A stretch of DNA of 63,066 nt, from the NCBI GenBank assembly GCA_016196035.1, contig JACPYM010000018.1:1-63066 (forward strand), written 5' to 3'. Positions 1 to 63,066 of the stretch are shown here, piece by piece; the first letter of the stretch is position 1, and each line of letters opens with the position of its first letter. Source of the stretch: Acidobacteriota bacterium (GTDB lineage: Bacteria; Acidobacteriota; Blastocatellia; RBC074). Under the pieces are notes generated by a model. The model was not told where the DNA came from and did no database searches. It saw nothing but the letters and a program-made list of their open reading frames with translations. The translations under genes were made by a program, and so were the position numbers.

Positions 1-1
1 A

Positions 2-172
2 GGTTCGATTAGTCTCCTTTACGTGGTCAATCGCCACAACGAGATGATTCAACCTCTGACCTATCTACTCCAGCTACTTTCGCAACTGGAGTTTACCGCC
101 GCACCTCTTACTCATCATGCCGTCTCCTTTTATAGTGAGGTCATTGCTGCCAGTTTGCGGGCGGCAGGTTAG
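2..172 (+). CDS. 3' end of an unidentified protein (partial)
   Basis: An open frame enters from the left edge and closes with TAG at 170-172, giving 56 residues. The translated tail looks like ordinary protein, with a leucine-rich helix (PLTYLLQLLSQLEF) and a C-terminal SLRAAG. I cannot assign a family from the tail alone, and the start lies outside the window. The frame could also be fortuitous because only 57 codons are visible. The 246 bases between its stop and the next gene hold no further gene I can support. Confidence 0.35.
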   Translation, partial: GSISLLYVVNRHNEMIQPLTYLLQLLSQLEFTAAPLTHHAVSFYSEVIAASLRAAG

Positions 173-418
173 TCTCAGTGTATGTGGGCTGTCCAGATGT
201 CCGGGCGAATTGTGTGCGGAAAAATTGCTGACCGGTCGGTAAGTTTAGTATCATCCGGCTCGCTGAATCATCTTCACTCATTTGCATTTCGTTTTTCGGC
301 AGTTCCACACCCTCGCCCAGCGTCCGCGCTCCGCGCCTGTACGCTGGCTGCGGCGGCTGTCTGAAGGGCACGCTCCTTACACTGTCGAAGACGCTTACGT
401 CCGAAAGGGAAGACCGCT

Positions 419-1435
419 ATGCCAACCAAGTTTTGGTTTTTCGTCACGCTTTCTTTGTTGCTGCTCGCCAGCCCTACGTCCGCCCAACAACCGGCGAGTT
501 CGCGCCCGCCTGATCCGGCGGCGATTCGACCCGCGCCCGCCACGAGTTTCAAAGCGCCGGAGAATATCGAATTCCGCACCGCCAACGTCATCAGCGAAGG
601 CGTGCGCATTCATGCCGAGCTGTATTCCTTAAAGGCGCTCGCGGGCAAACCCTTGCCGACGATCATACAGGCGCACGGCTGGGGCGGCACGGCGGCGAAC
701 TTCCGGTTGGATTCGCTGGCGCTGGCGAATGCGGGTTATCTGGTCATCTGTTTTGATTATCGCGGCTGGGGACAAAGCGACGGGCGCATCATTCTGGCCG
801 CGCCGCCTGAAAAACACGAAGGCCGCCGTTTCACCGCCCAGGTCGAAGAGTTACGTGAATACGTTGACCCAATGGAACAGTTGACCGACTGGTTCACCGT
901 CATCAACTGGGCAATGGGCGAACCCGCCGTGGATAAGCAACGCATCGGCCTGCGCGGTTCCAGCTATTCGGGCGGACATGTGTTTTTTGTCGCGGCGCGT
1001 GAACCGCGCGTCAAAGCCATCGTCAGCCAGGTCGGCGCGTTTGATTCGCGCTGGGTCATGGCCGATGAAGCCAATCGCAAACTCACCTATGACGAAGCGA
1101 CCAAACGCGCGCGCGGCGAACTGGGCTATCCCGAACCGCGTGTCAAAGCCGTCGGCAACCTGATCGGCGCGCCCATCCGCGACAAACTCATTCACTATTT
1201 GCCCAGCGATGAGGCCGCCAAGCTCAAAGATTGCGCGGCGCTCTTCATCGTGGCCGAAAAGGAAGAACTCTTTGACAACAAAGATCATGCCAAGCTGGCC
1301 TATGACCGCATGCCGGGGACGAAGAAGAAATACGTCTCTTACCCAGACATCACGCATTACGGCATTTATCGCGAGAAACGCCAGGAGGCGATCAATCTGG
1401 CGATTGAGTGGTTCGATCAGTATTTGAAGAAATAA
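419..1435 (+). CDS. exported alpha/beta hydrolase, S15/CocE-like
   Basis: This 338-residue protein has a clear signal peptide at residues 1-22, ending TSAQQ. The hydrolase fold shows the HGWGG oxyanion-loop region near 86-90, FDYRGWGQSDGR near 112-123 and the nucleophile elbow GSSYSGG with Ser182 as the predicted nucleophile. That elbow fits the GxSYxG form seen in X-Pro dipeptidyl-peptidase/CocE (S15) enzymes. The likely catalytic His is H313 in DITHYG, and an acidic stretch at 280-286 could give the third residue. It probably cleaves esters or peptides in the periplasm; the substrate is unknown. A purine-rich site (AAAGGGAAG) precedes the ATG. It stands first in a run of exported proteins on the same strand but is separated from the next gene by a palindromic repeat. 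Confidence 0.85.
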   Translation: MPTKFWFFVTLSLLLLASPTSAQQPASSRPPDPAAIRPAPATSFKAPENIEFRTANVISEGVRIHAELYSLKALAGKPLPTIIQAHGWGGTAANFRLDSLALANAGYLVICFDYRGWGQSDGRIILAAPPEKHEGRRFTAQVEELREYVDPMEQLTDWFTVINWAMGEPAVDKQRIGLRGSSYSGGHVFFVAAREPRVKAIVSQVGAFDSRWVMADEANRKLTYDEATKRARGELGYPEPRVKAVGNLIGAPIRDKLIHYLPSDEAAKLKDCAALFIVAEKEELFDNKDHAKLAYDRMPGTKKKYVSYPDITHYGIYREKRQEAINLAIEWFDQYLKK

Positions 1436-1440
1436 CCCGG

Positions 1441-1555
1441 CAGGTTCAGAGTGCAAGTTCAAGTTAAGAGTTCACGCTTCAGCGTGCCTAAGTCGAATTA
1501 ACACGCTGAAGCGTGAACTCTTAACTTGAACTCTTAACCTGAACTCTGAACCTGC
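1441..1555. repeat. palindromic interspersed repeat (family A)
   Basis: Inverted arms at 1461-1486 and 1502-1527 carry the core GAGTTCACGCTTCAGCGTG, flanked by outer arms (CAGGTTCAGAGT / ACTCTGAACCTG). The same core recurs three times at 30734-30843. The folded structure between two co-directional genes may also attenuate transcription. Confidence 0.85.
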
Positions 1556-1614
1556 ACCCAACGTCATTGGCCCAAAGCCGGTATGACAAGACAAATTTTT
1601 TCCAAGGAGAATCC

Positions 1615-2007
1615 ATGCAACTGTCGAAAAAACTGTTTCTCAACTTGTGCCTGTCGTTGTTGGTCGTTGGCGTCTTGTCGGTCATCGGCAGCGCCCGCGC
1701 CAACTTTGCCGATCTCACGGGCACCTGGAAGCTCACCTTGCAAACGCAGCAAGGCACCAGCAACCCGACCCTGACCTTAAAGCAAGAAGGCGAAGAGTTG
1801 ACTGGCACTTACAAAGGCCGTCTGGGCGAAGCACCAGTCAAAGGCACGGTCAAAGGCAATGCCTTCAAATTCAGTCTCAAGGTCAACGCGCAAGGCAACG
1901 AGTTGCAAATTGATTATGACGGCACCCTCGAAGCCGATGGCACCATCAAGGGCAAAGCGAAGTTCGGCGACTTCGGCGAAGGCACGTTCACTGGCAAGAA
2001 AGAATAA
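1615..2007 (+). CDS. small exported beta-rich protein, function unknown
   Basis: I chose the ATG at 1615 because it follows CAAGGAGAATCC, a good ribosome site, and begins a typical signal peptide (charged MQLSKK, then a leucine/valine core, then SARA). The mature part is about 100 residues of alternating polar/hydrophobic strands with repeated TGTW, LTGTYKG, VKGTVKG, GTIKGKAKFG and GTFTGKKE turns. This looks like a small lipocalin-like or up-and-down beta-barrel of the kind often annotated hypothetical in Acidobacteriota. An in-frame start 48 bases upstream would add a non-signal leader and is less likely. No catalytic residues are visible; a ligand-binding role is only a guess. Confidence 0.75.
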   Translation: MQLSKKLFLNLCLSLLVVGVLSVIGSARANFADLTGTWKLTLQTQQGTSNPTLTLKQEGEELTGTYKGRLGEAPVKGTVKGNAFKFSLKVNAQGNELQIDYDGTLEADGTIKGKAKFGDFGEGTFTGKKE

Positions 2008-2017
2008 TTTCAGACAT

Positions 2018-2199
2018 CAGCCCCAAGGGGGCGCAATATGATAGCCCGGTGCAACGCACCGGGTCAGCAGATGAATGGTTTTCAAGCCCCAACGGGGCGC
2101 AATAACTATCTCGCCCCGTTGGGGCTTGCCTGATTTGATGTCCTGCGCCCAGGGCGTTGCCCTGGGCTTCATTACTTCGCCCCGTTGGGGCTGAGCAGT
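2018..2199. repeat. palindromic repeat cluster (GCCCCAACGGGGCG family B)
   Basis: Several GCCCCAAC/GTTGGGGC palindromes and the CCCAGGGCGTTGCCCTGGG type sit in one stretch: CAGCCCCAAGGGGGCGCAAT, CGGTGCAACGCACCGGG, CCCCAACGGGGCG and GCCCCGTTGGGGC. A second cluster of the same family is at 47418-47613. Reading frames through it are low-complexity and not taken as genes. Confidence 0.85.
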
Positions 2200-2235
2200 A
2201 ACTCTTTGATTTCCACACCATCGAGAAAGCACGCT

Positions 2236-4104
2236 ATGAAAGCATCCGCAAAAATCATCGGCAGTCTGGTATGTCTGCTGGCGCTCGTTTACGGCTGGGG
2301 ATTCCCTTCCACCGCGCAAGACCTGGCGGGCAAAGCTGCGCCGCCCGATGGCGCGAAACTTTATGAAGCGCGTTGCGCCGTCTGTCACGACAACGCGCAA
2401 GACCGCACGCCGCCCAAAGCGCAACTCGCGCGCAAGCTGCCCGATGAAATTATCACCGCGCTCACCAACGGCGTGATGAAAACGCAGGCCGCCGGGTTGA
2501 AGGAATTGGAAATTCGCGCACTGGCCGTGTATCTGACCGGCAAACAACCGGCGGGCTTGCTCGACCCCGCGCAACTCGCCAATCGCTGCCAGACGCCCGG
2601 CGCGCCCCTCAATCTGAAAGCGGCGAATTGGAACGGCTGGGGCGCTGATCTCGATAACACGCGCTATCAACCCAAACCCGGGTTGAAGGCCGCCGACGTG
2701 CCGCGCCTCAAGGTCAAATGGGCGTTCGCCTATCCCGCCTCAATGGCGATTGGGCAACCAACCATCGTTGGCGACCGGTTGTTTGTCACGACCGATTCGG
2801 GCCAGGTCATCAGCCTGAACGCGCAAACGGGTTGCGCCTATTGGGCGGTGGGCGTGAATGCGCCGGTGCGCACGGCGGTTTCGGTCGGCCCGCTGCCCGC
2901 TGGTCACAGCAGCGGGGCCAAATTCGCCGCCTATTTCGGCGACGAACGCGCCACGGTTCATGCGGTGGATGCCGAGACGGGCAAACATTTGTGGCGGATA
3001 AAACTCGACGATCACCCGGTCGCGCGCATCACGGGTTCGCCTGTCCTGCACGGTGATCGTTTGTACGTGCCCGTTTCTTCAGTCGAAGAGGCCATCTCGC
3101 GCGGCGACAAATACGAATGCTGCAAGTTTCGCGGCGCGATGACGGCGCTCGATGCTTACACCGGCAAACTGCTCTGGAAGTCGCACACCATCACCGAAGA
3201 GATGCGGCCATATAAAAAGAATTCGGCGGGCACGCAGCTTTACGGCCCGGCGGGCGCGGCCATCTGGTCGGCCCCGACGCTCGACCTCAAACGTGGCGTG
3301 CTGTATGCGGGCACGGGCAATTCCTACACCGATGCGCCCACGACCGGGGCCGACTCAATCCTCGCGTTCGATCTGGCGACGGGCAAAATTCGCTGGGGTT
3401 TTCAGGCCCTGCCCAACGACAACTTCATCATGAATTGCCGCCAGCCGGGCCAGGGCAATTGCCCCGAAAACGCCGGGCCGGATTTCGATTTCGGCAGTTC
3501 ACCGATCTTGCGCAAACTGCCCAACGGCAAAGACGTGATTCTCGCCGGCAACAAAGCGGGCATCCTCTTCGCGCTCGACCCTGACAACCAAGGCAAGAAA
3601 CTGTGGGAAGCCAAACTCGGTTTTGGCACCGCGCTGGGCGGCATCGAGTGGGGCTTCACCGCCGATGCGGCGAATGTGTATGTGCCGCTGGCCGATCCGT
3701 TCGGCGATCCCAAGCAACGCAAGCCGGGTCTGGCCGCCGTGAAAATCGCCACCGGCGAAAAGCTCTGGTTCATCCCCGCGCCCGAAGCGAAATGCACCTG
3801 GGGGACGACCCGCTGCAACAACGCGCAATCGGCGGCGGCTTCGTTGATTCCCGGCGTCGTGTTTTCGGGCGCGTCTGACGGTCACTTGCGCGCCTACGCG
3901 ACGGCTGACGGCAAGATCGTTTGGGATTTCGATACGGCGGGACAGCCTTACGATGCGGTCAACGGCAAGCAGGCCAAAGGCGGCACGATAGATGGGGGCG
4001 GGCCGACGATTGCGAACGGCATTGTTTATGTCAATTCCGGCTATGGCCGCATCATCGGGATGCCGGGCAATGCGTTGCTGGCGTTTTCGGTGGAGGGCAA
4101 GTAG
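2236..4104 (+). CDS. cytochrome c-PQQ propeller dehydrogenase (polyvinyl-alcohol-dehydrogenase-like)
   Basis: The 622-residue exported protein (signal to about residue 28) begins with a cytochrome c domain: CAVCH at 47-51 binds heme c and M81 in GVMKTQ is a plausible distal ligand. From about residue 125 it is an eight-bladed PQQ-type beta-propeller, with repeated GDRLF, LNAQTG, LDAYTGKLLW, FDLATGKIRW and ATADGKIVWDF blades. The TGCAYW motif, VRTA, and the N-terminal heme domain match the quinohemoprotein polyvinyl alcohol dehydrogenase (cytochrome) family, which oxidises secondary alcohols and passes electrons to heme. The start at 2236 gives the signal peptide; a start 51 bases upstream lies in the repeat. 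The next two genes encode exported hydrolases, suggesting joint oxidation and hydrolysis of an alcohol or ester polymer. The actual substrate is not established. Confidence 0.85.
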   Translation: MKASAKIIGSLVCLLALVYGWGFPSTAQDLAGKAAPPDGAKLYEARCAVCHDNAQDRTPPKAQLARKLPDEIITALTNGVMKTQAAGLKELEIRALAVYLTGKQPAGLLDPAQLANRCQTPGAPLNLKAANWNGWGADLDNTRYQPKPGLKAADVPRLKVKWAFAYPASMAIGQPTIVGDRLFVTTDSGQVISLNAQTGCAYWAVGVNAPVRTAVSVGPLPAGHSSGAKFAAYFGDERATVHAVDAETGKHLWRIKLDDHPVARITGSPVLHGDRLYVPVSSVEEAISRGDKYECCKFRGAMTALDAYTGKLLWKSHTITEEMRPYKKNSAGTQLYGPAGAAIWSAPTLDLKRGVLYAGTGNSYTDAPTTGADSILAFDLATGKIRWGFQALPNDNFIMNCRQPGQGNCPENAGPDFDFGSSPILRKLPNGKDVILAGNKAGILFALDPDNQGKKLWEAKLGFGTALGGIEWGFTADAANVYVPLADPFGDPKQRKPGLAAVKIATGEKLWFIPAPEAKCTWGTTRCNNAQSAAASLIPGVVFSGASDGHLRAYATADGKIVWDFDTAGQPYDAVNGKQAKGGTIDGGGPTIANGIVYVNSGYGRIIGMPGNALLAFSVEGK

Positions 4105-4125
4105 CAAGGAATTTTTTGGCAACCT

Positions 4126-4243
4126 TGTACAGCGGACTGATAGTCCGCTGGCAGTCTGCAAGGCAAGCCCGCGCAGGATGATTGGAGTCTCTGCCAATGT
4201 ACGATTGGTAAAGACCGGCAGCGGACTGACAGTCCGCTGTACA
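4126..4243. repeat. palindromic repeat (AGCGGACTG family C)
   Basis: Arms at 4126-4150 and 4219-4243 are inverted copies of TGTACAGCGGACTGACAGTC; each arm is itself a palindrome (AGCGGACTG-N-CAGTCCGCT). It fills the gap between the PQQ protein and the next hydrolase. Confidence 0.85.
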
Positions 4244-4261
4244 TTTGAACAAGGAGCATCC

Positions 4262-5425
4262 ATGTTACGACGACGCACTCTGACGTTCTTCCTCTTTACG
4301 CTGCTCATTGCCCCGTTGGCAGTGGCGCAAACCGACAACAAGCTCGCCAAGAACGATTACAGCAAAGGCGAAAACTGGCTCTGCCGTCCGGGCCGCCAGG
4401 ATGCCTGCGCCGCTGACCTAACGACGACCATCGTCGAAGCCAACGGCACACTCAAAGAAGAGAAATTCAAAGCCGATCCCAAAGCGCCGATTGATTGCTT
4501 TTACGTCTATCCGACGGTTTCGCTCGACGCGACGCCCAACAGCGATATGACTGCCGGGCCGGAAGAGAATCGCGTCGTGCAATACCAATTCGCGCGCTTT
4601 GCCGCCAAGTGCCGCGTGTTTGCGCCGCTGTATCGCCAAGTCACCTTGACCGCCTTGCGCGCCGGCATAGCAGGCAAGCCAATGGCGGCAGATCGCGTGG
4701 TTGGTTACAACGATGTCGTTGACGCTTGGAAACACTACCTGGAACACGATAACCTGGGGCGCGGCGTCGTGCTGATCGGCCATTCACAAGGCTCCGGCGT
4801 GTTGACGCAACTCATTCGCAACGAAATTGACGGCAAGCCTGTGCAGAAACGGCTCATCTCGGCTTTGCTGCTCGGCACAAACTTGGCCGTGCCCAAAGGC
4901 AAAGACGTAGGCGGCGCATTCAAAAACATTCCGCTTTGCCGCGCGGCGTCGCAGCCCGGCTGCGCGATTGCCTATGCCTCGTTCCGCGCCAATCAACCAC
5001 CGCCTGCCGATACACGGTTTGGCCGTGTTGCTGGCGATGGTATGGCGGCAGCTTGCACGAATCCAGCGGCCTTGGGCGGTGGTAGCGGCGCGCTGCACGC
5101 ATATTTGAATAGCGGCAGCAACAGCGCCGAGCCACCTGTTTGGGTAACGCCTGCGAAGCCGATCAAAACGCCATTTGTCAGCGTGCCTGGCTTGCTCACC
5201 GCCGAATGTGTGTCGAACGAGAAAGGCAGCTATCTGGCGGTTACGGTGCACGGCAATCCGGCTGACCCGCGCACCGACCAAATTGCGGGCGATGTGGTGA
5301 CGAATGGGCAGGTGCAAGCGAACTGGGGCCTGCACACAATTGACGCGCACCTGGCGATGGGCAATCTGGTAGACATCGTCGGCCAGCAAGCCAAAGCCTA
5401 TCTTGCCAAACAAGCGAAGAAGTAA
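4262..5425 (+). CDS. exported DUF3089-type alpha/beta hydrolase
   Basis: The ATG at 4262 follows CAAGGAGCATCC and opens a signal peptide (MLRRRTLTFF to AVAQ at 23), giving 387 residues. The order WLCRPG, FYVYPTVSLD, ENRVVQYQFARF and the elbow GHSQG with Ser175 is that of the DUF3089 family of secreted hydrolases/lipase-like proteins. The late LHTIDAHLAMGNLVDIV segment probably contains the catalytic His. It lies 157 bases after the PQQ dehydrogenase (gap filled by a palindrome) and 18 bases before another hydrolase, so it is probably co-transcribed with the latter. Family assignment is good; substrate is unknown. Confidence 0.85.
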   Translation: MLRRRTLTFFLFTLLIAPLAVAQTDNKLAKNDYSKGENWLCRPGRQDACAADLTTTIVEANGTLKEEKFKADPKAPIDCFYVYPTVSLDATPNSDMTAGPEENRVVQYQFARFAAKCRVFAPLYRQVTLTALRAGIAGKPMAADRVVGYNDVVDAWKHYLEHDNLGRGVVLIGHSQGSGVLTQLIRNEIDGKPVQKRLISALLLGTNLAVPKGKDVGGAFKNIPLCRAASQPGCAIAYASFRANQPPPADTRFGRVAGDGMAAACTNPAALGGGSGALHAYLNSGSNSAEPPVWVTPAKPIKTPFVSVPGLLTAECVSNEKGSYLAVTVHGNPADPRTDQIAGDVVTNGQVQANWGLHTIDAHLAMGNLVDIVGQQAKAYLAKQAKK

Positions 5426-5443
5426 CTCAAAAGGAGGGCTGTG

Positions 5444-6370
5444 ATGAAAACGCTGTTGCGGTATTCGACCGTCGGCACAACCTGTGCACTCGCCTGTTGT
5501 CTGTTGTTGGCTGCCACGAGTGCGTTCGCGCAAAATCCCGCGCCCACACCCGCACGTCCAATCATCGGTTCACCCGCCGCCGCCGCCGGCTTCCAGCAGT
5601 TGGCAAAAGACCGATTGGCCAGCGACTTCATTCAGGATCGCTTTTACAAATTCAAAGAAGCGGGCGATTTGTGGCAGCCCTATTCGATCTTTGTGCCGCG
5701 CAATTACGACAAGGCAAAGAAATGGCCGCTGATCGTCAATCTGCATGGGTTGAACATTACGCCCGTGCAACAGATTCGTTTTGAAGGTGTCGCCGAACTC
5801 GCCGAAAAATACGGCTATATTGTGGTTTGTCCGATGGGGTATTCGGTGCGTTCGTTCTGGGGCATCCCCAACATCGGGCGCGGGCTGATCGAAGGCGAGC
5901 CAGGATTTGAGAACGAGAAAAACTTAAAGCTGAGCGTGCAGGAATTGGCCTATGCCGACACGCTGAATGTGTTCAAACTGGTCAAGCAGGAGTTCAACAT
6001 TGACGAGAACCGCATCTTCCTGATGGGGCATTCGATGGGCGGCGCGGGTGCGTATTTTTACGCCGCGCAGCATCCCGAAATCTGGGCGGGCGTTGCGCCC
6101 ATCGCGGGCGGTGGCATAGATGACCGTTACGCGCCGGGCGAGAAAGTCAAGGACCTGACCTTTCTGGTCTTGCAAGGCGAAAAGGATTTGATCATCAATG
6201 CCGCAGCCTCGCGTGCGTCGGTGGCGAAGATGAAGGAGTTAGGCATCAAGCATACTTACATCGAAGTGCCCGGCGCGGATCACGAAGTTTGGATTCGGCA
6301 CAACCCGGCGAACATCGCCAAGTTGTTCGACTTCTTCAACGGCTTGAGCAAAGCAACGGCTAAGCCCTGA
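5444..6370 (+). CDS. exported esterase/PHB-depolymerase-like hydrolase
   Basis: AAGGAGG at 5431-5437 points to the ATG at 5444 (the GTG three bases earlier is too close). The 308-residue protein has a signal peptide (to AFAQ, 30) and an alpha/beta-hydrolase core: NLHGL at 99-103, GHSMGG with Ser197, QGEKD with Asp248 and GADH with His280, a complete Ser-Asp-His triad. The plan resembles phospholipase/carboxylesterase and extracellular polyhydroxybutyrate depolymerase-like esterases. It closely follows the DUF3089 hydrolase on the same strand. The likely substrates are short esters or a polyester; this is inference. Confidence 0.85.
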   Translation: MKTLLRYSTVGTTCALACCLLLAATSAFAQNPAPTPARPIIGSPAAAAGFQQLAKDRLASDFIQDRFYKFKEAGDLWQPYSIFVPRNYDKAKKWPLIVNLHGLNITPVQQIRFEGVAELAEKYGYIVVCPMGYSVRSFWGIPNIGRGLIEGEPGFENEKNLKLSVQELAYADTLNVFKLVKQEFNIDENRIFLMGHSMGGAGAYFYAAQHPEIWAGVAPIAGGGIDDRYAPGEKVKDLTFLVLQGEKDLIINAAASRASVAKMKELGIKHTYIEVPGADHEVWIRHNPANIAKLFDFFNGLSKATAKP

Positions 6371-6851
6371 CCTAGACCTTGCTCATCGAAAGTTACACGG
6401 CTGGCGATTAATTTCAGACCCAGTGAATTGTGCATCACGAATGCGGCGGCCTTTGGAAGAGAGAAAAAGCATGGGGTTAGTTCGGAACTGCCCTATCTTG
6501 ACGAGTTGCCTGCTGGGTGGGCTGCCAGCGCGTGGGTCGCTTTTCAACCGACCCTTAACCTTTTACTTGAACCGGGCAGGCTACAGCCAGGCGATCTGGC
6601 GACGACGAGCACTTACGATGGCAGGGCCGTCCTCTATGGCATTCGTATAGATTCGGGCGCTCTCAGGCCAGGGCTGAAACCGCAACCTGGCCGTCAACTT
6701 CGGCGACGGTTCAGACACATATTCTCCATTCTGCATTCTTCATTCATTGGCAGAGAGGCAGCGGCGGTTACTGTACGGGAATTGAGAATGGCGAATGAAT
6801 AATGGAGAATGCTTTGGCGCGCCGACAAGCCAGGGAAACGAAACACACTTT
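6371..6851. other. intergenic region with one inverted repeat, no supported gene
   Basis: No convincing gene is seen. A 124-codon open frame across 6428-6802 has no ribosome site, no recognisable motif and runs into a repeat. Inverted arms at 6720-6748 and 6780-6813 (ATTCTCCATTCTGCATTC and its near-complement) form a palindrome immediately upstream of the alcohol dehydrogenase. Confidence 0.6.
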
Positions 6852-7871
6852 ATGCAAGCAGCACTCTTACGCGAATTCGGTCAACCGATCACGCTTGAGA
6901 CTTTGCCTACGCCGGAACCTGATGCGGGCGAAGTCGTCATCAAAGTCGCCGCCTGTGGCGTCTGTCATTCGGATTATCATCTGATACACGGCGAATGGGA
7001 TTTGCTCAAGCCCATCACCAAACTGCCGCTCATCCCCGGTCACGAAATCACCGGCACTGTTTCCGCCGTTGGCGAAGGCGTCACCAACCTGCAAATCGGC
7101 GACCGCGTTGGCGTGCCCTGGCTCTATTACACCTGCGACGAATGCGAGTTTTGCCGCGACGGACACGAGACGCTGTGCGTTAAACAGAAAGTCACTGGCT
7201 GCACGGTGGATGGCGGCTTTGCCGAATACCTCAAAGCCAAAGCCAGCCACACCGCCAAGCTGCCCGACAACTTGAGCTTCGCCGAAGCCGCGCCGCTGTT
7301 GTGCGCCGGTCTCACCGTTCACAAAGCACTGCGCGTCGCTGAAGCCAAAGCCGGTCAGCGGCTCGTTGTTTTCGGCGTCGGTGGTCTCGGTCATCTGGCC
7401 GTGCAACTCGGCAAAGCGGCGGGCATGGAAGTCGGCGCGGTGGATGTCACTGATGACAAGCTGCAACTGGCGACCGAGTGCGGCGCGGATTGGACGGTCA
7501 ACGCTGCGGCTGGCCCCGCGCATAAAGAAATCAAAAAACACGGCGGCGGCGCGCACATCGCGCTGGTGACTGCGGGAAGCACGGCGGCGTATGAAACGGC
7601 GCTGCGTTCGTTGCGCCGCGCGGGCACGCTGGCCGTGGTCGGAATGACGCCGCAACCCATCAGCGTCTCGACCGTGGCGCTGGTGTCGGGTGAATACAAG
7701 ATCGTCGCCTCGGCGGTCGGTTCGCGCCAGGATTTGGCCGAAGTGCTGGCGCTGGCGGGCGCGGGCAAACTGCGCTGCCGCATCGAAACGCGCCCGTTGG
7801 CCGAGGTGAACGAAGTCTTTGCAGCCATGCGCGCAGGGCAGATCACGGGTCGCATCGTGCTGACGCTCTAA
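6852..7871 (+). CDS. zinc-dependent alcohol dehydrogenase
   Basis: The start at 6852 (MQAALLREFGQP) is the usual beginning of the medium-chain dehydrogenase family; an upstream in-frame ATG lies inside a palindrome. In 339 residues it carries all zinc ligands: catalytic C38, H64 and C151, and structural C95, C98, C101 and C109. The Rossmann motif GVGGLG is at 175-180, followed by acidic D198 suggesting NAD preference. It should interconvert primary alcohols and aldehydes in the cytoplasm, like AdhA/AdhP-type enzymes. No ribosome site is obvious (ACACTTT). It might process alcohol products of the upstream oxidase/hydrolase cluster, but co-transcription is doubtful because 480 bases intervene. 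Confidence 0.92.
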   Translation: MQAALLREFGQPITLETLPTPEPDAGEVVIKVAACGVCHSDYHLIHGEWDLLKPITKLPLIPGHEITGTVSAVGEGVTNLQIGDRVGVPWLYYTCDECEFCRDGHETLCVKQKVTGCTVDGGFAEYLKAKASHTAKLPDNLSFAEAAPLLCAGLTVHKALRVAEAKAGQRLVVFGVGGLGHLAVQLGKAAGMEVGAVDVTDDKLQLATECGADWTVNAAAGPAHKEIKKHGGGAHIALVTAGSTAAYETALRSLRRAGTLAVVGMTPQPISVSTVALVSGEYKIVASAVGSRQDLAEVLALAGAGKLRCRIETRPLAEVNEVFAAMRAGQITGRIVLTL

Positions 7872-7876
7872 AACCC

Positions 7877-7983
7877 CTGGGTACGCACGGCTTCCAGCGT
7901 GCAGTCTCGGCGACAGGCGGCTTCCTTCCGGCAGGAGAACGTCTCTTCCCGAAACCGCACGCTGGAAGCGGTGCGTACCCAGG
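7877..7983. repeat. palindromic repeat (GGGTACGCACCGC family D), copy 1
   Basis: Inverted arms CTGGGTACGCAC-GCTTCCAGCGTGC and GCACGCTGGAAGCGGTGCGTACCCAG enclose a loop with CTTCCTTCCGGCAGGA. The loop as well as the arms is shared with 26604-26717, and the arms with 48828-49076. It lies between convergent genes. Confidence 0.88.
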
Positions 7984-7989
7984 CAAAAC

Positions 7990-9081
7990 CTAATGTCGCA
8001 ACAACCCCAGCGCCACTTCCACCATAATCAACACGATCACAATGATTTCCAGCGTATGCGATTGCGCCGTGTGCACGCGATCATTCAGCAATTGGTAAAA
8101 CTCCGAAGCAATGTCCAGTTTTTGCGCGATCTGCTGTTGCCAGTCCTGTAAGTTGAAACGCCGCACGCCGAGCGTATGCAGCCGCGCCAGATAAAGATTG
8201 CCGATCAGCTTCAAGGCATTTTCGACGCGCTCGGCCAGCAGCGAAGATTCGATGCGGGCTTCGGCCAGTTCCGCGATGGCGCGTTTGTAGGTGTTGCGGA
8301 AGGGCATCGGCAACGCATTGCGGCGGCGGATGAGGCGTTCGTATTCGTGCAGCCGTTTGTCGAGTTGGGCGTCAATGTAGCGGGCTTCCAGCAATTCGAC
8401 GTTGAGCAGTTCCAGCACGTTCACCGTGTCTTCGTAATCGGCGTCGAAGATCACCGCTGAATTCCACTCCAACAAGGCGAGGTCGTCGGTGTAATACGAG
8501 AGCCGCTGGCTCAGGGCCTCTTCCTGCAACTCGCGGCTGAGTTGCTTGACCTCGAAGCGCAACGTTTGCGCCAGCGCCGCCCCGTGCTGTTGCAGCAACT
8601 CGTCAGCGTTCAAGGCCGCCTCGAATTTTTCCACCACGAAGACATAGTAATCTTCGACCAGTGCGGAAAAGGCCGGTTTGGTAATCGCCGGTTCCAGCCG
8701 TTGCAACAGGCTTCCCATCAATTCGCGCGCGTGGGCTTCGAGATTGCGTTCGTAAAGGTCGTGGCTGATTTGCGGCAGTGCGGCGAGCGCGAGCGGTTCG
8801 CCGCTGACGGCCAGCGGCCAGCGATAGGCAATGCTGACCGCGCCGAAATCGAAAATCGTCGCCTGCATGTGGCCGGGCCGCGTGACCAGTTCCGCTGTCG
8901 CCCCCAGGTGCAATATCTGCGGCGCTTTGCTGTATTGCAGATAATTCGGATTGAGCTTCTTGCGCGACAACGGTTGCACGGGCGTCGTGGTGAGCAATTC
9001 TCGCACCTTGTCGAGATCAACTTCATAGCCGACATCGAAGGCGAAAAAGGCGATCACGTGGCCTTGTTGAATATTGGTCAT
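7990..9081 (-). CDS. RMD1/DUF155-family membrane protein
   Basis: The 363-residue protein has the RMD1/Sif2 (DUF155) layout: an N-terminal alpha/beta part with HVIAFFAFDVGYEVDL, YLQYSKAPQILHLG and IFDFGAVSIAYRW, a long helical middle with YTDDLALLEWNSAVIFD and DYEDTVNVLELLNVELLEARY, and one C-terminal membrane helix at about 341-360 (TLEIIVIVLIMVEVALGLL). In yeast and mitochondria relatives affect meiotic division or mitochondrial translation; the bacterial role is unknown. It follows the gene at 9124-9570 by 42 bases, so the two probably form an operon. The start has an ACGGAG site ahead of it. Confidence 0.85.
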   Translation of the reverse strand: MTNIQQGHVIAFFAFDVGYEVDLDKVRELLTTTPVQPLSRKKLNPNYLQYSKAPQILHLGATAELVTRPGHMQATIFDFGAVSIAYRWPLAVSGEPLALAALPQISHDLYERNLEAHARELMGSLLQRLEPAITKPAFSALVEDYYVFVVEKFEAALNADELLQQHGAALAQTLRFEVKQLSRELQEEALSQRLSYYTDDLALLEWNSAVIFDADYEDTVNVLELLNVELLEARYIDAQLDKRLHEYERLIRRRNALPMPFRNTYKRAIAELAEARIESSLLAERVENALKLIGNLYLARLHTLGVRRFNLQDWQQQIAQKLDIASEFYQLLNDRVHTAQSHTLEIIVIVLIMVEVALGLLRH

Positions 9082-9123
9082 ACGGATTCTCCGTGTGGCT
9101 GGCCGTCTGCGCTGCGTCTGTGG

Positions 9124-9570
9124 TTAGAGCAACTTCGCGCGAAAGATGACCAGCGCGATGGCGACGATCAGCCCGCCCAGCAACAGCCAGAATACGACCA
9201 TCAGCAGGTGCTGTTTGTCGGCGATCATCCGCGCGTAATCTTCGCGCAGTTCGCTCGGCGAATTCAGCTTCACCTCTGTCACCTCGGTCAGCAGCACTTG
9301 CAGGCAAAAATACAGCGCCCCCATCCACAGCAGCAGCGGCGCGACGAAGACGAGCTTCCACCGCACATTAATCATTTCGGGGATGAATTTCGCAAAGCCG
9401 AGAATGCCGAGGTAAATGCCCTGTAACGCGCCGAGTCCCGTCATCAGCGCAGTCGCCGCCCCGCGCAACGAGGCGGGCGCGTCCTGCACCAGCTTGCGCC
9501 CGTAATCCAACCACAAATCGGCATCGGGCGGCGGCGGACTGTCGCCCAAATCAATGATTTTGTCTGGCAT
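9124..9570 (-). CDS. small polytopic membrane protein, operon partner of the RMD1-like gene
   Basis: AAGGAGGCC lies just before this ATG. The 148-residue product starts with a soluble segment (DSPPPPDADLWLDYGRKLV), followed by three or four hydrophobic helices around residues 40-60, 73-92 and 121-143, and a polar linker rich in charged residues (SPSELREDYARMIADKQH). I do not recognise a named family. The 42-base spacing to the downstream RMD1/DUF155 gene argues that the two products work together at the membrane, perhaps as a complex. Confidence 0.75.
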   Translation of the reverse strand: MPDKIIDLGDSPPPPDADLWLDYGRKLVQDAPASLRGAATALMTGLGALQGIYLGILGFAKFIPEMINVRWKLVFVAPLLLWMGALYFCLQVLLTEVTEVKLNSPSELREDYARMIADKQHLLMVVFWLLLGGLIVAIALVIFRAKLL

Positions 9571-9594
9571 CGTGGCCTCCTTGAAAATTGAACA

Positions 9595-9617
9595 GAACGG
9601 GGAGCGTCAGCGACCTG
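9595..9617. repeat. REP-like sequence, left of RAYT gene
   Basis: The word GGGGAGCGTCAGCGACCTG occurs here and at 10250-10268 in the same orientation, and inverted (with one change) at 10407-10427. These three copies bracket the transposase gene and are its likely cognate REPs. Confidence 0.8.
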
Positions 9618-9656
9618 CGCCTTCACACCCGGACGCATTCAACAGACAGCTACTTA

Positions 9657-10226
9657 TCAACTTTCCTGCTTCGGCGTATATACATTCCCCACCCATAAAT
9701 CATCGTCCGTAAAATCCGGAATCAAGTCTACCCCCTGATGATAAAGCACATAATGAATGGCGCGCTCAACCTGCCGTTCGTACCACAAATGCCGTTTGCT
9801 GCCGCCCTCAGCCCAGGGCGAATGGGGTTCCTGCCACAAACCGTCCCTTCGCAATTGCCGTGTCGCGTAAGCCTTAAAATCATTGAGTACTTTTTCAGGA
9901 TGACAAGCTGCCGACACTACGGCGTGCGCATGATTGGTACGCACGTTCAGAGCGCGCAATCCCCAATGACGAAATTGGCAGACCGCTCGAATGGCGGAGT
10001 CCACAGCCACGCAGCCTGATATATTTAAGATCACGGGCGGGTATTTCATTCTTTCCCGCGCGGCGGTTTTTCTCACCTCATCGCGCGGGGCGTAGGGCGT
10101 TCCCCACACGTTATGGTCGCGGTCTACGGAGCCGCGTTCGTCCCCGTGCAGCCACGTGCCATAGCTACGAAAGGTAATCAGATAAGCCAGCGGGAGGTGA
10201 TTTTCATTGAACTCGTCGTCGTACAT
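9657..10226 (-). CDS. REP-associated tyrosine transposase (RAYT, Y1 HUH family)
   Basis: From the ATG at 10226 the protein is 189 residues (MYDDEFNENHLPLAYLITF). It contains GTWLHGDERGSVDR, the HUH motif in TNHAHAVV and a downstream KAYATRQLRR helix whose Tyr is the candidate nucleophile. These are hallmarks of Y1 single-strand transposases related to IS200/IS605, in the domesticated RAYT branch that mobilises REP sequences. A longer frame starting at 10289 reads through the neighbouring REP and is rejected. No second open frame or IS605-type accessory gene is present. The gene is bracketed by GGGGAGCGTCAGCGACCTG repeats, fitting a REP/RAYT unit. It looks intact. Confidence 0.88.
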   Translation of the reverse strand: MYDDEFNENHLPLAYLITFRSYGTWLHGDERGSVDRDHNVWGTPYAPRDEVRKTAARERMKYPPVILNISGCVAVDSAIRAVCQFRHWGLRALNVRTNHAHAVVSAACHPEKVLNDFKAYATRQLRRDGLWQEPHSPWAEGGSKRHLWYERQVERAIHYVLYHQGVDLIPDFTDDDLWVGNVYTPKQES

Positions 10227-10240
10227 AAAAATGCCCCACA

Positions 10241-10434
10241 GTACGGAACGGGGAGCGTCAGCGACCTGAGCATTTACGTTCAAGCCCAATCAGGAAAAGC
10301 GCAGGCCTCGCCTATCAATCAATACTTGGCAATATCTGGCAAGCGCAGGCCTCGCCTATCAATCAATACTTGGCAATATCTGGCAAATAGCTGGCATTGG
10401 AGTACGCAGGTCGCTCACGCTCCCCGTTCCGTAC
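10241..10434. repeat. REP pair right of the RAYT gene enclosing a tandem repeat
   Basis: A direct REP (GTACGGAACGGGGAGCGTCA onward, 10241-10268) and an inverted REP (10407-10434, ending CCCCGTTCCGTAC) form a composite palindrome around a 44-bp tandem duplication at 10297-10384. The inverted copy also encodes the last residues and stop codon of the small gene at 10415-10645. Confidence 0.85.
10297..10384. repeat. tandem duplication, 2 x 44 bp
   Basis: Two exact adjacent copies of a 44-base unit, 10297-10340 and 10341-10384, beginning AAGCGCAGGCCTCGCC and ending CAATATCTGGC. It lies in the loop of the REP palindrome. Confidence 0.92.
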
Positions 10435-10645
10435 CGGCCACCTTTCCCAACTCGCTGCGGGTGAACACGACGCGGCCATCCGTGCAGGTGCGGCACCTGC
10501 ACACCAACTCGTTCGGCACATCGGCGGCGGCGGGAGGGGCGGGCGCGATTCTCACGACCGGCGCCTTCCGCAACAAGTCGTCGCGCGTGAAGTCATTGTC
10601 GTGTTTTTCCTTGCCATTACATTTCTTGCGGATGATTTGACTCAT
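10415..10645 (-). CDS. small protein next to the CHAT gene, function unknown
   Basis: A GAGGAA site eight bases before the ATG supports this 76-residue product. The N-terminus is basic (MSQIIRKKCNGKEKH), the middle has an Ala/Pro stretch and the C-terminal half has CRCRTC, a possible metal-binding cluster. The final residues and stop come from the inverted REP at 10407-10434, so the original C-terminus may have been different. It lies downstream of, and on the same strand as, the CHAT-NB-ARC gene, with a 140-base palindrome-containing gap. Small companions are common beside CHAT proteins, but a functional link here is only inferred. It may not be a gene. Confidence 0.5.
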   Translation of the reverse strand: MSQIIRKKCNGKEKHDNDFTRDDLLRKAPVVRIAPAPPAAADVPNELVCRCRTCTDGRVVFTRSELGKVAGTERGA

Positions 10646-10663
10646 ACATATTTCCTCGGAACA

Positions 10664-10770
10664 TGTACCGTAGGTTGTCCAACCTGCGGGTGATTCGATG
10701 ATGAAGTTGTTCAGTTACCACCAAGCGGCTGGATGACGAGCCTTCTGCAGGTTAGACAACCTACGGTACA
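10664..10770. repeat. palindromic repeat (GTACCGTAGGTTGTC family E)
   Basis: Arms at 10665-10687 and 10747-10770, GTACCGTAGGTTGTCCAACC versus its inverse with one mismatch, enclose about 60 bases. It occupies the gap between the CHAT gene and the small downstream gene and could act as a transcription terminator. Confidence 0.85.
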
Positions 10771-10785
10771 CGGCTTCGTCACGTT

Positions 10786-13683
10786 TCATTGCAACCACTC
10801 CGGCACATCCTCGCCCGTAGCCTCACGCCACGCCGCAGCGAAGCCGTCCCATTTGCCGCGCAAGCTTTTCAGCATATTCACCACGATTCCCGTATTCGGC
10901 GATTGCAGTTTGCTGAAGGCGCCGAGCGCATTCAGCAACCACCCAAACGCTTCGGCACAACGCCCGGTTTCCGTGAGCAACCGTCCGATCTGCCCTTGCG
11001 ATTCCGCCACGCCCGCCACGTTGCCGATCTCTTCCAGAACTTTGAGCGAGCATTGATAGTAGTCGAGCGCCGCCTCGTAGTTCCCCCGATTTTGCTGTAG
11101 CATACCGAAATTGTGCATCAGTACTGCTGCATCGGCGCGTTCAACTCGATCCAGCACGCGGGCATATTGGCTTTCGACGTACCGGCCAAAGCCCCAGCGA
11201 TCGAGCAGTTCGTGCGCGCCGAGCAGAAGCTGAGAGGCATCGCGGTAATCTTCCGCTTCCATCAGCAACTCGAACGCTTCCATCCCGCTCCACACCAGCG
11301 CAGGCGTCTTTTGCTCATCGGGAATCCGCTTTGTCAGGTTGGTGTAAAAGCCGGTGGCCTCGCGCAAGCGGTTGCGCCACGTGCCGGCTTGTTTCTCGCG
11401 GCAGAAAGCGCGCACCAGGCTGTGAACATCCAGACGGCTCAATTCATCGCTTTCATACACCGGCGTCAGCAAGCCCCATTCGATCAGTTCGCGCACCGAC
11501 TGTTGCAAATCGTCCGGCGCTTGCCGTTGGACGGGCAACATCTCCGTCAGCATTTGCAGCAGCGTCGCATCATCGGCGTCTTTCAATTCAGCCGGAAAGT
11601 TTTCATCCTGCCGCAGCATTGCAATCATTGGCTGCAATGCTTCCGGCGACAGTGTCACTGTTTCGCCCATCACCCATTCGGCAGCTTCCAGCGGCACGGC
11701 CACGCGAAACGCCGCCAGCCGATTCAGCAATGTGCGCGCTGGTTCGGTCAAACTTCCGTAATTCAATTCCAGCGCCAGATGCTCGCGCAATTTGGTGTGC
11801 ACGGCTTTGGCGTTCTGCAAGGCGTTGGCGACGGAGGAGGTCTGGCAACACTTATCGAGCGCCACCAACGCGAAGGGATGCCCGCCGAAGGTGTGGTAAA
11901 TCGCTTCTTTCTCGGCGTAGGCGACCTTCGCCAGGCGCGGCAATTTCAGCATCACCGAAAAGGCTTCGGGACGGCTCAGATCGCCGAGCGGCAACGACGC
12001 GACATCGCTGAGACGCTCATCCAACTCGAATAGAAAGCGGCAGGTGAAGACAAACTTCGTGTTCGTCACCGTCGCCTTGACCAGCGCGGCCAGAAAGCGC
12101 CGCAAGCCTTCGTCCGCAATGCGAAAGCCCGCTTCAGTGCGCGCAAGCTGCGTCTCGAAATTATCGAAGATCAACAGCAACGGCCATTGCGCCAACACCT
12201 GCGCCACCATCTGCGCCAGCACCTCCGGCTCTAACGGCTGCCCGACGAATCGTTCGAGCACGCTGATGTCTTGCAACGCAAAGTACCGGTGCAATTCCAA
12301 CAACACACGCTCAGGCGCGAGCGTGGCGCCCGCACAATCGAATGCATAGATGCCTTTGAAACGCGGGCCATCCTGCCGGCGGCGATGGTACAAACGATCT
12401 GCCGCGTGCGCGATCAGCGAAGTTTTGCCGATGCCGCCGATGCCGTGAATGATGACGGCGCGATGGTTTTTGACCAGCAAATCATCGCGCAATTGCCGGT
12501 ACTCTTTGCGGCGTCCGTAAAACTTGAAGCCGAGTTGCGGCAAGGTGCCGAGTTGAAAGCCCGTGTCTATGGTGGGATTGAAATTGACGGTGGGTGCGTC
12601 TGCCGCTTTGGCTTGCAAACAACCGCCGTTGCCCGTCAGCAACACCAGCGCCAGCGCATCGGCTTGCAAGACCGCATCCTCGCTCAGCCACAACGCCCGG
12701 CGCGCGGCGTGGGTTGCCGCTTCGAGCACTTGCCCGGCGCTGAGTTTGGGATAGAGCACTTCGGCCAGCTTCAAACCCCCGCCATCCGAAATCGCAAACT
12801 GCATCGCCAGCACGGCGGGAATTTTCTTTTCGACCAGCGCCCGCGCCAGATCGCGGAAACCGCCGGTGTGCAGCGTCTGCGCCGTGTTGCAACCCGAAAT
12901 CACCGCCAGCCGCAACGTGCCGAAACCTTTTGCCAGCGACGCGACGAAATCGTTGACGCCAACGGGCAGCCGCTTGCCGTCGTGATCTTCCAACAACAAA
13001 CCGCCGCCCTGTTCGGGCGCGATGCCGTGGCCGGTGAAATGCAGAATGTGGTAACCGGCTTCGAGGCTGGACTCCAGAATTTCCAGTTTGGCTTCGTCCT
13101 CGAAATCTACGTGGAGCTTGCCCTGACCGGCGGGCGCATTGATGGCTTCGAGCAACAATTCCTGCTCGCGTTCGATGTTCAGGCGCGAAACATCGGGCAA
13201 ATCCGGCGGCGAAGAAACCAGCGCCAGCATGCGAATGGGCAACGGAATCGCGGGCAAATCGGTTATTGGATCAATGCCGAGCGGCAAGCGCGTGAGCGTG
13301 GTTTTGGCGCCGGCGGCGAGGAATTCCGTGCCGTCGTGCAGCGCCTCCCACGGCACGGCTTCCAGGCGTTTGGCGTCAGCGTGAATGCGCACACGCAAGG
13401 TCAGCAAATCGGCGCGCTCGCGCTGTGCTTGCCAGAGCCGTTCGATTTCGGCAGGGAAAAGTTTTTGATAGAGCTTTTGTCCGAAGGCTTGCAAACGTTC
13501 GAGGCGGCCCAGCGGATCGCGCGGGTTGAAATCCAACCGGCTGATTTCAACTTGCGCCAAATCATCGAGGCGATATTCAAAACGCGCCGAGGCCAACGGC
13601 TGCGCCGCGTCAGGCGCGTAAACCGTGACGTTGAAAATGTCGCTGGTGTCGGACTGCAGATGAAACTCGAGGACGCTTGTCAC
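10786..13683 (-). CDS. CHAT protease-NB-ARC-TPR protein (bacterial NLR/STAND type)
   Basis: I place the start at the GTG at 13683, eight bases after AAAGGA; this gives 965 residues, while upstream ATGs would add a leader without similarity. Order of domains: an N-terminal beta-rich segment (1-150), a CHAT caspase-like protease (about 150-345) with catalytic His219 in HFTGHG and Cys265 in SGCNTA, an NB-ARC/STAND ATPase (about 385-680) with Walker A GIGGIGKTS at 414-422 and Walker B LLLIFDNFE ending at 510, a winged-helix/helical region, and at least two TPR-like repeats near the C-terminus (NRGNYEAALDYY, TGRCAEAFGWL). This is the plan of bacterial NLR-like sensors, in which the TPRs sense a trigger, the ATPase oligomerises and the CHAT domain cleaves a target. 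Immune or cell-death function is inferred from the architecture. Confidence 0.9.
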   Translation of the reverse strand: MTSVLEFHLQSDTSDIFNVTVYAPDAAQPLASARFEYRLDDLAQVEISRLDFNPRDPLGRLERLQAFGQKLYQKLFPAEIERLWQAQRERADLLTLRVRIHADAKRLEAVPWEALHDGTEFLAAGAKTTLTRLPLGIDPITDLPAIPLPIRMLALVSSPPDLPDVSRLNIEREQELLLEAINAPAGQGKLHVDFEDEAKLEILESSLEAGYHILHFTGHGIAPEQGGGLLLEDHDGKRLPVGVNDFVASLAKGFGTLRLAVISGCNTAQTLHTGGFRDLARALVEKKIPAVLAMQFAISDGGGLKLAEVLYPKLSAGQVLEAATHAARRALWLSEDAVLQADALALVLLTGNGGCLQAKAADAPTVNFNPTIDTGFQLGTLPQLGFKFYGRRKEYRQLRDDLLVKNHRAVIIHGIGGIGKTSLIAHAADRLYHRRRQDGPRFKGIYAFDCAGATLAPERVLLELHRYFALQDISVLERFVGQPLEPEVLAQMVAQVLAQWPLLLIFDNFETQLARTEAGFRIADEGLRRFLAALVKATVTNTKFVFTCRFLFELDERLSDVASLPLGDLSRPEAFSVMLKLPRLAKVAYAEKEAIYHTFGGHPFALVALDKCCQTSSVANALQNAKAVHTKLREHLALELNYGSLTEPARTLLNRLAAFRVAVPLEAAEWVMGETVTLSPEALQPMIAMLRQDENFPAELKDADDATLLQMLTEMLPVQRQAPDDLQQSVRELIEWGLLTPVYESDELSRLDVHSLVRAFCREKQAGTWRNRLREATGFYTNLTKRIPDEQKTPALVWSGMEAFELLMEAEDYRDASQLLLGAHELLDRWGFGRYVESQYARVLDRVERADAAVLMHNFGMLQQNRGNYEAALDYYQCSLKVLEEIGNVAGVAESQGQIGRLLTETGRCAEAFGWLLNALGAFSKLQSPNTGIVVNMLKSLRGKWDGFAAAWREATGEDVPEWLQ

Positions 13684-13739
13684 AACACTGTTCCTTTCCA
13701 GTTGAGGCAAACTCAGCCTGGCTGAGGTGAGCCGCAACA

Positions 13740-14335
13740 TTGACGCTGGGATTTCGCACTTGCCGGAATTCGCCCTGTGAAGCTGTAACCGCATAAAAGA
13801 TTCAGCGGCAACCAATGAAAGACTGTTCCAAGCAATCGTACACATGCCTGCGGTCTCCGACAATCGGGTATCCGTCAATATTTTGTGCCAAGACAGGCCA
13901 AGGCGGCTCGCGCAGGAGTAGCGCCACCCGCCGAGGTTGCGCGGCTTCATCAATGACGGACATGGCTATACCTCCGACCGCGGCGCAAGTGGTGAAGCCG
14001 CGCAAACCCGGCGGGTTGCGCTACTTGCGCCGCAGCGTCCGTTGCCGTGCACGCAAAACCTTGACGCCCACCCTCGACAATCCACACACAATGTTTATCG
14101 CCCGCGCATAGCCACCCCCGCGCATAGAACGGCTGCCGGAAGGACGCCGCCCTTCCGCACATCAGGCGGTACAGCCACAAAGCGATCCTCGAAAATTTAC
14201 AGGAAGCATAAATCCCCATCCCCATTGCGCAATCAATGGCAGTTGTAGTGACATGAAATTCATCGTGCCGCTATGTCGCGGTGCATGGCAAGCATCCATT
14301 CGAGAAATTCCTGGCAAAGAATCCGGCAGAGAATT
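13740..14335. repeat. gene-free region with palindromic repeat (family F)
   Basis: No gene is supported. Inverted arms at 13918-13951 and 13992-14024 share GTAGCGCCACCCGCCGAGGT-type sequence (GTAGCGCAACCCGCCGGGTT in the other arm), a GC-rich palindrome. The remainder is unstructured to my eye and lies between the divergently oriented CHAT and DUF1592 genes, so both promoters should be here. Confidence 0.7.
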
Positions 14336-16954
14336 ATGACTAGACGACTGAAATTCATTTGTGTGGTTGCAGTGGTGTTTGGTGGTTGGTGTTCTGGCCG
14401 ATTGCAACCACTGCACGTGGACGCGGGCGCAGCGCGGCCAGACGCGGCGACAAATACACGCGCGTTTTTGGCAACACATTGTTATGCCTGCCACGACAGC
14501 CGGACGAAAAAAGGCAATCTCGATCTGACTGCACTCGAGTTTGAGTTGACGGATGCCAAGCTGTTTGCGACTTGGGTGAAAGTGCACGACCGCGTGCGTG
14601 ACGGTGAGATGCCGCCGAAGAGTGCGCCGCAACCGGAGGCCGCCGCGCGCGCCGCCTTTCTGAAAAATCTCGTGCCACCCCTGATCGCGGCGGATGCCGC
14701 GCGCATTCGGCGCGAAGGCCGTGCCGTGCTGCGGCGGCTGAACCGGTATGAATACGAAAACACGTTGCGCGATTTGTTGGATGCGCCTTGGCTGCAAGTC
14801 AAAGAGTTGCTGCCCGAAGATGGTGAGCGGTATCGTTTCAATAAATCCGGCGAAGCGCTCGGCGTCTCGCACGTGCAAATCAGCCGCTATCTGGCGGCGG
14901 CGGAATATGCCTTGCGCGAAGTCATGGCGCGTTCAGAAAAACAGCCGGAAACTGTGACAAAACGCTATTACGCCCGCGAACAGCGCGCCTTCACCAATCA
15001 CATCGAATTCTCGCAATTCAATACGTATACCGAACGCGCCACCTTTCCGCTCAGCGGCAACGAAGCCGATGTCGCCGTGCTTGAGAAAAAAGCGCCGCTG
15101 ACCGTTGGCGCAGCCGATCCCGTCAAACGCGAACTCGAAAGCCTGGGCGTCGTCGCCAGTTCTTACGAACCGCTTGAAATCCGCTTCAATCAATTCAAAG
15201 CGCCCGTGCCCGGTCGTTACAAGCTGCGGCTCAACGCGCATTCGTTTTGGGCCGGGCCGCAGCCGGGCGACAAATGGTTCCACCCCAGCCGCACCGAAGC
15301 TTTTGCCGGACGCACGCACGAACCGATTACGCTCTATGCCGAAATCCCGCCGCGCCAGATGCGCTACCTCGCCAACGTAGATGTTTCGCCCGAACCTTCC
15401 GTGCAGGAGGCCGAAGTCTGGTTGCTAAAAGACGAAACGATTCGGCCCGACGCCGTGCGCTTGTTTCGTTCGCGCCCGCCCAACTGGCGCAATCCGCTGG
15501 CCGAGAAAGACGGCCAGCCCGGCGTGGCCTTTCGCTGGTTGGAAGTCACGGGGCCGATTTATGACGCCCAAACGGAGTGGCCCGGTCGCGGGCATAAGCT
15601 GCTGTTCGGCGCTTTGCCGCTCAAGAAAAACACCAAAGGCCAAATCGAAATCATCTCGACCAATCCGCGCGCCGATGCTGAACGGTTGCTGCGCAACTTC
15701 CTGCAATGCGCCTATCGCCACGCCACGCCGCCAGCGATTGAAGAAGACACGCAACGCTTCCTCAAACTCGTCAACGCCGCGCTGACCAACGGCGACAGCT
15801 TTACGGAGGCAATGATTACGACGTATACCGCCGTGCTCTGTTCGCCCGCGTTCACGACGCTCGAAGAAAAACCGGGCCGTTTGGATGATCACGCCTTGGC
15901 TGCGCGCCTCGCCTATTTCCTCTGGAATTCCGCACCCGATGCGGCCTTGCGTGAACTCGCGCAGCAGAGCGCCTTGCGCAAACCCGCCGTCTTGCGCGCG
16001 CAGGTTGAGCGCATGCTCAACGATCCGCGCGCGCAACGCTTCGTCAACGCTTTCCTCGATTACTGGCTCGATCTGCGCAAGGTGAATATCACTTCGCCGG
16101 ATGAGTTGCTTTACGCCGATTATTACCTGGATGACCACTTGGTCGAATCATCTATCGCCGAGACGCGCGCGTTTTTTGCCGAACTCGTGCGTGGTGATTT
16201 GCCCGCGCGCAACGTGATCGCGTCGGATTTTGTGATGATCAACGAAAGGCTCGCGGCGCATTACGGCTTGCCGGGTGTGCAGGGTTCACAGATTCGCCGT
16301 GTCGCCTTGCCGCCCGATGGAATGCGCGGCGGCTTGCTCACCCAAGCCAGCGTGCTCAAAGTCACGGCAAACGGCACCACCACTTCGCCCGTCGTGCGCG
16401 GTGCGTGGATGATGGAACGCCTCCTCGGCAAACCCGTACCGCCGCCGCCGCCCGGCACGCCTGTCGTCGAACCGGACATTCGCGGCGCGACGACGTTGCG
16501 GCAGCAACTCGAAAAACATCGCACCAATCAGAGTTGCAACGTCTGCCACGCCAAAATTGATCCGGCGGGTTTTGCGCTCGAAAACTTCGATGTCTTCGGC
16601 GGCTGGCGCGACAAATACCGCGCGTTGGCCGAGGGCGAAAAAGCCCCCGGCATCGGCAAGAACGGCCAGCGGTTCGCCTTCCGCTACATTCAACCGGTGG
16701 ATGCTTCCGGCTCGCTACCCGATGGTCAGAAGTTTCAGGATGTGCGTGAGTTGAAACGCTTGCTGCTCAAAGACGAACGGCAAATCGCGCGCAATCTGAC
16801 CACCCAACTCATCGTCTTTGCGACCGGCGCGCCCGTGCAATTCAGCGACCGTCCGCAGGTCGAAGCGCTGCTGGAGCGCGCGGCCAGCAAAGGCTATGGC
16901 GTGAAAACGCTGCTTCAGTTGCTGAGCGAGAGCGGGTTGTTTCTGGGTAAGTAG
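14336..16954 (+). CDS. DUF1592/DUF1588 family exported cytochrome-like protein
   Basis: From the ATG at 14336 the product is 872 residues with an N-terminal signal or membrane helix (residues 6-20). A planctomycete-type cytochrome c motif, CYACH, is at 49-53. Next come the DUF1587-like segment ([15 protein letters not shown]), a carbohydrate-binding-like beta region, the DUF1595 and DUF1592 segments ([24 protein letters not shown]), DUF1588 with [12 protein letters not shown] and a second CNVCH motif at 734-738, and DUF1585 at the C-terminus ([12 protein letters not shown] to GVKTLLQLL). Such proteins normally sit beside a DUF1552 gene; here the DUF1552 gene is 11 kb away. They are thought to take part in periplasmic redox or polymer degradation. 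The last 267 bases are duplicated at 17549-17815. Confidence 0.9.
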
Positions 16955-16980
16955 CTCAAAGAGATGCCGGAACCCACGCT

Positions 16981-17009
16981 TTGCTGTAACGACATTCTGT
17001 AGCTACAAT
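16981..17009 (+). promoter_or_regulatory. promoter of brnT, leaderless
   Basis: TTGCTG, a 17-base spacer and TACAAT end eight bases before the BrnT ATG at 17018. Transcription would begin at or next to the start codon, so the mRNA is probably leaderless; no ribosome site is present. Confidence 0.65.
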
Positions 17010-17017
17010 GCAACCCC

Positions 17018-17293
17018 ATGAAGTTCGAGTGGGACGTCGCGAAATGCCAGACCAATCTTGCTAAACACGGCATTGATTTTGCCGATGTGGGGCCATTGTT
17101 TGACGGAGTAACTGTGACCATGCCGGACGACCGCTTTGATTATGGCGAAGAGCGTTTCGTCACACTCGGATTGCTCAACGGTTTCGTGCTGGTGGTTGTT
17201 CATACAGAAACTGACAAGGTCATCAGGCTCATCTCCGTTCGCAAGGCTACGAAAAATGAAGAAAAGAGTTACTTCAACGAAATCGCAAACTGA
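17018..17293 (+). CDS. brnT: BrnT-family ribonuclease toxin
   Basis: This 91-residue product has the BrnT pattern: MKFEWDVAK at the start, NLAKHGIDFADV, DDRFDYGEERFVTLGLLNG and the C-terminal VIRLISVRKATKNEEKSYF. BrnT is a RelE-like ribonuclease that halts translation and is neutralised by BrnA, whose gene overlaps this one by 38 bases. A strong promoter ends just before the ATG. The pair lies between the intact DUF1592 gene and a second copy of that gene's 3' end, which suggests insertion or rearrangement at this point. Confidence 0.92.
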   Translation: MKFEWDVAKCQTNLAKHGIDFADVGPLFDGVTVTMPDDRFDYGEERFVTLGLLNGFVLVVVHTETDKVIRLISVRKATKNEEKSYFNEIAN

Positions 17294-17543
17294 CTGGAAA
17301 CGCATAAAGGCGACGAAGGATAAAGACATTGATTTTTCGGACAACCCGGAATTGACACCGGCAATGTTTGCGCGGGCAGTGGTCAGACGCGGCCTCAAAC
17401 CCATCTCACGCAAGACGCAATTAACACTGCGCGTAGACGACGATGTATTGGATTGGTTTCGGCTACAGGGACGCGGCTACCAGACACAGATTAACGCGCT
17501 GTTGCGGGCTTATATGGAAGCGCATAAGCAGGACGTGGCTTAA
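17256..17543 (+). CDS. brnA: BrnA-family antitoxin
   Basis: The ATG at 17256 lies within the end of brnT, the normal arrangement for the pair. The 95-residue product has a basic N-terminus that would bind the toxin and a C-terminal ribbon-helix-helix (LTLRVDDDVLDWFRLQGRGY, then QINALLRAYMEAH) that would bind the operon promoter. Family knowledge says BrnA represses brnTA together with BrnT. An upstream in-frame start at 17136 would read inside brnT and is rejected. Confidence 0.92.
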   Translation: MKKRVTSTKSQTDWKRIKATKDKDIDFSDNPELTPAMFARAVVRRGLKPISRKTQLTLRVDDDVLDWFRLQGRGYQTQINALLRAYMEAHKQDVA

Positions 17544-17548
17544 TCTAA

Positions 17549-17815
17549 ATTCAACCGGCGGATGCGTCGGATACGCTGCCCGCTGGACAGCGCTTTCAAG
17601 ACGTGTGTGAGTTGAAACGCCTGCTACTCAAAGACGAACGGCAAATCGCGTGCAACCTGACCACTCAACTCATTGTCTTTGCGACCGGCGCGCCAGTGCA
17701 ATTCAGCGACCGTCCGCAAGTCGAAGCGCTGCTGGAGCGCGCGGCCAGCAAAAGCTATGGCGTGAAAACGCTGCTTCAGTTGCTGAGCCAGAGCGGATTG
17801 TTTCGGCATAAGTGA
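17549..17815 (+). pseudogene. duplicated 3' fragment of a DUF1592 gene
   Basis: These 267 bases align without gaps to the last 267 bases of the gene at 14336-16954 (16688-16954) and use the same frame through to the stop. The first 60 bases differ at many third positions and some residues (for example ASGSLPDGQ versus ASDTLPAGQ), while the rest is nearly identical. No start codon or upstream part exists, so it is a remnant. It follows brnA by five bases. Together the two copies form a direct repeat flanking brnTA. Confidence 0.9.
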
Positions 17816-17817
17816 CT

Positions 17818-18693
17818 TCAACCACGCTCCAATAACATCAGCCCGCCACACTCCAACCATTCCGCCAAAATCTCTTGCGCTTGCGGCGCTTTGACGCCGG
17901 TCATGGCGGCGCGTGTGAGCAGGCTGCGGATTTCCGCCGGACGTTTCGCTTCGCCCAACACGCCCCAAGTCGGTTTATCAATGTGCGTGAGGGTGATGCC
18001 CGTCGCGCCGGGGCTGAAGAGCAGATACAACTTGCGTTTGGGTTCGACGGCGGGCAATTGCGGCAAACGCGGCGCGTCGTCACAGAGCGCCATTGCGGGC
18101 ATCAGGCTCAATTCAAACAAGTATTGTTCGACGGTTTGAATCGCTTCGATCACATTGGCCTGGAAGCTGGCGACGCCGTAACCGGGCGCGAGGCGAATGT
18201 GTGCTCGGTCGTTAATCGTTGCCGGCAATTCACTGGGTTCGTAAGCGCCTTCGCGCGCCAGGGTGCGGCGGCAGGCGGCGACGGCGGCTTCGAGGCGCAC
18301 GATGTCGGTGATTTGCGGGGCGCGCCAGACGCCATTGCGGCAGCCGTCCAAGAGAAATTCGGAAAAGGACAGCGCCAACGAGCCGCGCTGTTGCACGGCT
18401 TGATGAAAGAACGCGCTGGAAAAGAATTGTTCGAGCGCGGCCAGCGAACGCGTTTCGGCGAGGATGATCGTGGTGGAGACTTTGAACTCTTCGGCCAGCG
18501 TGCGCAGCGTGCGTTTGCGGCGCAAAGCATCGTGCCGCCAGGCGCGGCGGTCTACGGCCAAGAGTTGCGCGCGTTCGGCGGCGGTGAGTTCCAAACCTTG
18601 CAACGCCTGTTCGGGCGCGGCGTGCACGGCGGCGACAAAGGCTTCGTCCCAGAACATGCGCACGACCAGTTTTTGCAGCGTGTGATGACTCAT
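17818..18693 (-). CDS. partner protein of the MNIO enzyme
   Basis: This 291-residue protein starts four bases inside the end of the MNIO gene (ATGA overlap), which implies translational coupling. Its N-terminal third is a helical domain (LVVRMFWDEAFVAAVHAAPE to LRTLAEEF), with the look of the short helical domain found in LigA-like or Nif11-like leader regions. The rest is alpha/beta with few motifs (GVWRAPQITDIVRLEAAVAACRRTLA). MNIO enzymes of the DUF692 family need a partner protein that presents the substrate peptide; this gene occupies that position. I see no separate precursor peptide beside it. It could be the recruitment partner, or its helical N-terminus could itself be the target; both are inference. 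Confidence 0.75.
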   Translation of the reverse strand: MSHHTLQKLVVRMFWDEAFVAAVHAAPEQALQGLELTAAERAQLLAVDRRAWRHDALRRKRTLRTLAEEFKVSTTIILAETRSLAALEQFFSSAFFHQAVQQRGSLALSFSEFLLDGCRNGVWRAPQITDIVRLEAAVAACRRTLAREGAYEPSELPATINDRAHIRLAPGYGVASFQANVIEAIQTVEQYLFELSLMPAMALCDDAPRLPQLPAVEPKRKLYLLFSPGATGITLTHIDKPTWGVLGEAKRPAEIRSLLTRAAMTGVKAPQAQEILAEWLECGGLMLLERG

Positions 18694-19568
18694 TGCGCGG
18701 TGACTCCGGCTTGAACGGGGAACAGCGCGTTGAGCCGTTCAAAGTTGGCAATACAAGCTTCCGGCAGATTGTGTTCGCATTCAAAGACGATGGCTTTGAG
18801 GTTGGGCGCGCGCGGCACGACGTATTCCAAAATCTCCCATGTCGCCGGTAAGGGTTCAGGTGAATGGTTGTCTTCGATGTAAGCGTAGCCTTCGACTTCG
18901 GTGTAAGCGCCGCCCGCGACGTGCATTTCGATGATGCGGTCGAGCGGGAAATTGTCGAGCGCGGCGAGCGGCGACAGACCGCGCGTTTGTTGAAAGATGG
19001 CGAGGTGCGCGCAATCCAGCAAGACGCCGCAATCGGCCTGTTCAGCCACCAGCGCGAAATAATCGAGGATGTGCAACTCGCCCAGATAAATCACCGAGGG
19101 CGGATTTTCAGGCAGACAGAACAGGCCGGTTTCACTTTCAATCGTCTTGATGCTTGCGGCTGTTTCCAGCGCGGACTCGCGGCTCAAGATCGGCGGCAGC
19201 AACAGCCCGTGGCCGCGTTCGCGCGCGCCGAAATGCCAGCGGCCCGCATCGCCGCACAGCCAGGCCGCACCGATTTCGCGGGCGAACGTCTTGGTGCGCG
19301 TCAGCCAGTGTTGATCGAGGTCGGCTTGCTCTTCGAGATTGATGTCGAGGAAGTGATAGGTCGTCGCGCCGCCGTGCGCGGCCCAGCGCCGCACGCCGTC
19401 ATCAAGGCCGCGTTCGAGGTCGCCGCCGTATTCATAAAAATGCACCAGCGCCGGGTAATGCTCTTTCAGCCACGCGACGTCAATGCCTTTTGCGCCGCTG
19501 TTGAACTCGCCGGAAAGGCCGACGCCCAGGCGCGGCAGCCGCTGCACTCTGTTTGCGAATGTGCTCAT
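18690..19568 (-). CDS. MNIO (DUF692) multinuclear non-heme iron oxidative enzyme
   Basis: The 292-residue TIM-barrel protein carries the DUF692/MNIO signature: GVGLSGEF, LPENPP with Glu154, LDCAHL with Asp185 and His188, EMHVAGG with His216, and EDNHSPEPL with His234. These positions correspond to the iron ligands of family members such as MbnB and TglH. The enzymes modify cysteine residues of small ribosomal peptides in oxygen-dependent reactions. The gene is first in a two-gene operon with the partner at 17818-18693 and is expressed from a promoter that looks leaderless. The class is confident; the substrate is unknown because no precursor is evident nearby. Confidence 0.88.
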   Translation of the reverse strand: MSTFANRVQRLPRLGVGLSGEFNSGAKGIDVAWLKEHYPALVHFYEYGGDLERGLDDGVRRWAAHGGATTYHFLDINLEEQADLDQHWLTRTKTFAREIGAAWLCGDAGRWHFGARERGHGLLLPPILSRESALETAASIKTIESETGLFCLPENPPSVIYLGELHILDYFALVAEQADCGVLLDCAHLAIFQQTRGLSPLAALDNFPLDRIIEMHVAGGAYTEVEGYAYIEDNHSPEPLPATWEILEYVVPRAPNLKAIVFECEHNLPEACIANFERLNALFPVQAGVTAQ

Positions 19569-19575
19569 ACGCCGG

Positions 19576-19605
19576 ATTGTAGCGGACGGTGAAAGACAGG
19601 CTCAA
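19576..19605 (-). promoter_or_regulatory. promoter of the MNIO operon, leaderless
   Basis: On the minus strand TTGAGC, an 18-base spacer and TACAAT end seven bases before the MNIO ATG; no ribosome site exists between them. The same -10 hexamer and the same layout precede brnT. Confidence 0.65.
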
Positions 19606-19628
19606 GCGTCGCCCGCGCGGCCAGACAT

Positions 19629-19933
19629 TTGCCACAGAGGCACGGAGACACAGAGGAAGAAAAAGAGAGCGGAAGCTGATGTCGGGACACTTTTGGCAGC
19701 GCGGAAGATAGATACGCGGATGACGCGGATGCAGTGGATCGGCGCGGATCAACCAAAAGAAAAATCCGTAAAATCCGCATCATCCGCGTATCCAAGTTGC
19801 CTCGTTTTGAAGCGCTTGGGCGCATCTTTTCAAAAGCGTCCCTGACTTTAGGAATGGAAGAGGAAGAAAGAGGGGGTTGTTGCAATATCTCCATACCAAA
19901 TTTCCCTCTGTGTCTCCGTGCCTCTGTGGCAAA
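19629..19933. repeat. palindromic repeat (TTGCCACAGAGGCAC family G), copy 1
   Basis: Arms TTGCCACAGAGGCACGGAGA at 19629-19656 and its inverse at 19915-19933 bracket a second nested inverted pair (GATACGCGGATGACGCGGAT near 19711 and ATCATCCGCGTATCC near 19779). The outer word recurs inside the elements at 24948-25080 and 32851-33028. No gene is seen in the 462-base gap that holds it. Confidence 0.85.
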
Positions 19934-20031
19934 CCTGATTTGTGTGCATGCCGGCTGGCGATTCTGCTGGAACTGACTGAGAATGCGCCCGGCAATTCAC
20001 CACAACCACTTCACCAATCAAGGAGCAACCC

Positions 20032-20871
20032 ATGCATATCGGCGTATCCATGTTTGTCACCGAGTACACGATCCAACCGGCGGAGTTGGCGCGCGAATTG
20101 GAAGCGCGCGGCTTTGAATCACTCTGGCTGCCCGAACATACGCACATCCCGGCCAGCCGCCGCACGCCGTATCCCATCGGCGGCGATTTACCCAAAGAGT
20201 ATTGGCACACCTACGACCCCTTCATCGGTTTGATGGCGGCGGCGGCGGCGACCGAACGCTTGCGCCTCGGCACGGGCATTTGTCTGTTGATCGAACGCGA
20301 TCCGATCACGACGGCGAAAGAAGTCGCCACGCTGGATCGCCTGTCAAACGGGCGCTTCATCTTCGGCATCGGCGGCGGGTGGAATGCCGAAGAGATGGAA
20401 AATCACGGGACGGTTTACAAGACACGCTGGCGCTTGTTGCGCGAGCGCGTGCTGGCGATGAAAGAAATTTGGACGGAAGAGGAAGCCGAGTTTCACGGCG
20501 AGTTCGTCAACTTCGATAAAATCTGGGCGCACCCGAAACCGGTGCAGCGTCCGCATCCGCCGATCATTATGGGCGGCGACGGGCCGACGACGTTTGATCG
20601 CGTGATTGAATACTGCGACGGCTGGCTGCCGATTGCGTTTGCGGCGGGCAACCTGGCCGAGCGCATCGCGGTGCTCAAACAACGCGCGGAGGCGGCGGGC
20701 CGCGACCCCAACTCAATCAGCGTGACGGTTTCAGCCGTCAGACCGGCGCCCGGCATTGCCGAAGAATTGGCGCAAGCAGGCGCTGAGCGGGTGAATTTCT
20801 TCCTGCCCGCAGCGGGCCGCGAGACGGTGTTGCCGCTACTGGATCAGTATGCGGGCTGGGTTCATTCCTAG
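20032..20871 (+). CDS. LLM-class F420-dependent oxidoreductase
   Basis: CAAGGAGCAACCC precedes this ATG. The 279-residue luciferase-like TIM barrel has MHIGVSMFVTEYTI, LARELEARGFESLWLPEHTH, LRLGTGICLLIERDP, KEVATLDRLSNGRF and GIGGGWNAEEMENHG, all typical of the F420-dependent LLM subgroup (TIGR03619-like). It would transfer hydride between reduced deazaflavin F420 and an unknown substrate in the cytoplasm. It stands alone on the plus strand, bounded on both sides by palindromic repeats. The cofactor assignment rests on family likeness and not on a specific residue. Confidence 0.85.
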   Translation: MHIGVSMFVTEYTIQPAELARELEARGFESLWLPEHTHIPASRRTPYPIGGDLPKEYWHTYDPFIGLMAAAAATERLRLGTGICLLIERDPITTAKEVATLDRLSNGRFIFGIGGGWNAEEMENHGTVYKTRWRLLRERVLAMKEIWTEEEAEFHGEFVNFDKIWAHPKPVQRPHPPIIMGGDGPTTFDRVIEYCDGWLPIAFAAGNLAERIAVLKQRAEAAGRDPNSISVTVSAVRPAPGIAEELAQAGAERVNFFLPAAGRETVLPLLDQYAGWVHS

Positions 20872-20921
20872 TGGACGACTTCAAAAGTACTGCGCCTGCT
20901 TTCGGTGAGTATTTGTAACTG

Positions 20922-21444
20922 CTCAGCCCCTCTTCGCCGCGTAGCGGCGGCTGACTTTAGCCGTGGGTTTCAACCCACGGTGGATGTGGAAACAAGCCCG
21001 CGTCGCGTCAGCGACGCCTGAATTCAACCGTCGCTGACGCGACGCGGACCATGATGCCCTTCCTGTCCCGTGGGTTGAAACCTTGTCATTACCCAAACTT
21101 TGCACGAAACGTGTAGTCGGGTTTTCAGCCCGCGAAGGCGGGCGGCAGCATAAAGCCCAGGGTGTAGTGCACACGCGCGGAACCCTGGGAACATTGGCGA
21201 AAACCCGCACAGCCCGCGAAGGCGGGCGGCAGAGCGTGGAGAGCCAATCAATGTCTGTCGCCCGCGTTCGCGGGCTTGCGGCTTCAACTTGACGCTTTCC
21301 TGGGGTTCCGGCTGCGCCTTCACCCCAGGCTTTATGCTGCCGCCCGCGTTCGCGGGCTGAAATCATGCAAAGATTTGGGTAAGGACAAGGGGTTGAAACC
21401 CACGGCTAAAGTCAGCCGCCGCTACGCGGCGAAGAGGGGCTGAG
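20922..21444. repeat. 523-bp nested palindrome
   Basis: The outer arms 20922-20975 and 21391-21444 are perfect 54-base inverted copies. Within them lie further inverted pairs: CCTTGTCATTACCCAAA (21079 on) with TTTGGGTAAGGACAAGG, AAAGCCCGCGAAGGCGGGCGGCAG-type words against CTGCCGCCCGCGTTCGCGGG, and the short hairpins GCGTCGCGTCAGCGACGCC / CGTCGCTGACGCGACGC at 21000-21050. The whole block would fold into a branched cruciform. It holds no gene I can support. Confidence 0.92.
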
Positions 21445-21499
21445 TAGCGGCGTTCTCTCTTAGAGTTGCTAAAGCATTGGTTGGTTGGCAATGGCTTCA

Positions 21500-23722
21500 T
21501 CAGCGGAAAAGATCCGTGACATCCATTGAAAAGAAAAACGCGCCGCGCCCTTCGCGGGCGTGCGGTTGCGGATTGACGGCGTAACCCAGCGTCACATTGA
21601 AATTGACCAGCGTGAGCCGCATACCGCCGCCAATCCCGTAGCGCGTGCCAAATTTGTCAGGCCAGATGCGCGCGGCGTCGAAAATGAAAACCGGACTGAG
21701 CGAAATCAAATTCAATTCGTGCAGGAACGAATGCAAGACCGGCTCGACGGCTTTCAAATCCTCATCGGCCAGCGTTTGAGCCGCCTGCTCAGCTTCGGCA
21801 AACTGGGGGCCGCTGAGCTTTGTCACCAGCGCCGCTTGATGACTTTGCAGCGAGGTCTGAATCTGACGCACGTGCTCGACTGCCGCCGTCGCATTGGTTT
21901 GGCCTAGTCTTTCCGCGAGCGCGGTGAGGTGCCGCCGCAAGCGCGTGATGCTTGAACAATCTTCATCCGTCTTGCAGGTGTTGCTGTCGGCTTCCTTCAC
22001 CAGGCCGTCCAGCTTGCCCGGCAATTCGGACTGTTTTGCAAAGGTCTCGCCCAGGCTGAAGACATCATCCATCACGTCGTCCCGCGCATCCTGGAAGTTG
22101 TCGCGCAAATCGGCGGTGAGCGTATCCGTGGCCGGCAGCGTATCCAGCGCGGCGCTCAGCAGCTTCACGTCCTGTTCCAGCAAGAGCGCGTCAGCAATGA
22201 ACGCTTTGAAGGCGGGCACATCTTTTTTGCGTGCCGCCGTAAGGAACTTGCGCGTGTTCTCTTTCGAGGCATTCAAATTCTCAAAAAACTCTTTTTCCTG
22301 CGCCAATTCTCTCGGAATAATCGGATAGCCCCACACGGGCCGCGACACCGTCAGATTGACTGCGTAAAAGCTGGTGCCGCCGAACGGGCCGCGCGTGGCC
22401 GCCGCATTCAACCGGTTTTCCGGGATGCTGCGCACCAGCGGGCCGCCGCGAATACGCCAGTTATCGCCCGCGATGAAATCCTCCGCGCGATTGCCGCCGA
22501 AGAAGCGTTCGGCCACCGGCAGCTTGCCCAGGGTTTGAATTTTCCCGCCGCTGAATTGCAGCTCCAGGTCGAGCGGTTTATGGAAATCACCGTTATTCGG
22601 CTCGTCCTCTTTGGGCAGAAAGCGGGCGGCCAACGCCGCATCGGCGACGTGTTTGACAAAATCCACCGAGGCCGCCGCGCCATTCGTCCCGAGTTGCAAG
22701 CCGTAAGAACCAGCGAAGGAATAGCGCTTGCCGCGCGCCGTCGCGCCCACAAAAGTTTTGAGCGAGCCATAGCCGGAATTCGCCACATCGTTGCTGCCCG
22801 CAAGCGCCGCAGGCATGTTCGTTTGCTGGTTGCCGCCCGCGAGCGCGGCGCCGAAACGGACGACCACCTTTTGTTCGCCCAAGGGCTGGGTCGCGCCGAA
22901 AAGCTGGGCATAGAGCCGCCCTTCGCGGATGCGGTTGCTGCCCGCCGGCGTATCGGCGTGGTAATACCCCAGTCGGTATTCCAAATGATCCAAGCCGGAA
23001 ATTTGCGGATTGCGCGACCCCACCAATTCCAATTCCTGGGTATTGCCCGCCGTCGAACCGGTCGCGGTCAATTGCACGGCATCAAAAAATCCGCCCGGCG
23101 TGCGCAGCAGCATTTTGCCGCCGCCGAACCCACGCCGCGTGCGGTTGTATCCCGCCATTGGTTTGAAAAGGAACGCGCCTTTGGCCTGTTGCGTGCCCGC
23201 TGCGGTGGCGGGTTCGGCGATTTCTTCCGTTTTGGCTTCGAGCGAGTGACTCAGATAGGAATTGTAATCGGTCGTGAAAATCCGAAAGACCACGTCGAGT
23301 TGACCCGCTGGCCCCGCGTCGCAATGCTCGATTTGCCCGGTTACCACCAGCAGCCTGAAGCGCTGGTCGCCGCTGCTCTCGACAGCTTTCATACGCTGGC
23401 GCAGCAGTTCGTGCGCGGCATTGAACTGTTCGAGTGAAAAGACGCCGCCGGCTTGCAACGGCAGTTCCGGTTTATAAGCCGCCAGCGAATGCCGCACGGT
23501 AAACAGAAAATCCAGCGGACTGCGAATCTCGATCTTCCGCACCGTGAAATTGCCCTTGGCATAAAACGACGGATTCTCCGAGCAGGGCTGCGTCCCAGCC
23601 GCGCTGAGCGCGCCACAGCCAAGACACAACCAGATGCCGATGAGAACACAGTGGCGGACAGCATCCGGCCACGGCCAAAATGCGCTGCGCTTGTCAGCAA
23701 AGACAATTATCCTTTGAGGCAT
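21500..23722 (-). CDS. BamA/Omp85-like outer-membrane barrel protein with helical insert
   Basis: Start at 23722 chosen after AGGAAGAGAAAAG; it gives 740 residues with an N-terminal signal (VLIGIWLCLGCGALSAAG). After a POTRA-like segment (FTVRKIEIRSPLDFLFTVR) come barrel strands with Omp85 features (GFGGGKMLLRTPGG, LEYRLGYYHADTP, FFGGNRAEDFI), and the last strands read VFIFDAARIWP, GTRYGIGGGMRLTLVNFNVTLGYAVNP and FFFSMDVTDLFR, ending in an aromatic-rich strand. Between about residues 470 and 660 an unusual mostly helical insertion interrupts the barrel (ALLLEQDVKLLSAAL, LRRHLTALAERLGQ), which includes a Cys pair, CKTDEDC. It could export or insert a partner protein; no obvious substrate gene is adjacent. 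Confidence 0.75.
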   Translation of the reverse strand: MPQRIIVFADKRSAFWPWPDAVRHCVLIGIWLCLGCGALSAAGTQPCSENPSFYAKGNFTVRKIEIRSPLDFLFTVRHSLAAYKPELPLQAGGVFSLEQFNAAHELLRQRMKAVESSGDQRFRLLVVTGQIEHCDAGPAGQLDVVFRIFTTDYNSYLSHSLEAKTEEIAEPATAAGTQQAKGAFLFKPMAGYNRTRRGFGGGKMLLRTPGGFFDAVQLTATGSTAGNTQELELVGSRNPQISGLDHLEYRLGYYHADTPAGSNRIREGRLYAQLFGATQPLGEQKVVVRFGAALAGGNQQTNMPAALAGSNDVANSGYGSLKTFVGATARGKRYSFAGSYGLQLGTNGAAASVDFVKHVADAALAARFLPKEDEPNNGDFHKPLDLELQFSGGKIQTLGKLPVAERFFGGNRAEDFIAGDNWRIRGGPLVRSIPENRLNAAATRGPFGGTSFYAVNLTVSRPVWGYPIIPRELAQEKEFFENLNASKENTRKFLTAARKKDVPAFKAFIADALLLEQDVKLLSAALDTLPATDTLTADLRDNFQDARDDVMDDVFSLGETFAKQSELPGKLDGLVKEADSNTCKTDEDCSSITRLRRHLTALAERLGQTNATAAVEHVRQIQTSLQSHQAALVTKLSGPQFAEAEQAAQTLADEDLKAVEPVLHSFLHELNLISLSPVFIFDAARIWPDKFGTRYGIGGGMRLTLVNFNVTLGYAVNPQPHAREGRGAFFFSMDVTDLFR

Positions 23723-23784
23723 CTTTTCTCTTCCTTGCACAGGCTGGTGTCCTAGATCGGTTTCCATTTGCGTAGACAGCAGAG

Positions 23785-23902
23785 CGCCTGGCGTCGGGAC
23801 GGTACCGCGCGCGTGAGCAAGCGGCGCGTCACGTCTGGCATACTGGGACAACAGTGCAATTCTCCGCTTGCTCACGCGCGCGGTACCGTCCCGGCGTTAG
23901 GC
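23785..23902. repeat. palindromic repeat (GGTACCGCGCGCGTGAGC family H), copy 1
   Basis: Arms at 23785-23823 and 23863-23901 are inverted copies around GACGGTACCGCGCGCGTGAG. It covers the upstream region of the outer-membrane gene. A related element is at 50313-50402. Confidence 0.88.
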
Positions 23903-24036
23903 TTTTGCCCTATCCCGTAGTGAAAACCGATCTATGCTTCCATCAAGTTGCTTTGAAGGGCGCTACGAGGTCAGTACCGCGCCCGGCAAGAAGCGCAGCA
24001 CTGACCAACGCCCATTATTTCCAAGTTGCTGAGACA

Positions 24037-24402
24037 CTAGGCCGTGACACGCGACGAAATAATGGCTTGCGCGTCTGACTTCGCGCGTTTGGTGGAAACC
24101 TTCCCCTCTTTGTTTGCCTTCGCTGTGTCGGCGGCAATCAAGGCCTTACTCGTCTGTGCATCATCCAGCCCTTTCTTCGCCGTGGCTTCGGCTTTCGCGT
24201 GGTGTTCGACTTGAATGTCCACGTTCAGCGTGACGACCTCAGCAAAAGCGTCCGTCGTCTTTTTCCGCTCTTCCAATTTGAAGGTCATCTTCCACTCAAC
24301 CGTATCATCTGGCAGAGGGTTTTTGCTCAGCCCGATATTGATTTTGCGAAGCTGATCCTGGGTTACGACCATCAGGTCAACAGATAATTTTTTGACTGCC
24401 AT
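24037..24402 (-). CDS. small soluble protein, function unknown
   Basis: AAAGGAGACCCACAC before the ATG supports the gene. The 121-residue product has no signal or membrane helix. Its first 60 residues look like beta strands (KLSVDLMVVTQDQLRKINIG, TVEWKMTFKLEERKK, VVTLNVDIQVEHHA), followed by an Ala/Lys-rich helical tail (AKAEATAKKGLDDAQTSKALIAADTAKANKEGK) that could be coiled. I do not recognise a family. It is flanked by long gene-free repeats and shows no operon partner. Confidence 0.65.
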   Translation of the reverse strand: MAVKKLSVDLMVVTQDQLRKINIGLSKNPLPDDTVEWKMTFKLEERKKTTDAFAEVVTLNVDIQVEHHAKAEATAKKGLDDAQTSKALIAADTAKANKEGKVSTKRAKSDAQAIISSRVTA

Positions 24403-24947
24403 GTGTGGGTCTCCTTTAGTGATTCCTGCGGGCGAATCGGTTGATGCGAGGCGAAATCAACCAGCTTTGTTGGCAACTGACTAAGCAGCGCCAGTAACTC
24501 AACCGGCGAAATCGCCCCAGCTTAACAAGCGTACCCTCAGCTATTCTGATCAGGCTTGCAGGTGCCGGAGGGTTCAACACTTGCAGTAGTTGTTACAGCC
24601 CCGCCAGCTTCCTCAAATCGTCCAATGTGCTATTGAACCGATCCAAGCCCACCTGCTGGTTTCGGTTGCGGCGTTTTGCCACCGAGTGACCTTTTGATCC
24701 CTGCCTAATCATGCGTGTTCCGCCCAAGAAACCCGCCACAGGGCCGAAAAAAATGCAAGGAATTGCTGGGCACTATGAATTGGCTAGCCGGGAAAGGTTA
24801 GCTGATGCGGTAACGATGCCGACAAAAATCAAGCTGGTGTGCGGCACCAACAGCTAAAAGCCTGAACTGCCAAAGCACTTTCATTTCATCTACTGAAATT
24901 CTTACAGCAGATGCGAGACACATGTGGTGGAGCTATAGCATTCAAGA
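24403..24947. other. gene-free interval
   Basis: I see no gene and no clear repeat here. A 48-codon open frame at 24711-24857 (MRVPPKKPATGPKKMQGIAG) lacks a ribosome site and motif and is not called. Confidence 0.5.
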
Positions 24948-25080
24948 TAGAACTTACGCAGAAGCATTGCCACAGAGGCACGGAGTCACAGAGGTAAGCC
25001 TTAAACTTCCAGAAAATCTTCTCTCTCGCTCTGTGTCTCGGTGCCTCTGTGGCAATGCTTCCGGCTTTGCGTAAGTCCTA
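24948..25080. mobile_element. MITE-like element with AGGACTTACGCA ends, copy 1
   Basis: Terminal inverted repeats TAGAACTTACGCA and TGCGTAAGTCCTA bracket inverted TTGCCACAGAGGCACGGAG/CTCGGTGCCTCTGTGGCAA arms. No coding capacity. A second copy with the same ends is at 32851-33028. Confidence 0.75.
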
Positions 25081-25106
25081 ATCTTCCTGCCCCCACGGTC
25101 ATTCAG

Positions 25107-26522
25107 CTATTTCCCGCCATTCACCAATGCGCGCGCCGGTTCCACATCGGGCAGCACTTTGACGCCGGTGGTGAATTTGAACGGCGCCAGTCCCAAACCG
25201 CTGGGGAAAGTCAGTTCGACCATGTAAGCAGTCCAGCCGGTTTTGGGCAGCGGCACCTTGCCGACATATTCGCCATTAGCTTGTGCCGCGAGCGGCGTGC
25301 CTTGCCAACGCGGGCCAATCGAACTCAGCCGGAAATCGCGCGCGCCGCCATTGCTGGCCTGCCAGAGTTTGACTTCGCTGGGCTTGTCCTTGGTGGTCAC
25401 GCGGATGGTGCCGTCCTTTTCGATCTTCCAGTCATATTGCGGGACTGGCGTTTTGTTCAGGAAGGCGTTGTACCAGGCCAGCACGCTGAACCAGGCATCC
25501 GTCCGGCTCAACGAATGATCGCCGTTCGGCACGTAACGCAAGCGGTTGTCGCCCAGCAGATCGCGGTAATAAAACTGCCACGAATCGGGCAGGAAGAACT
25601 GATCGCCCGTCGCATTGATGATGAATTTCGGCAAGGTCAGCCGCTGGCGGTATTCGTATGGCTCCTCGATTTTCATCAACGCCTTGTAACGCGGTGAGTC
25701 TTGCTGATCCATGATGCCCATCAATTCATAATCACCGACGGCGGGCGCGTAATAACCATAGACCGCCAGATGGTGCTGGAACGAAGGAATCATGTTGAGC
25801 AAATCAATCACGATGGGCGCGATGGCGACGACGCGCTTGTCCACGATGGCCGTCGTCCAGGTCGTCCAGCCGCGCTTGGAACCGCCCGCCACGACAAAGC
25901 CATCCACCTTCACGTTGCCGCCCGCCGCGCTGTTACAAAACGCCTGCACCGTATCCAGCGCGCGCACGGCGGCTTTGGTCATCGGCAAGCGCAACGGCCA
26001 TTGATCGTCGCCGCCCTTGATGAACTTGTCCCAGGTGTAAGCGATGATGCCGTCTTCGACGCGCGCGACTTTGTCATCGCTAAACGTCAGCGGCTGGCTC
26101 GGCACCATCTTGAGTTCCGCCACGATGGATTTGGTCAGCGTCGCCACATTCACCAGATTGGCGTCGGGCGCTTTGGGCGCAGGGTTTCCGTTGTTGCCGC
26201 CCGTGATGTAAAGGAATCCGTTGCTGTGTTTGACTTCATCAGGCTTGATAATCGTCAGCCAATGCTTCCAGACCGTGCGATCCACTTCGTTGGGCGCGCG
26301 CCAGGTTTGCGAGGTCAGTTCGATCACGAACGTCTGGTAGCCATTGCCCGGCAACGTGCTGACGAGTTCGTATTTGTAACTCGGATCGGGCGCGGCGACA
26401 TAACGATCCAGCGCGGTCATCTCACTGGCTGCTACGGCGGGGGCAGGTGCTTGCGCAAAGACAGGCGTGGCACACAGTAACAGCAACAGCGTGCGCGTGA
26501 TGGACAACAAAATTTGCTTCAT
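25107..26522 (-). CDS. exported PhoPQ-activated pathogenicity-related (PqaA-like) protein
   Basis: The ATG at 26522 lies eight bases after AGGA and starts a signal peptide (MKQILLSITRTLLLLLCATP, to AQA at 25); an ATG nine bases upstream is possible. In 471 residues it has YELVSTLPGNGYQTFVIELTSQTW, GGNNGNP, the GGSKRGW elbow with Ser215, IAPIVIDLLNM, NATGDQFFLPDSW (candidate Asp) and YVPNGDHSL (candidate His). This is the PqaA/PhoPQ-regulated alpha/beta-hydrolase-like family (PF10142). Function in the family is poorly known; a periplasmic hydrolase is likely. It is divergent from the next gene and shares the palindrome-bearing gap with it. Confidence 0.88.
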   Translation of the reverse strand: MKQILLSITRTLLLLLCATPVFAQAPAPAVAASEMTALDRYVAAPDPSYKYELVSTLPGNGYQTFVIELTSQTWRAPNEVDRTVWKHWLTIIKPDEVKHSNGFLYITGGNNGNPAPKAPDANLVNVATLTKSIVAELKMVPSQPLTFSDDKVARVEDGIIAYTWDKFIKGGDDQWPLRLPMTKAAVRALDTVQAFCNSAAGGNVKVDGFVVAGGSKRGWTTWTTAIVDKRVVAIAPIVIDLLNMIPSFQHHLAVYGYYAPAVGDYELMGIMDQQDSPRYKALMKIEEPYEYRQRLTLPKFIINATGDQFFLPDSWQFYYRDLLGDNRLRYVPNGDHSLSRTDAWFSVLAWYNAFLNKTPVPQYDWKIEKDGTIRVTTKDKPSEVKLWQASNGGARDFRLSSIGPRWQGTPLAAQANGEYVGKVPLPKTGWTAYMVELTFPSGLGLAPFKFTTGVKVLPDVEPARALVNGGK

Positions 26523-26603
26523 GTTCTTCATTCCTATTTGCGAAAAGGTTGGATTGGATTTGTGGCGCAAGCATACGCCAAGCTTTTCGGGGATGCCAGT
26601 TGC

Positions 26604-26717
26604 AAACCTGGGTACGCATCGCTGCCAGTGTGCAGTCTCGGCGGCAGGCAGCTTCCTTCCGGCAGGAAACCGTCTCTGGCCGAGACTGCACACTGGCAGC
26701 GGTGCGTACCCAGGTTT
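26604..26717. repeat. palindromic repeat (family D), copy 2
   Basis: Inverted arms AAACCTGGGTACGCATCGCT / GCGGTGCGTACCCAGGTTT surround a loop containing GCAGCTTCCTTCCGGCAGGA, closely matching the copy at 7877-7983 throughout. It lies between divergent genes. Confidence 0.88.
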
Positions 26718-26814
26718 CATTGCCGCCGTGTACAAACGCGGCGAATTCCGGTAAACACTGCTTGCACGCAGCATCCAAACAGATGCCAATTTCGCCGAGG
26801 AAAGAGAGACTGCC

Positions 26815-28017
26815 ATGAAGTTTCAGGCTCGTTCGATGTTCTGGTTGATTGGATTGCTTTGGCTGACGAACGCAACCGTCAGCCTGGCCCAATCCAATCC
26901 GCAGGGCACGCCGCCCACCAAAGCGCCCACACCAGCCGTCAGCCCAACGCCCACGCCCGTCCCCTTGCCCGACAGTTTGTCTGCCGCCGAGTTTTCGCGG
27001 CTTAGCCGTGAATTGTCCGAAGAAGGCGGCTATTTCTTCTCTGACAATTTCACCTCGAACGAAACCTCGTACCTGCATATCGTGGACAAGCTGCGCCAAC
27101 TCAGCGCAGTGGGCGGCGCCTATCTCGGCGTAGGCCCCGAACAGAATTTCACCTACATCGCCAAGCTGCGCCCGCGCATCGCGTTTCTGCTCGACATTCG
27201 CCGCCAAGCCATCATTCAGCACTTGATGTACAAAGCGATCTTTCAACTGTCGCCGGCGCGTCCGCAGTTTCTGGCCTTGCTGTTGAGCCGTCCGCTGCCC
27301 AAAGAAAAAGCGCCCGCCGCCGATGCGCCGCTCAATGAATTGATGGCGCTGCTGGTCAAAACGCCCGCCGATGAAAAGGCGTATGCCGCCAATCTGGCGC
27401 TGCTGCGCAAGACGATTGTCGAAGACTTTCAATATCCGTTGTCCGCGCCAGACGTGGCGAGTCTGGAATACATTTACAAGAGTTTCCGCACCGATGGCCT
27501 GGAGATCGCCTTTCGGATGGATGGCGCGTGGAGCACCTACTTCCCTTCGTTGCAAGAGATGCTGACAGCGACCGATTTGCGCGGCCAGCAAGGTAACTTT
27601 CTGACGAGCGTCGAAGACTATGAATTCGTGCGCGGTCTGCATACCAAAAATCTGATCATCCCGGTCGTCGGCGATTTCGCGGGCAAACAGGCCATCGCGG
27701 GCATCGGCGCTTACTTGCGCAACCACGGGTTGACAGTGGCGGCTTATTACACTTCGAACGTCGAGCAATACCTGTTCGACAACGACGTGTTCACTCACTT
27801 CGCCAACAACGTGCGCAAGCTGCCGCTGACGGACAAGAGCCTGTTCATTCGCGCCGTCTTCAATATGCGCTACTCGCATCCGGCGCGGTTGCCTGGACAT
27901 CTTTCGACGACGGTGCTGCAATCAATGCCCGTGTTTCTGAAAGATTTCGACGCGGGGCAATATAAAAACTACTACGACCTGATCGTCACGAATTACATCG
28001 CGGCGGATAAACCCTGA
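26815..28017 (+). CDS. exported LIC_10091-like protein
   Basis: The 400-residue product begins with a signal peptide (to SLAQ, 26) and a Pro/Thr-rich spacer (PTKAPTPAVSPTPTPVP). The folded part has SRELSEEGGYFFSDNFTSNE, YLGVGPEQNFTYIAKLRPRIAFLLDIRRQA and FLTSVEDYEFVRGLHTKNLIIPVVGDFAG, a methyltransferase-like alpha/beta arrangement like that of the Leptospira LIC_10091 protein family. The role is not known; an exported enzyme or binding protein is likely. It is divergent from the PqaA-like gene. The start codon has a GAGGAAAGAGAG stretch upstream. Confidence 0.75.
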   Translation: MKFQARSMFWLIGLLWLTNATVSLAQSNPQGTPPTKAPTPAVSPTPTPVPLPDSLSAAEFSRLSRELSEEGGYFFSDNFTSNETSYLHIVDKLRQLSAVGGAYLGVGPEQNFTYIAKLRPRIAFLLDIRRQAIIQHLMYKAIFQLSPARPQFLALLLSRPLPKEKAPAADAPLNELMALLVKTPADEKAYAANLALLRKTIVEDFQYPLSAPDVASLEYIYKSFRTDGLEIAFRMDGAWSTYFPSLQEMLTATDLRGQQGNFLTSVEDYEFVRGLHTKNLIIPVVGDFAGKQAIAGIGAYLRNHGLTVAAYYTSNVEQYLFDNDVFTHFANNVRKLPLTDKSLFIRAVFNMRYSHPARLPGHLSTTVLQSMPVFLKDFDAGQYKNYYDLIVTNYIAADKP

Positions 28018-28054
28018 GCGGCATTACCGTCGTTTCTCTTCTTCAAAACAACTC

Positions 28055-28129
28055 TCCCACGAAGCGACACGAAGGGGACACGAAGGTGCTGCAATATCCT
28101 TCGTGTCCCCTTCGTGTCGCTTCGTGGGA
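28055..28129. terminator. long perfect hairpin between convergent genes
   Basis: Arms of 32 bases, beginning TCCCACGAAGCGACACGAAG, pair perfectly around an 11-base loop (TGCTGCAATAT). It is probably a repeat of another palindrome family and may act as a bidirectional terminator for the genes ending at 28017 and 28138. Confidence 0.75.
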
Positions 28130-28137
28130 AAAATGAT

Positions 28138-29451
28138 TTAGGCCAATTCCAACCCGCGCATCGTGCCCGTGCTGCTGGCGAATTTATCCGCCTCGATGCC
28201 CAGCCGTTGCAGCACATTCACGAACAGATTCGGCAGCGGGTAATTGCGTTCGCGGTCAAACGCCAGATGCTGTCCGTGCTTGAAACCGCCGCCCGCAAAC
28301 AACGTCGGCAAATTCGTCGTCACGTGCGTATTCGCATCGCCCATGTTCGTGCCGTAAAGAATCATCGTGCGATCAAGCAGCGTGTCGTCGCCTTCTTGGC
28401 GCGCTTTCAAATCAGTGAACAGTTTGTCGAGCGCCCGCATTTGCAAGCGATCCGCCAATTCGTGTTGCCGCAATTTCTCAGGGTTTCTGCCGTGGTGCGA
28501 AATCGCGTGGTAGCTGTCGCTCATCGTTTCGCCGCCGATGGTAATCGCGGGCGAATTCACGCTGTCGAGCATCAACGCCACCAGCCGCGTCGAATCGGTC
28601 TCGAACGCGAGCGTGGCGAGGTCGTACATCAAACGCACTTTTTCAAAGTAATCGCGCGGCGCGGCGGTATCTGCCGGACATTGCGCGCTGACGACAGGCT
28701 TGGGCTTCTGCTCCCATTCGGCGGCTTGGCCCAAACGTTTTTCGAGGTCGCGCACGCCGGTCATATATTGATCCAACCGTTCGCGGTCACGCGCACCGAC
28801 GTTGCTTTGCAGGCGGCGCGTCTGTTCGGCCACGCTATCCATCACGCTTTGTCCCAACGCCAGCCGCCGCACTTGCGCTTCGACTTCAGCGGGCGTGCCG
28901 GTGACGAACATGCGTTTGAAAATTTCCGATGGTTTCTCTTCGCAAGGAATCAACACGCCGCCGCTCGTCCACGAAAGGCTGTGCTGACCTGCCTGAATGT
29001 TGACGCCAAGCGTGAGCGACGGGAAGCGCGTCTGATTGCCGATGTGTTCCGCCGCGAATTGATCGAGCGAGATCGTATTGCGAAAGCCGCCGCTCGATGG
29101 GTGTGGCGCGGCAGTCAGGAAGCAATTATCCGCCGGATGCCCCGCGTCTACGTCAGGATGCGAGACGCCGCTGAAGACTGTGAACGCCTGGCGATGCGCG
29201 CGCAACTCTTCCAGGTAAGGCGAGAGTTGGTAGTTGAAGCCTTTGGCATCCGCCGCCGGAAAGAACTTCGACGGCAGCACGCCGAGATTGTTGCAAATCG
29301 CCAAGAAGCGGCGCGGCACGGCGTTGCTTTCGGCGCGCGCAAACGCCGGCAGCATCGCATCGAGTAAGGGCAGCGAAAGCGCGACACCAGTTCCGCGCAA
29401 AAAGCTGCGGCGGGCAAAGGTGGTTTGAGTTGCAATGCTCATGGTCTTCAT
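28138..29451 (-). CDS. DUF1552 family protein with Tat signal
   Basis: The ATG at 29451 follows GAGGGAGGCTTCACC and starts [20 protein letters not shown], a twin-arginine export signal (R14, R15). The 437-residue protein has [35 protein letters not shown] and [26 protein letters not shown], the usual DUF1552 pattern. These proteins are secreted partners of the DUF1592 cytochromes and often lie immediately downstream of them; the partner in this window is 11 kb away on the other strand. They resemble sulfatase/phosphatase-type folds, but no activity is proven. The protein seems intact. Confidence 0.9.
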
Positions 29452-29565
29452 ACGGTGAAGCCTCCCTCTAATTGTGACTATTAAGTCGCGGCAAGAATCG
29501 CTGATTTCACTGCCCGTGGCAACTTTACCGGAGCAAAATAACACGCCGACCTACAATCACCCCGC

Positions 29566-30516
29566 TCAAACGATCCGGTCAAGCAACGCTTCACCCGCTG
29601 CATAGCGCCGCAAATTCTCCAGAAAATGCCGCGCCTGCCGCGCGCGTTCGTTGCTGTGCCCGCCGCCTGTGTGCGGCGTGATGAAACAATTCGGTGCGGC
29701 CCACAATGGATGAGCGGGCGGCAGCGGTTCGGGGTCGGTCACGTCCAGATAGGCGGCGGCCAGATGGTTGGCTTGCAGGGCCGCAAGCAGCGCATCCTGA
29801 TCCACGGTGCTGCCGCGTCCGATGTTGTAAAACAGCGCGCCGGGTTTGAGCGCTTGCAGGCGTTCGGCGTTGACGAAATGGCGCGTGGCCGCGCTGGCGG
29901 GCAGGATGTTGATCAGGTGATCGGTTTGCGGCAGGTATGCGGGCAGGGCCGCTGCGGTGATGATCGGGATGGATTCGTGGCCGGTGGGCTGGCGGCGCAG
30001 GGCGATGAGGTTCAGGCGCAGCGGCGTCAGCAACTCAACCAAGCGCCGGGCAATCGCGCCATAACCCAACAACAAGACCGTCTGCCCGTTCAGCAAATAC
30101 GCTTGCGCGCGCAATTCGGTGTACCGCCAGGCCCGCGCGCCATTTTGTTCCGCGACGGCCTGCGGGATGCGGCGCGCCAGGCTCAGCATCATCGCCAGGA
30201 CGTGTTGCGCGCAGGGTTCATCAAAGACGCTGGAACTGTTGGTGAAGGCGATGCCGCGCTGTTGCAACGCGACGCGAATCTCGGCGTGGTCGTAGCGTTC
30301 GTAACCGGCACTGTCCAGATGCACCCAACGCAAATTGGCCGCGCGCGGAAACAATTCTACTGGCGGTTGTCCCAGCAGAATGTCAGCCTCGGCTAAAAAT
30401 GCTTCGGCGGTTTCGTCGTCCCGCACGCACACCAACTCATGTTCAGTGGTGCCCGCGCGTAACAACACCAAGGTGGCGTCGTCATACTTCACATTGCTCC
30501 AAATTTTCAGCCCCAT
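29566..30516 (-). CDS. D-2-hydroxyacid dehydrogenase (NAD-dependent)
   Basis: The start at 30516 has AAGGAATCT ahead and gives a 316-residue protein. It has the D-isomer-specific fold: NSSSVFDEPCAQHVLAMML, the Rossmann loop GYGAIA at 151-156, and the catalytic set Arg234 (GRGS), Glu263 and His282 (TPHTGG). The family includes phosphoglycerate, glyoxylate and lactate dehydrogenases; substrate cannot be told here. A cytoplasmic enzyme. No evident co-transcribed partner; the 114-base gap to the DUF1552 gene makes a shared transcript possible. Confidence 0.9.
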   Translation of the reverse strand: MGLKIWSNVKYDDATLVLLRAGTTEHELVCVRDDETAEAFLAEADILLGQPPVELFPRAANLRWVHLDSAGYERYDHAEIRVALQQRGIAFTNSSSVFDEPCAQHVLAMMLSLARRIPQAVAEQNGARAWRYTELRAQAYLLNGQTVLLLGYGAIARRLVELLTPLRLNLIALRRQPTGHESIPIITAAALPAYLPQTDHLINILPASAATRHFVNAERLQALKPGALFYNIGRGSTVDQDALLAALQANHLAAAYLDVTDPEPLPPAHPLWAAPNCFITPHTGGGHSNERARQARHFLENLRRYAAGEALLDRIV

Positions 30517-30733
30517 AGATTCCTTGTCTCTCTGTCGTGAGTGTGTTGACAAGTGGGCCAAAGACAACCCGGCTACGGTTTCCCCGGCATAGCGTTGCAG
30601 CCACCTTCAGCCATCAACGCTTTGCGGCAAGTTGGGTTGCTTTGGCTTGATTGAAACCACTGAAGTCCGCGCGATGGTACGTCACTCTTGCTGCGCAAAC
30701 AATAATTGCTTGCTGTAAATTTTTCGGTGACGG

Positions 30734-30843
30734 CAGTTCAGAGTTCACGCTTCAGCGTGTGAGTGGCGGCCCGCAGCACGCTGAAGCGTGAACTCTGAAC
30801 GTTTGTGGCGGCCCGCAGACACGCTGAAGCGTGAACTCTAACG
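30734..30843. repeat. palindromic repeat (family A), three half-units
   Basis: The word GAGTTCACGCTTCAGCGTG occurs at 30740-30758 and inverted at 30776-30796 and 30820-30840, with GGCGGCCCGCAG between. It lies within a 700-base gap, 30517-31217, that otherwise shows no gene I can support. Confidence 0.85.
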
Positions 30844-31217
30844 TTTGTTCCCCTTCCACCCCCGAATTATTTACAGCAAGAATAATTGCGAAGAGAAAAA
30901 TGCCTCGTCACAAGTGAATGATTAAAGTGCAATTGCCGTTTTTGCGGCGGTCGAATAAATGTAGCGCTTCAACGCAAAAGGATATTTATGAAGTGCGAGG
31001 TAAGACGATGTTGTACTGCTAGACCAAAAATCTTGCCTGCGCTAACCGCCTTTGTTTCTTGCACGATAACCATTGCCTGCGTTCACTTGGTAACCGCTAA
31101 GCGGTGGTTCATTACTGCCAGGCACATGCCTTGCACTTGTCTGCCGCGAAGTCAGGTACTTCACTAGAGCAGAAGTTAAGGGAAAATCCACAAGGGAAGT
31201 TATTTCGGAGGTATCAG

Positions 31218-32318
31218 ATGAAAAACACCAGAACGCTTCAATTACTGTTGGCCGCATTGACTGTCCTCGCGTTGGGCTTGCCCGCCGTGGCACAGCAATC
31301 GGAAACAACGACCGAGAAACAACAACAAGAGACGACGAAGACTGCGAACAGGACGGCTCAGGTCAGTGCCGGGCAGAGGCAAAAAATCAGCGGCGTCATT
31401 CTGCGGCAGGAAGGCGACAACCTCTTCGTGCGTGATTATCAAGGCGCCGAATACACCGTAAGCGTGAACAATTCGACCAAGCTCAGAGAACGCAAGAGCA
31501 ATCCGTTCCGGGGCGCGAAAAAATATCAAACTTCCGATCTCTCGCGCGGCTTGGCCGTGGAGGTCGAAGGGCGCGGCAACGAGGCCGGTGCGTTGGTCGC
31601 CGATCAAATCAAATTCAGCGAGACTGAACTGCGCACCGCGAGTTCCATCGTTTCGATGGTGACGCCGGTCGAAGGGCGCGTGGCGGTGACGGAAAACCGC
31701 GTGACCATGGCCGAACAAAACGCCCAGCGTCTGTCAGGCCAACTCGAAGAATTGAGCGCTGTCGCCAATATGGCGAACGGCGGCGCGAAAGCGGCGCAGG
31801 AAACGGCTGACAAAGCCATGACGACGGCGACGGACGCGTTGTCATCGGCCAAGTCCGCTAATGAGCGCATTACCACCACGACTGAGAATTTGAACAATCG
31901 CATCACGACCTTGGACGATTATGAGGCGGCCAAAACCGTGACCTTGAACTTCAAGGTCGGTAGCGCCGTGCTGTCCAAGGATGCCAAAGCCGCCTTGGAT
32001 GAAATCGCCGAGCAGGCGAAGACTGAAAAAGGCTTTGTCATTCAAGTCGCCGGTTTCGCTTCCGCCGATGGCAATGAAGCGCTCAATCGCCGTCTGAGCC
32101 AACGCCGCGCGGAAGCCGTGATGAGTTACCTGATCGAAAACCACGACATTTCGCAACGCCGCATCGTGACGCCGCTGGGTTTTGGGGAAGCCCGCCCAGC
32201 CGCCGACAATGCCACGCGTGAAGGGCGCAAAGAAAACCGCCGTGTCGAAGTCGCGATTCTCGTGAACAAGGGCCTGACGCCAGCGACGACGACTTCGAGC
32301 CTTACTCCGCAACAGTAG
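31218..32318 (+). CDS. OmpA-family peptidoglycan-binding protein with N-terminal DUF5666-like domain
   Basis: GGAGGTATCAG leads to the ATG at 31218. The 366-residue protein has a signal peptide (to VAQQ, 27), a small beta domain at 52-135 (ISGVILRQEGDNLFVRDYQG, DUF5666-like), a coiled-coil stretch at 145-235 rich in Ala/Glu/Thr, and an OmpA C-terminal domain from 240 (TLNFKVGSAVLSKDAKAALDE). The peptidoglycan-binding motif is visible in NRRLSQRRAEAV and ENRRVEVAI. It is likely anchored to the outer membrane or free in the periplasm, tying the wall to the envelope. A clear terminator follows. Confidence 0.88.
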   Translation: MKNTRTLQLLLAALTVLALGLPAVAQQSETTTEKQQQETTKTANRTAQVSAGQRQKISGVILRQEGDNLFVRDYQGAEYTVSVNNSTKLRERKSNPFRGAKKYQTSDLSRGLAVEVEGRGNEAGALVADQIKFSETELRTASSIVSMVTPVEGRVAVTENRVTMAEQNAQRLSGQLEELSAVANMANGGAKAAQETADKAMTTATDALSSAKSANERITTTTENLNNRITTLDDYEAAKTVTLNFKVGSAVLSKDAKAALDEIAEQAKTEKGFVIQVAGFASADGNEALNRRLSQRRAEAVMSYLIENHDISQRRIVTPLGFGEARPAADNATREGRKENRRVEVAILVNKGLTPATTTSSLTPQQ

Positions 32319-32425
32319 ATTGAAGCGCCCCTAGTGGGTATTAGCAGCAGGCACGGTGCGGGAACATCCGTGATGATTCAACACCGTGCCTGTTGCCTGG
32401 TGCCTTGATCTACCAAGCGAAAATA

Positions 32426-32468
32426 AAGGGACAAGCGGCCGCAGGGTCGCTTGTCCCTTTTGGCTTTT
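32426..32468 (+). terminator. rho-independent terminator of the OmpA-family gene
   Basis: Arms AAAGGGACAAGCG (32426-32438) and CGCTTGTCCCTTT (32448-32460) form a 13-base stem around GGCCGCAGG, followed by a T-rich tract (TTGGCTTTTTTG). Upstream at 32349-32396 is another small palindrome, AGGCACGGTG / CACCGTGCCT. Confidence 0.88.
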
Positions 32469-32850
32469 TTGCCAACCGCTTTTTCTTCGTCACTGCCCGC
32501 CCGCTGAAAGCAGCCTTGCTGCTAAGCCAACCCGCTTGCCAACACTCCGCCTAACGCACCGCCGCAAGCTCTTGTTACATCTGCGTGGTTTGCCTGTGGC
32601 TAACACCCTGGAAGCTTTTCGGCATAGATTCCGAAAATTCAGAAATATTCAGAAATATGGAAGCTCAAGTTCGGCTTTGGCTGGCTAAGTATCCTAGTTT
32701 CAACCAGCCCTCCGCCTGGTTTGTATGGCACAGAGATTGAAATAAATCGTGCGATAAACTTTCCACCATTTGATAGATACCATCGCAGCACGGCTGCCAT
32801 GGCGCGACCGATTCAAAGCTCCATCACGGCATCATTGCGTTTGACTCTGA
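32469..32850. other. gene-free interval before the TonB receptor
   Basis: No gene or structured repeat is supported here. The open frames are short and lack ribosome sites. Confidence 0.5.
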
Positions 32851-33028
32851 TAGGACTTACGCAAAAGCCGGAAATTTGCCACAGAGGCACCGAGACACAG
32901 AGCAAGAGAGAGTTTACCAGTCAGGCGGGCCTTTCCTCTGTGACTCTGTGACTCTGTGACTCTGTGACTCTGTGACTCTGTGACTCTGTGACTCTGTGCC
33001 TCTGTGGCAATGGTTCTGCGTAAGTCCT
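32851..33028. mobile_element. MITE-like element with AGGACTTACGCA ends, copy 2
   Basis: Perfect 12-base terminal inverted repeats AGGACTTACGCA / TGCGTAAGTCCT enclose TTGCCACAGAGGCACCGAG arms and, between them, a tandem array of seven 8-base units (TGACTCTG) at 32941-32996. It ends about 70 bases before the TonB receptor's start. Confidence 0.8.
32941..32996. repeat. short tandem repeat, 7 x TGACTCTG
   Basis: Seven exact copies of TGACTCTG occupy 56 bases, inside the MITE-like element. The unit is homologous to the inner arm CTCTGTG word, so it probably grew by slippage of that arm. Confidence 0.92.
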
Positions 33029-33101
33029 GTCTGAATGTAAAGGGCGAGCGTTGCTTAAGTCGGCTGCACGTCCACGTCCACGTCACGAAAAGGAACTCAC
33101 C

Positions 33102-36100
33102 ATGAAGCAAATCGCGTTTCGCGTTCTCGCACTGCTTGCTCTGCTGACCGCAGGTAGTCTGCTCGGTTTCAGTCAGGGCGTCACCACGACTTCTCTTTCC
33201 GGCGCAGTGGTTGATCAAACGGGTTCGGTCGTGCCCGGCGCCGAAATCATTATCAAGGACGAGGCGATTGGCGCCGAATTCAGAACCGCCTCCGCCAGCA
33301 ATGGCACGTTCAGCGTACCGGCCCTGACGGCTGGCACCTATACGGTGACGGTGATGGCCAAGGGCTTCAAACAGTCCGTCATCAGAGGCGTCAAGATTGA
33401 CGCCGGTATCCCGGCGAGCGTGAACGCCACGCTCGAAGTCGGGGCCACCAACGAATCCGTCATCATTCAAGGCGGCGGCGAAGTGTTGCAGACCCAATCC
33501 GCCAGCATCAGCACCACCATCACGGGCCGCCAGATTACCGATTTGCCATTCACCTCACGCAACGTGACCGATCTGCTGTTGTATTTGCCGGGGACAACGA
33601 CGCCGGGGCGTCCGCGCTCTTCGACCTTTAACGGCTTGCCGCAAGGCGCGATCAACATGACGCTCGACGGCGTCAGCATTCAGGACAACGGCGCGCGCAA
33701 TACGGATGGCTTTTACACCAACATCTATCCGCGCGTGGATGCTGTTGAAGAAGTGACGCTTTCGACCGCCACGCCGGGCGCTGAGAGTGCAGGTGAAGGC
33801 GCGATCCAAATCAAGATGGTGACGCGCCAGGGCAGCAACCAATATCACACCAGCCTGTACGAATATCACCGCAACAAGGCGCTCGACGCCAACTACTGGT
33901 TCAACAATCGCAACTTCCGGCCCGGGCCGAATGACAATGCGGCGACGTTTAAGGCCGACCGCGACCTGATGATTCTCAATCAATTCGGCGGGCGCTTCGG
34001 CGGGCCGATCCGGATTCCGAAAATTTTTGACGGACACGACAAAGCCTTCTTCTTTGTCAACTACGAGCAATTCCGGCTGGCGACTTCGCAAGCGCAAACA
34101 CGCACGATCCTCGGCCCGCAGGCGCAACAAGGCGTCTTCCAATACAACACCGCTGCCGGTGTGCGCACGGTGAATTTGCTGACGCTGGCGGCGGGCCGCA
34201 ATTTCACTTCGACGATTGACCCGACGGTGGGCAAGCTGCTGGCCGACATTCGCAGCGCGGCGGCCTCACGCGGCGGCATCCAGCAATTGACCGATCCGAA
34301 TTTGCAGACCTATTCGTTCAGTCCCAGCGAAGGCGGCGAGATTCGCATCTTCCCGACGCTGCGGCTGGATTTCAATCTTTCGAGCAAGCATAAACTCGAG
34401 AACACCTGGAACATTCAGAGCCATCACACGCTGGTTGATTTTCTCAACGGTGGCGCGCCAGCCTTCCCCGGCTTCCCGAACATCGGCAGCCAGAAATCGA
34501 GCCGCTTTACCAACGCCCTGGCCTTGCGTTCGACCTTGAGTTCGACGCTGGTCAACGAAGCGCGCTTCGGCCTGACGGGCGGCACGGTGGTGTTCAACGG
34601 CGAAAACTCGCTCGCCGCTTTCACCGGATCAGTCGCCAATCAGGGCGGCTATAGTTTGGCCATCAGCGCGGCGGGCATCACCAACGCGACGGTCAACACC
34701 GGCTCCACACGCCGCAATTCGCCGACCTGGAATTTCAATGACACCTTGAGCTGGTCGCGCGGCGCGCACACCTTCAACTTCGGCGGCAGCTTTTTCCAGG
34801 GCAACTATTTCACCACCGGGACGACCTTTGTCCCGACGATCACCTTTGGCGTAGACACGACAGACCCGGCCAGCGCGCTCTTTTCCGCGACGAATTTCCA
34901 AGGCGCCGCCGCCGCCGACATCACGCGCGCCCAGAACATCTATGCGACGCTGGTTGGCAGCATCACGCAGATCGCCGGCAATGCGGGCCTCAGCGAGACC
35001 ACCAACAAATATACCTATCTGGCTCAGAACACGGTGCGCGCGCGCAATCGTGAGATGGGCGCTTTCGCGCAAGATGCCTGGCGCATGCGACCCAACCTGA
35101 CGGTCAACGCAGGGCTGCGTTGGGAGGCACAATTCCCCGTGACTTCGCTCAACAACAATCTGACCAACCCTACGCTGGAAGGCCTCTACGGTGTGTCGGG
35201 CCTGGGCAATGTCTTCAAGCCGGGCACGCTCACCGGTACGGCCACGCAATTCAATCTGTTCAAGGAAGGCGACACTGCCTATCAGACGGACAAGAGCAAT
35301 TTTGCGCCGAGCCTGGGCGTGGCCTGGACGCCGAATTGGAAAGACGGAATGCTGAGCCGTGTGTTCGGCAGCGGTGGACAAACGGTCGTGCGCGGCGGCT
35401 TCTCGATGGCCTTCAACCGCGACGGCATCAACACGCTGATCGGCACCATCAGCGGCAACACGGGCGGCAGCATCACGGTCAATCGCAACATCGCCACCGG
35501 CAACCTGGGCACATTGCCGCTGTTGCTCAGCAACGTCGGCAAGCTCGCCCCGCTCACATTCCCCGACACGCCGACTTATCCGCTGACCGGCGCGATCACG
35601 AATGGGGCCAGCACCTACGATCCCAATCTGAAGACGCCCTACATCATGTCCTGGACGTTCGGTCTGCAACGCGAGATCACCAAGGACATGGCGCTTGAAG
35701 TCCGCTACGTCGGCAATCGCGCATTGAACTTCCGCCAGGCTTTCAACATTAACGAAGTCAACATCGTCGAAAATGGCTTCCTCAACGAGTTCAAACTGGC
35801 GCAAAGAAATCTGGAAGTCTTCAAGGCGGCCAATCCGACCTGCAGTCAACCGGCTCAGGCAGGCCAACCAACCCCTCCGGCTTGCAGTTTTGCTTATCGA
35901 GGGTTAGCAGGCCAGGCGCCATTACCAATTATGTTGGCGTACTTCAGTGGAAAATTAGACCCCAATGCCATTAACAGCTACACCTCCGGTAGTTTCACCA
36001 ACAACACCTTTGTTAGTGCGCTGGCGGCGAATAACGCCGCGCCGGTGACCTTTGCGACCAACCTGTATACCCCTGCGGCGTCCCGCACCAATGCCGCGAA

Positions 36101-37028
36101 TGCGGGATTGCCAGCGAACTTCTTCCAGACGAATCCGGGCTTGCAGGGAACCGTTTCTTTCACGGGCAATGGCGGGCATTCCTACTACGACTCTGGTGTG
36201 GTCGAGTTGCGCCGCCGCTTGTCGAAAGGCTTCTTGGTGCAAACCAGTTACATCTATGCCAAGGGCGCGCAACTCGCTACGCCCTCGCTGCGCGCGGGTT
36301 ATTACAAGAGCGCCAGCCCGCTCGTCATCACGCATGCCTTTAAGGCGGATTGGGTCTATGACCTGCCGGTGGGCAATGGCCGCGCGTTCTTCAGTAACGT
36401 CAAAGGCCCGGTGGGCAAGGCGCTCGAAGGCTGGGCCTTCCAGGGCACGGCGCGCCTTCAAAGCGGCTCGCCCTTCAACGTCAACGGCGTGCGCTTGATT
36501 GGGATGACGCGCAAGGAACTGCAAAACTCGCTAAAGGTGCGCTTCGACGATGCGAATGCAGTGGCCTATTACCTGCCGCAGGACGTCATTGACAACACGA
36601 TCAAGGCGTTCAACGTAAGCGCGACCTCCGCCAATGGCTACAGCACGCGCGGCGCGCCGACGGGCCGTTACCTCGCGCCCGCCAATAGTGCCAATTGCAT
36701 CGAGGTCTATGCCGGGCAGTGCGGTTTCCCGACCATCGTGCTGTATGGGCCGCAGTTCACGCGCTTCGATCTCAACCTGACCAAGAAGACGAAGATCACC
36801 GAGCGGGTCAACCTGGAGTTCCGCGCGGATTTTCTGAACGCTTTCAACTACGTCAACTTCCTCGTCCAAAACCCAGCCAACGCCTCGTCGGCGCTGGGCG
36901 GGCTGACGGCGGCCGGTGGCGTTGGCAATGATACGTTTGGCCAGATCACACAAGGCTATCGTGATGTTTCCACCACGAATGATCCGGGCGGGCGCATGAT
37001 TCAATTCGCCCTGCGGCTGAATTTTTAG
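33102..37028 (+). CDS. Oar-like TonB-dependent receptor with carboxypeptidase-regulatory N-terminus
   Basis: AAAAGGAACTCACC precedes the ATG at 33102. The 1308-residue product has a signal peptide (to about 24), a carboxypeptidase-regulatory-like/CNA-type beta domain at about 27-115 (LSGAVVDQTGSVVPGAEIII, GTYTVTVMAKGFKQS), a plug (GRQITDLPFTSRNVTDLLLYLPG) and a very large barrel with repeated aromatic strands, ending QFALRLNF with the C-terminal Phe expected for outer-membrane insertion. It is the Oar/Acidobacteria-type TonB receptor, which transports polymers or peptides or acts in surface attachment. No TonB box or substrate partner is identifiable, and adjacent genes are not SusD-like. Confidence 0.92.
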   Translation: MKQIAFRVLALLALLTAGSLLGFSQGVTTTSLSGAVVDQTGSVVPGAEIIIKDEAIGAEFRTASASNGTFSVPALTAGTYTVTVMAKGFKQSVIRGVKIDAGIPASVNATLEVGATNESVIIQGGGEVLQTQSASISTTITGRQITDLPFTSRNVTDLLLYLPGTTTPGRPRSSTFNGLPQGAINMTLDGVSIQDNGARNTDGFYTNIYPRVDAVEEVTLSTATPGAESAGEGAIQIKMVTRQGSNQYHTSLYEYHRNKALDANYWFNNRNFRPGPNDNAATFKADRDLMILNQFGGRFGGPIRIPKIFDGHDKAFFFVNYEQFRLATSQAQTRTILGPQAQQGVFQYNTAAGVRTVNLLTLAAGRNFTSTIDPTVGKLLADIRSAAASRGGIQQLTDPNLQTYSFSPSEGGEIRIFPTLRLDFNLSSKHKLENTWNIQSHHTLVDFLNGGAPAFPGFPNIGSQKSSRFTNALALRSTLSSTLVNEARFGLTGGTVVFNGENSLAAFTGSVANQGGYSLAISAAGITNATVNTGSTRRNSPTWNFNDTLSWSRGAHTFNFGGSFFQGNYFTTGTTFVPTITFGVDTTDPASALFSATNFQGAAAADITRAQNIYATLVGSITQIAGNAGLSETTNKYTYLAQNTVRARNREMGAFAQDAWRMRPNLTVNAGLRWEAQFPVTSLNNNLTNPTLEGLYGVSGLGNVFKPGTLTGTATQFNLFKEGDTAYQTDKSNFAPSLGVAWTPNWKDGMLSRVFGSGGQTVVRGGFSMAFNRDGINTLIGTISGNTGGSITVNRNIATGNLGTLPLLLSNVGKLAPLTFPDTPTYPLTGAITNGASTYDPNLKTPYIMSWTFGLQREITKDMALEVRYVGNRALNFRQAFNINEVNIVENGFLNEFKLAQRNLEVFKAANPTCSQPAQAGQPTPPACSFAYRGLAGQAPLPIMLAYFSGKLDPNAINSYTSGSFTNNTFVSALAANNAAPVTFATNLYTPAASRTNAANAGLPANFFQTNPGLQGTVSFTGNGGHSYYDSGVVELRRRLSKGFLVQTSYIYAKGAQLATPSLRAGYYKSASPLVITHAFKADWVYDLPVGNGRAFFSNVKGPVGKALEGWAFQGTARLQSGSPFNVNGVRLIGMTRKELQNSLKVRFDDANAVAYYLPQDVIDNTIKAFNVSATSANGYSTRGAPTGRYLAPANSANCIEVYAGQCGFPTIVLYGPQFTRFDLNLTKKTKITERVNLEFRADFLNAFNYVNFLVQNPANASSALGGLTAAGGVGNDTFGQITQGYRDVSTTNDPGGRMIQFALRLNF

Positions 37029-37399
37029 GGTGTTGTTTTGATGGAGTGAGCGGGGAGCGCAGCAGGTAGCTGCGCTTCCCGCAGTTTCATTTGCCAGTAC
37101 CAGCAGCCACAGCGCTCTCCTCGCATGGCACTGAATTGCCAATGTGAAAAAATATTAGGGCACTGATTGATTAGATATTGCATCCTTTGCCACATGACAC
37201 TATATTGCGCGGGTCAGCCCATACCCCGAAGGAGATTTAGGCTAGGATAAGGTGCAAACGGCTGATAAGCGTTTCCTAGTTACTCTTCGCCGCAGCCCCG
37301 CGCAGCGATTCAATTTGCCTAAAAACCTGTTTTGCGTATACCTACAAATACTGTTGTTTGTATGCGCGTTAGCCTGTCTCGCCAATTGAGGAACGAATC
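37029..37399. other. intergenic region with GC-rich hairpin
   Basis: A hairpin GGGGAGCGCAGC / GCTGCGCTTCCC (37052-37080) follows the receptor stop and could terminate it, though no clear U-tract follows. The rest, up to the AT-rich island, holds nothing I can name. The base composition visibly shifts to AT-rich near 37150. Confidence 0.55.
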
Positions 37400-38707
37400 A
37401 TGGATAACCAAACCCACAATCAAACCTCCGCTCAAATGGATAACCAAGCCAATAATCAACTTTCCTCTCAAGACGCTAAAGCAGCTCGCCAAAGCATGGC
37501 CATACCACTTATCGCAACATTGTTATTTTTGGCGACGCTAGCAACAATCATACTAACTGCCACAACAATCTTGGCGCTTATAAATAAGTACCATTTGCCA
37601 TTACCTGGAGAATTTGAGCTCACTGCTAAAGAAGCTAGTTTTGAGCTTAAAAGCGAGGGTGGTGGAGTTCTAGCAGCGCCATCTGAAATAGAGATGATGA
37701 ATGGTGTTGCACTGGATACTATTGACGTCCATGATTTTTCAATGCTGAAACTTCAACCATCCAAGGTATATGTTTCGTGTCCGTTACCATTCGAAACGGC
37801 CCTTACTTGCGATAAAGGTTGGGCATTATTGTCAGACAGGTCTATGGACGTAAAAGATGTGATTGTTAAACCAGTAGGGAGTGAAAACGATGACGCCAAT
37901 ATCATGATAACAAAAGCGGTGGGAGATAGTGACGTTCCGTTATCACTAGATACTATCAAAGTAAGGAGCGGTTCTGCAGTTAATCTTGAAGTCAAAAGCT
38001 TCAACGAAGAACAGGAAGCGGTGATTTTGTTGAACGTTAATATCAGCAAACAACCGTCAACAAATAATCTTGCCTTGGGTAAGCAAATTATTTTGCACCC
38101 AGAGCGCGCTAGTGTTTTAGGGGCAACTGACTCCCCGGAATTGGCAGAACAGCTAAATGCAGTGAATAGAACAGGTGGGCAGGGAGTAAAGTATAAAACG
38201 GAATTTCGCGATGGTAGTAATGCCGCCACTGTCAGTGGAATGCAAGATACTATTACATACGCTTTAACTCCACATGAAAAAACAATCGAACTGTTTAATG
38301 CCAAGCTTGAAGAGTGTAGTGAAAAGTGCATCCCAGCAAAATCAATTAAGTTTTCCGACCAACAAGGATGGAAAATCAAATACTTCTCGAAAGACATCAT
38401 GGAGAGTGGAAAACTCTCCCAATTAACTGCTGAGTCTGATTCGGACTACTTAACATTTGAGAAAGGAAAGGATTTCCAGATCAGGCAAATCGTTTGGGAT
38501 AGAGAGAAAAGATCGCTCAAATTTAAGCTGCTAGGGGATGTTAATAACGCTCGTACTTCTAAAACAAAGATTCATTTTAGCATGCACGACATGTTAAATG
38601 AAAACACTTGGCTGACACGCAGTTTTATAATTATTGCTGCATTGATCGCAGGCCTACTGAATCTTATTCAGTTTATTTTGAACTTGTGGCAACATTTCAA
38701 AAAATGA
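37400..38707 (+). CDS. unrecognised double-anchored membrane protein, AT-rich island
   Basis: GAGGAACGAATC precedes this ATG. The 435-residue product begins with a polar Gln/Asn-rich tail (MDNQTHNQTSAQMDNQANNQ), has one hydrophobic helix at about 34-60, a large extracytoplasmic part with beta strands, and a second hydrophobic helix near residues 408-428 (SFIIIAALIAGLLNLIQFIL). Cys occur as CPLPFETALTC and CSEKC, which could form disulfides. Codons are much richer in A/T than in flanking genes, pointing to recent acquisition. I do not recognise the family. It faces the next gene tail to tail; both have an N-terminal membrane anchor and an exported domain. Confidence 0.8.
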   Translation: MDNQTHNQTSAQMDNQANNQLSSQDAKAARQSMAIPLIATLLFLATLATIILTATTILALINKYHLPLPGEFELTAKEASFELKSEGGGVLAAPSEIEMMNGVALDTIDVHDFSMLKLQPSKVYVSCPLPFETALTCDKGWALLSDRSMDVKDVIVKPVGSENDDANIMITKAVGDSDVPLSLDTIKVRSGSAVNLEVKSFNEEQEAVILLNVNISKQPSTNNLALGKQIILHPERASVLGATDSPELAEQLNAVNRTGGQGVKYKTEFRDGSNAATVSGMQDTITYALTPHEKTIELFNAKLEECSEKCIPAKSIKFSDQQGWKIKYFSKDIMESGKLSQLTAESDSDYLTFEKGKDFQIRQIVWDREKRSLKFKLLGDVNNARTSKTKIHFSMHDMLNENTWLTRSFIIIAALIAGLLNLIQFILNLWQHFKK

Positions 38708-38781
38708 TAGGGTGGGGGCTAAAGAATTGACATCTTGAAGTGCAAGTTAGAAGCCAGAGTCGAGAGCCAAAGGTCAGGTTA

Positions 38782-39555
38782 TCATTCAGCAATTTTGGGT
38801 TGGTGATAGAAAAAGAAACTTCGATTAAATGGTTTTTTACCTTCCTTAGGTGATTTGCCACTTATAAAATGGCCGCTAACAACCACTGCGTAATCTCCTT
38901 GCTTCTCACTACTCATATCACATACAACTCCAAAACGTACAGTAGCTGTTTTACCACTGTCGTAATTGTATGTACATCTCAGCACTACCTTGTCGGCTTC
39001 TTTATGCTTAATACTAACATTCAAATCGCTTGCTGTCTGGTTCATCAGAAAATTAAACTTATACTCCCCGAGAGCTTTAGGAGGGATCAAATGATAGATA
39101 ACAACAGGAGCTATACAGTCATCGCATTGATTTGTCTTCGCCAGGGCATATATGTTTCCAGGCGTTACACCAGCTTTAGAAATTGTGTATATGTTGTTAA
39201 AACCAACATTACATTCCTTTTCATTTGAAAGGGGCTGGAAACTTTTTAGTGAAACACTTCGAATGTCAAAACGAATCCGCGCCTGTGATTTCAGGTAAAC
39301 CCCTGCATTTAATATGTTACTATCCCAAGTTTCGGCCTTCACAATTGCTGAAATAAGTTCGACAGGGCGAGTCTCAACAAAGGTAGCCTCGTGAACCCCT
39401 TCATAGATGAACGCTTCGGACGCCTCAACAGGACGCAAACTAATACCCAAATAATGGCAGGGAATTATTAAGCTCACATAAAGTGAAAACCGCTCAAAAC
39501 TGACAAAGCATATTCCTAATAGCAATATGCTAATATACGCATCTTTAGCTCGCAT
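38782..39555 (-). CDS. unrecognised membrane-anchored protein, AT-rich island
   Basis: GAGGAAGG before the ATG supports the start. The 257-residue protein has a hydrophobic N-terminal anchor (AYISILLLGICFVSFERFSLYVSLII) and a beta-rich remainder with four or more cysteines (KECNVGF, NQCDDC, RCTYNY, VVCDMSS). The exported domain ends in a basic/aromatic tail (KKPFNRSFFFYHQPKIAE). Like its convergent neighbour it is AT-rich and foreign-looking. I cannot name a family. The convergent gap is 74 bases. Confidence 0.75.
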   Translation of the reverse strand: MRAKDAYISILLLGICFVSFERFSLYVSLIIPCHYLGISLRPVEASEAFIYEGVHEATFVETRPVELISAIVKAETWDSNILNAGVYLKSQARIRFDIRSVSLKSFQPLSNEKECNVGFNNIYTISKAGVTPGNIYALAKTNQCDDCIAPVVIYHLIPPKALGEYKFNFLMNQTASDLNVSIKHKEADKVVLRCTYNYDSGKTATVRFGVVCDMSSEKQGDYAVVVSGHFISGKSPKEGKKPFNRSFFFYHQPKIAE

Positions 39556-39830
39556 ATGACCTTCCTCGGGGCTAGTTCAGTCAATGTTTCGTTGAGAACT
39601 ACTTTTCTTGTCAGAATTGCCGTTTTCTGGCTGTTTGCCGAAAAGACAGAATTAGCTATAAACAAGTCACATTCTGACGAAATGCGTCAGAGTGCGGGAG
39701 GGATTGCTGAACTTAATAACTTATGACGGAGACAATGACTACTAGACATCAACCCAAATAATGACAGCGTCATTAATATCACAGCAAAAACAGGCTTACA
39801 AGCATTGAAGTATTCAATCCCTTTGCCAGA

Positions 39831-39978
39831 TCAGAATTGCTTGTAAACTGTTCCACCTTTCATCACTATCCGCACCTTGCGCAGCGTCGAAACATCGCGC
39901 ACCGGATCGCCTTCGACTGCGATCAGATCGGCCAACAAGCTCGCTTTGACCTGCCCGATCTGTTTTTCCATGTGCGGC
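39831..39978 (-). pseudogene. 3' remnant of an amidohydrolase gene
   Basis: The minus strand encodes the C-terminal end [20 protein letters not shown] onward to the stop at 39831-39833, closely matching the last 49 codons of the amidohydrolase at 41871-43130. No upstream part or start exists; the match ends just upstream of the methionine codon at 39969-39971. It lies directly downstream of the carboxylesterase gene. Confidence 0.85.
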
Positions 39979-40002
39979 ACGGGTGCGGTCCCGTCTTGGC
40001 CG

Positions 40003-41637
40003 CTACTTTTTCACATAGAACTGATCCAGGAATTCATACCGCGTCCGCACCGCCTCACGCTCAGCACGGGTGTTGACGTCAATCACCATACGCTGGCCCG
40101 CGCTGAACTTCGGCCAATTCGGCAAACCCGCGCCATTCGGGTTGCCGGTTTTGATGAAGTTGGCAAAGTATTCCTGCATGGTTTTTGAGACCTTGTGATC
40201 GTCCGGCGTCCAGGCAAAGACCTTGTTGCCATCCAGATTGCCCATCGCATATTCGATCTCGGCGGAATGCGAAGCCCCGCGTGCCGGTGGGCGCGGATTC
40301 GCCGCTGCCTGTTGCCCGCGCACGACACCGCCTGCTAGACCCGGCTGCGCGTCGCCCATCTCTGCGCGCATCGCCGGACGGGGCCGCGCGTAGAGGTAAT
40401 AGTAAGTTGGCTTGCCGCCCGTCTTGGTTGCCAAATCCACCCACTTCCAAGTGCTATAGGCAATGAAACGATCGCTCGCCAACGCCTGCGCGGCATCCAG
40501 CACTTCGGTTTCGTTCGTGGCCGGGTAAAGTTTGAAGACTTCGTCAGCCTTCTCGTTATAAAGCCGCTGCAAAGCCTTGCGATAATTTTCGACCGTCGGT
40601 TTCTCGCGCACCAACACGCCACCCGCGCCCGATTCTTCGGTATTCGAACCCGCGAGCAACGGCACGCGCGCCTGTTCGCCTGCCGCGAAAATCTCTGCCG
40701 GCGCTTTCGGGAAGAAATAGCCATCAACGGTGGGCGAGAATCGCGGCAGGCCAGGTTTCGCTGTGGCTGCGAGCAACTCGTCGGCGGAGATGGCGCGTAA
40801 CGCTGCTAACGAAGGCGCATCGCCCTTACCCAGGCCCGCCGCGAACTTAACGCCGCTCTGCTCGCCTTCGGCCAAGGGCACAGCGGAAAGTGCCCCGATC
40901 ATCGAACCGCTCTCGCCAATCGCGCCCGCGATCAGGTTTTTGGAAAGCGGCGAAGCCATCTGCGCACTGACGGCGATGGAACCGGCGGATTCGCCCGCGA
41001 TGGTCACGCGCTTCGGATCGCCGCCAAACGCCGCGACGTTTTGCTGCACCCACTGCAACGCGGCGTACTGATCAAAGAGCGCATAGTTGCCCGAAGCGTG
41101 ATGCGGCGATTCCTTGGTTAATTCAGGATGGGCAAAGAAGCCAAACACGCTCAGGCGGTAACTGATCGAGATGGCCACGATGCCTTTCTTGGCCATGCTC
41201 TCGCCGTCATAGCGCGGCTCAGAACCGTCGCCCGCCATAAAGCCGCCGCCGAAAAAGTAAACCAGCACGGGCAGCTTTTCCCGGCCCGTTTTTGCGGGCG
41301 TCCAAACGTTCAGGTACAGACAGTCTTCGCTCATCCCGTCAGAACGGAAATTCATATCGCCGAAGATGGGTCGCTGCATACAACGCGGCCCGAATTTGTC
41401 GGCCTTGCGCACGCCTGTCCAATTCGCGACTGGTTGCGGCGGTTTCCAGCGCAAATCCCCGACTGGCGGGGCACCAAAGGGAACGCCTTTGAAGCTGCGT
41501 ATGCCGGGGCTTTCGGCCACGCCTTCGAGCGTGCCGTTGGCGGTTTTGACGCGCTCTTGCGCGCTGACGCTGCCGGTAAACGTTGCCGCAAACAGGAGCG
41601 CCGCGACAGCCGACAGATTGCGAATGGTTGGTTTCAT
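40003..41637 (-). CDS. exported type-B carboxylesterase
   Basis: AAGGGACAACTCAC precedes this ATG. The 544-residue exported enzyme (signal to SAQE, 28) has the type-B carboxylesterase signatures: oxyanion loop FGGGF at 129-133, SEDCLYLNVWTP near 103-114, and the nucleophile motif GESAG with Ser217. Later come SNTEESG, with the acidic residue, and GASHSAEIEY with the candidate His. It hydrolyses carboxylic esters in the periplasm; the natural substrate is not known. A glycine/proline-rich loop (RGQQAAANPRPPARG) is inserted before the His and looks variable. Its 3' flank holds an amidohydrolase remnant. Confidence 0.92.
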   Translation of the reverse strand: MKPTIRNLSAVAALLFAATFTGSVSAQERVKTANGTLEGVAESPGIRSFKGVPFGAPPVGDLRWKPPQPVANWTGVRKADKFGPRCMQRPIFGDMNFRSDGMSEDCLYLNVWTPAKTGREKLPVLVYFFGGGFMAGDGSEPRYDGESMAKKGIVAISISYRLSVFGFFAHPELTKESPHHASGNYALFDQYAALQWVQQNVAAFGGDPKRVTIAGESAGSIAVSAQMASPLSKNLIAGAIGESGSMIGALSAVPLAEGEQSGVKFAAGLGKGDAPSLAALRAISADELLAATAKPGLPRFSPTVDGYFFPKAPAEIFAAGEQARVPLLAGSNTEESGAGGVLVREKPTVENYRKALQRLYNEKADEVFKLYPATNETEVLDAAQALASDRFIAYSTWKWVDLATKTGGKPTYYYLYARPRPAMRAEMGDAQPGLAGGVVRGQQAAANPRPPARGASHSAEIEYAMGNLDGNKVFAWTPDDHKVSKTMQEYFANFIKTGNPNGAGLPNWPKFSAGQRMVIDVNTRAEREAVRTRYEFLDQFYVKK

Positions 41638-41726
41638 GTGAGTTGTCCCTTCATTGATGGAATTTCAAAAAAATTGCCTGTCATTGTCCAACTTCCGACA
41701 ACGGATGTGTGCGAACGGCAAGACCG

Positions 41727-41801
41727 AACTGAATCCTGATTCCTGAACCCTGACGACTGGTGGCTGAAAAGTCATCAGGAGTCAGGAATCAGGATTCAGT
41801 T
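41727..41801. repeat. palindromic repeat (GAATCCTGATTCCTGA family I)
   Basis: Arms AACTGAATCCTGATTCCTGA (41728 on) and TCAGGAATCAGGATTCAGTT (to 41801) are inverted copies around about 25 bases. It lies upstream of the carboxylesterase and downstream of the amidohydrolase. Confidence 0.85.
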
Positions 41802-41870
41802 GACCGCTCTCGCAGCGCTAGTTCGAACGCATTCATCACAGCAGCTTGTGTTTGTGCGCCGGGTTGACAG

Positions 41871-43130
41871 TTACATTTGCTTATGAAGCACGCCGTCTTT
41901 CATCACCAAGCGCACCTTGCGCAACGTTGAAACGTCGCGTGTTGGGTCGCCTTCGACCGCGATCAAATCGGCGAGCAAGCCCGCTTTGACCTGCCCGATT
42001 TGTTTTTCCATGCGCAACACCCGCGCGTTGACCGAAGTCGCGGATTGCAGCGTTTGCAGCGGCGTCATCCCGCATTTCACCATCGCTTCCAATTCGCGCA
42101 CATTGTCGCCGTGCGGGAAGACACCGACGTCGCTGCCCGCCGCAATCGTGACGCCAGCGGCCAGTGCGGCTTTCAGCATTTCGGGTTTGCGCGCCTGATT
42201 GCCGACCGAGAGTGTGGGGCAAAGCGCGACGTTGTGTTCTTTCATCAAGCGGAAGACTTCAGGTGTGCCGTCGTCGCCGTGTTCGATGGTTTCGACACCC
42301 GCGAGCGTCGCGCGCCGCATGCCTTCGGCTGTTGACGAATGCGCCGCGACGGGAATGCCCGCGCTGGCCGCAACCTCTACGATCAGCTTCAATTCGGCGA
42401 GCGTGAAAGTCGGCGCGGCCCCCTGTTTGCCCCAACGATAATCAGCGTAGACCTTGATCCAATCGGCGCCCTTGCCGATCTGGTCGCGCACAACACGCGT
42501 CAGAGTGTCCATGCCGTCGGCCTCTTCCGCGCCCTGCGGCACGCGCCATTCGGTGGCGTAACCTTTCGGGCCATAACTGCCGGTGACGACGATGGCGCGT
42601 GTCGCGACCTGCATACGCGGGCCGGGAATGATGTTTTGTTGGACGGCCTGCTTCAACCCGACATCGGCATATTCAGCGCCTTCGGTGCCCAGGTCGCGGA
42701 TGGTCGTGAATCCAGCCAGCAGCGTGTTGCGCAAATGATTGGTCGCGCGGGCGACGCGCAAACTCAGGTGTTCGCGCGCGACCTGATCGTTCCAGGGGGT
42801 TTCGTTGTAAGGATGCAGCAATACGTGCGAGTGCGCTTCGATCAAGCCGGGCAGCAAGGTCGTGTTGGGCAGTTCGATAATTTTGGCGGCGGCGGGTGCG
42901 GCGATTTCGCCAACAGGGCCAACCTTTTCGATGCGCTCGCCGTTGACCAGCACGGCCCAGCCTTCGTGCGCCTCGACGCCGTCAAAGATACGCGCGGGTT
43001 TGAGCAGGTAAACAGCTTTGGCCGTTTGGGTCGAGTTGGATTGCGCGCGCGGGTAGCTGGGTGGCAACGCCAATAACAGTCCAACCAACAGCGCGGAACA
43101 AAAGGGGCTTGGTAGTTTCGGTTTGCTCAT
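41871..43130 (-). CDS. exported imidazolonepropionase-like amidohydrolase
   Basis: The ATG at 43130, after AAGG at good spacing, opens a signal peptide ([20 protein letters not shown] to RAQS, 31). The 419-residue protein is a metal-dependent amidohydrolase: HxH at H100 and H102 (EAHSHV), [10 protein letters not shown] with a lysine that may be carbamylated, [18 protein letters not shown] and [12 protein letters not shown] with the metal-binding Asp. The closing [20 protein letters not shown] strand is typical. Its substrate may be an N-acyl peptide or lactam. A duplicated copy of its 3' end lies 2 kb downstream at 39831-39978. It is the last gene of a run starting with the DUF1553 gene on the same strand. 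Confidence 0.9.
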
Positions 43131-43156
43131 TCGATAACCTTGCTTTGCTTCAGTTT

Positions 43157-43495
43157 TCAAGCGGCTTCAGCCAGGGTGAGCGGTTGTCCTTGGGCAAGAC
43201 CAATCACAATGTCTTTGGCAGGAATGCCGACTTCCAGCAGGTCTTGGCCGATGCCGTACTCAATGCCGTCGCGTTCAATCCAGATTTTCCCTTCGCGCAG
43301 GACGAGTTGCACGACCACATAATCTAAACGTCTACCCGGCAGGATCTCTGTGTCTATCAAACGGTATTCATCGTTCTGTGCATTGCACCGCACCGTTGAT
43401 TCATAGTTCGCCGGTTCTGCGGCCATTGCGGCATGCCGCTGTAAAACTTGCGTTATGAGTTCTCGATAACGCTCAAGTTTGGCTGTCTGATCCAT
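43157..43495 (-). CDS. xisI: XisI-like protein
   Basis: GAGGAGGTAAAGGC precedes the start. The 112-residue protein has the XisI pattern: [18 protein letters not shown], the middle [21 protein letters not shown], then [36 protein letters not shown]. XisI is the small partner of XisH; the pair was first seen as excision-controlling genes of the fdxN element in Anabaena. It lies 65 bases downstream of xisH and 26 bases upstream of the amidohydrolase. The pair here is not near any visible excision element. It is likely a nuclease accessory factor. Confidence 0.88.
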
Positions 43496-43560
43496 GCCTT
43501 TACCTCCTCTGTGACAGGGTCAAAAACAAGTACGTGAATTTGGCGGACGCGCAGATGAAA

Positions 43561-43893
43561 CTACAGCGCTTCGATCTTTAACAACTCATCCCAGGCTGTT
43601 TGGCTAATGGCCAGAAACAACTCCCGCTCAATCTGGGCATCGTGCAACACTGTGCGGTAAAGATCATATTGACCAATCGCCCGTTCAAAATTGTCCACCC
43701 GCGACGGCCCGCCAAATACTTTGATCTCAACCGCGATTGGTTCTGGCGCAGCGGCTTCCAAACGCTCGGCGGCCAGATCAATGTAAACGCGCAAGCCTTT
43801 GTGACGAATCGTCAGTGGATCATGCGTGATGCGCCAGCCATCCTTTTCCAATGCGCTGCGCAAATTTGCGTGAAAAGCATCGCGTCGAGGCAA
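43561..43893 (-). CDS. xisH: XisH-like endonuclease-fold protein
   Basis: The start is a TTG at 43893, six bases after AGGAG, because the family begins with MPRRD-like residues; no ATG fits. The 110-residue product has KDGWRITHDPL, VYIDLAAERL with Asp39, and AVEIKVFGG with Glu56 and Lys58, a PD-(D/E)xK nuclease core, then RAIGQYDLYRTVL. XisH pairs with XisI. It starts only three bases after the stop of the DUF1553 gene, with the ribosome site inside that gene's last codons. Confidence 0.9.
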   Translation of the reverse strand: MPRRDAFHANLRSALEKDGWRITHDPLTIRHKGLRVYIDLAAERLEAAAPEPIAVEIKVFGGPSRVDNFERAIGQYDLYRTVLHDAQIERELFLAISQTAWDELLKIEAL

Positions 43894-43896
43894 ACC

Positions 43897-47190
<3,294 letters not shown>

Positions 47191-47417
47191 TGCCGCGCTC
47201 TCAATAAAGGAAGATTTGGGAAGAGATGAATGCGGGCGGCAGTCAATTGTTTTAGGACTGTTGCTTGCCACCGTGATTGCGCGGCTAAGGTAACGCAGTT
47301 GATTGGATTAGCCAAGCTGTCGAAGTGGAGACCGAGAGGGCCCGTAGCGAAATGCGAGAACGGTTTGTAGCGGGTTTTAGGATAGAAGGTTTTGTCTGCT
47401 GAAATTGGGTCGCCACA

Positions 47418-47613
47418 TAAAGCCCTGAAAGGGCGCAATTCAATAGCCCAGGGCAACGCCCTGGGTGACGGCAATATGGAAGGAACAAGCCCTGATAAGG
47501 GCACAATAACGACGTTTATTGCGCCCTTTCAGGGCTTGAGAACCTCTCGGCTGTTACCAGGGGCGTCGCTTCGCTTTGCCCCTGGCTATTGAATGTCGCC
47601 CCGTTGGGGCTTG
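47418..47613. repeat. palindromic repeat cluster (family B), copy 2
   Basis: AAGCCCTGAAAGGGCGCAAT and TTGCGCCCTTTCAGGGCTT are inverted arms; between and after them are GCCCAGGGCAACGCCCTGGG and GCCCCGTTGGGGC. This matches the vocabulary at 2018-2199. It occupies the 460-base gap between the DUF1553 and sigma genes, where no gene is supported. Confidence 0.85.
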
Positions 47614-47651
47614 GGCCCAAGTTGCCCTTCCTGTTCCTTAGCTCAATGTAT

Positions 47652-48227
47652 TTACGCTGCCTGTGCCAATGCGCCCATCTGCATTGCTTTCGCCGCTCCA
47701 TTAGCCAACAGGCCGCAGGATTTGGCGTAGCTGGTCAATTCACTGCGCAACAACTTGCGCCCGCGATTGAGCCGCGACATCACCGTGCCGATGGGGATGT
47801 TCAAAATGCGCGCGACCTCTTTGTAGGCGAACTCTTCGACATCGGCCAGCAAGATCACAGCGCGGAAGTTTTCGGGCAAACGGTTGAGCGCCTGCAACAC
47901 TTCTTCGTCACTGAGATGCTGCGAGAGCGGCGCTTCATACGGCAGCGTTTCTAGCAAAAACTCTTCGCGCTCGCCCAGTGTCTGCAAGCGCCAGTTTTTG
48001 CGGCGATGATGCTGGATGACGTGAAAGAGAATCTTGAACAGCCAGGCCCGGCAATTCGTCCCAGCGGCAAAGCGGTGGAACGATTTCCAGGCTTGCAAAT
48101 AGGTCTCTTGCACCACGTCTTCGGCGGCGGTTTGATTGCCCAGCGTGTGGCGTGCGGCGCGGTAAAGGTCATTCAAATGCGGTAACGCGACCGTCTCGAA
48201 ATCTTCGTGGGTGAGCGTGGTAAACAT
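47652..48227 (-). CDS. ECF sigma factor
   Basis: The ATG at 48227 follows GCGAGGAGTACGACT. The 191-residue protein has sigma region 2 (LYRAARHTLGNQTAAEDVVQ to YLQAWKSFHRF) at 20-80 and region 4 (LNRLPENFRAVILLADVEEF to GTVMSRLNRGRKLLR) at 108-160. It is an extracytoplasmic-function sigma factor of the RpoE-like/SigE group. A C-terminal 30-residue tail (TSYAKSCGLLANGAAKAMQM) lies beyond region 4. No anti-sigma gene is next to it; instead a STAS-domain protein lies 82 bases upstream on the same strand. Which promoters it reads cannot be told. Confidence 0.92.
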   Translation of the reverse strand: MFTTLTHEDFETVALPHLNDLYRAARHTLGNQTAAEDVVQETYLQAWKSFHRFAAGTNCRAWLFKILFHVIQHHRRKNWRLQTLGEREEFLLETLPYEAPLSQHLSDEEVLQALNRLPENFRAVILLADVEEFAYKEVARILNIPIGTVMSRLNRGRKLLRSELTSYAKSCGLLANGAAKAMQMGALAQAA

Positions 48228-48309
48228 AGTCGTACTCCTCGCAAAGCCCAACGGGGCTTTGCCAAATTTCTGCTTCGTCTTTGGTCTCGGCCTGCTGTTG
48301 TGCGCGTGG

Positions 48310-48591
48310 TTAGGCGGCAGGCTTGGCGTTTGTCACGAGTCTGAGTTGCTCCGCCAAAAAGGGCGGACAGTTTTGCAGGTGAATGTGCTGGCGTTGCAGG
48401 TTGGCAAGCAGGCTCAAGCCGGCCGCATCAGCAAATGCCAGTTCGCGTAAATCCAGCGTTGCTGCCGTCGCCGCTGCCAGGAGGGTGGCGCATTGGCTAT
48501 GCAACAACTCCACCCAGGGGCCAGTCAGTCGCCCTTCCAGAATCAGCACCAAATCATCTTCTGTCGTTTTCTGTTCCGTAATCCGCAGCAT
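48310..48591 (-). CDS. STAS-domain protein (anti-sigma-antagonist-like)
   Basis: AAGGAGGGAGCGAG precedes this ATG, a very strong site. The 93-residue product is a single STAS domain: LVLILEGRLTGPW, ATLDLRELAFADAAGLSLLANL. STAS proteins bind anti-sigma kinases or transporters. A serine at the usual phosphorylation position would be S59 in GLSLLAN, but the typical DSSG form is altered to ADAAG, so phosphorylation control is doubtful. It is upstream of the ECF gene and probably co-transcribed. Confidence 0.85.
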   Translation of the reverse strand: MLRITEQKTTEDDLVLILEGRLTGPWVELLHSQCATLLAAATAATLDLRELAFADAAGLSLLANLQRQHIHLQNCPPFLAEQLRLVTNAKPAA

Positions 48592-48827
48592 CTCGCTCCC
48601 TCCTTCTCTCTACGCCCAGGGTATTGGCAAGGCTGGTGCCACGAAGGGGACAAGGTTTTGAGAAAGTGTCTAAACAGAGGGAAAGAAATATGTTTAGGCG
48701 ATGTGGCTGAGTATTCATAGTCGTTCAATTCCGAGTTTGGCCGCGACATTTCGCGGGCGATGTAGCTGTAGTCTATGAAATATCGTGGGTGATTCGTGGG
48801 AGTGGCCACGCGATTTCGTGGGTGCAA

Positions 48828-49076
48828 CCTGGGTACGCACCGCGGCTTTGCACAAACCGCTCAATTTGCATAAGTCGTTCAAGGTTTGCACAAATCGGTT
48901 AGTTACATTGCCTTATTTTGCAAGGCGATATGAGTCCCCGATTTGTGCAAAAATCCGAGTTGCACAAATCGGGGACTGTTTTCGCGCACCGCTTCCAGCG
49001 TGCAGGCGTCAAGTCAGAGTCGCTGGTTGACCGGTATAGCTTGCCAAGCCCGCACGCTGGAAGCGGTGTGTACCCG
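48828..49076. repeat. palindromic repeat (family D), copy 3, interrupted by a smaller element
   Basis: The outer arms CCTGGGTACGCACCGC and GCTGGAAGCGGTGTGTACCC are those of family D. Between 48844 and 48984 another element is inserted, bounded by CGCACCGC at 48836-48843 and again at 48985-48992. The insert ends with an 18-base hairpin at 48933-48977 (AGTCCCCGATTTGTGCAA / TTGCACAAATCGGGGACT). Confidence 0.8.
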
Positions 49077-49147
49077 GATTTGCTGGAATAAAACCGCCAG
49101 CCAACGCCATTACAACGCCGGACAGGAAAACTACGAGGGAGGGATAG

Positions 49148-49915
49148 ATGAGATTAAAAGAGAAAGTCGCATTGATTACTGGCAGCAGCCAAGGCATTGG
49201 CCGCGCCATCGCCGAACGCTTTGCCCGTGAGGGCGCAAGTGTCGTCATCAATTACAACCGTGGCGCGGGCGGTGCTGAAGAAGCCCTGGCCGCTATCCAG
49301 GCGGCGGGCGGGCGCGGCCTGATTGTGCAGGCCGATTTGGGCCAAGTCGCGGACATCCGCCGCCTGATCAACACCGCCGTCGAACATTTCGGACGCCTGG
49401 ACATTCTGGTCAACAACGCCGGGCTGGAAACGCACGCGCCGTTTTGGGAAGTCCACGAAGACGATTACGACCGCGTGCTCAACGTCAATTTGAAGGGCGT
49501 CTTCTTTGCCACCCAGGCCTTTGTGCAACACCTGCTGCCGCACAAACGGCGCGGCAAGGTCGTCAACATCAGTTCGGTGCACGAAGAGTTGCCCTTTCCC
49601 AATTTCACCGCTTACTGCGTCAGCAAGGGCGGCGTGAAGATGCTGATGCGCAACCTGGGCGTAGAGTTGGGGCCGCTCGGCATCAACATCAACAACATTG
49701 CGCCGGGCGCGATTGAGACGCCGATCAATACCAAACTGCTCAACGATCCGGCCAAACTGGGCGCGCTGCTCGGACAGATTCCGCTGGGCCGCCTGGGACA
49801 GCCGCATGACGTGGCGAGTTTGGCGGTCTTTCTGGCTTCGGACGAGAGCGATTACGTGACCGGCTCGACCTTTTATGTGGATGGCGGGCTGACCTGGAAT
49901 TATCAGGAGCAGTAA
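49148..49915 (+). CDS. short-chain dehydrogenase, glucose 1-dehydrogenase-like
   Basis: GAGGGAGGGATAG precedes this ATG. The 255-residue cytoplasmic enzyme has TGSSQGIG at 11-18, NNAG at 89-92, Ser142/143 (NISSVHE) and the YxxxK pair Tyr156-Lys160, then INNIAPGAIETP and the C-terminal DGGLTWNYQEQ. This fits classical SDRs of the glucose 1-dehydrogenase type, which oxidise sugars or polyols with NAD(P). It is the first gene on the plus strand after the sigma/STAS pair. Substrate is inferred from the family only. Confidence 0.88.
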   Translation: MRLKEKVALITGSSQGIGRAIAERFAREGASVVINYNRGAGGAEEALAAIQAAGGRGLIVQADLGQVADIRRLINTAVEHFGRLDILVNNAGLETHAPFWEVHEDDYDRVLNVNLKGVFFATQAFVQHLLPHKRRGKVVNISSVHEELPFPNFTAYCVSKGGVKMLMRNLGVELGPLGININNIAPGAIETPINTKLLNDPAKLGALLGQIPLGRLGQPHDVASLAVFLASDESDYVTGSTFYVDGGLTWNYQEQ

Positions 49916-50072
49916 AAGCAGGGGTAGTGGGTCAATGGGGAGAGAGTCACGCCGCAGATCAACGCTGACCGACGCAGAGCAATTCAATTGGCTAACAGGA
50001 CTGCTCCGCGTTTTTCCAGCGTTCATCCGCGGCCAGACCTCTCCTCTTTGAGCCACTACCAAAGCAGGAACA

Positions 50073-50339
50073 ATGATGGCGGCAACGTTGGTCTGGGTGA
50101 CGACAATTTATGCTTTGCTGGGTTTGCTTTTTGCGCCGGCGTTTGTGGCCTTTGGCGTGACGCGACTGGATGCGGCGGCACGGGGCACGGGGTTGGGCTT
50201 CCGGTTGTTGATTCTGCCTGGAGTCGCTGCCCTGTGGCCGCTGCTGTTGTGGCGTTGGTTGCAAGGTCAGCCGGAGCCACCCGTCGAAATCAACGCGCAT
50301 CGCCGCTGGGATAGTACCGCGCGCGTCAGCAAGCGGTGA
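50073..50339 (+). CDS. small membrane protein of the heme/Rieske operon
   Basis: ATGs at 50073 and 50076 both follow AGGAACA. The 88-residue product has two hydrophobic helices at about 5-30 and 43-62 (TLVWVTTIYALLGLLFAPAF, FRLLILPGVAALWPLLLWRW), with the loop GVTRLDAAARGTGLG. It resembles small proteins encoded next to membrane-bound Rieske/ferric-reductase-like proteins. Its last nine residues (DSTARVSKR) and stop come from the palindrome at 50313-50402, so the native C-terminus was probably shorter or different. Confidence 0.7.
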   Translation: MMAATLVWVTTIYALLGLLFAPAFVAFGVTRLDAAARGTGLGFRLLILPGVAALWPLLLWRWLQGQPEPPVEINAHRRWDSTARVSKR

Positions 50340-50402
50340 CTGCAAGCAAGCCCTCATATTCGTTGTGTGATGGCTCCGCTGGCTGACGCGCGCGGTACTG
50401 TT
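50313..50402. repeat. palindromic repeat (family H), copy 2
   Basis: Arms AGTACCGCGCGCGTCAGC and GCTGACGCGCGCGGTACT. It carries the stop of the preceding gene and ends 25 bases before the next start. Related to 23785-23902. Confidence 0.85.
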
Positions 50403-50426
50403 GCGGCCAGACATTCTGAGGACAAG

Positions 50427-50576
50427 ATGATTCGTTCGTTGCGACGTGCTCACAACAGAATTTTTTGGATGGCGGCAATCCTCTTGCCGCTGCTCTTGCT
50501 GAGTGCCCTGTGGGTGCGGCGGCCCTTCCCGTTGAATTCACAATTGCCTGCTAATCCCGTCGGAGAGGCCCGATGA
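50427..50576 (+). CDS. short single-span membrane protein of the same operon
   Basis: TGAGGACAAG precedes the ATG at 50427. The 49-residue product has a basic N-terminus (MIRSLRRAHNRIFW), one hydrophobic helix (MAAILLPLLLLSALWV) and a short polar tail. Its stop overlaps the next start (ATGA), implying coupling to the Rieske protein. It probably supports assembly or acts as a small subunit; too short for family assignment. Confidence 0.7.
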   Translation: MIRSLRRAHNRIFWMAAILLPLLLLSALWVRRPFPLNSQLPANPVGEAR

Positions 50577-51604
50577 GTCACGCCTACCAAGCCATCAGTT
50601 GGAACCGGCAGAAGCGCGTTTATGACGGCGTGCTGACCAGCGGTGTCTTCGGCTACCTGGCGTTGTTCATCGGCCTGAGCGCCTGGGCGAGTCCGCATGC
50701 GACGATTGAGACGCTGTTGATTCGCGCGTTCGGCACCGGGGCGTTGCTGCTGTTGCATCTCGTCTTAATGATCGGCCCGGCCTGTCGTTTGTGGCCGCAG
50801 TTGTTGCCGCTGCTGTACAACCGGCGGCACCTGGGTGTGACGACATTTTTGCTGGGACTGGCGCACGGCGGTTTCGCCCTCATTCAATTCCACGCGCTGG
50901 GCGATCTGAATCCGTTGGTGAGCCTGTTGGTCAGCAATACGCGCTATGACAGTTTGGCGCATTTCCCCTTTCAGCAGTTGGGACTGGTGGCGTTGCTGAT
51001 CCTGTTTTTGATGGCCGCCACCAGTCACGATTTTTGGCTGAAGCAATTGAGCGCTCCAGTCTGGAAGCGGCTGCACATGCTGGTTTATCTGGCTTACGGC
51101 CTGTTGCTCGCACACGTGGCGCTGGGCGTCTTGCAGGCCGAGACGAATCTGTTGTTGGCCGTCGTGCTGACCTTCGGCTTGGCGAGCGTACTGACTTTGC
51201 ACCTGGTGGCGGCGCAACGCGAACACAAGGCCGATGTCGAATTGCCTGCCGCTGCCGAGTTTGTGCCCGTTTGTACGCTGGCTGAAATTCCCGAAAAGCG
51301 CGCGCGCATCGTGACCTTGGCGGGCGAACGGGTGGCGATTTTCAAATATGACGGCCAGGTCTCGGCGCTCTCGAACGTCTGCCAGCACCAGAACGGGCCG
51401 CTGGGCGAAGGCCGTATCATTGACGGTTGCGTGACCTGCCCGTGGCACGGATTTCAGTATCTGCCCGCGACCGGCGCAGCACCCGCGCCCTTCACCGAAA
51501 AGGTGCCGACCTTTCGCGTCAAAGTCATCGGGCAACAGGTTTACGTTGATCCGCGCCCGCAAGCGCCGGGTTGTATAGCAGGCTGCCAGCCTGCTGCGGG
51601 CTGA
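50573..51604 (+). CDS. ferric-reductase-like heme b membrane protein fused to a Rieske domain
   Basis: The 343-residue protein has six or so hydrophobic helices in residues 25-215 with paired histidines as heme b ligands (candidates H62, H98, H168, H181), typical of the ferric reductase-like transmembrane fold. A C-terminal Rieske [2Fe-2S] domain follows: CQH at 270-272 and CPWH at 289-292. Electrons would pass between membrane heme and a cytoplasmic or periplasmic iron-sulfur centre. The last residues (GCIAGCQPAAG) and stop come from the palindrome at 51571-51703. It is the core of the four-gene operon 50073-52464. Its redox partner and substrate are unknown. Confidence 0.85.
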   Translation: MSHAYQAISWNRQKRVYDGVLTSGVFGYLALFIGLSAWASPHATIETLLIRAFGTGALLLLHLVLMIGPACRLWPQLLPLLYNRRHLGVTTFLLGLAHGGFALIQFHALGDLNPLVSLLVSNTRYDSLAHFPFQQLGLVALLILFLMAATSHDFWLKQLSAPVWKRLHMLVYLAYGLLLAHVALGVLQAETNLLLAVVLTFGLASVLTLHLVAAQREHKADVELPAAAEFVPVCTLAEIPEKRARIVTLAGERVAIFKYDGQVSALSNVCQHQNGPLGEGRIIDGCVTCPWHGFQYLPATGAAPAPFTEKVPTFRVKVIGQQVYVDPRPQAPGCIAGCQPAAG

Positions 51605-51703
51605 AGGAGGCGAGCCTTGCGGGACAGCGTGAACCAGTGTCGCCCGGTGTCGCCCAGTGTCGTAAAGATCAAGTCAACAGCAGGCTGGCAGCCTGCTGTA
51701 CAA
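51571..51703. repeat. palindromic repeat (CAGCAGGCTGGCAGCCTGCTG family J)
   Basis: Arms TTGTATAGCAGGCTGCCAGC (51571 on) and GCTGGCAGCCTGCTGTACAA (to 51703), each itself a palindrome. It contains the stop of the Rieske gene and ends 17 bases before the GTG of the next gene. Confidence 0.88.
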
Positions 51704-51720
51704 CCAGCAAGGACGGCCAC

Positions 51721-52464
51721 GTGCCAGAGTTAAACCAGGATGAGTTTTATATCGGCTATTTGCCACGTGCGCCGCGCGGTGTGGCGAAGCTGTTGCGGCG
51801 TGTCGTGACCGCGCTCTTTTGCGGCGGCGTGCTCGTGGCGCTGGTGCTGGCGTTTGGGCAACAGCGGCTGCCATTGAGCGTCTTCGAGTTTCAACAATAC
51901 CGCGCCTACACCGGCGTCCTGCACGCCACGCCGTATCCGGCCTTGCTGGTGCAAACCGGGAATTCGCTGACGCAATACCTGTTGGTCGCGCCGGGCAAGC
52001 ACCGGGCGGAAGTCGGCGCGTTTGACGGACAGATCGTCAAGCTGCGCGCGGCGTTGATTCAGCGCGACGGGACGCAGATGCTCGAACTCGCGCCGGATTC
52101 GCTGACGGTCACGGCGGCTGCGTCCCTGCCGCTGCCAGCTAAAACCGAACTCGGCACGTTCACGCTGGTGGGCGAGATCGTAGACAGCAAGTGTTACCTG
52201 GGCGTGATGAATCCCGGCCACACCAAGCCGCACCGCGATTGCGCGGTGCGGTGCCTTAGCGGCGGCATCCCGCCTTTGTTCATCGCGCGCGATGCGCAGG
52301 GGAACGAATTAAAGCTGCTGCTGACCGATGCGCAGGGCGCGCCGGTCAATCAGGCCGTGTTGGACATGGTGGCCGAACCGTTGGAAATCACCGGGCGCGT
52401 TGTGCGTGAGGGAACGCAGTATTACTTGCAGGCCGACCCGCCGACGTACCGGCGTGTGAGATAG
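51721..52464 (+). CDS. membrane-anchored protein with a Cys/His motif, operon partner of the Rieske protein
   Basis: AAGGACGGCCAC leads to a GTG at 51721, and no ATG fits. The 247-residue product has one membrane helix at about 29-47 and an exported part with two beta subdomains. The second contains the striking segment CYLGVMNPGHTKPHRDCAVR with Cys158, His167, His171, Cys174 and Cys178, a likely metal- or heme-copper-binding or disulfide motif. It ends with EGTQYYLQADPP, a small OB-like strand. It closes the operon with the heme/Rieske protein and could be its electron donor or acceptor. I do not know a named family. Confidence 0.8.
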   Translation: MPELNQDEFYIGYLPRAPRGVAKLLRRVVTALFCGGVLVALVLAFGQQRLPLSVFEFQQYRAYTGVLHATPYPALLVQTGNSLTQYLLVAPGKHRAEVGAFDGQIVKLRAALIQRDGTQMLELAPDSLTVTAAASLPLPAKTELGTFTLVGEIVDSKCYLGVMNPGHTKPHRDCAVRCLSGGIPPLFIARDAQGNELKLLLTDAQGAPVNQAVLDMVAEPLEITGRVVREGTQYYLQADPPTYRRVR

Positions 52465-52514
52465 CCGCACCATTTACTGCCAATCGCACGCTCTCTGGTT
52501 TAGACTCCGCCGCG

Positions 52515-53627
52515 ATGAAAACGACCTTTCCATTGCCGCAAGTGCTCGCCTTCCGGCTAGCGCGACACCACCTGACTGATGCCGCGTCTGCCGAATTGAC
52601 CGGCGTGTGCCGCGACATCGGCGGCTTGCAAGCGCAAATCAACAGCGCCGCGCGTCTGGCCGCCTGGGCGCGCGTGCCGGGGTTGACCCAAACAGAAATC
52701 CAAACGGCGCTCTATCAGCAACGCGCGCTGGTCAGGACTTCGTGCATGCGGCAAACCCTGCACCTGATTACGGCGGCGGATTTCGCGCTATACATCAATG
52801 CCTTGCGACAAAGCCGGGTGACCGCATTGTTGCGCGTGGCCGCCAAGTTCGGCGTGACGCGCCAGCATGCCGATGCATTGAATGCCTGTTTTCTGGCTGC
52901 GCTCAGTGGCGGGCCTTTGCCACGGCGCGCGCTGCTCGAACGCATTCAACCGTTGGTCGGCCAAGAGGTGCGCGCGTGGATGAACGTGGTCTGGGGCATT
53001 CAGGTCTTTCGTCTGGCGCTGGTCGAAGGGTTGATTTGTTACGGCCCTGACCAGGGGGCCGAGGGTACTTATGTGCGCGTGGATCAATGGTTGCCCGCGC
53101 AACTTGCGCTTGAACCCGCCGCCGCCTTGGCGGAGTTATTGCGCCGCTACCTGCGGACTTATGGCCCGGCCACGCCCAAAGATTTCGCCAAATGGACGGG
53201 CAATCCGATGCCGGAAATCAAAGCGGCCTGGGCGGCAGTGCAGGACGAATTGGTCGAGGTCTCAATGGCCGGCACGCCCGGCTGGTTGTTGCGCGATGAT
53301 TTGCCCGCGTTGCAGCGCAGTGCGCCGGTGGCGGCGCACCTGCGCTTGCTGCCGAGTTTCGATCCCTGGGTGTTGGGACACGCCGATAAAAATCAGTTGG
53401 TGGACGCACAACATTACAAACGCATCTTTCGCAGCGCCGCTTGGGTCTCGCCCGTCGTGTTGCTGAATGGCCGCGCCGCTGGCGTGTGGTCGCACCGGCG
53501 GCAGGGTAAAAGGTTGTTGGTAGAAATCGAGCCGTTCGAGAAATTCAGCAAACCTGTCCGCAAATTGATTGAAGCCGAAGCCGCGCGGCTGGGCGCATTT
53601 CTTGGAGCAGAAGCAGCCGTGCACTAA
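52515..53627 (+). CDS. AlkZ-like winged-helix DNA glycosylase family protein
   Basis: The 370-residue protein is of the HTH_42/AlkZ-like family: LTGVCRDIGGLQAQINS with the Q39-A-Q41 signature, TSCMRQTLHLITAADF, RRALLERI, RRYLRTYGPATPKDFAKWTG and LLPSFDPWVLGHADK, then VVLLNGRAAGVWSHRR. AlkZ removes alkylated bases and opens interstrand crosslinks; related proteins have unknown DNA roles. No ribosome site is seen, but TAGACT stands nine bases before the ATG, so a leaderless message is possible. Its stop overlaps the stop of the convergent regulator gene by four bases. Confidence 0.85.
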   Translation: MKTTFPLPQVLAFRLARHHLTDAASAELTGVCRDIGGLQAQINSAARLAAWARVPGLTQTEIQTALYQQRALVRTSCMRQTLHLITAADFALYINALRQSRVTALLRVAAKFGVTRQHADALNACFLAALSGGPLPRRALLERIQPLVGQEVRAWMNVVWGIQVFRLALVEGLICYGPDQGAEGTYVRVDQWLPAQLALEPAAALAELLRRYLRTYGPATPKDFAKWTGNPMPEIKAAWAAVQDELVEVSMAGTPGWLLRDDLPALQRSAPVAAHLRLLPSFDPWVLGHADKNQLVDAQHYKRIFRSAAWVSPVVLLNGRAAGVWSHRRQGKRLLVEIEPFEKFSKPVRKLIEAEAARLGAFLGAEAAVH

Positions 53628-55867
53628 TGGAAGTTTTCGAGCAGCATAATGCTGCTGGCGAAAAGATCGTTGGAAGCGAACAGAATTTGGCGGCCCGTCG
53701 GCGCAACGGCCAGGCCGGCGGTGAGCCAGGCCGGTTGTTTGTCAATCGTGGCAATGGTTCTGACGCGCCGGGTAGTGAAATCGAAGTGCCGCACCTGATA
53801 GGGAAACTGATCGTTGTGCGCGACGAAATAAAGCCCGCTGCGATTAATTGTCCAATAACGCCAGTAACCGGCTTCGGCCAATTCCGGCACCGCCTCTTCA
53901 TTCGTCCCTTCGGTGCTGACGCGCCACAGCCCGGAGATGCCGCGCCCTTTCAAATAATAAACAGACTTGCCATCGGGAGCTTCAAACGCCTCCATGCCGC
54001 CTTGCTGCGTAAGCTGTTGCGCGGGGCCGCCCGCCACGGGCATTTTCCAAAGCTGCAATTTGCCGGAGCGATTCGAACAGAAATACAGCCAGCGGCCATC
54101 ATGCGACCAACTGGGAATCACGTCGTGCGAACTATCAGTGGTCACGCGGCGGGGCGCGCCGCCCGTGGAGTTGATGATGAACAGGTCGCCGCTGCTTTCG
54201 GGCCGCGCGTCAAAGGCGATTTGCTGGCCGTCGGGCGACCAGTGTGGCGATCCGGTGGCCAAGCCGTTGAAGTGCGTTAACTGGACGGGATTGCTGCCAT
54301 CGCTTTGGCACACCCAGATTTCATCGTGGCCAGAGCGGCCCGATGAGAAAACGAGGCGTTGGCCGTCGGGCGAAAATTCGGGACTGTGATCGGGGTGGCT
54401 GGAGCTGATGAATTTGCGCAACGCCGGGTTGGGTTGATCCAAATCCAAGCGCCACAGATTGGCGTCTTCGAGCGAGTCAACGAAGCCGAGTGTGCCGCCG
54501 CCCGTCGCGCCATTGGCGGCAAAGGCCGGATGCGTGGCTTTGCGGCCTGCTGCTTCCAGCAAGACGGGCGGGTTGCCGTTGACGGGTACGCGCCAGAGGC
54601 TGTTGCTGCCTTCGCGATAGGCGGCGCAAATCAGCGCTTGCCCGTCCGCCAGCCAGGCCAACCCGTGAATGGGCGCGGCCAGTTTGGTCAATGGGCGCGG
54701 CTGGCTGCCATCGGGATTAGCGAGGAAGACTTCGCTGTTGACGCGATTCAACGTGCGTTTGAAGGCCAGTTGCTTGCCATCCGGCGCAAAGCGCGGATCG
54801 TCATCCCCGCTCAGCGCGGGCGGATTGGTCAGCGTGTGGCGTTCGCCGGTTTCGAGATTGATCTGCACCAGCGCCGCGCTCTCTTTGTCAGAGGTCGCAA
54901 TCGCGTCGGGCACGACCAACGCCTTGCCATCGGGCGTCCAGGTGAGTCCGACCCAAGTGGTTTGCAGGTCGGCGATCTTGCGTTCGGTGCCGCCCAGCGC
55001 GGGCAGGATCAACACCTCGCTGCCTTGGCCGCGCGCGCGCAGGAAGGCGATGGTTTTGCCGTCGGGCGACCAGGCCGGGCTGTATTCATCGTGCGGATTA
55101 TTGGTCAGCCGCAACGGCTGGCCTGCGCCGACGAGTTTTACATAAATGTCCATCCCTTCGGCTTCTTCAGGCCGCCAGGCATACGCGATTTGTCGCCCGT
55201 CGGGCGAAAACGTAGGCGTGTCTTCACGGCCCGCCAGTCCGGTCAAAGGGGCAAACTTGGCTGTCGTGGCATTGGTTGCCGCCGCGTTGGGCCGATTCAG
55301 CCAGAAATAAAGTCCGGCGGCGAGAGCGATCAACCCGGCGGCAACGAAGCCTGCGCGCCGTTGCCAGCTTCCCGGTTGCGGGGACGCGGCAGCCGGTAGT
55401 GTGGCAACAGGCTTGGTTGCTAGGGCTACGGATGTTGACTTGCTGGCGGTTGAGGTTTCGTTGATGACGACGCGCGAAAGCGTGTGCCGTTCGAGCACCA
55501 GCGGTTCGTCCTCTACAAGCCCGGACAGCAGCGTTGGATGTTGTTCACTGACTTGCGCCGTGAAGCGGTAGCCGCGCCCGGGGATGGTGACGATGAATTG
55601 CGGGTTATCCTTTTCGTCGCCCAGCACGCGGCGCAGCGTGTAAATGTAATGCGTCAGGTTCGACTCTTCGACGTAGGTATCCGGCCAGAGCCGCCGCATC
55701 AATTCTTCCTTTTCCAGCACCTGCCCGTTGTTTTCGACCAGCACCAAGAGCATGTCATAGGCCTTTTTTTTGAGCGGCACGACCTCGCCGTCGCGCAGCA
55801 AGAGCCGGTTCGCCACATCCAGGCGGAACGGGCCGAACTCGTAAAAGTGATTGTGAGGCTTGGACAT
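53624..55867 (-). CDS. winged-helix transcription regulator fused to a TolB-type beta-propeller
   Basis: The 747-residue protein begins with an OmpR/PhoB-like winged helix at 8-104 (FGPFRLDVANRLLL, LLLVLVENNGQVLEKEELMR, ESNLTHYIYTLRRVLGD, IPGRGYRF), a linker, one membrane helix at 172-190, and then a six-bladed WD40/TolB-like propeller (TFSPDGRQIAYAW, WSPDGKTIAFLR, FAPDGKQLAFKR, FSPDGQRLVFSS, WSPDGQQIAFDA, WSHDGRWLYFCS). This is the CadC-like, membrane-tethered regulator type common in Acidobacteriota: the propeller senses something outside and the winged helix binds DNA inside. The regulon is unknown. Confidence 0.9.
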   Translation of the reverse strand: MSKPHNHFYEFGPFRLDVANRLLLRDGEVVPLKKKAYDMLLVLVENNGQVLEKEELMRRLWPDTYVEESNLTHYIYTLRRVLGDEKDNPQFIVTIPGRGYRFTAQVSEQHPTLLSGLVEDEPLVLERHTLSRVVINETSTASKSTSVALATKPVATLPAAASPQPGSWQRRAGFVAAGLIALAAGLYFWLNRPNAAATNATTAKFAPLTGLAGREDTPTFSPDGRQIAYAWRPEEAEGMDIYVKLVGAGQPLRLTNNPHDEYSPAWSPDGKTIAFLRARGQGSEVLILPALGGTERKIADLQTTWVGLTWTPDGKALVVPDAIATSDKESAALVQINLETGERHTLTNPPALSGDDDPRFAPDGKQLAFKRTLNRVNSEVFLANPDGSQPRPLTKLAAPIHGLAWLADGQALICAAYREGSNSLWRVPVNGNPPVLLEAAGRKATHPAFAANGATGGGTLGFVDSLEDANLWRLDLDQPNPALRKFISSSHPDHSPEFSPDGQRLVFSSGRSGHDEIWVCQSDGSNPVQLTHFNGLATGSPHWSPDGQQIAFDARPESSGDLFIINSTGGAPRRVTTDSSHDVIPSWSHDGRWLYFCSNRSGKLQLWKMPVAGGPAQQLTQQGGMEAFEAPDGKSVYYLKGRGISGLWRVSTEGTNEEAVPELAEAGYWRYWTINRSGLYFVAHNDQFPYQVRHFDFTTRRVRTIATIDKQPAWLTAGLAVAPTGRQILFASNDLFASSIMLLENFH

Positions 55868-56081
55868 ACGCCGAATTCAGAAACGATTCAGAAGTGCTTC
55901 AGACCAAAAACGAGCACAAATTCAGCGCGCGTTCAGGACGAGTTGCGGGGGGAATGGCCTATGGTCTCGCTCGAACCTGACGGGGCCGATCTGCTGGTGC
56001 CGAAATGAACGGGAGATACTGCTGGAAAACGCCGCGCAGTGTAGCACGGTGCCACGCAATGGAACAGAACACGGGGTGTGG

Positions 56082-56357
56082 ATGAGCAAACGGACGGAGA
56101 TCACCATTGAACAACACGAAATCACCATTGTCAGAAGCGGGCAGCACCGGCTCTTGCCGGCCGAGCCGCAACGCGCATGGTGTCCGGTCTGCAAAGAGGA
56201 AGTCGTCATGCTCACGGCAGAAACGGCGGCGCAGGTGCGTGGCGTCAGCCGCCGCGAAGTTTATCGCCGCCTCGAGCGCGGCGCCTTGCATTTCAACGAA
56301 ACGGCTGAAGGCGTGGTGCAGGTCTGTCTGACCAGCTTGCGCGCCCTGAACGAGTAA
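56082..56357 (+). CDS. small zinc-knuckle/HTH protein
   Basis: From the ATG at 56082 the product has 91 residues. Residues 1-40 form a beta segment ending in WCPVCKEEV, a CxxC pair that may bind zinc with later residues, and the rest is a MerR/excisionase-like helix-turn-helix (AAQVRGVSRREVYRRLERGA). It is probably DNA-binding. It ends 14 bases before the next gene, an exported protein, so the two should be co-transcribed. An upstream in-frame start at 55860 lacks a ribosome site and overlaps the regulator's promoter region. Confidence 0.75.
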   Translation: MSKRTEITIEQHEITIVRSGQHRLLPAEPQRAWCPVCKEEVVMLTAETAAQVRGVSRREVYRRLERGALHFNETAEGVVQVCLTSLRALNE

Positions 56358-56371
56358 AAAGGAGAAAGTTA

Positions 56372-57067
56372 ATGAGCAATCGAATGCCGCGAAAAATTTG
56401 GTTCTTCACCTTGGCCTTGACGGGGTTGCTCTGCGCCCATCGTCCCGACACCGCTTGGTCGAAGCCTGTTACGTCAGCGTTTAATATCACGCCCTTTCTC
56501 AGTTGTATTGATGTCAACGACACAACCGGTGCAATTACGGCCTATTTTGGTTACGAAAGCTTCGAGAGCGCTGAGGTGACAATACTGGTCGGGGGAGAGA
56601 ACCGCTTCCTGCCCCCTCCTAGCAACCGTCAGCAACCGGCGGTGTTTTATCCCGGCTTACACGAGCGGGCCTTTCGCATCACCTATCCGGTCAGCAACCT
56701 TGTCTGGCTTTTCAATGGCTTTGGAGTCACGGTAACACCAGGTTCACCACGCTGTACGCCCCCACCAGTGGTTGCCGACATCGTGCCTTTCGTTGAAAGC
56801 GTGACGGTGAGTGACGCGACCGCCACGGCAACCTTTGGCTATCAAAACGCCGCCAGTAACACGATCACCATTGCCGCAGGCAGCCCGCACAACCGCCTGT
56901 CGCGGACAGCGAACCAGAACCAGCCCACGCAATTTTTGCCCGGTTTGCAGCGCAATGTTTTTACCACGACCTTTCCCGCCAGCGAGGCGCTGTACTGGAT
57001 GGTGCAAGGTTTGCCCGCGTTGGCGGTGCCGGGCACGTGCCCGACCATCACGGTGCGGGTGCGCTAA
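56372..57067 (+). CDS. exported protein with two repeated beta domains, unknown
   Basis: AAAGGAGAAAGTTA precedes this ATG. The 231-residue product has a signal peptide (to SKPV, 33) and two copies of a roughly 90-residue domain. Each has a start like ITPFLSCIDV / IVPFVESVTV, then AYFGYES / ATFGYQN, GGENRFLPP / GSPHNRLSR and PGLHERAF / PGLQRNVF. The domain is not one I can name. It is preceded by the HTH gene and followed by a palindrome and a much larger exported protein, so it seems part of a surface-protein locus. Confidence 0.8.
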   Translation: MSNRMPRKIWFFTLALTGLLCAHRPDTAWSKPVTSAFNITPFLSCIDVNDTTGAITAYFGYESFESAEVTILVGGENRFLPPPSNRQQPAVFYPGLHERAFRITYPVSNLVWLFNGFGVTVTPGSPRCTPPPVVADIVPFVESVTVSDATATATFGYQNAASNTITIAAGSPHNRLSRTANQNQPTQFLPGLQRNVFTTTFPASEALYWMVQGLPALAVPGTCPTITVRVR

Positions 57068-57103
57068 CGACCATACCTGAGCAAGCCGTCTTTCGCTTAC
57101 TAA

Positions 57104-57278
57104 CTTATAGCGGTTTGCAGATAGGTGCGACCTGCGGCAACCCATACCCAACGTAGGGGGCAGACCTGCGTGTCTGCCCCGGTGTCATCAGACGGAACCG
57201 AAGGCTACAAATGCCACCGGGGCAGACACGCAGGTCTGCCCCTACGTTGGGTCGTACCCATCTGCAAACCGCTATAAG
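57104..57278. repeat. palindromic repeat (TATAGCGGTTTGCAGAT ends, family K)
   Basis: Outer ends CTTATAGCGGTTTGCAGAT and ATCTGCAAACCGCTATAAG enclose inverted CCAACGTAGGGGGCAGACC / GGTCTGCCCCTACGTTGG arms, with a CAGACACGCAGGTCTGCCCC centre. Size and ends suggest a MITE-like element. Confidence 0.85.
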
Positions 57279-57326
57279 GAGTTTTCCATGTCGCTTCGGC
57301 GACGCCCTGAAAGGGAGGAGAGAACA

Positions 57327-59795
57327 ATGACACAAAGGCTCACCCTGCGGTTGAGATTAGCCGCACTCTGTCTCGTTGCGTTGCCAAGCGCTTTGAATTG
57401 GTACTCGACTTCGTCGGGACTAGCCGCCGCCAAACCTGCTATCCAGCAGCAGGCGGCCAGTTTCAGCGGTCAACTGACCACCCAGCACGACACCTGGAAC
57501 CGCATGACGACCATCAATGTCTTCAGCGGCCAGCAGGTGTTTTTTGAAGTTACGCACCTCCGCATTGTGACGAGCGGGCCATATACGATCGACGTCAATG
57601 CGACGGGGTTTACGCCCACCATCAATGTTTACGGCGGCACGTTCTTTCCCGCGACGCCGCAGGTGAATTTCTGGGACAACGGCGTCATCGGCAATGGCTA
57701 TCAAGTGTTCCTCGCGGGTGGTCAGCAATTCGACATCGTCATCAGCACGAACCTGGCGGGCGAGACCGGCACATACAGCGCCGCGATCAGCGGCCCTGGC
57801 CCGCTCACGGTTGATCCGCCGCCGCCCCTGGGCATTCTCAACAATCCGCTCGATGCCACCCTTCAGCCCGGCCAAAGCACGACCTTGCGCGTGGCGACGC
57901 AAGGCCGCGCGCCAAAAGCGTATCAATGGTTTCAAGGCCAGAGTGGCGACACCGCGCAACTCAGCGCGGGCGCGACCGGCACCAGTTTCACGACACCGGC
58001 GTTGTTTGCCGACACCTCGTATTGGGTGCGGGTGAGCGACAGCGCAACCAGCGTGGATTCCGGCACAGCGACGGTGTTTGTCACCACTGGGCCGATCACG
58101 TCCGGCGGGGTGTTGACGGCGTGTGATGACCGCCTCGGAGCGAACGGGCAGGGTGTGCCGTTCAAGCTGTTTCGCTTTCGCGTCTCGACGGCGGGCAGCT
58201 ATCGCTTCCAACTCAACACCAGCGGGTTCAATGGTCAATTGCTGCTGTATCAGGGCGCGTTTTTGCCGGCCAACACCAACGTGAATTTCTTCGGCAGCTC
58301 AGCGGTAGGAACGTCGGTGAGTCTGACAAGTTCATTGCTGGCCGATGGCAATTTGATGCATCTGGTGATCATTCCCCAAAGCGCCGCCAATCTCGGTACG
58401 TTTACGGTCACAGCCACCAATGGCCCGGCGCTCATCACCAAACTGCCCGCGCCTGAAATCACGATGCAACCGCTGAGCGCCAACGTCACGCGCGGCCAGA
58501 CGCCGGTGTTGAGCGTGGGCACGAATAGTTTGAATGTCAGTTATCAATGGTTCAGCGGCACTTGCCAAAGCCGCACGAAAATCGCGGGCGCAACCGGCGC
58601 GAGTTTCACGCCGCCGCCGCTCACCAGAGATCAAAGCTATTTCGTGCGGCTCGAAAATCCTGGTGGCTATCTGAACAGCTCGATTGCCACGTTGACCGTG
58701 GCGCCGTTCGCGGGGAACTTCAACGCCAATCCGATTGCACAAGGACAACCGCTCAACGTGTCAGCGCCTGGTGTCTTGAGCAATGCGACGGGGCCGGATG
58801 GCCGCCCGTTGAACGCTTTCAAAGACGCGAACCCGGCGCACGGCACAGTGACCTTCAACCTCAACGGCTCGTTCAGCTATCAACCCGCGTTGAATTACGT
58901 CGGGCCGGACAGCTTCACCTTTCACGTGTCCGATGGCGTGCGGTCTTCAGCCTCGGCGACAGTGAACATCACCGTGATGCCGACCTTTGCCAATGGCACG
59001 CCCAACACGATTCCCGCGCAAGGTCAGGCGAATATCTATCCTTCGACGATTACCGTCAGCGGCCTGATGGGCAACATCACCAAACTCATCGTCACGCTCA
59101 ATCCGTTGCGCCACGAGAACGAAGGCGATCTGGACATCCTGCTGGTCGGGCCGCAAGGACAAGCGTTGGTCTTGCTGTCAGACGCCAACGGCGACCCGGA
59201 TAACCCGTTCGTCTTTGACCGCAGCACCACCTTTGACGACGCCGCGACCGACACGATCTTTGACGGGCGGGCATTGTTCGACGGCACGTATCGGCCCGTG
59301 AATTATGGCAGCGGCGACAGCTTCCCCGCGCCCGCGCCCGCGTCCTTTCAATCGCCTGCACCCGCAGGCACGGCGACGCTGGCCTCGGTGTTCAACGGCA
59401 CTGACCCGAACGGCGTGTGGAAATTATTCGTCTTCGACGATCAGGGTTTCAACAGCGGCTCGTTGGGCGGCTGGTCGCTGACCATCGGCACGGGCGCAGC
59501 CTGTCCGCAATTCACCGTCATCCCGCCCACCTTGCCCGACGTGCAGATCAACACGCCGTTTACGGCGACGACGCTCACGGCCAGCGGCGGCACGGGCGTC
59601 TATACCTTTCAAATCACGGCGGGCGCGCTGCCACAGGGAATGAACTTCACTGCGGCGGGCGTCTTGAGCGGCACGCCAACACAGGCTGGGCTGTTTCCTT
59701 TCACGGTGACGGCGAAGGATCAAAACAACTGCACGTGGCAGCGGGCCTACACGCTGAATGTGACGTGTCCGGTGCTGACGACGAGCGTGCGCTGA
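57327..59795 (+). CDS. large exported protein: Ig-like, cadherin-like, P-domain and He_PIG domains
   Basis: GGGAGGAGAGAACA precedes the ATG at 57327; an earlier ATG at 57288 would overlap the palindrome. The 822-residue product has a signal peptide (to LAAAK), two Ig-like domains (about 165-255 and 375-460, with YQWFQGQ/YQWFSGT and SYWVRV/SYFVRL strands), a bacterial cadherin-like domain near 465-555 (GSFSYQPALNYVGPDSFTFH), a proprotein-convertase P-domain near 560-730 (NEGDLDILLVGPQG, DPNGVWKLFVFDDQ) and a He_PIG domain near 735-815 (LPQGMNFTAAGVLSGTPTQA). It is a secreted adhesin or matrix protein without a visible catalytic core; the P-domain suggests a link to proteolytic or carbohydrate-binding partners. 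Confidence 0.88.
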   Translation: MTQRLTLRLRLAALCLVALPSALNWYSTSSGLAAAKPAIQQQAASFSGQLTTQHDTWNRMTTINVFSGQQVFFEVTHLRIVTSGPYTIDVNATGFTPTINVYGGTFFPATPQVNFWDNGVIGNGYQVFLAGGQQFDIVISTNLAGETGTYSAAISGPGPLTVDPPPPLGILNNPLDATLQPGQSTTLRVATQGRAPKAYQWFQGQSGDTAQLSAGATGTSFTTPALFADTSYWVRVSDSATSVDSGTATVFVTTGPITSGGVLTACDDRLGANGQGVPFKLFRFRVSTAGSYRFQLNTSGFNGQLLLYQGAFLPANTNVNFFGSSAVGTSVSLTSSLLADGNLMHLVIIPQSAANLGTFTVTATNGPALITKLPAPEITMQPLSANVTRGQTPVLSVGTNSLNVSYQWFSGTCQSRTKIAGATGASFTPPPLTRDQSYFVRLENPGGYLNSSIATLTVAPFAGNFNANPIAQGQPLNVSAPGVLSNATGPDGRPLNAFKDANPAHGTVTFNLNGSFSYQPALNYVGPDSFTFHVSDGVRSSASATVNITVMPTFANGTPNTIPAQGQANIYPSTITVSGLMGNITKLIVTLNPLRHENEGDLDILLVGPQGQALVLLSDANGDPDNPFVFDRSTTFDDAATDTIFDGRALFDGTYRPVNYGSGDSFPAPAPASFQSPAPAGTATLASVFNGTDPNGVWKLFVFDDQGFNSGSLGGWSLTIGTGAACPQFTVIPPTLPDVQINTPFTATTLTASGGTGVYTFQITAGALPQGMNFTAAGVLSGTPTQAGLFPFTVTAKDQNNCTWQRAYTLNVTCPVLTTSVR

Positions 59796-59865
59796 GAAGC
59801 CGTTCGTCGAAGCTGCGGGCTTTGTTATGCCTGCGCAACCTTGGGGAACCAATTTGAGGAGCAAA

Positions 59866-62800
59866 ATGATGAATCGCATTCTTCTTCGTCTCAGTTTGAC
59901 GACACTGTTGCTGGCAACGGCGACGCTTGGCAGTTCGTGGTTTAACCGGCACGGCGCAGCGGCGCGCACAAACTGCGCGGCGTTGGCGTTTGACACAGTG
60001 GCGCTGCCCGCCGGCACGATCAACCAGCCCTACAGCGCCGCGCTCGAGAGCAGCGGCGGCGTCGGGCCGTACCAGTTCACCAAGCTCACGGGCACACTGC
60101 CCAACGGCGTCACGCTGAATGTGAACGGCACGTTCAGCGGCACGCCTATACAACCGGGCACGTTCAACCTGACCGTGCAAACGCAGGACGCGAATGGTTG
60201 CAGCGGCGCACAGGATTTCAGCTTGCAGGTCAATTGTCAGACGATTACCGTCAGCGCGCCCGCCAACAATGCGGGCCTGGTGAATGCGCCCTTCAGCGCG
60301 CAGTTCACGCAAAGCGGCGGCAGCGGGACGACGACGTTTAACACCACCAGCAACCTGCCCAACGGCCTCACGCTCGCGCCGAGCGGCACGGTGAGCGGCA
60401 CGCCCACACAAGCCGGCAGCTTTCCGCTCACCGTCAAAGCGACCGCTGCGAACGGCTGCCTGGGCACGGCGAATTACACGTTGACGATCAATCCGTGTCC
60501 GGCGAGCTTCACCGTCAACAGTCTGGACGACACGCCCGACGCCGCGCCGGGCAATGGCGCCTGCGCCGATGCCAACGGCCAATGCACGCTGCGCGCGGCG
60601 TTGCTGGAGGCGAATGCCATTCCGGCCTGTGCGCCGCTGACGATCAATTTCAGCGTGACGGGCGCCATCAATCCGGCGACGGCGCTGCCCGCACTCGATC
60701 ATCCGAACCTGACTATCAGCGGGCCGGGCGCGCAGGTGTTGAGCATCGCGCGGCCCGGCAATGCGCCGAATTTCCGCCTCTTCTTCATCAATGGCGGCAA
60801 GACCGTGACGCTCAGCGGGCTGACCATCGCGGGCGGCTTTGACAACAATGGCGGCGGTTTGCGCAACGAGGGCGCATTGACGCTGCGCCGCGTCGTCATT
60901 CGCGGCAATGGCGCGTTTGAGAACGGCGGCGGCATTCGCAACGGCGGCACGTTGACGCTGACTGATTCGACGCTGGCGCATAACAGCGCGACGGGCGCGT
61001 TCAACGAAGGCGGCGGCCTTTACAACGCCGGCACGGCGACGGTCAGCAACACGACCATCGAAGCCAATGCGGCGCTTTCCGGCGGCGGCGCGCTCACCAC
61101 GCCTGATAGCGCGCTCACGCTCACCAACGTGACCATCGCCGGCAACACGGCTAACACCGGCGGGGGCTTGCGCAATACGGGCGGCGCGGCGGCCACCACG
61201 CTGCGCAACACCATCGTTGCGGCGAACGCCAACAACGCGACCGTGCCCGACGTGGCGGGCGCGTTTACTTCGGCAGGCAATAACTTGATCGGCAACGCCG
61301 GCACGGCAACGGGCTTCAACGCGGCGGGCGATCAGACTGGCACGGGCGCGGCGCTGCGCGATCCGCTGCTCGCGCCGTTGGGCGATTACGGCGGGACGAC
61401 GCCGGCGCGCACGCTGCTGCCCGGTTCGCCAGCCATCAATGCGGGCACGGTGAGCGGCGCGCCCGCGAACGACCAGCGCAACGTCGCGCGTCCGCAAAAC
61501 GGCGCGGTGGACATCGGCGCGGTCGAAGCCAGTTTCGCGCTCGCGGCCACCGGCGGCACGCCGCAAAGCGCCCTGCTCAGCACGCCTTTCGCTGCCCCCT
61601 TGCAAGCGACGCTGACCGAAAACGGTTTCCCCCTGAGCGGCGTCACGCTGACCTTCAGTGCGCCGGGCAGCGGGCCTAGCGCGACATTTCCTAATGGCAA
61701 CACCGCGACGACCAACGCCAGCGGCCAGGCTGGGGTGAGCGTCACGGCCAACCAACTGCTGGGCAGTTATGCCGTGCAAGCCGCCGCCGCCGGAGTCGCG
61801 TCCGCCAATTTCAATCTGACGAACTTTTGTCCCCTCATCACACTCGCGCCCGCAATCTTACCCAACGCCGTCATCAATACGGCCTATCCGCCCACGCTCA
61901 GCGCGACGCCCGCGCTGGCTTATACCTTCGCCGTCACCAGCGGTCTCTTGCCAGCGGGCCTGGTGCTTAACGCGAATGGCTCGTTCAGCGGTGTGCCCGC
62001 GCAGGGCGGGGTGTTCAGTTTCCGGGTGACGGCGACGGCTTTTGGGGTGTGCGGCGGGTTTCGCGATTACGTGTTGCTGGTGGAGTGTCCGGCCCTCACG
62101 CTGGCGCCGGCGAGTTTGCCGGGTGGGGTGGTGGGCGCGGCTTACAATCAAACTGTGAGCGCGTTGCCCGCCGGAGCGTACAGCTACGGCGTGACGGGCG
62201 GGGCGTTGCCGGCGGGTTTGGCGTTGAATGCGGCGACGGGCGTCATCAGCGGTGTGCCCAGTACGGGCGGCACGTTCAGCTTCCGCGTGGCGGCGACGGC
62301 GGGGAGTTGCAGCGGTGTGCGCGATTACACGGTCGTGATTGGTTGTACCGGGCTGAGCTTCACGCCGCCGCCTTTGGCGGCGGGCACGGCGGGCACGGCG
62401 TATGCGCAAACCATCGGCGTGTCGCCCGCAGGCAGCTATAACTTCGCGCTGGTGGCGGGCAGCTTGCCGAGCGGTTTGACGCTCAACGCGACGACGGGCG
62501 TGCTGAGCGGCTGGCCGAGTCTGACCGGCAGCTACAACTTCACGCTCAAGGTTACGGCGACGAACGGCTGCTTCGCCACGCAGGATTACACGCTGACGAT
62601 CAACTGTCCGAGCATCGCGCTCGCGGCGCTGCCACCGCCCGCGTTGAATACGCCGTATAACCAAACGCTCGCGGCGACGCCGGCGGGCGGCAATTACAGC
62701 TACGCCGTGACGAGCGGCGCGCTGCCAGCGGGGCTTGTAGTCAATTCAGCTACAGGTATAGTTAATGGAACTCCAACTGTAGCTGGCACGTTCAACTTCA

Positions 62801-63066
62801 CCATCACGGCGACGGGCTTTGGGAATTGCACGGGCAGCCGCGTGTACAGCGGCACGCTGGCAGGCGGCACCTGTCCGGCGATCACGCTGTCGGATTTGCC
62901 AAGCGGCGCGCCGGGGCAGCTTTACAGCCAGGTCGTGACGGGCACGCCGAGCGCGACGTATGCATACACCGTGACGGCGGGCAGCGTGCCGCCGGGGCTG
63001 ACGTTCATCGCGGCGGGCGGCTTGTTGTACGGTTACCCGATGGCGGCGGGCACGTACAACTTCACG
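59866..63066 (+). CDS. large surface protein with He_PIG repeats, CSLREA motif and beta-helix (3' truncated by window)
   Basis: GAGGAGCAAA precedes the ATG at 59866; the frame is open to the window end, at least 1067 residues. After a signal peptide come two He_PIG domains (about 40-205), a CSLREA-type segment near 214-252 (SLDDTPDAAPGNGACADANG then CTLRAALLEANA), a right-handed beta-helix (about 255-545) with repeating LTNVTIAGNTAN/GGGLRN turns, a choice-of-anchor Q-like block (DIGAVEAS, near 550), a Big_1-like Ig domain (about 565-650) and at least five further He_PIG domains. It would form a long surface fibre or adhesin. The gene is 70 bases after the previous one on the same strand, and probably in one operon with it. 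The true end is not visible. Confidence 0.88.
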   Translation, partial: MMNRILLRLSLTTLLLATATLGSSWFNRHGAAARTNCAALAFDTVALPAGTINQPYSAALESSGGVGPYQFTKLTGTLPNGVTLNVNGTFSGTPIQPGTFNLTVQTQDANGCSGAQDFSLQVNCQTITVSAPANNAGLVNAPFSAQFTQSGGSGTTTFNTTSNLPNGLTLAPSGTVSGTPTQAGSFPLTVKATAANGCLGTANYTLTINPCPASFTVNSLDDTPDAAPGNGACADANGQCTLRAALLEANAIPACAPLTINFSVTGAINPATALPALDHPNLTISGPGAQVLSIARPGNAPNFRLFFINGGKTVTLSGLTIAGGFDNNGGGLRNEGALTLRRVVIRGNGAFENGGGIRNGGTLTLTDSTLAHNSATGAFNEGGGLYNAGTATVSNTTIEANAALSGGGALTTPDSALTLTNVTIAGNTANTGGGLRNTGGAAATTLRNTIVAANANNATVPDVAGAFTSAGNNLIGNAGTATGFNAAGDQTGTGAALRDPLLAPLGDYGGTTPARTLLPGSPAINAGTVSGAPANDQRNVARPQNGAVDIGAVEASFALAATGGTPQSALLSTPFAAPLQATLTENGFPLSGVTLTFSAPGSGPSATFPNGNTATTNASGQAGVSVTANQLLGSYAVQAAAAGVASANFNLTNFCPLITLAPAILPNAVINTAYPPTLSATPALAYTFAVTSGLLPAGLVLNANGSFSGVPAQGGVFSFRVTATAFGVCGGFRDYVLLVECPALTLAPASLPGGVVGAAYNQTVSALPAGAYSYGVTGGALPAGLALNAATGVISGVPSTGGTFSFRVAATAGSCSGVRDYTVVIGCTGLSFTPPPLAAGTAGTAYAQTIGVSPAGSYNFALVAGSLPSGLTLNATTGVLSGWPSLTGSYNFTLKVTATNGCFATQDYTLTINCPSIALAALPPPALNTPYNQTLAATPAGGNYSYAVTSGALPAGLVVNSATGIVNGTPTVAGTFNFTITATGFGNCTGSRVYSGTLAGGTCPAITLSDLPSGAPGQLYSQVVTGTPSATYAYTVTAGSVPPGLTFIAAGGLLYGYPMAAGTYNFT

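Follow-up and report, generated by a model that had tools for sequence, protein, structure and literature searches.

The window, a 63,066-nt stretch of acidobacterial DNA, carries on its minus strand a two-gene unit made up of an enzyme of the MNIO (MbnB_TglH_ChrH) family and a second protein encoded directly behind it. The MNIO gene occupies positions 18690..19568 and encodes 292 aa; the product matched PF05114 with 70.7 bits (E 1.6e-19; curated cut-off 25), which supports the original prediction that the reading frame from 19568 to 18690 is a genuine MNIO gene, here of a divergent subfamily. The partner gene (17818..18693, minus strand, 291 aa) starts inside the MNIO stop codon, and the ATGA overlap that had been noticed lies at 18690..18693, read from 18693 to 18690. 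The predicted structure of the MNIO of a related locus, L006, which serves as a stand-in for the window enzyme, is a TIM barrel that resembles TglH most closely (Z 26.9), followed by MbnB (Z about 24) and 3bww (Z 22.4), with sugar epimerases well under these values (Z 15-17.5). No paper on this MNIO subfamily was found among the matches listed in a search of the open-access literature; most subscription papers lie outside the scope of that search.

A sigma-70-like promoter of the leaderless type, TTGAGC-18-TACAAT, was located at 19576..19605 on the minus strand, and ends 7 nt before the MNIO ATG. Taken alone the motif is weak, with 2 sites found versus 0.7 expected in shuffled sequences. A TANAAT hexamer ending 7 nt before the start was found at 6 of 16 close loci (the window, L003, L005, L019 and L025, plus L010, read by eye), and several of these loci are closely related. 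A leaderless message, as originally proposed, is plausible from these sequences for the window and its nearest kin, and does not extend to all loci.

The architecture of the partner was examined in an AlphaFold2 model built from a 32-row alignment (pLDDT 93.0, pTM 0.90). No Pfam family matched the window protein; however, TglI was matched to the model end to end, over residues 1-289 (Foldseek E 1e-5; Z 13.6, 246 aligned residues, rmsd 6.2), and NGO1945 (3dee) was matched with Z 12.5 (192 aligned residues, rmsd 4.6), while MbnC reached Z 5.3. Three segments were recognised. Residues 1-62 (18508..18693) form an Os1348/NHLP-like helical N-terminus, residues 52-148 (18250..18540) a DUF2063-like helical domain, to which the NGO1945 structure matches from model residue 52, and residues 160-291 (17821..18216) a C-terminal RRE-like domain, all on the minus strand. 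The last assignment is based on matches to the RRE-domain proteins TbiB1 (5v1v, Z 7.2), MibB (Z 8.1) and ThcOx (Z 7.7), and a Z of about 7-8 is a level that the structure-comparison tool rates as common. The DUF2063 family PF09836 was matched by 0/33 partners at E 0.1. The TglI/NGO1945 fold of the model, with no DUF2063 signature, places the protein among MNIO partners of PME-type 2.

The N-terminus had been described as a helical domain resembling a leader, and both parts of that description were borne out, as the model predicts helices and the crystal structure of Os1348 (6lk7) superposes on residues 1-62 (Z 8.5, 62 aligned residues, rmsd 1.9 A). Os1348 is a putative precursor (PMC7726476), and the Os1348-type proteins PosA and PflA are modified in MNIO-nitroreductase pathways, in which the MNIO domain hydroxylates an Asp in PflA (PMC12636437). 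The Os1348 NHLP profile NF038399 scored 31.2 bits against partner residues 6-51, below its cut-off of 40, and matched 22 of 33 partners at E 0.01. It also matched all five ORFs that follow MNIOs of other clades and had been picked by eye beforehand, and was without a match in three HvfC-type partners tested (0/3) and in the fused protein of locus L078.

A genome search for the two-gene unit, which the original prediction had suggested as a check, showed the pair to be well kept. In a contig scan for relatives, 12 loci were recovered from records named Acidobacteria, Blastocatellia, Myxococcales and uncultured bacterium; their MNIOs are 54-77% identical to that of the window, and the partner is encoded in all 12. 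Among genomes drawn from three phyla, the partner profile matched 6 of 297 in the window's phylum, 30 of 235 in that of L011 and 7 of 294 in that of L012; in the window's class it matched 14 of 162. Within the class, an MNIO is present in 50 of the 162 genomes, and divergent, near full-length MNIOs (67-77 bits with PF05114) were found in exactly those 14 that have the partner; the two adjoin each other on the same contig in 14/14. Genome G404 has a 65.7-bit PF05114 piece, which belongs to an ordinary MNIO that is split. Of the 30 partner matches in the phylum of L011, 27 lie beside, or in the same frame with, an MNIO of this subfamily; the others are L043/L072, with no MNIO within 1.5 kb upstream, L055, near a contig end, and L058, with 22.5 bits. 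All six new matches in the phylum of L012 have an MNIO.

Where MNIO and partner are separate genes (33 loci), they overlap by 4 or 1 nt in 26 and are separated by a gap of <=20 nt in 30, as counted from script-predicted starts. At L050, L053, L057, L078, L114 and L115, and partly at L054, the two lie in one reading frame; a fusion suspected at L019 from a 577-aa open frame proved to be two genes in different frames. The partner is thus encoded directly after the MNIO, as in PME-type 2, at 30 of 33 loci plus seven same-frame loci, one of them partial. The TglI/NGO1945-like fold, the adjacency at nearly all loci and the seven same-frame pairs support the partner role proposed for the 291-residue protein. 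For the complex, a tethered L006 protein of 633 residues, which reads through the stops between the L006 MNIO and its partner, was modelled with 32 alignment rows (pTM 0.87, mean pLDDT 89, with >90 in most blocks of either part). Since the pTM reaches 0.87 despite a disordered linker of 47 residues, a defined placement of the MNIO relative to its partner is predicted.

The characterised MNIOs in the literature consulted act on small precursor peptides, and PMC12452194 suggests that they may also modify proteins. The absence of a visible precursor beside the pair, on which the original prediction had rested, held up in a wider set, as no small ORF family was common at a fixed place, and no conserved Cys-rich precursor was found at a fixed distance, in 35 related loci. 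When the window and 12 loci were compared over up to 10 kb on each side, the pair and shadow frames were accompanied by just two families of larger ORFs, each in 3 of 13 loci (L003, L007 and L011; L001, L007 and L011). A second comparison covered 35 loci, the window not being one of them. The 25 families that recurred most often there were kinase-like and other larger ORFs at varied distances, with 7 loci as the highest count, and included an upstream gene common to L062, L064, L065 and L068; further families of three loci may lie beyond these 25. L003, L005 and L025 have in common a large gene whose end lies 114-121 nt ahead of the MNIO, and L063, L067 and L071 have a common neighbourhood that lies mostly on the opposite strand. 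A third comparison was confined to same-strand ORFs of 30-250 aa. Within 1.5 kb at 15 close loci it yielded nothing beyond shadow ORFs and the upstream stretch of L003/L005/L025, and just two 3-locus families, from the L063/L067/L071 neighbourhood, in a second set of 22 loci. The ORFs common to close loci were rejected as precursors, as they lie in other frames inside the partner or upstream in L003/L005/L025, and were interpreted as shadow ORFs and as local synteny among closely related loci. A 109-aa ORF that overlaps the MNIO start (19894-19565) was also rejected; it spans a repeat element whose inverted arms of 29 nt (19628-19656 / 19905-19933) match perfectly, and pieces of the stretch 19600-19960 have 127 matches in the same genome.

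As a control, 30 ordinary MNIOs of the class were run through the same script, which detected Cys-rich ORFs just upstream in 7/30 and a partner family in 13/30. With 23 of 30 control loci negative for such a precursor, the test is not fully sensitive, and a divergent or distant precursor could be missed. The window's own genome (96.9% complete) has one MNIO; its sole NF038399 match is the partner itself, and TIGR04509 gave no match over the cut-off. A precursor gene beside the MNIO, of which no common family was found at the 35 loci, is not a strict trait of MNIO systems; according to PMC12452194, a substantial share of bufferin precursors is encoded away from MNIO genes.

The iron-site residues were compared in a joint alignment of 47 subfamily members and 30 ordinary MNIOs, the latter being the top-scoring PF05114 loci in the class of the window rather than a sample of all MNIOs. 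Common to both sets are His72 (19353..19355), Glu154 (19107..19109), Asp185 (19014..19016), His216 (18921..18923), Asp233 and His235 (Asp233-x-His235, 18864..18872) and Glu263 (18780..18782), the codons all lying on the minus strand. At two further minus-strand codons the sets are completely separated: position 107 (19248..19250) is Asp in 47/47 members versus His in 30/30 ordinary MNIOs, and position 188 (19005..19007) is His in 47/47 versus Asn in 30/30. The claim that the enzyme has the full set of DUF692 metal motifs was therefore revised. The ordinary MNIOs have just four invariant histidines, at positions 72, 107, 216 and 235. Asp107 is part of a Cys105-Gly106-Asp107 motif found in 47/47 members, where ordinary MNIOs have Ser (29/30), Asp or Glu (30/30) and His (30/30), and Glu21 and Glu265 of the members replace an Arg and an Asp of ordinary MNIOs. 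His112 is invariant in the members (47/47) and might stand in for the lost site 1 ligand. In a profile alignment, MbnB has the ordinary residue at both positions 107 and 188, and 3bww and TglH agree at 188; at 107, 3bww is gapped and TglH lies outside the coverage. A profile-profile alignment with 8 ordinary sequences put Asp107 on the neighbouring acidic residue, and the joint alignment, which has no gap at that point, was preferred.

With endonuclease IV as a topological guide, we take positions 72 and 107 to belong to site 1, positions 154, 185, 216 and 263 to site 2, and positions 188, 233 and 235 to site 3. Under this assignment, the putative site 2 ligand positions Glu154 (presumably the bridging ligand), Asp185, His216 and Glu263 are all retained; site 1 keeps His72 and would lose the other of its two histidines, which is Asp107 in 47/47, and site 3 would gain one, with His188/Asp233/His235 in place of Asn/Asp/His. 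In MbnB, two histidines belong to the ferric site 1, to which the thiolate of the substrate binds, and one to site 2; for HvfB, site 3 is predicted to comprise N175, D242 and H244, and the role of the third iron site has been termed puzzling (PMC13419390). The paired exchange, one histidine fewer at site 1 and one more at site 3, is a natural experiment on the third iron site. With these altered residues, the enzyme might catalyse a different reaction or have no activity on peptides.

The partner contains a conserved loop at residues 192-210, LFELSLMPAMALCDDAPRL (18064..18120, minus strand), which includes Cys204 and Asp206. Among 15 close partners, no 16-residue stretch is more conserved than residues 192-207 (mean majority share 0.89), and the loop coincides with a dip in model confidence, the pLDDT being 78 in block 191-200 and 70 in block 201-210 against a model mean of 93, with most blocks >90. 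The loop is borne by 21 partners (the window, L001-L012, L017, L019, L025, L059, L060 and L110-L112), with Cys204 in 19/21, Asp206 in 21/21, and Ala in place of Cys204 in L059 and L060. A search of the window's own genome with the loop motif gave one significant match. In an unrooted maximum-likelihood tree of the 47 MNIOs, one branch (100/95) splits the rows with the loop from those without; L059 and L060 adjoin the loopless side, and the 26 related pairs without the loop lie on the other side of that branch. The loopless sister clade still keeps the MNIO-partner pair, which speaks against the loop as the target of all pairs, and the loopless clade, together with the Ala of L059 and L060, weakened Cys204 as a universal target. 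The presence of the loop is accompanied by differences at 35 MNIO positions (for example, Cys180 in 20/21 versus Thr/Ser in 26/26), which follow the tree and are not taken as proof of contact. Ordering of the loop by docking to the enzyme was also considered, and was set aside as the tethered L006 model leaves the loop disordered (pLDDT 69 and 64 in its two blocks).

The reading that we favour, with a probability of about one half, is that the pair is a TglHI-like two-protein oxidase with a rebuilt iron centre, acting on a peptide or protein encoded elsewhere. The MNIO fold, the partner fold, the tethered model, the same-frame pairs, the adjacency and the lack of a precursor found in cis all speak for this reading. 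The TIM barrel would hold a multi-iron centre with an aspartate in place of one of the two histidines of site 1, and with His-Asp-His at site 3; the partner, with its RRE-like domain, would dock beside the barrel as the substrate-binding subunit; and the Cys204-x-Asp206 loop of the window's clade would most likely help to form a substrate channel or gate. A substrate gene elsewhere in the genome is in keeping with those bufferin precursors that are encoded away from MNIO genes (PMC12452194); the absence of any candidate other than the partner in the window's own genome, in searches with NF038399 and TIGR04509, counts against it. Further points against the favoured reading are the limited sensitivity of the precursor test, the altered iron-site residues, and the three of 30 partner matches with no MNIO in the stretch available. 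The acidobacterial pair may be described as an unusual MNIO with a helper, and the helper itself could be what the MNIO modifies. The original prediction had left two choices, a precursor encoded elsewhere or the partner's own helical part as the substrate; of these, the lack of a precursor in cis stood, and the helical part as a likely substrate did not. In favour of the N-terminus as a built-in leader or substrate are the NF038399 matches of the window partner and of most other partners, the matches to the RiPP precursor family PF14407 (Frankia_peptide) in 10/33 partners, the close superposition of Os1348, and the precedent of PosA and PflA as substrates (PMC12636437). The same segment follows MNIOs of other clades, however, which suggests that it is a normal piece of partners that are not of the HvfC type, and so probably not the substrate; it leads directly into the DUF2063-like domain without a core, and the TglI alignment begins at TglI's own residue 1. 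The N-terminus is more likely a standard part of such partners, and we consider its service as leader or substrate highly improbable.

The Cys204-x-Asp206 loop is a better in-cis candidate than the helical N-terminus, and a self-contained modification is a less likely possibility that we hold tentatively. In that case the partner would serve both as helper and as substrate, being oxidised by its MNIO at Cys204 or Asp206 of the loop, and the product would be a modified 32-kDa protein. Top conservation combined with low model confidence at residues 192-207 is as expected for a chemistry or docking segment, both residues are nearly or fully constant among the loop-bearing partners, both Cys and Asp are targets of MNIOs (PMC12636437, PMC13060819), no precursor was found in cis, and the loop motif has its one significant match in the window's own genome. 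Against this stand the Ala of L059 and L060, the 26 loopless pairs, the low confidence of the loop even in the tethered model, and the several unchanged loop positions that are hydrophobic, which fits a packing role. An in-cis target may therefore be allowed in the loop clade and is not made a rule for the whole family. About as doubtful is a fuller version, in which a self-sufficient MNIO, its iron centre rebuilt by the His-to-Asp and Asn-to-His exchanges, would oxidise in cis the Cys204-x-Asp206 of its helper, in a loop that is strictly conserved and yet poorly ordered. This would yield a full-size protein carrying a modification, as a cofactor or metal site derived from the protein itself, with an N-terminal domain that RiPP precursors also have. 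It is unlikely that the barrel has given up peptide modification to act as a metal enzyme on a small molecule, or that it belongs to a metal-responsive pair; the exchanges at Asp107 and His188 in all members, the resemblance to sugar epimerases, and the lack of recognisable biosynthetic neighbours among the common genes (35 loci, families listed) would suit such a role, but TglH, MbnB and 3bww score well above the epimerases, and the enzyme retains, next to it or fused with it, a TglI-like partner that has an RRE-like domain. The clade occurs in records named Acidobacteria and Myxococcales, with a third group reached via L012, and combines fixed exchanges with no precursor found nearby; it offers a direct test of the role of each iron site, and of whether an MNIO acts on a full-size protein.

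Compared with known systems, the pair has in common with HvfBC and the bufferin enzymes BufBC an MNIO and a helical partner with an RRE-like domain; bufferin precursors, however, contain Cys and are mostly encoded in the cluster (PMC12452194), and the three HvfC-type partners tested have no NF038399 match. With the Os1348, PosA and PflA NHLP precursors (PMC7726476, PMC12636437) the link is partner residues 1-62, which have the Os1348 fold, but Os1348 is a free 85-aa protein, whereas in the window this fold is joined to a DUF2063-like and an RRE-like domain. MbnBC, of the methanobactin pathway, also consists of an MNIO barrel (Z about 24) and a partner (MbnC, Z 5.3), and differs in that MbnB has His and Asn where the window subfamily has Asp107 and His188, in that no cis precursor was found for the window pair, and in that the window partner is longer, with an Os1348-like start. 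PME-type 2 partners, such as WP_006975235 of Plesiocystis pacifica (276 aa), have no DUF2063 signature, adopt an NGO1945/TglI-like fold and are encoded directly after the MNIO, all as in the window; the Plesiocystis protein was compared by its description (PMC12452194), and the main text of that paper does not contain the words Acidobacter, Nif11, Os1348 or Myxococc. In TglHI (8hi7), of the pearlin/3-thiaglutamate pathway, enzyme and partner both match their counterparts by fold, with 15% identity in both alignments, and no TglA-like precursor was found at the window pair. The window subfamily is set apart from TglHI by its exchanged His and Asn, the Asn of TglH being read from the profile alignment, whose coverage does not reach the site 1 His of TglH, and by its conserved Cys-x-Asp loop.

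Within the window's class, the class search resolved a separate clade of MNIOs, comprising L090, L092, L093, L098 and similar loci from other genomes, whose partner is shorter (approximately 180-200 residues) and begins with an Os1348-like segment. The comparison of shared small ORFs found no Cys-rich family beside these MNIOs, and because of this the clade may represent a second type that lacks a precursor in cis. At another locus, L107, a short ORF lies 3′ of the MNIO gene on the minus strand (L107:1152-1613), and matches the Os1348 profile NF038399 with 40.2 bits, slightly above the cut-off. The MNIO that precedes it carries the ordinary metal residues. The ORF would encode a free Os1348-like protein, either a precursor or a minimal partner. 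ORF comparison between loci further revealed that L062, L064, L065 and L068 have in common the gene directly upstream of the MNIO, which by eye resembles a gene for an NRDE/TANGO2-type protein.

In the window itself, the region upstream of the pair contains a repeat element (19628-19933), defined by perfect inverted arms of 29 nt; a query with 19600-19960 returned 127 matches in the same genome, most of them arms of this element. Three Acido-Lenti-1 RNAs, each above the gathering score, were located on the minus strand (2019-2063, 20935-20980 and 47421-47465), and one of them sits shortly past the end of the luciferase-like gene that adjoins the MNIO-partner pair. A BrnT-type ribonuclease toxin is encoded on the plus strand (17018-17293; PF04365, E = 2.3e-25), and the ORF that follows may be its antitoxin. 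The minus-strand gene at 10786-13953 encodes a protein with matches to CHAT, AAA/STAND-like NTPase and TPR domains, possibly a defence or cell-death protein.
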